From a virus, in the IMG/VR virus record IMGVR_UViG_3300008120_001123, positions 1 to 23,850 of that record: 23,850 nt of DNA; one strand, 5' to 3'. Under the pieces are notes generated by a model. That model did no database searches, was not told the origin of the DNA, and saw only the letters and a list, made by a program, of their open reading frames with translations. The translations under genes and the position numbers were made by a program. Within the stretch, counting starts at the first letter, position 1; each line of letters opens with the position of its first letter. Positions 1 to 23,850 of this stretch are shown piece after piece.

Positions 1-545
1 CAGAGCTCGACCGGAACGCCGAGCGCGCGGTCGATGACCGGATGTAAGTACGCGTTGCCCGTCAGCTCGCCCCAGAGGACGCGGAGGTCCGTCGCGTCGA
101 AGCCGTTCATGTACGGGTTGACCTTGTTCAGAAGGTCGAGCACCGGGTGCGACTCGGTCACGACCTCGTAGTCGTCTCCGAACTCGGCGGCCTTGCGGAG
201 AACCCGCGCGCTCGGAGCCTGCCGCGCGTCGCCGGCGAGGTACGCCTTCTGCCGGCGCGAGACCGCGCGCGAGCGGAAGAGCTTCTCGCCAGCGCCGTCG
301 GTGCGGACGTAAAGCCGCAGCGGCACCGACGCGACCGCGACGGCGTTCAGGCTTGCCGCCGCGTAGATCCACGAACGGTAGAGCTGCACCGCGTTCCGGT
401 AGTTGAAGTCGGGACGCTTCGCGCCGTCCTGACCGCGCACGACCGACATCGACGTCGTGAGCCACTTCTGGTCGTTGTTGACGGCCTTCTGCTCGACGCC
501 GCCGCCCGTTCGGAATGCCGCCGCAAGTCTTTGGATCAGATTCAT
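1..545 (-). CDS. Phage portal protein, N-terminal part (cut by window edge)
   Basis: The reading frame opens at an ATG whose A is base 545 and runs off the left edge after 181 codons. The protein begins MNLIQRLAAAF and has the stretch RSWIYAAASLNAVAVASVPL followed by LRLYVRT, then HPVLDLLNKVNPYMNGFD. Both are typical of the N-terminal half of HK97-type portal proteins, which form the dodecameric ring through which DNA enters the head. The start overlaps the large terminase stop by one base (TGATG), so the two are translationally coupled. The order small terminase, large terminase, portal is the usual packaging order. The missing C-terminal part (about half or more of a normal portal) should lie just beyond base 1. 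Family call is from pattern only, with good confidence. Confidence 0.85.
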   Translation of the reverse strand, partial: MNLIQRLAAAFRTGGGVEQKAVNNDQKWLTTSMSVVRGQDGAKRPDFNYRNAVQLYRSWIYAAASLNAVAVASVPLRLYVRTDGAGEKLFRSRAVSRRQKAYLAGDARQAPSARVLRKAAEFGDDYEVVTESHPVLDLLNKVNPYMNGFDATDLRVLWGELTGNAYLHPVIDRALGVPVEL

Positions 546-1723
546 CAGATGACCTTCAGGACGAGAGGCTTCCGGCTGCGCCGCGCGAGGACGGCGAGCG
601 CGAGAGCGCAGACGCCGTCGTCGTGCCCGACCGTCGCCTCGTAGCGAACGGTCCTCCCCGAGTATCGGAAGCCGAACGCCTCCAGTTCGCTCCGCAGCCA
701 CCCGTCGGGGAACCGGATGTCGCCCGTCTGCACCGCGATCTGTAGCCCTTCCATGAGCTGCTGCTTCGTCTGCGAGGTGAACTTGAAGCCCTCGACGTTG
801 CGGCACACGCGCGAGAGATCCTCGACGATCGGATCGCCGACTCCGGTCGAGTCGATCTGCGCCGGCACGTTCCCGATCATCTTCGCGAGTCGTTCGCGCG
901 TGACCGTCCAGGGCGCCTGCCAGCGTTCGAGCCGGCAGACCGAGCCCGACTTGTCGAGCGCGACGGCGACCGTGTAGTCGCTCGACTTGGCGAGGTCCAC
1001 GCCCCAGACCTCGGGAGCCGCGACCGACATCGGGCCGAGGCACTGGCGGATCGCGTCGAGTCCGAACGGATTCCCGCCGTCCTCGGCCGGCACGCCCTCG
1101 AACTCCTGCGCGAAGACCTCCGGCGGCATGGAGAGGCGCGCGGCCTCGATCTCGGCCGGGTCCATGTGGGGATTCGCGATCGACCCGATGCGGAACGCGC
1201 GCCACTGGCCGGTCGTGTCGCCCTCGGCCTGAATGTAGAGGCGATGGAAGTCGCCAGTTCCTTTCGGTGTCCCGAGGAAGAGAGCATGGCCCTTGCGGTC
1301 GGCGAGCGTCGCGCGCGCCGCGTTGTTCCACCAGTCGAGGAGCCCGGGCACGAAGCCCGCCTCGTCGACGATGATCTGGTCGTAGAACCGGCTGCGACCG
1401 GCGTCAGGGTCTTCGAGGGTCCAGAAGTCGATCGAACCGCCCGTCGCGAGTTCGAGGCGCTTCTCGACCCGGTCGTGCCGCGAGACGAGCGGAGCGAGTG
1501 CGCGCTCGAAGTCGCGCACCGGGTCGGCGAGGTACTTGTACGACGGAGCGAACCAGCCGCACTTCTTCGCAAGTATGGCGGATTCGATCCCGATTTGAAT
1601 GCCGAACGTGGTCTTGCCCCAGCGGCGTCCGATCTCGAGCACGTTGAATCGCGCGAGGTTCCGGTAGACCGTCAGCTGCGACAGGTGCAGGACGGACTCG
1701 AGCGCGGGGACGCGGACCTTCAC
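545..1723 (-). CDS. Terminase large subunit (packaging ATPase and nuclease)
   Basis: This is the DNA-packaging motor, which cuts and pumps phage DNA into the prohead. The frame is open further upstream, but the start is placed at a GTG (1721-1723) that overlaps the small-subunit stop as GTGA; this gives 392 aa and begins just before conserved sequence. The ATPase half shows Walker A GRRWGKTT (residues 32-39), Walker B IIVDEAGF with D120 and E121, and a coupling motif LGTPKG (150-155). The RNase H-like nuclease half has D243 (WGVDLA), D291 (QIDSTGVGDP) and D368/D369 (GHDDG), the expected acidic metal-binding triad. At about 390 aa it is on the short side for the family but looks intact. Confidence 0.93.
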   Translation of the reverse strand: MKVRVPALESVLHLSQLTVYRNLARFNVLEIGRRWGKTTFGIQIGIESAILAKKCGWFAPSYKYLADPVRDFERALAPLVSRHDRVEKRLELATGGSIDFWTLEDPDAGRSRFYDQIIVDEAGFVPGLLDWWNNAARATLADRKGHALFLGTPKGTGDFHRLYIQAEGDTTGQWRAFRIGSIANPHMDPAEIEAARLSMPPEVFAQEFEGVPAEDGGNPFGLDAIRQCLGPMSVAAPEVWGVDLAKSSDYTVAVALDKSGSVCRLERWQAPWTVTRERLAKMIGNVPAQIDSTGVGDPIVEDLSRVCRNVEGFKFTSQTKQQLMEGLQIAVQTGDIRFPDGWLRSELEAFGFRYSGRTVRYEATVGHDDGVCALALAVLARRSRKPLVLKVI

Positions 1724-2052
1724 GCCGTGTCGGCGAGGCCGAGCTTCGGCGCGATGCGCTCGATGGTCACGACCTCCTCCGTGACCTTGGTGTCGTTCTT
1801 GTCGCGCTGGTCGAGGTACTGCTTGCCGAGCCAGATGAGCATCGTGACGTTGCCTTCCTTTGCCTTCTCGTACTGCCATCGGCGCAGGCTCATCTTCATC
1901 TGCTCTCGACCAGACTTCATCTCCTTCGAGAATCGGTTGCGGAGCGTGCGCGCGGTGCACTTGAGGACGGCGGCGATCTCGTCCTGGGTGCATCCGATTC
2001 GGGATAGCGCCTCAACCTGAGCGGCGTCGATGTTTGCCTTATGGTTCGGCAC
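1720..2052 (-). CDS. Putative terminase small subunit / HTH DNA-binding protein
   Basis: This 110-aa protein lies directly before the large terminase and overlaps it by four bases. Residues about 10-40 (AQVEALSRIGCTQDEIAAVL followed by KCTARTLRNRF) form a helix-turn-helix of the kind used by small terminases to recognise the packaging site. The middle part, KEGNVTMLIWLGKQYLDQRDK, is a segment seen repeatedly in small phage proteins placed before TerL. The tail is acidic, then basic. Its own start overlaps the end of the methyltransferase gene by 14 bases. The role is inferred from position plus HTH. A pac/cos-site binding role would need experiment, and no cos site was recognised here. Confidence 0.75.
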   Translation of the reverse strand: MPNHKANIDAAQVEALSRIGCTQDEIAAVLKCTARTLRNRFSKEMKSGREQMKMSLRRWQYEKAKEGNVTMLIWLGKQYLDQRDKNDTKVTEEVVTIERIAPKLGLADTA

Positions 2053-3346
2053 GTACCGCCTTCTTTCCGGTCAGGTTCTCCCACCGCTTCACGATGACAT
2101 CGCAGTACGCGGGAGAGATCTCCATGCCGTAGCACTTGCGTCCCAGTTGCTCGGCGGCGATCAGCGTGGTGCCGGAGCCGCAAAAAGGCTCGTAGACGTT
2201 GTCGCCGCTGCGCGAGTATGCCTTGATGAAGAAGGCTGGAAGATCCGGCGGAAACGCCGCCTCATGCGCTATTCCGTTTGGAACCTTTCGTGTGCTGATC
2301 TCCAGCACATTGCCCGGCCTCGCAAGTCCCTTGCTTCGGTTTCGTCCTTCCTTTCCGATGCCGATATTCCCACCAGCAGTCTTGCCGCTGTTGGGCACAT
2401 AGTGGAAAGCGTCGTCCGATTCGACCGCAACGGCGAGCGGGTCAAACGGAAACCCTTTTGACGTGGCAAAGTGGAAAATCGGCTCCCAGTCGTTGCGGAA
2501 TCTGTCAGGCCATTGTCCAGGCAGACTTCTTTTGTACCAACACAGCTCATCGACAAGCAGCCACGCCCACTTCCGAACATGAGCAATCGCCAAGTCTTTC
2601 ACGTACAAGTGCCGCTGTCCGTCTTCTGCGTGCTCTTTGATGTTGACGAACCACGACGCGGCTTCCTCGCAGTTCTCGCGGACGTTTGATTGAATCGCCG
2701 AAAACCAATCAACGTATTCGTCAGGAGGAATCGGACGAAAGCCGCTGCTTTCGTCGTACTTTCTTTGGCTTGCGTATGGCGGCGAAGTGAACGCCATTGT
2801 GACCTTCGCCCCCGCCATCAGCCGCTGCACGTCCTCGGCCTTCGTCGAGTCGCCGCACAGCAGCCGGTGGTCGCCGAGCAGCCACAGGTCGCCCGGCTTC
2901 GTGATCGGTTCCGCCGGCGACTCGGGAACCTCGTCCTCCGTCATCTCGTCGGGAGCTAGCAGCGCGTCGATCTCCTTCGCGTCGAAGCCTGTCGAGATCG
3001 CGAGATCCTCGTCCTCGATCTGCAACGCCGCAAGCGTCTGCGCGAGCGCGTCCTCGTCCCACTCGGCGAGCTCTGCGGTTCGGTTGTCGGCGATCGCGTA
3101 GGCGGTCGCCTCGCTCCCGGCAAGCGTTGAGCGCACCACGGCGATCTCCTTCCAGCCGAGCGCCTTCGCCGCCGCGAGCGTGCCGTTGCCGGCGCGGACG
3201 ACGCCGTTCGCATCGACCACGATCGGCTTCTGCTGGCCGAATCGCGACAGGCTCGCCTTGATCGTCGCGAGGTTCTTCTCGCCATGCTTGCGGACGTTCG
3301 CCGGATCGAAGACCAGCGAGTCGATAGGTACGCGTTCTGTGTTCAT
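2039..3346 (-). CDS. ParB-like domain fused to DNA N4/N6-type methyltransferase
   Basis: This 435-aa protein starts at the ATG at 3344-3346, which overlaps the upstream stop as ATGA; upstream in-frame sequence is low-complexity shadow. Residues 1-80 look like a ParB/Srx nuclease-like domain (VPIDSLVFDPANVRKHGEKN, then VVRAGNGTLAAAKALGW). Residues about 150-430 are an SAM-dependent DNA methyltransferase, with catalytic motif IV TSPPY (187-191) before the SAM-binding motif I FCGSGTT (388-394). That is the order of beta-class amino methyltransferases. Such fusions are common in phages and may protect phage DNA from host restriction or mark packaging. No cognate restriction enzyme is visible, so it looks like an orphan. 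The target sequence cannot be read from the gene. Confidence 0.9.
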   Translation of the reverse strand: MNTERVPIDSLVFDPANVRKHGEKNLATIKASLSRFGQQKPIVVDANGVVRAGNGTLAAAKALGWKEIAVVRSTLAGSEATAYAIADNRTAELAEWDEDALAQTLAALQIEDEDLAISTGFDAKEIDALLAPDEMTEDEVPESPAEPITKPGDLWLLGDHRLLCGDSTKAEDVQRLMAGAKVTMAFTSPPYASQRKYDESSGFRPIPPDEYVDWFSAIQSNVRENCEEAASWFVNIKEHAEDGQRHLYVKDLAIAHVRKWAWLLVDELCWYKRSLPGQWPDRFRNDWEPIFHFATSKGFPFDPLAVAVESDDAFHYVPNSGKTAGGNIGIGKEGRNRSKGLARPGNVLEISTRKVPNGIAHEAAFPPDLPAFFIKAYSRSGDNVYEPFCGSGTTLIAAEQLGRKCYGMEISPAYCDVIVKRWENLTGKKAVRAEP

Positions 3347-3906
3347 CGCCAGACCTGCTTCGCGACCTTGACGGCGAGATCCCGGCTCACGAACTCGGGA
3401 TGCACCCACCAGTCCTCGATGCCGAGTCCGTTCGTGTCGGCAACCGTGCAGACGTAGTCGTAGCCGCGCGAGACCATCAGGCCGCGCATCCGCTGCATCC
3501 GGTACTCGCCGCCCTCGCGGTACGCGTCGTGCTCGACCGACGCGACCCGGAACTTGATCCGATCCATCGGGAGCAGTATCAGCATCGCGAGCGTCAGGTC
3601 CGGCGGCTCGAGGTCGAGCGACAGAAAGTCGACGGCACCGTCGCGCACGAGGCCGGCCTCCTCGATCTCGGCGGCCCACGGGACGCGGAATGCGTCGCCG
3701 TACGCGATCGACGACCGCTGCGCCCTATGCTCCTCGACGAAGCCCGGGTCCGAGCAGATGCCGCGCCAGCTGCGGACGCGCTCGAGGTAGACCGAGTTCG
3801 AGAACCGGACGGGATCGCCCGCGCCGATGTCGAGGAACGTGCCGCCGTCGACGTTGAGAAGGCGGTCGACGAACTCGTCCTGGCGGAACTGGCTCTGGTA
3901 TTCCAT
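3343..3906 (-). CDS. FkbM-like SAM-dependent methyltransferase
   Basis: This 187-aa protein begins MEYQSQFRQDEFVDRLL and then has FLDIGAGDPVRFSN (about residues 24-37), a glycine-rich SAM-binding loop. YLERVRSWRGICSDP follows. This layout (a Q-D-x-x-F start, the DIGA-D-P loop, SN-x-x-L-E, then W-x-G-I-x-x-x-P) matches FkbM-type methyltransferases, which usually methylate sugar hydroxyls or small metabolites. VDFLSLDLEPPD may be the second acidic motif. The start is an ATG with AAGGAG about nine bases upstream. It overlaps the ParB-methyltransferase gene as ATGA and sits directly after the tail fibre block, so glycan or virion modification is one possible role. This is inferred, not shown. Confidence 0.72.
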   Translation of the reverse strand: MEYQSQFRQDEFVDRLLNVDGGTFLDIGAGDPVRFSNSVYLERVRSWRGICSDPGFVEEHRAQRSSIAYGDAFRVPWAAEIEEAGLVRDGAVDFLSLDLEPPDLTLAMLILLPMDRIKFRVASVEHDAYREGGEYRMQRMRGLMVSRGYDYVCTVADTNGLGIEDWWVHPEFVSRDLAVKVAKQVWR

Positions 3907-3925
3907 CGCTCACTCTCCTTGATGT

Positions 3926-4199
3926 TCAGCCGCCGAGAATCTCGTCGGCCCTTGCCCTCGTCAGAAGCCCTATGGAGACAAGATAGTCCATGCCGGCGAC
4001 CGTCATCGGATCGTCGGCGACTATTTCCTGCGCCGCCTGCGCGAGCTGCTGGAAGTCCGCGACGGCCGGATCGCCTGCAGCCGCTGCGCGGAACGACGGC
4101 AGCGGAGGGATCGAACGCCTTGACGGCATTCGCCGGCCGCTCGTCCTGCTCGACCAGCGCGACTACCCTGCGGTTCTCGTCGAGGATCGCCCACCTCAT
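3926..4199 (-). CDS. Small unknown protein, frame apparently shifted
   Basis: No single frame explains this stretch. From the ATG at 4197-4199, which overlaps the tail-fibre stop as ATGA, the frame reads MRWAILDENRRVVALVEQDE and then RPANAVKAFDPSAAVV, clearly protein-like. That frame then turns into arginine/serine shadow sequence and runs into the next gene. The good sequence continues one frame over as FRAAAAGDPAVADFQQLAQA, then DDPMTVAGMDYLVSIGLLTR, ending at 3926 just before the FkbM-like gene. Joining the two needs a +1 shift (one extra base) near 4090-4129 and gives a protein of about 90 aa. An assembly error, a decayed gene or programmed shifting are possible; a separate 67-aa gene starting at 4129 is a weaker alternative. 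Function unknown. Confidence 0.6.
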
Positions 4200-5287
4200 C
4201 GGTTCACCTCGCTCTCGAACGCCAGGAAGTCGATGTTCATCACGCGAGCCGTCGTTCCGGCCGACTTGACGATCCCGCAGATGATGCCGGTCGCGCGCGC
4301 CGTACCGGTCGGGATGTTCGCCGTGATCGTGTTCGTCAGCGTGCCGTCGATGTAGAACTTGGCCTCGGTGCCGGCGGCGTTGACCTCGATGTCAAAGCGA
4401 TGCCAGTTGGTATCCGCCGTGATGCCGGTATCCTGGCCGCCGGCCGTCGTCGAGTTGGAGCGCGTATGCGCCTGCCACTTGCCGGAGTTTGTTCCGTGCG
4501 TGTAGGTGAATACGATCGAGTCGACTCCGAGCGCGGTGTAGCTGTCGTTGAATCCGAAGAACGCGGTGTAGGTGTTCGTCGCGTCGCTCAGGTTCGGCAG
4601 CTTGAACTCGCCGGTTATGCGGCTCGCGATCGTCCCGAAGGTCACCATGTCGATCGTGCTTCCGGAAAGCGCCGCGCGGCCGGTCGTCGTGGTCCCGGTC
4701 GTCGCCTGGGCGACTCCGAAATGATCCGCATCCGAGAGGCCCGTCGTCGTGCTCGAGACCGCTGCGGATGTCCCGCTCGCCTGAGATACCCACGGTTGGA
4801 TGATGACCATCTCGGAATAGACGGTCTGCCGCTTCGCGTAGTTGTATCGCCAGTCGAGGGTCGCCGCGCCTCCGGCTCCCGCGTCGGCAAGGGTGACGTG
4901 GTTCCCGGCCGTCAGGACGCGCTCGTTTGTGAGGGTCGCGTCGGCCGCGAGCGTGAGGTACTGCGCGCCGACCGGAGCGTCGGCGGCCGGTGCTGCCCAG
5001 GTGTTGTCGCCGCGCAGGAAGTTCGACGCGGACGGAGTTCCGGTCGCCGAGAGCTTCGCGAGAGAGACGACGCCGTTGTCGATCGTCCAGGTCGCGCCGG
5101 AGCCCGAGACGGTGATGTCGCCCTTGTCTCCGTCCGAGACGCCGCCAGCGCCGCCGGCAGGCGTCGCCCACTGGCCGTCGCCGCGGAGGAAGGTCGTGTT
5201 CGACGGCGTCCCGGTCGCTTTGAGCTTGGCGACCGTCACCGAGTCGTCGGTGATCCCGGCTTCGCGAGGTAGGGTCTTGAAGCTCAT
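4196..5287 (-). CDS. Tail fibre-like virion protein with C-terminal lectin-like domain
   Basis: This is a 363-aa protein. The start ATG (5285-5287) overlaps the stop of the tail-spike gene as ATGA. The N-terminal part carries two copies of a repeat: residues about 21-43 (KLKATGTPSNTTFLRGDGQW) and 78-100 (KLSATGTPSASNFLRGDNTW), a unit often seen in phage tail fibres. Between and after them are short, Gly/Ala/Thr-rich beta segments. The C-terminal 200 residues (for example ITGEFKLPNLSDATNTYTAF and WHRFDIEVNAAGTEAKFYID) resemble a concanavalin/LamG-like jelly roll, a sugar-binding fold. A role in host surface recognition is likely. The domain call is by sequence texture only. Confidence 0.75.
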   Translation of the reverse strand: MSFKTLPREAGITDDSVTVAKLKATGTPSNTTFLRGDGQWATPAGGAGGVSDGDKGDITVSGSGATWTIDNGVVSLAKLSATGTPSASNFLRGDNTWAAPAADAPVGAQYLTLAADATLTNERVLTAGNHVTLADAGAGGAATLDWRYNYAKRQTVYSEMVIIQPWVSQASGTSAAVSSTTTGLSDADHFGVAQATTGTTTTGRAALSGSTIDMVTFGTIASRITGEFKLPNLSDATNTYTAFFGFNDSYTALGVDSIVFTYTHGTNSGKWQAHTRSNSTTAGGQDTGITADTNWHRFDIEVNAAGTEAKFYIDGTLTNTITANIPTGTARATGIICGIVKSAGTTARVMNIDFLAFESEVNR

Positions 5288-7254
5288 GGTCGAACGTCGA
5301 AGATCGCGAGGACGCTCGCGTGGTTCCGCGGGAAGTGACCGCTGCCGTAGACCTTCACCGGAGGATTGACGCCTCCGGCGTAGCCGGAGATCGCGCACCA
5401 CGACGTGCGAGGGTAGCGGACGCGCTCGTCCCAGACCGGCGAGTCGCCGTCGGTCATGCCGCGGAACGCCATCTGGGGGAGACTACCGACGTCCCAAGGC
5501 AGGCGCGTCGAGCGCGGAAGCACGGGACCGGAATCTGCCGATCCGTCGAAAGTTCCGTCTGTCCCGCCGCCGGCCGAGTTGCTGTCCCAGAGTGCGGAGG
5601 TGCTGCCGTTTCCGGTCGGGCTCGGCTCGCTGAAGTAGTCCGTACCCTGATAGTGGAAGCGCACCTGACGCGCGGTCCCGCTCACGAAGCCGGCGTGGTA
5701 GAGGTTGTCGTTCCCGACGTATGTCGCGGCAGGATTGCCGCCGGCGGCCGCGTGGATCGAGACGGCAGGCGCTCCGACCGGAGTCGTCGTATCAGTCTCC
5801 TCGTCGGCGAAGAGCGCGCAGTTCGCCATCGTGAGCGACTGACCGGGCCAGACCTTGATGAATCCCTCGGCGTTCGCGCGCGAGTTCGGAGCCATGAGGA
5901 ACGTGCAGTAGCGGACGTCGTACGCGACGACCGCTGCGGTCTGGCTAGCAGGATCGAGGCCGGGATTCGAGTCGACGAACCAGTCCATCGCCGTGCGCTG
6001 GATGAACTGCGAATTGTCGAGGTAGACGTTCCGCGTCGTGAGCTGGAGCGCCCGGGCTCCAGGCGTCGCCGGGAAGGAGAAGTCGGAGCTGACGAGGTTC
6101 GAGCGGCACTCGATGACGTAGGTGTTCGTCGAGGCGTTCGTGCTCCCTCCGAGCGCGAAGGTTAGGCAGCTGATCGCCTTGCATCGGTAGATCAGGCCGT
6201 TCTTCCAGTCGCCGGAGTACGCGACGTCGCAGGACTGGACCTCGCAGTCCTTATAGGTGACGCGGCCGTACGGGTATGAGGTGCTTTGCCCGTGATTGTA
6301 GAAGCCCGTGATCGCGCCGCTCACCGAAGACCAGCCGCTCTTGTATCCCGGCATGATCGCGCGGCACCGCTCGTAAGTCACCGAAAACGTCTGCGGGTCG
6401 TTGTAGTACGACACGAACATGGTCGCGCCGTTCATTCCCGACTCGCCCGGGCCGCGCTTGTCCGCGTTGTAGCAGAGCACGTTCCGGATGAATCCAGACG
6501 CGACGTAGCAGTTGTGCTTCGATCCGTCGTTGCACTCGCAGTCCTCGAGCAGCGAGTCGCGCTGTAGGACGATCGACCCGTCGTCGTGGGCCTGACGCAT
6601 CGTGCGGACGCCCTTGATCGTGCAGCCGTCCCGGAGCGCGATTCCGAACGGCCGCACCGTGATGTCGACGGTCGTCGTGCCGGCCGAGGGGGAATTGCTG
6701 AGCGGCATGTGGACGCGGATCTCTCCGGTCGGCGTGTAGTTCGGCGCGCCGCTGTTCGCGACCCAGTACGTTCCCGGAGTGTTTATCGTCGAGCTCGAGC
6801 TCTGGAGGAGCTGCACGCCGTCGACGTAGACGCCGATATGGATCTTGCCGGCATACGCCGCGTTCTGGAGAACGGCAAGCAGGCCGGCCGAGAGAGTCGT
6901 GGTGTAGTACGAAAACGCGCCGACCTGAGTCCAGGTCCAGACCTTCGCGTCGTCGGAAGCGTCGATCGTCGGGAGGTCGCCGGCACCGTATGCGCCGATC
7001 GTGATGTCGTCGAGCGTCGTATCGACGATTGCCTCGCGCCATCTGTCGCCGCGCTTGAGGAGGATCTCGTCGCCGGCGGTCACGACCGAGAGCGCCTGCG
7101 CGAGAGTCGCGAAGGGAGCGGTCGGCGTCTTGCCTTCGTTCGAGTCGCTGCCGCTCGTCGAGACGAACCACTGGCGCGGACCGCTCTGCACGACGAGCGC
7201 GTCGGCTCCCACCGTGACGAGGGTCGGCGTCTCGCTGATTACCACGCTGCTCAT
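5284..7254 (-). CDS. Tail spike-like protein with right-handed beta-helix
   Basis: This 656-aa protein is the longest in the window. Near its N-terminus it has FVSTSGSDSNEGKTPTAPFA (about residues 30-49), the start of a pectate-lyase-like/DUF1565 module. A long central section then has repeating short beta rungs rich in C, N, V and Y, such as YERCRAIMPGY, YKDCEVQSCDVAYSGD, IYRCKAISC and VIECRSN. This is the signature of a right-handed parallel beta-helix used by tail spikes to bind or cut surface polysaccharide. Catalytic residues cannot be assigned. It overlaps the upstream gene as ATGA and the fibre gene downstream as ATGA, so the three form one receptor-binding set. Confidence 0.82.
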   Translation of the reverse strand: MSSVVISETPTLVTVGADALVVQSGPRQWFVSTSGSDSNEGKTPTAPFATLAQALSVVTAGDEILLKRGDRWREAIVDTTLDDITIGAYGAGDLPTIDASDDAKVWTWTQVGAFSYYTTTLSAGLLAVLQNAAYAGKIHIGVYVDGVQLLQSSSSTINTPGTYWVANSGAPNYTPTGEIRVHMPLSNSPSAGTTTVDITVRPFGIALRDGCTIKGVRTMRQAHDDGSIVLQRDSLLEDCECNDGSKHNCYVASGFIRNVLCYNADKRGPGESGMNGATMFVSYYNDPQTFSVTYERCRAIMPGYKSGWSSVSGAITGFYNHGQSTSYPYGRVTYKDCEVQSCDVAYSGDWKNGLIYRCKAISCLTFALGGSTNASTNTYVIECRSNLVSSDFSFPATPGARALQLTTRNVYLDNSQFIQRTAMDWFVDSNPGLDPASQTAAVVAYDVRYCTFLMAPNSRANAEGFIKVWPGQSLTMANCALFADEETDTTTPVGAPAVSIHAAAGGNPAATYVGNDNLYHAGFVSGTARQVRFHYQGTDYFSEPSPTGNGSTSALWDSNSAGGGTDGTFDGSADSGPVLPRSTRLPWDVGSLPQMAFRGMTDGDSPVWDERVRYPRTSWCAISGYAGGVNPPVKVYGSGHFPRNHASVLAIFDVRP

Positions 7255-7586
7255 CGCGTCACCTCTCCTGAGATCGTGACCGTGCCCATCAGGACGCGAT
7301 GCACGTCTGTTCCGTCCACGAGCTCGAGGTCGTAGACCGCGACCACGTCACCGGGAAGCGCGGTAGTCTGCGTCGCCGTGAGCGCGAGCGTGACGAGCCC
7401 GGTCGAGTTGATCGACGGCGTCAGGCTGAGGAGCGTCGTGGCCGTCTCGATGCTCGAGCGGACCTGCATCCGCGCAGACCATCCGGAGGTCGCCAGCGGA
7501 TCGCCGTTCGCGTCGTTGAACTGAAAGACGCGATCGAAGGTCGCGCCCTGGTAGATCGTGAAGTTGTACGTCGCCGGCGAGATCAA
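7251..7586 (-). CDS. Small tail/baseplate-associated protein
   Basis: This 111-aa protein begins with the stretch MISPATYNFTIYQGATFDRV followed by FQFNDANGDPLATSGWSARM. The pattern of an aromatic strand, YQGATFDR and then a G-W-x-A-R-M strand is seen in small phage proteins related to the N-terminal domain of baseplate upper (BppU-like) proteins. These commonly sit before tail fibres or spikes and may anchor them. The rest is a compact beta domain (VTLALTATQTTALPGDVVAV, then YDLELVDG) with no catalytic motif. Both ends overlap neighbours as ATGA. The context supports a tail-tip or spike-adaptor role; the family assignment is tentative. Confidence 0.7.
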   Translation of the reverse strand: MISPATYNFTIYQGATFDRVFQFNDANGDPLATSGWSARMQVRSSIETATTLLSLTPSINSTGLVTLALTATQTTALPGDVVAVYDLELVDGTDVHRVLMGTVTISGEVTR

Positions 7587-8128
7587 GCCTTCGGCCCGTC
7601 CTTCTCCTTCGCGCTCTCGATCATCCCGAGGATCGTCGCCTTCGCCTTCTCGATGCCGGCGTTGTAGGAGTCTTCCTTCTCCTTGGCGACGCGCTTGTCC
7701 TCGCCCGGTCGCTTGAGGAAGAGTCCGGTCAGGAGCGAGAGGCCTCCGACTAGGAACGCGCCGCCCGGAAGCGTGGGGGCGACCTCGTTCACCGTGGCGA
7801 TGCCGAGATCGACGACCGACGCCAGCACGGCGTGGCGCTCGTTCGCCGCGTCGATGGACGCCTCGAGCTGCCGGGTCGCCGTGTCCACGAACCGCTGCCA
7901 GTCCTCGACAACGCGGTCGGCGTCCGCGAGCGTGTACTCGCGCGGCTCGACGCCGGGAGCTGGGAACGCGCCGGCCGGGTCGATCGACTGGGAGACCGCC
8001 GGCGGCACGTCGAGATCGACCATCTTGCGAAGGTCGCAGCCGGAGAGGATTGCGAGCCCGAGCGCGACGACGAGCGTCAGCACGACGAGCGAGACCGCGA
8101 CGCGATTCTGCTTGATGAGGTCGGTCAT
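7583..8128 (-). CDS. Putative phage lipoprotein with two hydrophobic segments
   Basis: The chosen start is the ATG at 8126-8128, which overlaps the preceding stop as ATGA, giving 181 aa. The N-terminus has charged residues (MTDLIKQNR), a hydrophobic core (VAVSLVVLTLVVALGLAIL) and SGC at residues 29-31. The string LSGC fits a lipobox, so Cys31 could be lipidated after signal peptidase II cleavage. A long helical stretch follows (ADRVVEDWQRFVDTATRQLE). A second hydrophobic segment is LPGGAFLVGGLSLLTGLFL, and the tail is very charged. It could be a spanin-like or holin-like lysis protein, or a membrane-anchored superinfection factor. None of these can be chosen from sequence alone. Confidence 0.68.
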   Translation of the reverse strand: MTDLIKQNRVAVSLVVLTLVVALGLAILSGCDLRKMVDLDVPPAVSQSIDPAGAFPAPGVEPREYTLADADRVVEDWQRFVDTATRQLEASIDAANERHAVLASVVDLGIATVNEVAPTLPGGAFLVGGLSLLTGLFLKRPGEDKRVAKEKEDSYNAGIEKAKATILGMIESAKEKDGPKA

Positions 8129-8406
8129 AGGAGAGAGGTCTTCGGATTTGCGATCGCGTACCACGACGAGGTCACGCTTCCGGCCTTCACGTAGATCTTG
8201 GACAGATCGACCACGCCCATGTCGAACCAGCTGCCGCCGGAGTCGCTGCCGTTGATGAAGATAAACTCGTTCGTGTTCGACGTGCTCGTCACGAGATCGC
8301 CGTTGCCGCCGATGAAGCGGATCTTCAGCGACGCGAACTGTGGCGTCGAGCCGAAGATCTGGGAGTAGGTCGTTGTCTGGTTCGCGGTCCTGAACAGCTG
8401 GCTCAT
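8125..8406 (-). CDS. Small unknown virion-region protein (93 aa)
   Basis: This protein begins MSQLFRTANQTTTYSQIFGS and has a Ser/Thr/Asn/Gly-rich, beta-strand texture without charge clusters, for example IRFIGGNGDLVTSTSNTNEF. The short, polar, strand-rich make-up is typical of small structural or decoration proteins in phage tail-fibre regions, but I do not recognise a family. It begins immediately after the upstream stop (TAA at 8407-8409, ATG at 8404-8406) and overlaps the lipoprotein gene downstream as ATGA. It is therefore expressed with the late operon. Confidence 0.68.
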   Translation of the reverse strand: MSQLFRTANQTTTYSQIFGSTPQFASLKIRFIGGNGDLVTSTSNTNEFIFINGSDSGGSWFDMGVVDLSKIYVKAGSVTSSWYAIANPKTSLL

Positions 8407-8706
8407 TTAGTCGTCCTCCTCGTCCTCGTCCTCTTCCTCATCCTTCTCATCGGCATCCTCGATCTCGTCGATGCGGTCGCGGACCCAGCGCATGAGTCCC
8501 TGCACGGTCAGCTGGTTTCCGAGCGAGACCGAGTGGATCGTGGTTCTTCGCTTGCGCTGCTTCGTCCAGACGAATAGCACCGCGTCCGCTCCGACGGTCT
8601 CGATCGCCTCGCGACCCATCTGCACCATGCAGGCGGCCTCGATCTCGCTCGGGTCGAGATGCCCGTCCTTTCGCTTTCGCGCCTTGTCGGGCTTCTCGTC
8701 GTTCAT
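8407..8706 (-). CDS. Small unknown protein with acidic C-terminal tail (99 aa)
   Basis: The start is the ATG at 8704-8706, which overlaps the metallophosphoesterase stop as ATGA. The first 20 residues are highly charged (MNDEKPDKARKRKDGHLDPS). The middle looks folded (EIEAACMVQMGREAIETVGA, then DAVLFVWTKQRKRR). The last 25 residues are almost all acidic (DEIEDADEKDEEEDEDEEDD). Acidic tails can mimic DNA or bind basic proteins, but no family is recognised. It keeps strict coupling with its neighbours, so it is probably a real late-operon gene. Function unknown. Confidence 0.65.
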   Translation of the reverse strand: MNDEKPDKARKRKDGHLDPSEIEAACMVQMGREAIETVGADAVLFVWTKQRKRRTTIHSVSLGNQLTVQGLMRWVRDRIDEIEDADEKDEEEDEDEEDD

Positions 8707-9572
8707 CGCGCCGGCTCCACGTTGTAGCGGACCTTGTACGAGTTCCCGTCCTTCTCGCTCCAGACCTTGAGCCACCACGCCCCGAGCGACTGAGGCATGA
8801 AGCCCTTCTCGACGGCCCAGCCCTCGCCGGCCATCGTGTCCTCCTTGTACCCGGGCGAGCGGATGTGGATCTGCTCGTCGCGGTAGATCCGGTCGGACTC
8901 GTTCAGCCGCTGCCGCGCGATGGAGAGATAGAAGTCGGTGTGGGTGTGGCCGCTCCAGACGATGTTCGCGTCCGGCCACGCAAGGCCCATGCGGTTCGTC
9001 TGGATCGTGCCGCGGGTGACGGGAGCCGCGCCGCCGTAGCCGTGGTGATACGCGAGCGCGATCTTCCCGACGCGCGAGACGGTGTTCGCCATGCGCCGCC
9101 GGACTTGGATCGAGATCCAGCCCTGATAGCGGCCGATCGTCAGGTGCGGCGCCTTCGGCTTGAGGAGCGCGTAGAGGCGTTCCGTCAGGTGCGTGTCGTT
9201 GTGCTTTGCGACCGAGGTCTCGTGGTTCCCCGGGCTCATCAGGAACCATCGCGCCATGTACGGGCCGTATCGCTCGGCCGCGACCTCGACGAGCCGGTCG
9301 AGGTACTGCCCATGCCGGTACTCCTCGCGGAGCGCCGAGCGGTCCTGCCGCTTGTCGTAGCGCCCCTGCATACAGTCGAAGAGGTCGCCGATGTCGGCGA
9401 TCCACGCCTTGCGCTCGAGCGCCTCGCGTAGGTGCTTCTCCTCGAGCTCCCGGTGCGAGCCGACCGCGTCATGGTGCGCGTCGGAACGGAGCAGGAACCA
9501 CGTCGGCTCGTTGCCGACGAGCTCTAGATCGACCTTCACGACGCCGCGGTCGGGCGTCTTCACGTCTCCCAT
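8703..9572 (-). CDS. Calcineurin-like metallophosphoesterase
   Basis: This 289-aa protein has all the metal-binding motifs of the calcineurin-like phosphoesterase fold, in order: D31-A-H33 (SDAHHD), G62-D-x-x-D66 (GDLFD), G115-N-H-E118 (GNHE), a histidine pair in AYHHG (176-177) and G208-H-T-H211. These residues hold two metal ions and hydrolyse phosphomono- or phosphodiesters. Members include DNA-repair nucleases, RNA ligase-associated phosphatases and cyclic-nucleotide phosphodiesterases. The substrate here is unknown. The start is an ATG three bases after the stop of the TM/coiled-coil gene. It lies in the operon that also holds the terminase and tail genes, which is an unusual place for such an enzyme. 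Confidence 0.88.
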   Translation of the reverse strand: MGDVKTPDRGVVKVDLELVGNEPTWFLLRSDAHHDAVGSHRELEEKHLREALERKAWIADIGDLFDCMQGRYDKRQDRSALREEYRHGQYLDRLVEVAAERYGPYMARWFLMSPGNHETSVAKHNDTHLTERLYALLKPKAPHLTIGRYQGWISIQVRRRMANTVSRVGKIALAYHHGYGGAAPVTRGTIQTNRMGLAWPDANIVWSGHTHTDFYLSIARQRLNESDRIYRDEQIHIRSPGYKEDTMAGEGWAVEKGFMPQSLGAWWLKVWSEKDGNSYKVRYNVEPAR

Positions 9573-9575
9573 GTC

Positions 9576-9812
9576 TCACCGTCCTTCGTCTTTCCTCCTG
9601 GCGATGTCGAGAGTGATCGCCTGAAGGCTGTTTCGGATCTCGTGGATGTGGTGCTCGTGGCGCGCGAGCGCCTCGTCGATGCGCTTGTTCTCGCCGCCGA
9701 TCCGCTCCTCGATCTTCGCGAGACGGGACGAGATCGAGAAGAAGGCGGCGAAGAGCGGACCGAGCACGACCGTCATCGGGACGGCGATCTTGAGAAAGTC
9801 CTCGAAGCTCAC
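9576..9812 (-). CDS. Single-TM plus coiled-coil protein (holin-like or XhlA-like)
   Basis: The frame starts with a GTG at 9810-9812 that overlaps the nuclease stop as GTGA and encodes 78 aa. It begins MSFEDFLKIAVPM, then has one hydrophobic segment (VPMTVVLGPLFAAFFSIS, about residues 10-28). A heptad-rich helix follows (SSRLAKIEERIGGENKRIDE, then LARHEHHIHEIRNSLQAITL), and the end is basic. One membrane span joined to a coiled coil resembles haemolysin XhlA-type phage proteins and some class III holins, but in those the coiled coil usually comes first. A lysis or membrane role is therefore only a suggestion. It starts the late operon together with the nuclease gene. Confidence 0.68.
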   Translation of the reverse strand: MSFEDFLKIAVPMTVVLGPLFAAFFSISSRLAKIEERIGGENKRIDEALARHEHHIHEIRNSLQAITLDIARRKDEGR

Positions 9813-10174
9813 GGCATTTCCCCCACGCGGCAGATGCGGACTGCGAGGTCGCGCACATGGTTGAGATCGACGAGCGCGAGGAAGCGGCGCTCGCCGTCCT
9901 CGCGGAGCAGGACAACGGGGATCGCCTTGCCTGCGGCGTCCTCCTCGGCCTGCTCGTAGAACCTGAAGCACGAATGGGCCGCCCGGGCCTTGACCTCGAA
10001 GTGCACGCCTTCGATGGTCGTGGTGAGGTCGGCGTCGCCGGCTCGCCCGCAGAACTGGACGGAGCGTCGCGCCTCGCACGCGAGCGCGTCGGCGACTGCC
10101 GCGGCGGCCTCGCGCTCGACGCGCTTGCCCTTCTGTCTGGATAGCGAACCCATGCGCGCCTTTGATCGGCGCAT
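9809..10174 (-). CDS. Small PD-(D/E)XK-type endonuclease (Holliday-resolvase-like)
   Basis: This 121-aa protein has the core of a PD-(D/E)XK nuclease. It has a basic N-terminal helix with Glu20 (RQKGKRVEREAAAAVADAL), GRAGDADL with D47/D49, HFEVKA with E60-x-K62, then a Gln/Ala-bearing helix (FYEQAEEDAAGK) and a strand (PVVLLRED). This matches Holliday-junction-resolvase/VRR-like phage nucleases that trim or resolve branched DNA before packaging. The start at 10174 has GGAGG ten bases upstream. An alternative ATG at 10153 has AAAGG five bases upstream and would give 114 aa, so the start is uncertain. It is the first gene of the packaging/late operon after the terminator. Confidence 0.78.
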   Translation of the reverse strand: MRRSKARMGSLSRQKGKRVEREAAAAVADALACEARRSVQFCGRAGDADLTTTIEGVHFEVKARAAHSCFRFYEQAEEDAAGKAIPVVLLREDGERRFLALVDLNHVRDLAVRICRVGEMP

Positions 10175-10307
10175 CCGGTTTCCGCCTCCATCGCTCGATT
10201 CCGGCTTCGTTCCGCTCCCGTCGCTCTTTTACTGTGCGGAAACATCCATAAGCAAAAAGAACGCCGCCCGTCCGATCGGCTCAGACGGGCGGCGCAAATG
10301 GGGGGAC
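10175..10307. other. Intergenic gap between early and late operons
   Basis: This 133-base gap contains the strong minus-strand terminator described separately and then about 75 bases before the nuclease gene. On the minus strand a weak sigma70-like pair can be picked, TTGCTT, an 18-base spacer, then TAAAAG (about 10222-10252). It shares only four bases of the -10 consensus and overlaps the terminator U-tract, so I do not list it as a promoter. A late promoter is expected here because the operon downstream would otherwise depend on read-through. It could instead be recognised by a phage-specific factor. Confidence 0.5.
10252..10294 (-). terminator. Rho-independent terminator ending the early operon
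   Basis: A perfect 11-base inverted repeat, CGCCGCCCGTC at 10262-10272 and GACGGGCGGCG at 10284-10294, encloses an 11-base loop. Read on the minus strand it is followed at once by TTCTTTTTGC. A GC-only stem plus a T-tract is the classic intrinsic terminator. It starts 14 bases after the stop of the 75-aa gene at 10308, so it closes the early block and separates it from the nuclease-to-portal operon. Confidence 0.9.
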
Positions 10308-10535
10308 TCACTCTCTGCCGGGAGCGTAGTGGGTCGGCAAGTGCCAGTCAAGACCGTTGGCGCTCTGCTCCGGACCGACGCACGTCCACCGGACGTTCTC
10401 TGCGCCGAGCCGGCGGAGGTAGGCGGCGAGTTCCTTCGCGACGTTCTTCGTGAGCTCCTTGGGGTTCGTGACGATCCGCGTCGCGTGGATCGGACCGCGC
10501 GTGGGGTGTGTTCCCCGGCACCGGACGATCCTCAT
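10308..10535 (-). CDS. Small unknown protein (75 aa)
   Basis: The start is the ATG at 10533-10535, which overlaps the preceding stop as ATGA. The product begins MRIVRCRGTHPTRGPIHATR and continues with a helical part (PKELTKNVAKELAAYLRRLG) and a Trp-containing end (ENVRWTCVGPEQSANGLDWH). It is basic at the N-terminus, has two cysteines and shows no signal peptide or TM segment. The family is not recognised. It is the last gene before the strong terminator, so it ends the early transcription unit. Confidence 0.62.
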   Translation of the reverse strand: MRIVRCRGTHPTRGPIHATRIVTNPKELTKNVAKELAAYLRRLGAENVRWTCVGPEQSANGLDWHLPTHYAPGRE

Positions 10536-10693
10536 AGACCGCACCTTTCCGCGATCCAGAGGATCAGGATTGCCCAGAGCCAGGTGCATCCGGCGACGGA
10601 AAAGGCGAGGAAGGACCACCCGACGTACCAGTAGACGAGGTCGAGGAGTTCGTCTCGGACGTTGAGTTCCTTGGGTTCGTAGTCCTGTGGCAT
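10532..10693 (-). CDS. Small membrane protein (53 aa)
   Basis: The ATG at 10691-10693 is preceded by AGAGAGGAACGA, a usable SD. After a charged start (MPQDYEPKELNVRDELLD) the rest is strongly hydrophobic (YWYVGWSFLAFSVAG, then TWLWAILILWIAERCGL). This fits either two short membrane spans or one long one, ending in a short charged tail. The size and layout would allow a holin or a membrane-targeted host-takeover protein. It overlaps the end of the sigma-like frame by 130 bases, which is unusually long for this genome, and is coupled to the 75-aa gene as ATGA. Confidence 0.62.
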   Translation of the reverse strand: MPQDYEPKELNVRDELLDLVYWYVGWSFLAFSVAGCTWLWAILILWIAERCGL

Positions 10694-11127
10694 TCGTTCC
10701 TCTCTCTGATTCGCCGGATGGCGTCCGTGACGGCGGCTTGGCTGACGCCGAGCCATCGAGCGACCTCGGTCTTCGTGAGTCCGTCGCAGATGAGGCGGAC
10801 CATCCTTAGTTGTCCCGGCGTCAAGTCCCAGCCATCGAGGTAGTCGTCTGCATGATGAGGCGGATCGCGGGTGGCGAGGTCGGATGGGATCTCTTGGAAC
10901 TTGCGCCGGAGCGATTCTCCGGTCCGAGCGCGTCGGCCCCGTTCCTTCCGGTATGCGTCGATGACGTCGAGCCTGACGCGATGGACGCACCACGCGGGAG
11001 AGAAGAGCGAATGCATCGCGATGTCGTGGGGCTCGCGGCCGTCGATGGAGTTGCGCCCGAGCCGGCGGAACTCTCGTTCCGCGGCCCATAGCGCGATCCT
11101 GTAGCGGTCGAGCGGTCCCGGCAGCAC
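10564..11127 (-). CDS. Sigma-factor-like HTH protein, overlapping C-terminus
   Basis: The frame starts with GTG (11125-11127), three bases after the upstream stop, and is open for 187 aa. Residues about 35-75 (SLFSPAWCVHRVRLDVIDAY, then RKERGRRAR) resemble sigma region 2, with the pattern R-x-x-x-D-x-x-x-x-x-R-x-x-x-R. Residues about 103-135 (LTPGQLRMVRLICDGLTKTE, then VARWLGVSQAAVTDAIRRIR) resemble region 4 or a LuxR-type HTH. The last 45 residues lie over the 53-aa membrane gene and are Ser/Thr/Pro low complexity, so the true C-terminus may be near base 10690. It could redirect host RNA polymerase to late genes. This is an inference from motifs and its place just before the late operon. Confidence 0.62.
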   Translation of the reverse strand: MLPGPLDRYRIALWAAEREFRRLGRNSIDGREPHDIAMHSLFSPAWCVHRVRLDVIDAYRKERGRRARTGESLRRKFQEIPSDLATRDPPHHADDYLDGWDLTPGQLRMVRLICDGLTKTEVARWLGVSQAAVTDAIRRIRERNECHRTTNPRNSTSETNSSTSSTGTSGGPSSPFPSPDAPGSGQS

Positions 11128-11130
11128 GGA

Positions 11131-11370
11131 CTAGGCATCGGCTGAGTCCCGGTGGGAGCGTATTTCGGGCGGGTGCTCGGCGGCGCGTGCGGCGTGCAGC
11201 TGTGTGCCGGCGATCCAGAGGTCGCGTTGTTCGCGGAGCCGGTGGACCTCGTCGCGCAGCCGCTCGATCTGATCGGCGGCTTCGCTTAGTTCTGGAAGCA
11301 ACTCGACCGGGTATTCCCTGCCGCGCTTGCGTATTTCCTTACGCAGCCGCGCCACGATGTCTTCGCTCAT
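11131..11370 (-). CDS. Small coiled-coil protein (79 aa)
   Basis: The ATG at 11368-11370 has a textbook AAGGAGG four bases upstream and overlaps the previous stop as ATGA. The product starts MSEDIVARLRKEIRKRGREY and continues with a heptad-like, highly charged helix (LSEAADQIERLRDEVHRLRE). The end is polar and His/Arg rich. Most of the protein is likely to be a coiled coil. No family or catalytic motif is recognised. Similar short coiled-coil proteins are common in early phage operons. Confidence 0.65.
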   Translation of the reverse strand: MSEDIVARLRKEIRKRGREYPVELLPELSEAADQIERLRDEVHRLREQRDLWIAGTQLHAARAAEHPPEIRSHRDSADA

Positions 11371-11756
11371 CGTTCCTCCTTGAAGCAGTCCCAGCCTTGC
11401 TCTTTGGCGACATCGCGAGGATCAAGCGGCTTTGCGAGGTCGCATACCATCTCCGGATTCGCCAGGATGTTGCATAGCCACCTGCGAACCGCATCGCGCT
11501 CGCGCCTGGTTTGTGCGACTTGCTCGCGTAGCTCTGCGTCGTAGCTACGTAGGTTTGCGACCCTCTCCTCTCCGGAAAGCCTGAGCTGCTCAATCTCTGC
11601 CTGCGCCTGATTGAGCACATGATGAGCGACGGCGGCGGCGACTCTCAGGACGAGCGGGTCGCTCGTATCGCTGACGGTCTTCCAGTCCGCGAGGAGATGG
11701 TCGATCCGTTCCGAGACGGTCATCGCGTCCCATTTCTTTCCGAATCCGTTCTTCAT
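11367..11756 (-). CDS. Unknown coiled-coil early protein (129 aa)
   Basis: The product begins MKNGFGKKWDAMTVSERIDH and has a long central helix (NQAQAEIEQLRLSGEERVAN, then AELREQVAQTRRERDAVRRW) that predicts as a coiled coil. The end (DPRDVAKEQGWDCFKEER) is polar. No TM segment, signal or enzyme motif is seen. It overlaps both neighbours as ATGA. It shares coiled-coil character with the next gene, so the two might pair, but this is a guess. Family not recognised. Confidence 0.65.
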   Translation of the reverse strand: MKNGFGKKWDAMTVSERIDHLLADWKTVSDTSDPLVLRVAAAVAHHVLNQAQAEIEQLRLSGEERVANLRSYDAELREQVAQTRRERDAVRRWLCNILANPEMVCDLAKPLDPRDVAKEQGWDCFKEER

Positions 11757-12061
11757 GGTGTCTCCGGATAAAGCATAAGTTCGTCTCCCTCGATGATCCT
11801 CACTTCGAAGTCCTCGCGATCGAGCTTCGGGATTATGTATGCGAGATCCGCCTTCTCATCGAGGAAGTTCCAGACCATCACTCTCCCGATCCAGATCTCG
11901 AGCTTGATTCTCTCCTGCGTGTCGTGATCGAAGAACTCCCGAGTAAACCGGAACGCCTCGCGCGTGTATTGCCCGGAATGCCCGAAGACCTCGACGCTCA
12001 TGGAAGGCGTTTGCAGCTTCTTTCCGTCGAGCGGACCGCCTATGTAGAGAAGCGGCTTCAC
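11753..12061 (-). CDS. Unknown small protein with GGPLDG motif (102 aa)
   Basis: The frame opens with GTG (12059-12061), overlapping the upstream stop as GTGA. The protein begins MKPLLYIGGPLDGKK. The I-G-G-P-L-D-G motif is seen at the start of many small phage proteins of unknown function that go on to alternating beta strands and aromatic residues, as here (YTREAFRFTREFFDHDTQER, then IKLEIWIGRVMVWNF). No catalytic residues can be named. It is coupled by ATGA to the 129-aa gene. It probably belongs to that widespread but uncharacterised group. Confidence 0.65.
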   Translation of the reverse strand: MKPLLYIGGPLDGKKLQTPSMSVEVFGHSGQYTREAFRFTREFFDHDTQERIKLEIWIGRVMVWNFLDEKADLAYIIPKLDREDFEVRIIEGDELMLYPETP

Positions 12062-12234
12062 GGCTTGTCCGACCTGACGAGAGGGATCGCGCAGACGATG
12101 GCCTCGCGGATGCGGTCGAGCTCCTCCCAGTCGAACCAGATGTCCTTGCCGTTGTAGTCGGCGTCGCGATGGTCGATCAGCTCGAGCGCCTTGTGCAACC
12201 TGGCGACGGTTCGCGCGCGTTCGTTCTCATCCAT
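12058..12234 (-). CDS. Small unknown protein (58 aa)
   Basis: The ATG at 12232-12234 has GGGGAGGAGAC about six bases upstream, a strong SD, and overlaps the previous gene by eight bases. The product begins MDENERARTVARLHKALELI and continues NGKDIWFDWEELDRIREAIV. It is acidic and mostly helical, with no TM segment or motif. Family not recognised. A compact gene with a strong SD and coupled ends is likely to be real. Confidence 0.62.
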   Translation of the reverse strand: MDENERARTVARLHKALELIDHRDADYNGKDIWFDWEELDRIREAIVCAIPLVRSDKP

Positions 12235-12514
12235 TGCGGTCTCCTCCCCAGGCTTCCATGCCCGCGGCGACCATGCTTGCGATGAACGCGATCTCCTCGA
12301 GGCTGAAGCGGATCGAGACGACCGGGTTGCTCTGGCCGGTGTCGACGTTGTGCGACTCGACGTCGACGAAAACGACGGACGGCGTCTCACACGCGTCGTA
12401 GTGGACGCTGGTCCGCGTCCAGGTTCCCTCGTTCTCCGGCGTCACGACTTCGGCCGGCTCGACGACCTCTCCCATCCGGATCGTGACCGATCCCTCGCTC
12501 ATCGTCCTAGGCAT
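12227..12514 (-). CDS. Unknown early protein (95 aa)
   Basis: The ATG at 12512-12514 follows AAGGAGACAGCG, a strong SD, itself preceded by a small stem-loop. The product begins MPRTMSEGSVTIRMGEVVEP. It has a strand-rich middle (SVHYDACETPSVVFVDVESH) and a helical end (SIRFSLEEIAFIASMVAAGM). It is acidic and soluble, with no family recognised. It is not coupled to the gene before it (25 bases of space), so the hairpin-SD leader may control entry of ribosomes to this part of the operon. Confidence 0.65.
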   Translation of the reverse strand: MPRTMSEGSVTIRMGEVVEPAEVVTPENEGTWTRTSVHYDACETPSVVFVDVESHNVDTGQSNPVVSIRFSLEEIAFIASMVAAGMEAWGGDRNG

Positions 12515-12526
12515 CGCTGTCTCCTT

Positions 12527-12540
12527 GCGGCTCCTGCCGC
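12527..12540 (-). promoter_or_regulatory. Leader stem-loop before the 95-aa gene
   Basis: On the minus strand this reads GCGGC-AGGA-GCCGC, a perfect 5-base stem with a GGA-containing loop. It is followed by AAGGAGACAGCG and the ATG. It overlaps the last base of the preceding stop codon and forms the whole intergenic space. AGGA in a loop is the type of site bound by CsrA/RsmA proteins. One of six similar leaders in the early block. Confidence 0.5.
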
Positions 12541-12799
12541 TACTTGGTGTCTCGTTCGTCGGCGAACTTCTGCGACATCTCGCCGATGTCGCGGAACCCG
12601 CGCTCGGCTCCTTCGAGGATCTCGCGGTGCGCGTTCGCCAGCGCGTCGCGGATTCCGTCGTACGACCTAACCCAGACGAGGACGGTGAGAGCGACGCGCA
12701 GCTCGTCGCCGTCCCGGAATCTGATCGGATGTTCTTCCTGCCGTCGTCGTACGACCGGGAGATCCCGCCGTACTCGTCCACGTTCTCAATGCTGTCCAT
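12540..12799 (-). CDS. Small unknown protein, frame apparently shifted
   Basis: From the ATG at 12797-12799, with a GGGAGGGCTGAGG-type SD, the frame reads like protein for about 25 residues (MDSIENVDEYGGISRSYDDG, then RKNIR) and then becomes Ser/Thr/Arg shadow. From about 12725 a neighbouring frame reads like good protein and ends with TAG at 12540-12542: FRDGDELRVALTVLVWVRSY, then REILEGAERGFRDIGEMSQK. That frame has no start codon of its own and meets a TGA upstream. Joining them needs a -1 shift (one base missing) near 12715-12730 and gives about 85 aa with a helical, charged end. No clear slippery heptamer is present, so a lost base in assembly or a damaged gene are the simplest explanations. 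Confidence 0.55.
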
Positions 12800-12803
12800 C
12801 GCC

Positions 12804-12974
12804 TCAGCCCTCCCTCTCGACGTCGATCCTGACGTCCTTCGGAAACTTCATCGCGATCCGGTTCTCCTCGAGGACGCGGATCGTCGCGAATGTCTCGCCC
12901 TCGCGCGCGAAGACGATCCGATCGCCTTCGCGGAGCTCGCGCACGAGCCCAAGTCCCTCTTTGGTGCTGCTCAT
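12804..12974 (-). CDS. Small CsrA-like protein (56 aa)
   Basis: The start ATG (12972-12974) overlaps the previous stop as ATGA and has CAAGGAGAC eight bases upstream. After MSSTKEGLGLVREL, residues 15-50 read REGDRIVFAREGETFATIRV then LEENRIAMKFPKDVRI. The pattern x-G-D-x-I, alternating strands, N-R-I-x-x-x-x-P-K-D-V-x-I and a charged end resembles CsrA/RsmA, a small RNA-binding dimer that blocks or protects mRNAs at GGA sites. Differences are real: the middle is about six residues longer than in CsrA, and the key arginine after the PKxV strand is displaced by two positions (R54). Another small beta-barrel is possible. The match is moderate. Confidence 0.55.
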   Translation of the reverse strand: MSSTKEGLGLVRELREGDRIVFAREGETFATIRVLEENRIAMKFPKDVRIDVEREG

Positions 12975-13237
12975 GGAGTGGTCTCCTTGGCCCCTTGTCG
13001 GGCCGCCGGCGGGAGCGGAGACCCGCCGGCGACCCGGTGGCAAGGGGAGACAAGCGGCGCTTCCGTGCGCGGGCCTTGCTCGGGGAATGATAGCGGATTG
13101 CCGCCCGTCTCGGTGCAGTGCGCGACGATCCAGCGGATCGCCATGATCTCGTGCTCGTCGACCGGCACGGACCGAATCGCGAGGGAGATGAGGCCGCGGC
13201 GCGTGTTTCGAGATAGGTACGGTCCGCGTTCGTTCAC
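12971..13237 (-). CDS. Unknown protein (88 aa), GTG start
   Basis: The frame begins with a GTG (13235-13237) overlapping the Gp157 stop as GTGA and ends overlapping the CsrA-like start as ATGA. These two couplings are the main evidence that it is a gene. The first half looks folded (NERGPYLSRNTRRGLISLAI, then EHEIMAIRWIVAHCTETGGN). The last 35 residues are Pro/Ala/Arg rich and lie over the leader hairpin of the next gene. It is basic and has two cysteines. Family not recognised. It may simply be a short protein with a disordered tail. Confidence 0.52.
   Translation of the reverse strand: MNERGPYLSRNTRRGLISLAIRSVPVDEHEIMAIRWIVAHCTETGGNPLSFPEQGPRTEAPLVSPCHRVAGGSPLPPAARQGAKETTP
12989..13004 (-). 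promoter_or_regulatory. Leader stem-loop before the CsrA-like gene
   Basis: On the minus strand GGCCC-gacaag-GGGCC forms a 5-base stem. It is followed directly by AAGGAGACCACTCC and the ATG at 12974. It lies inside the end of the 88-aa frame. The arrangement of stem then AAGGAGAC matches the leaders at 12527, 14665 and 15487, which suggests a shared control element rather than chance. Confidence 0.42.
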
Positions 13238-13755
13238 TTGATGCTGATCCTGTTGGCGCGTTCCATCAGGATCGCGAAGGGGAGGGACTGGCCGGCTTCG
13301 AGCGCGGCGCGGATCTTCTCCTTGTCGGGCTCGGTCTTGATCTGGAGGAAGTCCGCCGGCACTTCGCCGTGAATGTCGAGCGGCCGCTTGCCGCCGTTCC
13401 TCGCCAGGGCGATTCGATATCGCGGCGTCTCGACTGGCCGGAGGTTGCGCGACTCGAAGACGAACTGGAGCCGGCGGCGCAGGGCGTCGGCGGATGCGGC
13501 GTCGGTCTTCGCGCGCTTCGCGAGACGCGCGGCCTCGACCGAGCGCATCTCCGCGCGCGCCTCCCATTCGGTGATGAGCGCGGCGTAGGAGTCGAGCTTG
13601 GCCTCGAGGTCGCCCTCGAGGTCGGTTTCCCACTGGGAGAGGATGGACTCGATCTGCGGGTCGGACAGGTCGCCGCCGTTCTCGGCGAGGATGTCGTCGA
13701 GTGCGCGGACGTCGTCCGTGATGTCGAGAAGGGTTCGATAGGGCTTGTCTGCCAT
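13234..13755 (-). CDS. Siphovirus Gp157-like protein
   Basis: This 173-aa protein starts MADKPYRTLLDITDDVRALD and has a long charged coiled-coil region (YAALITEWEARAEMRSVEAA, then RLAKRAKTDAASADALRRRL). It ends with strands (RYRIALARNGGKRPLDIHGE, then VPADFLQIKTEPDKEKIRAA). The layout of coiled coil, then an R-x-R-I-A-x-x-x-x-x-x-P strand, then VP-x-x-F fits the Siphovirus Gp157 family of early phage proteins, first noted in streptococcal phages and of uncertain biochemical role. It is often near single-strand annealing genes, as here. It has its own promoter and a leader hairpin holding its SD, and it leads an operon with the 88-aa and CsrA-like genes. Confidence 0.85.
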   Translation of the reverse strand: MADKPYRTLLDITDDVRALDDILAENGGDLSDPQIESILSQWETDLEGDLEAKLDSYAALITEWEARAEMRSVEAARLAKRAKTDAASADALRRRLQFVFESRNLRPVETPRYRIALARNGGKRPLDIHGEVPADFLQIKTEPDKEKIRAALEAGQSLPFAILMERANRISIK

Positions 13756-13756
13756 G

Positions 13757-13773
13757 AGTTCCTCCTTGGAACT
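13757..13773 (-). promoter_or_regulatory. SD-sequestering leader hairpin of the Gp157 gene
   Basis: On the minus strand AGTTCC-AAGGA-GGAACT forms a perfect 6-base stem whose loop AAGGA plus the next GG is the ribosome binding site (AAGGAGG, five bases before ATG). Folding would hide half of the SD in a stem. A-N-GGA in a hairpin loop at the SD is the textbook binding site of CsrA-type repressors. The predicted transcript start sits at the foot of the hairpin. Confidence 0.62.
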
Positions 13774-13779
13774 GTGTTG

Positions 13780-13807
13780 AATATACCGCCGATTCCCGCG
13801 CCGTCAT
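13780..13807 (-). promoter_or_regulatory. Sigma70-type promoter for the Gp157 operon
   Basis: On the minus strand ATGACG (13802-13807), a 16-base spacer and TATATT (13780-13785) match the sigma70 consensus at four and five positions. A start about seven bases on would be near 13773, leaving an 18-base leader made almost entirely of the SD hairpin. It lies in the only AT-rich spot of the gap between the lysozyme-like gene and the Gp157 gene. Confidence 0.55.
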
Positions 13808-13867
13808 TTCGAGGCGCTCTCCGTTTCTATCCGGCGCGGGAACCGGCGTCCGGCGGCATCTGCCGCA

Positions 13868-13892
13868 CCGCGGTCGGAACATCCGGCCGCGG
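13868..13892. repeat. Strong inverted repeat after the lysozyme-like gene
   Basis: CCGCGGTCGG, loop AACAT, CCGGCCGCGG forms a 10-base stem with a single imperfect pair. It begins 11 bases after the stop of the lysozyme-like gene on the minus strand. There is no T-tract after it, so it is not a standard intrinsic terminator. It may still stop or stabilise the upstream transcript. Confidence 0.5.
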
Positions 13893-13903
13893 AGTACCCA
13901 GGC

Positions 13904-14299
13904 TCAGTTGATGGCGGCCTCGACCGCGTTTGCGTACTTGACGGTCGCGGCCTTCTTGTGGCCGCGCGGCCCGCCGTTGTGGATGCGCGCGACCGTTCGC
14001 ACGTTCCAGTCCGGCGCGTAGCGGGTGAGGTAGGCGAGGACGATCTGCTCGGCGACGGCCTGGTCGCGGACGGACTGGTATCCGAGCGCGCGGAGGTCGG
14101 GCCGGCGCTCGGTCGCGTCGAGCCAGTAGGAGTAGTGGATCTGGAACGGGCCGAGGGCGCGACCGCCGTCGCCGACGGCGTTCGCCGGGTCGGCCTCGCC
14201 GCCGGTCTCGACGGCGCGGATCGCGTCGAGGATCGGGTCGGTGTCGAGTCCTGCCGGCGGCGGGACGAGGAGCGCGAGCGAGAGGAGGAGCGCGTTCAA
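13904..14299 (-). CDS. Secreted lysozyme-like/transglycosylase protein (candidate endolysin)
   Basis: This 131-aa protein appears to start with TTG (14297-14299), overlapping the preceding stop as TTGA. The N-terminus is a short hydrophobic signal-like stretch (LNALLLSLALLVPPPAG). A lysozyme-like fold follows: ILDAIRAVETGG with E31 as the likely catalytic acid, a GRALGPFQIHYSYW motif (47-60), YLTRYAPDWNVRTVARIHNG (about 94-113) and GHKKAATVKYANAV. GPFQI plus ARIHNGGP...T-x-K-Y is the layout of invertebrate-type/SLT-like muramidases. It could be the endolysin, with a signal-anchor-release N-terminus, or a cell-wall-opening factor. It lies among early genes, away from the possible holins. Confidence 0.75.
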   Translation of the reverse strand: MNALLLSLALLVPPPAGLDTDPILDAIRAVETGGEADPANAVGDGGRALGPFQIHYSYWLDATERRPDLRALGYQSVRDQAVAEQIVLAYLTRYAPDWNVRTVARIHNGGPRGHKKAATVKYANAVEAAIN

Positions 14300-14487
14300 C
14301 GGCGGCCTCCGATCCGGATGCGAGCGTCGCGGAGGTCGGAGAGCGCGCGGCGTCCGGCGCGCTGGAGCTGCTTGAGCTCGCCGTAGTTGCCGGCATGGAA
14401 CGACGCGGAGCGGACGCGCTGGCCGACCATCTGAGGCGAGGTCGAGCGCAAGATCCATTCGATGAGGTTCGAGAGGTCGCGGCTCAC
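14296..14487 (-). CDS. Small basic unknown protein (63 aa)
   Basis: The frame starts with GTG (14485-14487), overlapping the previous stop as GTGA, and ends overlapping the lysozyme-like gene. The product (VSRDLSNLIEWILRSTSPQM, then VGQRVRSASFHAGNYGELKQ) ends in an arginine-rich helix (LQRAGRRALSDLRDARIRIG). It is strongly basic, so nucleic-acid binding is possible. Family not recognised. The double coupling is the best support that it is expressed. Confidence 0.58.
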   Translation of the reverse strand: MSRDLSNLIEWILRSTSPQMVGQRVRSASFHAGNYGELKQLQRAGRRALSDLRDARIRIGGRR

Positions 14488-14648
14488 GCGGCACCTCCTT
14501 CCGCGCGGAACGCGTCGTAGAGTTCGCTGGCGAGGCGCTCGAACGATCCAGCGCCGCACACCGCGTCGACTGCCTGCGGGACCGTCTTGCCCGACTCGAC
14601 CTCGCGGATGATGAGGTCGCTGATAAGGGCGTTCTTTAGATGGCTCAT
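14484..14648 (-). CDS. Small unknown protein (54 aa)
   Basis: The ATG at 14646-14648 follows AGAAGGAGACAGC, a strong SD, preceded by a small hairpin and a sigma70-like promoter. The product begins MSHLKNALISDLIIREVESG and continues KTVPQAVDAVCGAGSFERLA. It is mildly acidic and mostly helical, with no recognised family. It leads a three-gene unit with the 63-aa protein and the lysozyme-like protein, all joined by GTGA/TTGA overlaps. Confidence 0.65.
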   Translation of the reverse strand: MSHLKNALISDLIIREVESGKTVPQAVDAVCGAGSFERLASELYDAFRAEGGAA

Positions 14649-14664
14649 GCTGCTGTCTCCTTCT

Positions 14665-14679
14665 GCGGCGTCTTGCCGC
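14665..14679 (-). promoter_or_regulatory. Leader stem-loop before the 54-aa gene
   Basis: On the minus strand GCGGC-AAGAC-GCCGC forms a perfect 5-base stem, followed by AGAAGGAGACAGC and ATG. It sits in the 5' leader of the transcript predicted from the promoter just upstream. It shares position, stem size and the AAGGAGAC string with the leaders at 12527, 12989 and 15487. Confidence 0.5.
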
Positions 14680-14688
14680 GGTTGAATC

Positions 14689-14716
14689 AGGATAGCAGTA
14701 TGTCGGCGCTCGTCAA
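14689..14716 (-). promoter_or_regulatory. Sigma70-type promoter for the lysozyme-like unit
   Basis: On the minus strand TTGACG (14711-14716), a 16-base spacer and TATCCT (14689-14694) match the consensus at five and four positions. It lies in the 119-base gap between the SSB-tail gene and the 54-aa gene and would give a leader of about 35 bases that includes the stem-loop. Confidence 0.58.
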
Positions 14717-14767
14717 CCCGTTTCGCCACCAAATCCAAAGATTCGCCGCGAATCGTGTTATCGGTAC

Positions 14768-15472
14768 TTAGAACGGGATCTCATCGAGATCGACGGCCGG
14801 CACGGGCTCGGCCGCGGAAGCCCGGGAAACCGGGTTTCCTGCCCCGCTGAGGCGCTCCGAGGCGTCGGCAGCCCGAACGGACGCCGAACGCGCGGCGGTC
14901 TCTGGGAGCCCTGCCGGCGGCCCCATGCGCCCGTAGAACTCGGCGACCGGAATCTCGAGCCCGTCGATGTCGCGGATCGGTACGCCGGCGATCAGGTCCG
15001 ACACCGCAAGCAGCGCGGAGTGCGGCCAGCGGTCGAGCGGCTCGGCGACGGGGATTCGCCAGCCGCGGTTCCCGAGCCACGTCACCGCGGCGCGGCGCTC
15101 GTCGACCGACGCGGCCGCGATCGTTGAGCGGCACCGCTCCCAGCTGCGCTCGGCCTGGATGCGGGCGAGTTCCTTCTCGACCCGCTCCGACTCGATGTTC
15201 CTCTTCCTCTTCTGCTCGCTGGTCCACTCCTGATCGCCGGGAGCCTTCGCGTCGACGTGCTTGCGAAAGACCCCGTAGATGAACCGCGCGCGGTCGCTTC
15301 CGTTCTCCGCGGCGTACGAGTGGAGCGCCGCCATCGCGAGCGACGGGCGCAGCTGCATGATGAGCGGCTTCGAGACCTCCCACGCCGTCTCGTCCCATTC
15401 GCCGCGGAAATGCCGCCGAGCCTCCGCGATGAAACGCTGGAAGTCCTCGGGCTCCATCCTGAATCCGTTCAT
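14768..15472 (-). CDS. Unknown early protein with SSB-like C-terminal tail
   Basis: This 234-aa protein starts MNGFRMEPEDFQRFIAEARR. Its first half is helical and rich in Trp and charge (HFRGEWDETAWEVSKPLIMQ, then LRPSLAMAALHSYAAENGSD). A long basic helix follows (EWTSEQKRKRNIESERVEKE). Residues about 185-225 are a low-complexity Ala/Ser/Pro linker, and the last seven are DLDEIPF (228-234). A disordered linker ending in an acidic -IPF tip is the interaction tail of single-stranded DNA-binding proteins, which recruits replication and repair enzymes. No OB fold is evident in the body, so it may be a replication or recombination accessory protein that mimics SSB. The ATG has AGAAGGAGACGAGC before it. 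Confidence 0.72.
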   Translation of the reverse strand: MNGFRMEPEDFQRFIAEARRHFRGEWDETAWEVSKPLIMQLRPSLAMAALHSYAAENGSDRARFIYGVFRKHVDAKAPGDQEWTSEQKRKRNIESERVEKELARIQAERSWERCRSTIAAASVDERRAAVTWLGNRGWRIPVAEPLDRWPHSALLAVSDLIAGVPIRDIDGLEIPVAEFYGRMGPPAGLPETAARSASVRAADASERLSGAGNPVSRASAAEPVPAVDLDEIPF

Positions 15473-15486
15473 GCTCGTCTCCTTCT

Positions 15487-15501
15487 GCTGCGTCGTGCAG
15501 C
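15487..15501 (-). promoter_or_regulatory. Leader stem-loop before the SSB-tail gene
   Basis: On the minus strand GCTGC-ACGAC-GCAGC forms a perfect 5-base stem, followed by AGAAGGAGACGAGC and ATG. The stem sequence differs from that at 14665 (GCTGC/GCAGC against GCGGC/GCCGC) while pairing is kept, which argues that the structure, not only the sequence, matters. Confidence 0.5.
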
Positions 15502-15709
15502 GGTCCGCATCGTAGCGATCGGCTCGCGACCGCGCACGCGTTGAAAAACGCGCGCCCTAACAACTGCGATGAGGGAAACTTGTCGCAGCCATGTCGATCA
15601 CCCATCGCTCAACCGAGTCGACGCATCGAGCGCGAGGACCACGAAGGAGAGGAGCAGAGGAGTTGAGCGTCAGGAGGAACCGGGAAACGCGAACGACATC
15701 CGGATACCA

Positions 15710-15743
15710 GGGGTGACTGGGGGGGGTTGTAGGGGGGGGGAGG
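15710..15743 (+). other. G-tract cluster able to form a G-quadruplex
   Basis: Runs of 4 (15710-15713), 8 (15719-15726) and 9 (15732-15740) guanines, then GG, are separated by five-base spacers (TGACT, TTGTA) and one A. With long runs folding back, a stable intramolecular quadruplex is possible on the plus strand; the minus strand is the matching C-rich strand. Confidence 0.6.
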
Positions 15744-15755
15744 CGGTCGCGTCAA
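15726..15755 (-). promoter_or_regulatory. Weak candidate promoter spanning the C-tract
   Basis: On the minus strand TTGACG (15750-15755), an 18-base spacer containing nine C, and TACAAC (15726-15731) could be a sigma70-type promoter for the SSB-tail gene. The -10 matches at only four places, the spacer is one base long and the leader would be about 250 bases. It is the best candidate I see in this gap. Confidence 0.3.
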
Positions 15756-15784
15756 GGGGAAAAATGGTCGGATTTTCCAAGAGC

Positions 15785-15816
15785 GAAGAAGTGGAAGTTT
15801 ATCTTCCACTTTCTTC
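15785..15816. repeat. Perfect 9-base hairpin with extended stem
   Basis: AAGTGGAAG (15789-15797), loop TTTAT, CTTCCACTT (15803-15811). A further GAAG/CTTC pair lies outside a one-base bulge (15785-15788 with 15813-15816). It is AT-richer than its surroundings and stands right beside the tandem repeats. It could be an origin element, a protein-binding dyad or part of a structured RNA. Confidence 0.6.
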
Positions 15817-15900
15817 ACTCCGTCCCGACTCCGTCCCGACTCCGTGCCGACTTCGACCAAGTCCCGTTTGAGTCCCTCCGAGTCCCTCCGAGTCCCGTCA
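15817..15900. repeat. Tandem 11-base and 10-base repeats, GGA-rich on minus strand
   Basis: Three 11-base units ACTCCGTCCCG (the third with one change) fill 15817-15849. Related units follow, with AGTCCCTCCG exactly twice at 15871-15890 and the variants AAGTCCCGTTTG and AGTCCCGTCA on either side. On the minus strand these read as repeated GGGAC and CGGAG, giving eleven GGA triplets in under 90 bases. Spacing near one helix turn would also suit iteron-like protein binding. Confidence 0.65.
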
Positions 15901-15912
15901 AATCCCGCGCGG

Positions 15913-15944
15913 CAAAAACGACACCGGCCGCACTGGGCGGCCGG
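15913..15944 (-). terminator. Rho-independent terminator after the HTH-like gene
   Basis: CCGGCCGC (15924-15931), loop ACTGG, GCGGCCGG (15937-15944) is a perfect 8-base stem. Read on the minus strand it is followed, after TGTCG, by TTTTT (15914-15918). It lies 38 bases after the stop of the 122-aa gene, so it closes the recT unit. Confidence 0.72.
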
Positions 15945-15982
15945 CATCGCATCAAGGGGAAAGAAGTCCGTAACAGTGTTCC

Positions 15983-16351
15983 TTACCGCGTCGCGCTTCC
16001 CCGGAACACGAGCAGCATCCGCACCGCGCGCTGGTTCAAGTCGAACCGCAGGTGCGGATCGACGCCCTCCCAGAGCTCGCGGTGCCGAGCGACCGTCGAC
16101 GGCGCGAGCCCGAGCGCCTTCCCGAGCGCCACGAGCCGCGGCGCAAGGTGCTGCGGCCTCAGATCGTACACGAGCCCGACCTCGATGATCCGCCGCACCT
16201 TCCGCGGCACATCCGGCGAGTTCCTCAGGTAGCCGGCGACCGGAAGGATCTCCTCGAGGTCGTACGGCCGGAAGATCGCCGGGTCTTCCTGCTCGATCCC
16301 GAGCTGGGCGCGGACCGAGGCGACGCCGGGTTCGATGATCCGCTCACCCAT
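15983..16351 (-). CDS. HTH-like early protein downstream of recT (122 aa)
   Basis: The product begins MGERIIEPGVASVRAQLGIE. Residues about 80-100 (APRLVALGKALGLAPSTVAR) look like a helix-turn-helix (ALGKALGLAPSTVARHREL), followed by an Arg/Leu-rich end (LRFDLNQRAVRMLLVFRGSA). It could be a regulator or a DNA-binding recombination partner. Its ATG start overlaps the end of recT by eight bases, so the two are co-translated. A terminator follows at once. No exonuclease motif is present, so it is not an obvious RecE/Exo partner for the annealing protein. Confidence 0.68.
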   Translation of the reverse strand: MGERIIEPGVASVRAQLGIEQEDPAIFRPYDLEEILPVAGYLRNSPDVPRKVRRIIEVGLVYDLRPQHLAPRLVALGKALGLAPSTVARHRELWEGVDPHLRFDLNQRAVRMLLVFRGSATR

Positions 16352-17342
16352 GCTTCGCCTCCTTCACGACCTCGAGCAGCCGGAACGCGCGGCCCTCGTC
16401 GCGGACGCGGACCCGCGTCGGGAGACCGAAGGCGGCATTCGCCTCGACCATCGTCTGGTGCGCCGGATCGAAGATCGCGAGCGGCTTGTCGATGGTCTTG
16501 CTCGTCGCCTTCCAGACACGCTTGCCGCCCTTGTCGATCGCCTCAAAATCCACGTCGCAGCCGACCTCGACCTCGCGCTCGACCGGACCGTTCCCCGGCC
16601 CGAGCAAGTCCTCGATTGCGGCCTTGCGCGCCGCCGGCGTCACGGATGCCGTCACGGCCTCAACCGCCGGCGCTGCGGCAGCCGGAGCCTCGACGACCGC
16701 CTCGACCACGGCCGGCTCAGGGAGCGCCTTGGCGGGCTTTCTCGCCGGCTTGGCGGCCTCGATCGCCGGGATATCCGCGTCGGCCTGTGCCATCTCCTCG
16801 GCCGAGTAGAGGCCGGAGAGTTCCGCCGGGAATCCCTTGCGAAGCGCCAGCATCTCCGCGCACTTCGCGAGCATGAGCGCCGGCATCCGACCCCACATCC
16901 CGGTCGGCCGTCCGTCCTTCCCGACCGGGCAGTATTCCCGCCAGAGCGCGACCGCGACGCACGGCTCGCGGAAGCCGCGCCGGAAGACGCCGACCGCGGC
17001 CGCCGACGGCGGCTCGTCCGAAAGCCAGACCGGCTTCCAGACGCCGTCCGCGCCGCACCAGCGCGGCTCAATCTGGCCCTCATACTCCTTGGAACGCTGC
17101 GCGGTCAACCGCGCGCCGTCGATCGAGATCTGGACCTGAAAGGTCTCCCGGCCCGCCTTCTTGTCCCACCGCGGCACGAGGTAGATCTGCCGCGTGAACG
17201 GGTCGAGGCCCGTCTTCTCGCAGACCGCGAGGAAGAGCTCGAGCTCGTTCGGGCTCGCGCCCTTCGCGATCGTCGCGATGATGAGATCGCGCTTGGCCCG
17301 GATCGACTCGGGCTCCTGCCCCACCTTGACCATATCTGTCAT
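16344..17342 (-). CDS. RecT/Beta-family single-strand annealing protein
   Basis: This 332-aa protein starts MTDMVKVGQEPESI (ATG at 17340-17342). Residues about 30-190 show the Beta/RecT core: ELELFLAVCEKTGLDPFTRQ then IYLVPRW, FQVQISIDGARLTAQRSKEY, WCGADGVW, and MWGRMPALMLAKCAEMLALR then KGFPAELSGLYSAEEM. This family coats and anneals complementary single strands during phage recombination and replication. An Ala/Pro/Val linker (about 195-245) joins a C-terminal domain (CDVDFEAIDKGGKRVWKATS ... PTRVRVRDEGRAF) that is longer than in plain RecT proteins and may bind partners. It leads an operon with the HTH-like gene. A promoter and hairpin leader lie upstream. No exonuclease gene is adjacent. 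Confidence 0.9.
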   Translation of the reverse strand: MTDMVKVGQEPESIRAKRDLIIATIAKGASPNELELFLAVCEKTGLDPFTRQIYLVPRWDKKAGRETFQVQISIDGARLTAQRSKEYEGQIEPRWCGADGVWKPVWLSDEPPSAAAVGVFRRGFREPCVAVALWREYCPVGKDGRPTGMWGRMPALMLAKCAEMLALRKGFPAELSGLYSAEEMAQADADIPAIEAAKPARKPAKALPEPAVVEAVVEAPAAAAPAVEAVTASVTPAARKAAIEDLLGPGNGPVEREVEVGCDVDFEAIDKGGKRVWKATSKTIDKPLAIFDPAHQTMVEANAAFGLPTRVRVRDEGRAFRLLEVVKEAKHG

Positions 17343-17357
17343 TGCTTTCTCACTTTC

Positions 17358-17373
17358 TTCGGCTCTTGCCGAA
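17358..17373 (-). promoter_or_regulatory. Leader stem-loop before recT
   Basis: On the minus strand TTCGGC-AAGA-GCCGAA is a perfect 6-base stem with a 4-base loop. It is followed by GAAAGTGAGAAAGCA and the recT ATG. The SD here (GTGAG) is poorer than in the other leaders. The dyad sits in the divergent gap and could instead be an operator for the plus-strand gene product. Confidence 0.5.
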
Positions 17374-17383
17374 ATCGAAAGGT

Positions 17384-17412
17384 AGCATACGAAAATGGAA
17401 AAGGGAAGGCAA
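17384..17412 (-). promoter_or_regulatory. Sigma70-type promoter for recT
   Basis: On the minus strand TTGCCT (17407-17412), a 17-base spacer and TATGCT (17384-17389) match consensus at four places each with ideal spacing. The predicted start is just before the stem-loop. The -35 region lies inside the first codons of the divergent plus-strand gene, so the two would influence one another. Confidence 0.5.
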
Positions 17413-17661
17413 GCCCTACCGGAAAAACTGAGAGCGGTGCGAGTGCAGAAGCACGTCACGGCCGTCCTGCGGATCGCTCGAAGGGTGCGCGACGGCGACG
17501 GGTTCCGGCGGCGAGACGCCGCCCGAAGCCTCGGGTTCGCCTCGATCTCGTGGGAGACCTGGGATCTCTACACGATGGCCGTCGACCTGGCCGATGACGA
17601 GGAACTCCGGCTCCTCGTCTCGCAGGCGCGGCAGACCGTGCTCGGCGAACTCACGAAATGA
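17395..17661 (+). CDS. Only plus-strand gene: small unknown protein (88 aa)
   Basis: The frame begins MEKGRQALPEKLRAVRVQKH and continues with a basic helix (RIARRVRDGDGFRRRDAARS), LGFASISWETWDLYTMAVDL and an acidic end. Third codon positions are mostly G or C, as expected for a real gene here, and the opposite-strand frame (17416-17709) is Arg/Ser shadow. The stop overlaps the stop of the 458-aa gene by 11 bases, tail to tail. AAAGG lies 13 bases before the ATG, which is distant, and no clear plus-strand promoter was found. Its position, divergent from recT and opposing the late operon, suits a switch regulator, but no HTH is certain. Confidence 0.6.
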   Translation: MEKGRQALPEKLRAVRVQKHVTAVLRIARRVRDGDGFRRRDAARSLGFASISWETWDLYTMAVDLADDEELRLLVSQARQTVLGELTK

Positions 17662-19027
17662 GCGCGTCGTCGATCGTCTCGGTGCCGCCCGACTGGCTCG
17701 GAAGCGCAAGGCCCAGTTCGTTCATCCGGAAGAGACGGTCGAAGGACGTGTTGAACGCGCCTTCGCCGTTGTTCGTCCAGTTCACGCGCACGTTGTCGTC
17801 GGCGTCCCAGTCGCTCGAGCCGGCGACGATACCGAAGTAGGGGCCGCCGTTTCCGAGCTGCGTCATCTCGGCGACCGTCACCTCGTCGATGTACATCGCC
17901 GCGGTCGCGATCCCGACCGTGCATTCCACCGAGAGGTAGACCGTCGTCGGCACGATGCGCGGCGAGAAGACCGTCGCGGTAGTGACTCCCCAGCTCGTCG
18001 AGATCGCGCCATGCCCGACCGTGATCGCCATGAGGCCGCCGCTCAGGACGTTGCCCGAGCCGTCCTTGAGCGAGATCCGCAGCGTGCCGGTCGCGCCGAC
18101 GTCCTTCTTCAGCGCGACCGAGATCATGTACGGCCGATCCGGCACGAGCTTTCCGACCGTTCCGCTCGAGGTGCCGAGCTGCTGCCGGATCTCCCACGTC
18201 GTACTCGTGGCCGCCGCCTTGACCGACTTCGCGCCGCGCCAGTAGGTGCCGGTCTCCGTGAGGAAGTCGGTGCCTGCGGTTCCGCTCGTGACCGTGAAGA
18301 GGAGCGGAACGTTCGAGGTCTGGTCCTCGAAGTCGGAGTTCGAGAGGATGTTCTGGCCGCGCGGGCCGGCGTCGACGTGGCCGGAGACGCACGTCATCCG
18401 AACGCGCTTGCCGCTGCCGGCCGGGAAGCGGTAGTCCAGCTCGTCAAATGCGGGCTGACCGCGGATCTCGAAGGCCTCGGAGCCGCTCGCGATTGACCCG
18501 TCTTGCGCGTCCTGGATGCAGCGGACGTCGATGAGCTCCGTCCGGCAGTTCGGCCAGACCGAGGTGTTTGAGAGCAGGATGTTCGGACACTCGGAGAAGG
18601 TCGCGAGGACGCCGTTTCCGTTGTTCGACGCGCCGTAGGAAATCACGCCCTTCGAGTTCGTCGTCTCGTCGACGCTCTCCGCGTCGGCCGACATCTCGCG
18701 GATGAGCCAGACGAGTGCGTCGCGCACCGTCCGATTCTCCATCGCGTTCCGAGTCGAGGTCTTCGCGTCGGCGTAGCACATCTCGATCAGCGTCTTTTCC
18801 GCCGACATCCGGATGTCGTTGAGGATGCCTCCGGTCTGCGCGATCCGTGCCTCGAGGTTCCCGACGAGCTGCTCGATCATGTAGGAGTCGGCCGACGAGT
18901 AGACGCTCTGGACGTCGGCGAGCTCCGTCTTGAGGTTGTTCTGGTGGGTGCGGACGGCGTCCATCATGCCGACGAGCTTGCCAAGCCGGGTAAATAGACC
19001 ATTTGCGCCGTCGTAGGTAATCGCCAT
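17651..19027 (-). CDS. Virion structural protein with jelly-roll-like centre (458 aa)
   Basis: The N-terminal 80 residues are helical (MAITYDGANGLFTRLGKLVG, then HQNNLKTELADVQSVYSSAD). Residues about 225-385 look like a carbohydrate-binding-type jelly roll: NILSNSDFEDQTSNVPLLFT, YWRGAKSVKAAATSTTWEIR then QQLG, and LVPDRPYMISVALKKD. The asparagine-start NILSNSDFE and the later strands are typical of CBM-like modules in secreted and phage proteins. The end (WDADDNVRVNWTNNGEGAFN) is polar. It is the last gene of the tail block and has AAGGAG before its ATG. A role at the tail tip or as a surface-binding protein is likely; the exact one is unknown. Confidence 0.72.
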   Translation of the reverse strand: MAITYDGANGLFTRLGKLVGMMDAVRTHQNNLKTELADVQSVYSSADSYMIEQLVGNLEARIAQTGGILNDIRMSAEKTLIEMCYADAKTSTRNAMENRTVRDALVWLIREMSADAESVDETTNSKGVISYGASNNGNGVLATFSECPNILLSNTSVWPNCRTELIDVRCIQDAQDGSIASGSEAFEIRGQPAFDELDYRFPAGSGKRVRMTCVSGHVDAGPRGQNILSNSDFEDQTSNVPLLFTVTSGTAGTDFLTETGTYWRGAKSVKAAATSTTWEIRQQLGTSSGTVGKLVPDRPYMISVALKKDVGATGTLRISLKDGSGNVLSGGLMAITVGHGAISTSWGVTTATVFSPRIVPTTVYLSVECTVGIATAAMYIDEVTVAEMTQLGNGGPYFGIVAGSSDWDADDNVRVNWTNNGEGAFNTSFDRLFRMNELGLALPSQSGGTETIDDALIS

Positions 19028-19028
19028 C

Positions 19029-19289
19029 TCAGACTCCTTGATCGGTGAAGGGGAGCGCCTTGTTCAGCGCGGCGCGGCGCTCGGCGCATCCGCACGGCTT
19101 GCCGGTCGCCTTCTCTACGACGCGCGCGACCGTCGCGACCCCGGTCGCTTCGGCGACCTTTGCGACGACGTCGCCCATGCCTCGGAGCCGGCCTCGATAC
19201 TCGACGCAGGCGCCGCATCGCTCGGCCGTCGTCTCGCCTCCGACGCGAGGATGCAGGCACCTTCCGGATCGGTCGAAGAAGCAGCTCAT
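19029..19289 (-). CDS. Small cysteine-rich protein (86 aa)
   Basis: The product carries six cysteines: C3 and C11 near the start (MSCFFDRSGRCLHPRVGG), C25/C28 (ERCGACVEYRG) and a late CGC pair (KPCGCAERRAALNKALPF). The C-x-x-C and C-x-C pairs could bind a metal such as zinc or iron. Between them lies a helix (VVAKVAEATGVATVARVVEK). Short phage tail-region proteins ending in a PCG-C-x-x-R-x-x-x-LN motif are common but unexplained. It overlaps its upstream neighbour as ATGA and stops one base before the ATG of the next gene. Confidence 0.7.
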   Translation of the reverse strand: MSCFFDRSGRCLHPRVGGETTAERCGACVEYRGRLRGMGDVVAKVAEATGVATVARVVEKATGKPCGCAERRAALNKALPFTDQGV

Positions 19290-20194
19290 AAGACGGTGAT
19301 CGTCGTGGTCCAGTTTTTACGCACGGTGAACTGGCCGCACGAGAATACGACCGGGTACGGGAACGGACCGATCGCGTCGCACGGAACAACTCCGCATGTG
19401 ATGCCGAACGGGTTCTCCGGAGTGACCGCTCCGAAGTCGCCGCAGAACCACGTCGCGTCGGTCAGGTTCGTGTCTCCCGCCTCGATCGTTTGAAAGGCGG
19501 TGTCGCAGGTCCATGTCGATTGCGTCAGGCAGCCGGGTGAGCTCCGAGGCTCACCAAGGCCATTGTCGATTCCACGCGTCCAAAGAGGAGACACGAAGAT
19601 CTCCGTCTCGTACGACTCGGAGAAGCAGCCATTGTCCGGATTCGTGATCTCAAACAGAATGCCCGTGTCGATCGGGTTGCGGTTGAAGACGATCTTGCCG
19701 CCCTTTGTCCCGGTGATCGGATGCAATGCGCCCGCCGGACATCCCTCCGTGCAGATGATGTCGATGTCGCCCGGGAGCACTCCGATGGCTCCGGAGTAGC
19801 TTGCGATCCGCGAGAGCGTTCGCTGGTCGATCCCGGAAGAGCACGGACAGAATGTCGAGAATAGGCAGTCGTCCGGATATACGACCGTCGCAGCCGCCGG
19901 AGCACCGTAATAAAAACGTTCCTCGGTGATTGTGCAGCTTCCGAAGCTGCTTCGCATAAGCGTCGAGGTCTGACCGTTGACAGTCACGACCGTCCGGATC
20001 ATCGGAGCGGTCGTATCAGTTTCGATGACGATCGTCTCGAGGACGACGTCATTGAATCGACGCTCCTCCTCGTATCTGATCTTGATCGAAAGCGATGCCG
20101 TCTGCGGCAGGCAGGACTCCCAGCCGGCGCAGAAGTTGTCCGGCGGATCAACGCCGCAGCAGCACTGCGCCGCAAAAAGGAGGTCCGCGCTCAT
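19286..20194 (-). CDS. Cysteine-rich virion-region protein (302 aa)
   Basis: The start is the ATG at 20192-20194, overlapping the previous stop as ATGA; earlier in-frame sequence is shadow. The product begins MSADLLFAAQCCCGVDPPDN and contains about 18 cysteines, including CCC, FCPC and several single G-C or T-C sites, in a strand-rich, Thr/Ile/Gly body (TVVTVNGQTSTLMRSSFGSC; TGILFEITNPDNGCFSESYE). No TM segment or enzyme motif is seen. So many cysteines are rare in phage structural proteins and suggest disulphide- or metal-stabilised folding. Its position places it among tail proteins. Family not recognised. Confidence 0.7.
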   Translation of the reverse strand: MSADLLFAAQCCCGVDPPDNFCAGWESCLPQTASLSIKIRYEEERRFNDVVLETIVIETDTTAPMIRTVVTVNGQTSTLMRSSFGSCTITEERFYYGAPAAATVVYPDDCLFSTFCPCSSGIDQRTLSRIASYSGAIGVLPGDIDIICTEGCPAGALHPITGTKGGKIVFNRNPIDTGILFEITNPDNGCFSESYETEIFVSPLWTRGIDNGLGEPRSSPGCLTQSTWTCDTAFQTIEAGDTNLTDATWFCGDFGAVTPENPFGITCGVVPCDAIGPFPYPVVFSCGQFTVRKNWTTTITVL

Positions 20195-20541
20195 CCTTCC
20201 TCGCCGTAGACCGTGATGACGACGTGCGCTCCCGTGCTGCTCGAAGCCATGATCGTGTCGCCGGCGAGCAGATACTTCGGAGCGTCGTCGATGAGGACCG
20301 TGTTCTTCGGAACGCTGACTTGGTAGTACATCGCGTTCGATGTCGTGGCCGTCTCGCCAGGGGCGAGATGGTGGATGGTGATGTCCGTCACGCCGCTGTG
20401 GACGTTGCTCACATAGATCGCGTCGATCCTGCAAGCCTTGTTTGCGGGACACTGGTATATCCGCAAAGCAGTCGTAGACGGACTCACTTGCGCAAGACGA
20501 CGCCGCGGAGCGGATGTCCTCGAGAACTCGTTGTAGCTCAT
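20191..20541 (-). CDS. Small structural protein (116 aa)
   Basis: The start is the ATG at 20539-20541 (ATGA overlap), not the GTG nine bases earlier. The product begins MSYNEFSRTSAPRRRLAQVS and then forms a compact beta domain (RIYQCPANKACRIDAIYVSN; VTDITIHHLAPGETATTSNA). The middle, with A-x-R-I-D-x-I-Y-V-x-N, resembles small phage tail or decoration proteins that form jelly-roll folds. Two cysteines are present. No enzyme motif is seen. It is coupled to both neighbours. Confidence 0.7.
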   Translation of the reverse strand: MSYNEFSRTSAPRRRLAQVSPSTTALRIYQCPANKACRIDAIYVSNVHSGVTDITIHHLAPGETATTSNAMYYQVSVPKNTVLIDDAPKYLLAGDTIMASSSTGAHVVITVYGEEG

Positions 20542-21245
20542 GGGGCGCACTCGATCCGGTAGCCGTTCGGCACCGAGAAGAACCTGACTCCGTCGGACGA
20601 TGTCGAGACCATCACGACCACGTTGTTCTGGATCGGCTGACGTTCTGGAAGGAGAAGCAGATTCCCGATGATCCGCGATCCGACGCCGTAGACGCCTGAC
20701 GCATCCGGGACATTCTCCGCTCCGTTACGGGCGCTGAAGGTCTGCGCGTTCGGCTTCTGAATCCAGAAGCCGCCCTGCCGGATCGCCTCCTTGCAGTTGT
20801 AGAGCCACTGGCCGCTTCCCTCCGACGTGGACCCGAGCACGATCGCAGGGATCGCGCCGCCGCCGCCGGCGACCGCGAGAGGAACGTAGTAGAGCTGCCC
20901 GGTCGATGAGTAGGCGCTGGCGATCGCGACGTTGTCGCCGATGGCGAGAGTGACCAGACCGAGCCCGACGATCGGGTTGGCGTACTGGTTAGTGCCTTCG
21001 GCCGAGCTGCGTCCGTTCGCGCGCGTCTGATACGTCGTACCGGAGACGCGCTCGATCTCCTCCCACGAGTAGTCGTCGCCCTGCTTGCCGGTGATCCGGG
21101 CCAGCACGATCCGACGCCGAGCCATTTGCTCCTCGAGCTTCTGGTCGGTCGCCTTGCGAAGCTGGTCGATCGCCTCGAAAGCCTCGTTCAGATCGCGGAA
21201 GGTCAGGCGACCGACCGCGCCGGCTGTGAATCGCGGGAGCGTCAT
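20538..21245 (-). CDS. Virion structural protein (235 aa)
   Basis: The product begins MTLPRFTAGAVGRLTFRDLN and has a short N-terminal helix (AFEAIDQLRKATDQKLEEQM), a beta-rich middle (RRIVLARITGKQGDDYSWEE) and a Gly/Ser-rich body (GLVTLAIGDNVAIASAYSST). It ends GVRFFSVPNGYRIECAP. A helical N-terminal anchor with beta repeats would suit a tail or baseplate component, but no family is recognised. It follows the 121-aa gene with no space and overlaps the 116-aa gene as ATGA. Confidence 0.7.
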   Translation of the reverse strand: MTLPRFTAGAVGRLTFRDLNEAFEAIDQLRKATDQKLEEQMARRRIVLARITGKQGDDYSWEEIERVSGTTYQTRANGRSSAEGTNQYANPIVGLGLVTLAIGDNVAIASAYSSTGQLYYVPLAVAGGGGAIPAIVLGSTSEGSGQWLYNCKEAIRQGGFWIQKPNAQTFSARNGAENVPDASGVYGVGSRIIGNLLLLPERQPIQNNVVVMVSTSSDGVRFFSVPNGYRIECAP

Positions 21246-21611
21246 TCAGTCCTGGAGGATGTAGTACTGGAGGTTGACGGCTGCGGTGTTCGCGCGCGCC
21301 GTCGGCGCGTTCGTGCCGAGCCGGCCGACCGCGACCTCGCCCGCCTTGAGCTTGATGAACGCCGCGAAGTTGGTGCCGGTTCCCGTGCCGATGTCGACGT
21401 AGTTCGTCGGACCGAGGTTCCGGAAGTAGGCGTAGCCGGCGGTCGTGACGTCGCCCATCGTGATCGTCTCGGGACTGGTCCCGATGTTCTGAGCGCCGCC
21501 GGTCGCGTTGCTGCCCGTCATGTCGAAGGTCAGAACGCCCGGATACTCGGTGTGGTTGAGGAAGCTCTTCTGCACCGAGAGCTTCGTCTGCACGGTGATC
21601 TCGTTCGCCAT
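21246..21611 (-). CDS. Small structural protein (121 aa)
   Basis: The product begins MANEITVQTKLSVQKSFLNH and is a Gly/Thr/Asn-rich beta protein (YPGVLTFDMTGSNATGGAQN; YFRNLGPTNYVDIGTGTGTN). It has NLG-x-x-N-Y-V-x-I-G and then FIKLKAGEVAVGRL, a pattern found in small phage proteins near tail genes that may act as decoration or tail-tip subunits. It is coupled to the 267-aa gene (ATG and TAA share one base) and abuts the 235-aa gene. Confidence 0.72.
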   Translation of the reverse strand: MANEITVQTKLSVQKSFLNHTEYPGVLTFDMTGSNATGGAQNIGTSPETITMGDVTTAGYAYFRNLGPTNYVDIGTGTGTNFAAFIKLKAGEVAVGRLGTNAPTARANTAAVNLQYYILQD

Positions 21612-22414
21612 TAGAAGTTCTCGCTGAGGATGTTGAAGTCGTAGCCGTCCGGGAAAGGCTGCACGAAGCGCACGTCTTCGGCGCGCCAGACGCCGTTGAT
21701 GAGCACCTTTTTCGGCTCGCCTTCCTGATTCTTGAGCGGCACTTGGAGAAGGTGATAGACCTCGTCCTGAGCGAAGCGGTGCTGGATCTGGAACTTGTTG
21801 ACCGCGATGCGCGTCGCCGTCGCTCCCTGATATAGAACCTGACCGATCGGCGCGCCTTGGAAGACCGCCGTGTTCCGCTTTCCGCGCGCCGCGCGGATCT
21901 TCAGGCTGCGATCCGGGAATGTGGACGCCGCGACGACCTCGGTGATGATGAGCTCCGAGAGACGCTGAAGCTTTGAGACCGGGCTTCCCGACGCGTCAAC
22001 CGGCGTCCCGCCGATGTCGTTTGCAGTCGGGTTCCCGTTCGTCGGAACGTTCGGACTGAGCCGGTAGATGTCGCGGAACTCGGCCTTGTAGTCGATCGTG
22101 ATCTCGGTGTAGCCTTCCTCGTTTGGCTGCGACTCTCCGGGCTCGACGTTCTCGTAGGAGAACTGGACCCGCCACGCCTTCTCGGAGTCCTCGATCAGCG
22201 AGATGTCAAAGTTGACCGCGTAGACGTCAACCTCGCCCGGGAACACGTCGCCGATCTGAGGAAGGTTCGTCGAGTCGAAGTACGCGCGGACGGCCGCCGG
22301 CGTCGTGAGCGGCGCGGCGTCGTCGTAGACGACGAACGTCCGGCTCGCGGACACCCGGCCCGTCGACTGCGAGAAGTTGCGCGTGTCGCGCTGCTCGATG
22401 ACTGTGATCGCCAT
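21611..22414 (-). CDS. Virion structural protein (267 aa)
   Basis: The product begins MAITVIEQRDTRNFSQSTGR and is mostly beta strands with acidic loops (RTFVVYDDAAPLTTPAAVRA; RVQFSYENVEPGESQPNEEG). It ends INGVWRAEDVRFVQPFPDGY. No catalytic motif is seen. The place directly after the tape-measure-like gene, and before small beta proteins, fits a distal-tail or baseplate-hub-type protein, but it is much smaller than typical hubs. ATG of this gene and TAA of the preceding one share a base. Exact family unknown. Confidence 0.7.
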   Translation of the reverse strand: MAITVIEQRDTRNFSQSTGRVSASRTFVVYDDAAPLTTPAAVRAYFDSTNLPQIGDVFPGEVDVYAVNFDISLIEDSEKAWRVQFSYENVEPGESQPNEEGYTEITIDYKAEFRDIYRLSPNVPTNGNPTANDIGGTPVDASGSPVSKLQRLSELIITEVVAASTFPDRSLKIRAARGKRNTAVFQGAPIGQVLYQGATATRIAVNKFQIQHRFAQDEVYHLLQVPLKNQEGEPKKVLINGVWRAEDVRFVQPFPDGYDFNILSENF

Positions 22415-23646
22415 TACGAGAAGCCTCCGGCGATGCTGGCCTTGCGGTTGAGTTCCGTGATCTGCTTCACGATCGCCTCGTCGTTCTTTCGCTTCTGCTG
22501 GTCCGGGTACGCGTCGAAGGTGAACTGTCCGAGCGCAGTCTGCGCGCTCGAGATGCCGGCCGCACCCTGCGTCATCCGCTGATCGAGCAAGCCGACGATC
22601 TCCTGTCGAATCTCGGCCTCGGCTTTCGCTTGCTTCTCTGCGGCGTTGAGCGCGTCCTTTGCGGCCTTCTCGTCGATCTGCCGCTGCTTCTCGGCGACCT
22701 CGAGTGCGGCCTCTTCCTCGGCGGTCTGGACCTCGCGGATGCGCCGTTCCGCGCGCTCCTTCGCGAACTGCTCTCGCTTCGTGAATGCGTCGCGCGCACG
22801 GTTGAACGCGGCCTCGTCTCCTCCGGTCGCGCCGAGCGCCTGGATGCGCTCGTCGGCCAGCTGCCGAAGCTCCTCGGCGAGCTCGATCTCAATCGCCTTG
22901 CGCTCGTCGCCGGACTCGCGCGCGGCGTCGACCTGCATCTTGACCGACTCGCGGGTGAGCGCCTCTTCGATCTTTGCTGCTTCCGTCAGCGAGTCGATCT
23001 TGTACTCATACTCGGCCTCGAGTTCCGCTTGCCTCGCCTTCGCGCGCTCGACGTTGGCCTTATTCATCGCGTCGGTGCGGGCCTCCTCCTCGCGAGCCGC
23101 CGCCGTAGCCGCCGCCGCCTCGGCCTTCGTCACCACCGCATTGTCGTTCAGTGCGTTGAGGAGCCCGGTCGCAAGCGAATCGCCGAGTTCCCATCCAAGC
23201 TCGAAGAACGCGCCGGCGACCGGGAGACCCGCGGCGAAGTCGTAGAGCGACTGACCGATCGTCTTCTCGCCCTTGAGTCCGGCCGTGAAGCTGCGAACGA
23301 GCCCGTCGATCGCTCCGATGCCGATCAGCCGTCCGAACAGACCGCCGATCTTCTCGTTGCCGAACTCGCGCTCGAAGATCGTCTTCGACGTCTTCGCGGT
23401 CTTCTCGACCTCCTTGACGACCTTTGGAAGCGCCCTCTCAGCGGCCCTCGGAATCTGCTCCGCGGTCTTGACGATGTCGTCCTTGACCTTGCCGAGACCG
23501 TCGCCGATCCGGCTCGTCATGCTCTTAGAGACGACGTCGCCCACGCGCTTCGCCTCGGCCTCCGCGGCCTGCTGGAGCTTGCTCATCTGCGCGAGGAAAG
23601 CAGAGAAGTCGCCCTGCACTGCGACCGTCAGCGTGCCGGCGTTCAT
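22414..23646 (-). CDS. Short tail tape-measure-like protein (410 aa)
   Basis: The N-terminus (MNAGTLTVAVQGDFSAFLAQ, then MSKLQQAAEAEAKRVGDVVS) has the start typical of tail tape-measure proteins. A Gly/Ala hydrophobic stretch (about 100-165: GLFGRLIGIGAIDGLVRSFT; AAGLPVAGAFFELGWELGDS) could be membrane-active. A very long Ala/Glu/Arg coiled coil (about 170-370) follows. Tape measures set tail length and help DNA cross the host membrane. At 410 aa it would specify a short tail of roughly 60 nm by the usual 1.5 angstrom per residue rule, or it may be a non-tape coiled-coil tail protein. The start overlaps the preceding stop as ATGA. Confidence 0.68.
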   Translation of the reverse strand: MNAGTLTVAVQGDFSAFLAQMSKLQQAAEAEAKRVGDVVSKSMTSRIGDGLGKVKDDIVKTAEQIPRAAERALPKVVKEVEKTAKTSKTIFEREFGNEKIGGLFGRLIGIGAIDGLVRSFTAGLKGEKTIGQSLYDFAAGLPVAGAFFELGWELGDSLATGLLNALNDNAVVTKAEAAAATAAAREEEARTDAMNKANVERAKARQAELEAEYEYKIDSLTEAAKIEEALTRESVKMQVDAARESGDERKAIEIELAEELRQLADERIQALGATGGDEAAFNRARDAFTKREQFAKERAERRIREVQTAEEEAALEVAEKQRQIDEKAAKDALNAAEKQAKAEAEIRQEIVGLLDQRMTQGAAGISSAQTALGQFTFDAYPDQQKRKNDEAIVKQITELNRKASIAGGFS

Positions 23647-23850
23647 CGCAGGGTCTCCACGTAGCGCCTATGCCAGGGCTTCGACTCGTCGTCGGACGAG
23701 CGCGTGATCGCCTCGCAGGCAGCGTCGAACTCCGCGCACGTCAGGTCGAGCGGGTTGCCGAGGCCGGGTAGGTGTCGCGCTATGTGCATCGCGTCCTCGA
23801 CGAAGTCGCGCGGCACGGGCGGGCCTCCCGGCCCTACTCGTTTCCCTGCG
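23643..23850 (-). CDS. Partial gene before the tape measure (possible tail chaperone)
   Basis: A minus-strand frame runs in from the right edge and stops at 23643-23645, overlapping the tape-measure-like start as ATGA. Its visible 68 residues read AGKRVGPGGPPVPRDFVEDA, then MHIARHLPGLGNPLDLTCAE and WHRRYVETLR. The sequence is protein-like, with high G/C third positions. The beginning lies outside the window, though a GTG or ATG inside the visible part cannot be excluded. Genes placed just before the tape measure are often tail-assembly chaperones made with a programmed shift. That role is inferred from position only. Confidence 0.62.
   Translation of the reverse strand, partial: AGKRVGPGGPPVPRDFVEDAMHIARHLPGLGNPLDLTCAEFDAACEAITRSSDDESKPWHRRYVETLR

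Follow-up and report, generated by a model that had tools for sequence, protein, structure and literature searches.

A covarying hairpin repeated before early gene starts of an uncultured phage family, a candidate operator for a phage-encoded CsrA-like protein

The early region of the window

The window analysed here is a whole IMG/VR virus record (IMGVR_UViG_3300008120_001123) of 23,850 bases with a GC content of 65%, whose minus strand carries the structural genes followed by an early region. According to gene calls that were ORF-based in this and all other loci, the early region successively encodes, on the minus strand, RecT, a 122-aa protein, the 234-aa protein of gene 15472, small genes, a destabilase-type lysozyme-like protein, Gp157 (PF05565) and further small genes, among which is gene 12974 (Table 1). 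The presence of the destabilase-type protein (PF05497, positions 13904-14302) within the early region is kept in relatives. Elsewhere in the window, a single ORF (2039-3679) has matches to ParB-like as well as to DNA methyltransferase families, and the intergenic stretch before gene 15472 (15700-15900) contains short direct repeats (GGACTCGGAG, GGACGGAGTC) together with long C runs.

A preliminary description, made from the letters of the window, had reported small perfect stems at six minus-strand gene starts (17342, 15472, 14648, 13755, 12974 and 12514), and all of them were found where it had placed them. The string that it had noticed at four starts, AAGGAGAC, is present in the window in four copies, always at a minus-strand gene start and with a perfect 5-bp stem located 0-2 nt upstream; a stem is expected by chance before about 2.4% of such sites (1.42 of 59 in shuffles), which gives a probability of about 3e-7 for four out of four. 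The idea that the six starts share one element holds for 17342, 15472, 14648 and 12514, which carry copies of a single element, but not for 13755 and 12974, whose leaders are related and of a different architecture. The AGGA and AAGGA motifs mentioned for two loops pointed to the conserved A-N-G-(G)-A loop, the key feature of the element. That description included neither the consensus of the loop and of GAGAC nor the CsrA-like gene of the same region, the deviation of two of the leaders or the promoters near the stems.

Some of the leaders deserve further comment. The leader of 17342 is devoid of a strong Shine-Dalgarno sequence (AGAAAGTGAGAAAGCA), and the recT orthologues have the canonical element. 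The hairpin of 13755 lacks a GAGAC tail and is not detected by the covariance model described below. Element 4 has no evident promoter upstream, and a near copy of it occurs in a related locus, L148, at 14406-14433. Only two sigma-70-like promoters, for 0.1 expected, were recognized in the 6 kb scanned, with the stems of 14648 and 13755 lying just downstream of them, and -10-like hexamers weaker than the promoters of the scan precede 17342 and 15472. Among the leaders of the genes belonging to the 12974 family, an A-N-G-A hairpin of at least 4 bp occurs in 22 out of 35 and GTCTCC in 20 out of 35; to judge from its sequence, a leader of this type looks like an autoregulatory device based on alternative pairing.

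Table 1. Features of the early region of the window, in the order of the minus strand.
Feature	Positions	Strand	Description
Promoter-like TTGCCT-17-TATGCT	17384..17412	-	Predicted start site a few nt ahead of the element 1 stem; read from the sequence, below the promoter-scan threshold
Element 1, recT leader	17343..17373	-	TTCGGC / loop AAGA / GCCGAA, then AGAAAGTGAGAAAGCA, ATG 17342; degenerate GAGAC; fold z -3.5
RecT-family ssDNA annealing protein	16344..17342	-	PF03837, E 1.8e-28; element 1 is its proposed control
-10-like TACGAT	15514-15509	-	Before element 2
Element 2	15473..15501	-	GCTGC / ACGAC / GCAGC-AG-AAGGAGAC-GAGC, ATG 15472; covariance-model match 35.9 bits
234-aa early protein, gene 15472	14768..15472	-	No assigned function; in a cluster of 27 related proteins
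Promoter-like TTGACG-16-TATCCT	14689..14716	-	Predicted +1 at 14682, 3 nt ahead of the stem of element 3
Element 3	14649..14679	-	GCGGC / AAGAC / GCCGC-AG-AAGGAGAC-AGCAGC, ATG 14648; covariance-model match 42.5 bits
Promoter-like ATGACG-16-TATATT	13780..13807	-	Predicted +1 at the base of the 13755 hairpin
Related hairpin of other build, Gp157 leader	13756..13773	-	AGTTCC / AAGGA / GGAACT, ATG 13755; Shine-Dalgarno inside the A-N-GGA loop
Long leader of gene 12974	12975..13092	-	Much larger structured leader, of which the GGCCC/GGGCC stem is part; z -5.7
-10-like TATCAT in 12974 leader	13092-13087	-	Read from the sequence
Hairpin GCGC-ACGGAA-GCGC in 12974 leader	13070-13057	-	
GTCTCC in 12974 leader	13051-13046	-	Complement of GGAGAC
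Large hairpin in 12974 leader	13047-12991	-	
AAGGAGAC in 12974 leader	12988-12981	-	Followed by ATG
CsrA-like protein, gene 12974	12804..12974	-	56 aa, proposed regulator; family assigned via transitive homology; AF2 model of five beta strands, pLDDT 88.7
Element 4	12515..12540	-	GCGGC / AGGA / GCCGC-AAGGAGAC-AGCG, ATG 12514; within operon; covariance-model match 34.4 bits

Collection of related loci

Relatives of the window were reached by scanning for GCCGCAGAAGGAGAC and a subsequent ATG, with a spacer of variable length; among the 24 contigs obtained, several had a correctly spaced GCGGC and several were syntenic with the window. A scan for the exact pattern with a fixed 6-nt spacer gave no match, and gene 15472 used as a query found no relatives. 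The tail-region protein encoded just upstream of recT, taken as an alignment query, retrieved 80 virus loci and one contig of a metagenome-assembled genome (MAG), i.e., 81 relatives, and the element survey covered these together with a few further records. Among isolate phages, neither the tail protein nor the CsrA-like protein was found at the sensitivity used. The Rhodobacteraceae were considered as hosts and set aside, the sole genome match being a MAG in which contigs of these phages had been binned. The contigs concerned, L251 and L202 (MAG RFQY01, Rhodobacteraceae), offer a weak hint as to the host.

Structure and covariation of the element

In the four leaders of the window, the consensus consists of a stem of 5-6 bp of variable sequence, a loop A-N-G-A or A-N-G-G-A, the motif AGAA, and (G)GAGAC located 3-5 nt before the start codon. 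Across the loci, the stems extend over 5-7 bp and close tetra- or pentaloops of the types A-N-G-A, A-N-G-A-N or A-N-G-G-N. The trinucleotide GGA is present in 71 of the 168 loops and absent from 97, which read A-N-G-A or A-N-G-G-Y; the element finder requires A-N-G, and the same loops appear without that requirement in the survey of GGAGAC starts. The element is no member of any Rfam family: the element region gave no match up to E 1, and in six loci only a tRNA was recognized.

A covariance model built from 20 copies gave about 115 matches at E <0.01 in the loci, nearly all of them on the coding strand, with up to 10 in one contig. Because the seeds of this model had been chosen for their stems, a pairing-blind test was run, in which the sites were picked by loop text, AGAA and GAGAC only and the arms were left free. 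Perfectly complementary 5-nt arms were found in 67 of the 75 sites, with about 14 different stem sequences, as compared to none of three on the other strand, and exchanging the arms between sites lowered the mean number of pairs from 4.72 to 3.31 (maximum 3.61 in 1000 trials). Because so many sites chosen in this way have perfect arms, the pairing of the stem is judged, from sequence comparison, to be under selection. On the model alignment, which leans to structure, 148 cells show changes on both sides of the stem versus 35.6 after shuffling, and the covariation score amounts to 0.616 versus 0.136.

The frequency of the stems leads in the same direction. A stem precedes 110 of the 182 GGAGAC starts, for 14.3 expected, and none of the 18 GGAGAC starts of the other strand; in the 80 virus loci and the MAG contig, stems were similarly found before 25 of 59 AAGGAGAC starts (1.4 expected), 17 of 18 AGAAGGAGAC starts (0.4 expected) and none of 78 AAGGAGG starts. 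The preliminary view that the stem letters differ while the pairing is kept is thus borne out by covariation in relatives, the stems exceed the frequency expected before random starts, and the proposal of a shared translation or mRNA-stability element is supported, neither of the two outcomes named against it having occurred.

The GAGAC tail lies 3-5 nt ahead of the start codon in 131 out of 147 copies and is retained where the Shine-Dalgarno sequence is weak, e.g., in L187 (GCCGC-AGAAATGAGACAAC-ATG). The distance from the loop G to GAGAC ranges from 9 to 21 nt with a mode of 14, and reaches at least 10 nt in 145 out of 147. The conservation of the loop and of GAGAC, together with the variability of the stems, suggests that the element is recognized.

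Distribution of the element

The element finder identified 168 copies in 55 loci, with 1-8 copies per locus and only three more on antisense strands; these loci are contig pieces, partly redundant, and the counts refer to distinct sequences rather than independent events. The genes that follow the element include a cluster of 27 containing 15472 (27 loci), 20 recT genes, 10 genes of a 100-aa protein, 8 Gp157 genes and many unrelated small genes. The occurrence of the element before so many unrelated genes points to a regulon, and the variety of the downstream genes suggests that the movement or evolution of the element is not tied to the gene. At 21 sites (about 0.7 expected), the stem is preceded by a -10-like hexamer ending 7-8 nt upstream of it, and this position implies that, in a subset of copies, the stem starts at about +1 and the hairpin forms the predicted 5' end of the mRNA. 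Such a hexamer occurs 4-16 nt upstream in only 32 of the 168 copies, and other copies are located within operons.

Several additional arrangements were observed. Just upstream of recT, at about 11.7 kb in L163, L174, L188 and L140, tiny ORFs of 32-34 aa with a hydrophobic stretch each possess their own element. In phages devoid of the tail protein (L256 at 7479, L257 and L259), a single strong copy precedes a 64-aa gene ahead of recT, the product of which appears ribbon-helix-helix-like by eye. Finally, a variant hairpin with the loop GCCGA occurs before about a dozen gene starts in L178, L180, L184, L179 and L189. This sublineage has a different clade of the CsrA-like protein, with GGAGTC following several copies of the hairpin, in L178 and L189; no CsrA-like gene was seen in L189 and L179.

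The CsrA-like protein

Gene 12974 and its homologues, which mostly encode 56-85 aa, are located in the early region. In the L178 homologue, the CsrA family PF02599 was recognized with 27.6 bits for a cut-off of 27, and the homologues of L180, L183, L187 and L133 scored below this cut-off, at 19.6-25.2 bits; in these five homologues matching Pfam, CsrA is the only or the best match. The protein of the window has no direct Pfam CsrA match. The NCBIfam csrA equivalog cut-off is not reached (16-22 bits versus 70-73), so these proteins are not orthologues of host CsrA. Using hhalign, the clade of the window was linked to the L178/L187 clade with an E-value of 7e-11, and the L178/L187 clade to CsrA with one of 2.7e-5; when the window clade was compared with CsrA directly, the link was weak. 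The family profile searched against the PDB matched RsmF, RsmN, CsrA and RsmA chains, weakly, at E 0.09-0.6.

The structural comparisons were made with models of monomers only. For the AF2 model of the L187 protein, the 12 best PDB matches are all CsrA, RsmA or RsmE chains (probability 1.00, Foldseek E 0.007-0.05) and are clearly separated from the next matches; their TM-scores by query length range from 0.55 to 0.64. The CsrA fold comprises five consecutive strands followed by a helix, and proteins of this family form domain-swapped dimers that bind two RNAs. The model of the window protein lacks the C-terminal helix, and no CsrA structure occurs among the fold-search matches listed for it. 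TRAP, the best VIA-align match for the fold of this protein, was discarded, its Z of 5.5 being too low to use. At the column of Arg44, a critical RNA contact, most homologues have Arg when the alignment is read by eye, and the window protein apparently has Val, with an Arg two residues later. By transitive sequence comparison, gene 12974 is assigned to a diverged CsrA family, of which the window protein is the weakest link by sequence.

The association of this gene with the element was examined in the loci that extend 6 kb or more beyond the tail gene. All 23 element-bearing loci have a CsrA-like gene, the four loci without the gene have no element, and nine have the gene and no canonical element (Fisher p 0.012). 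Close recT relatives are devoid of the element, 79 out of 80 having neither the element nor a CsrA-like gene.

Comparison with known systems

In Escherichia coli, CsrA bridges a hairpin-loop site of glgC and a Shine-Dalgarno site located just downstream of it, with a bridging range of 10-63 nt (PMC7652899). The phage element resembles this operator in possessing a loop site and a Shine-Dalgarno site within bridging distance at the start codon (the loop-to-GAGAC distance falls within the range in 145 out of 147), with an A-N-GGA-type loop in part of the copies. In contrast to glgC, it forms a compact module repeated 1-8 times before phage genes, with stems of 5-7 bp and a fixed GAGAC tail, and over half of the copies are without GGA. 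RsmE and RsmN recognize A-N-GGA loops (PMC3791407), and the 13755 leader, with its Shine-Dalgarno sequence in such a loop, is reminiscent of the RsmE/RsmA site of the hcnA leader, an ANGGAN loop holding the Shine-Dalgarno sequence. It differs by a pentaloop instead of a hexaloop and by its single copy in the window, and the Gp157 leaders of relatives do not share the exact build.

Genes for csrA were reported in 30 of 2517 phages (PMC7366521) and phage csrA genes have been treated as morons (PMC9144972). Like RsmM, RsmQ and the protein of the Bcep22-like phage JC1, the protein studied here is a CsrA-family member encoded on a mobile element; however, those of phages and plasmids closely resemble host CsrA and are believed to have the host as their target, whereas this one is far diverged and accompanied by matching sites in the phage. 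With the SAS/ESAS of cluster K mycobacteriophages, the element shares the nature of a short repeat before the starts of some non-structural phage genes (PMC3203893), but SAS is a fixed 13-mer, GGGATAGGAGCCC, and its authors saw little evidence that ESAS forms RNA hairpins (PMC3203893). Identity with SAS was rejected, since the window contains five matches to the 13-bp sequence at up to 3 mismatches for 7.4 expected, i.e., no excess. Phage-encoded translational repressors are known from T4, where RegA has a multi-gene regulon; nevertheless, the RegA sites are unstructured and A+U rich, and gp43 controls only its own mRNA via a hairpin (PMC3014915). A RegB-type cleavage site was also considered, as GGAG is the Shine-Dalgarno sequence, and set aside: its consensus GGAGRAYARAA needs no hairpin and fits poorly (PMC3014915).

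Proposed function

The reading that we favour, with a probability of roughly two in three, is that the repeated leader represents a CsrA-type operator through which the phage's own CsrA-like protein, encoded by gene 12974, would control the translation of phage genes, its own included. The two binding faces of a dimer of the protein would contact different parts of the leader, one the A-N-G-(G)-A loop and the other the neighbouring (G)GAGAC Shine-Dalgarno sequence, and the 30S subunit would thereby be blocked, as it is on glgC by E. coli CsrA. We infer both binding and bridging from this analogy, according to which repression is also more probable than activation. Expression of a group of early genes, comprising recT, gene 15472 and several small genes, would thereby be set or delayed, and the regulator gene, with its related larger leader, is probably autoregulated. 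A hairpin whose shape is kept despite the changes in its letters, in a phage that encodes a CsrA-like protein, looks like a built-in on/off control of translation. Against this reading stand the 97 of 168 loops without the GGA needed by known CsrA proteins, stems of 5-7 bp that exceed the 4 bp or less of most CsrA SELEX hairpins, and the window protein itself, with no direct Pfam or structure match to CsrA and Val at the apparent Arg44 position, together with the nine loci that have the gene only.

The operator might instead be read by host CsrA, a ribosomal protein or another phage protein, with the co-resident CsrA-like gene acting on host mRNAs. The 71 loops that fit host-type CsrA sites, the strong divergence of the window protein and the usual treatment of phage csrA genes as morons (PMC9144972; PMC7366521) are in line with such a reader, which is nonetheless unlikely: the gene and the element occur together, the CsrA-like gene has an element-like hairpin in its own leader, and the loop is altered in the lineage whose protein belongs to a different clade. 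Without any dedicated protein, a 5'-terminal hairpin could stabilize the mRNA by hindering RppH and RNase E and keep the adjacent Shine-Dalgarno sequence open. The stabilizing effect of 5' secondary structure on mRNA (PMC3997798) and the peak of -10-like hexamers that places the stem at about +1 in a subset of copies agree with this explanation, yet only 32 of the 168 copies have such a hexamer 4-16 nt upstream and other copies lie within operons, and neither the conserved A-N-G loop nor a GAGAC kept next to a poor Shine-Dalgarno sequence would be needed; it is accordingly held to be rather improbable. Finally, the element, as an inverted repeat present in several copies near promoters, might be taken for an operator or a dispersed repeat at the DNA level, but the freedom of the stem to change as long as pairing holds contradicts this view, as do the fixed distance of the copies to the start codon and the largely unrelated genes downstream, which makes a DNA element very improbable.

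Taken as a CsrA-type system, the data probably describe an uncultured phage family with its own Csr system, in which a far-diverged CsrA-like protein of altered specificity (A-N-G-A loops and GAGAC) would serve operators dispersed before largely unrelated genes, with a structured autoregulatory leader and a loop and Shine-Dalgarno flank that change with the protein clade. In the literature searched, which leaves most subscription papers outside, no phage CsrA was reported to have operators in the genome that encodes it. The CsrA-like gene discussed here bears on the question of why phages keep csrA genes: its genome already supplies a list of candidate targets, which makes its purpose testable. 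If the proposal is true, a single small protein of the phage would run a translational regulon, which can be compared with that of T4 RegA and has a clear covarying RNA operator, and the phage family would offer a natural series of changes in protein-RNA specificity.
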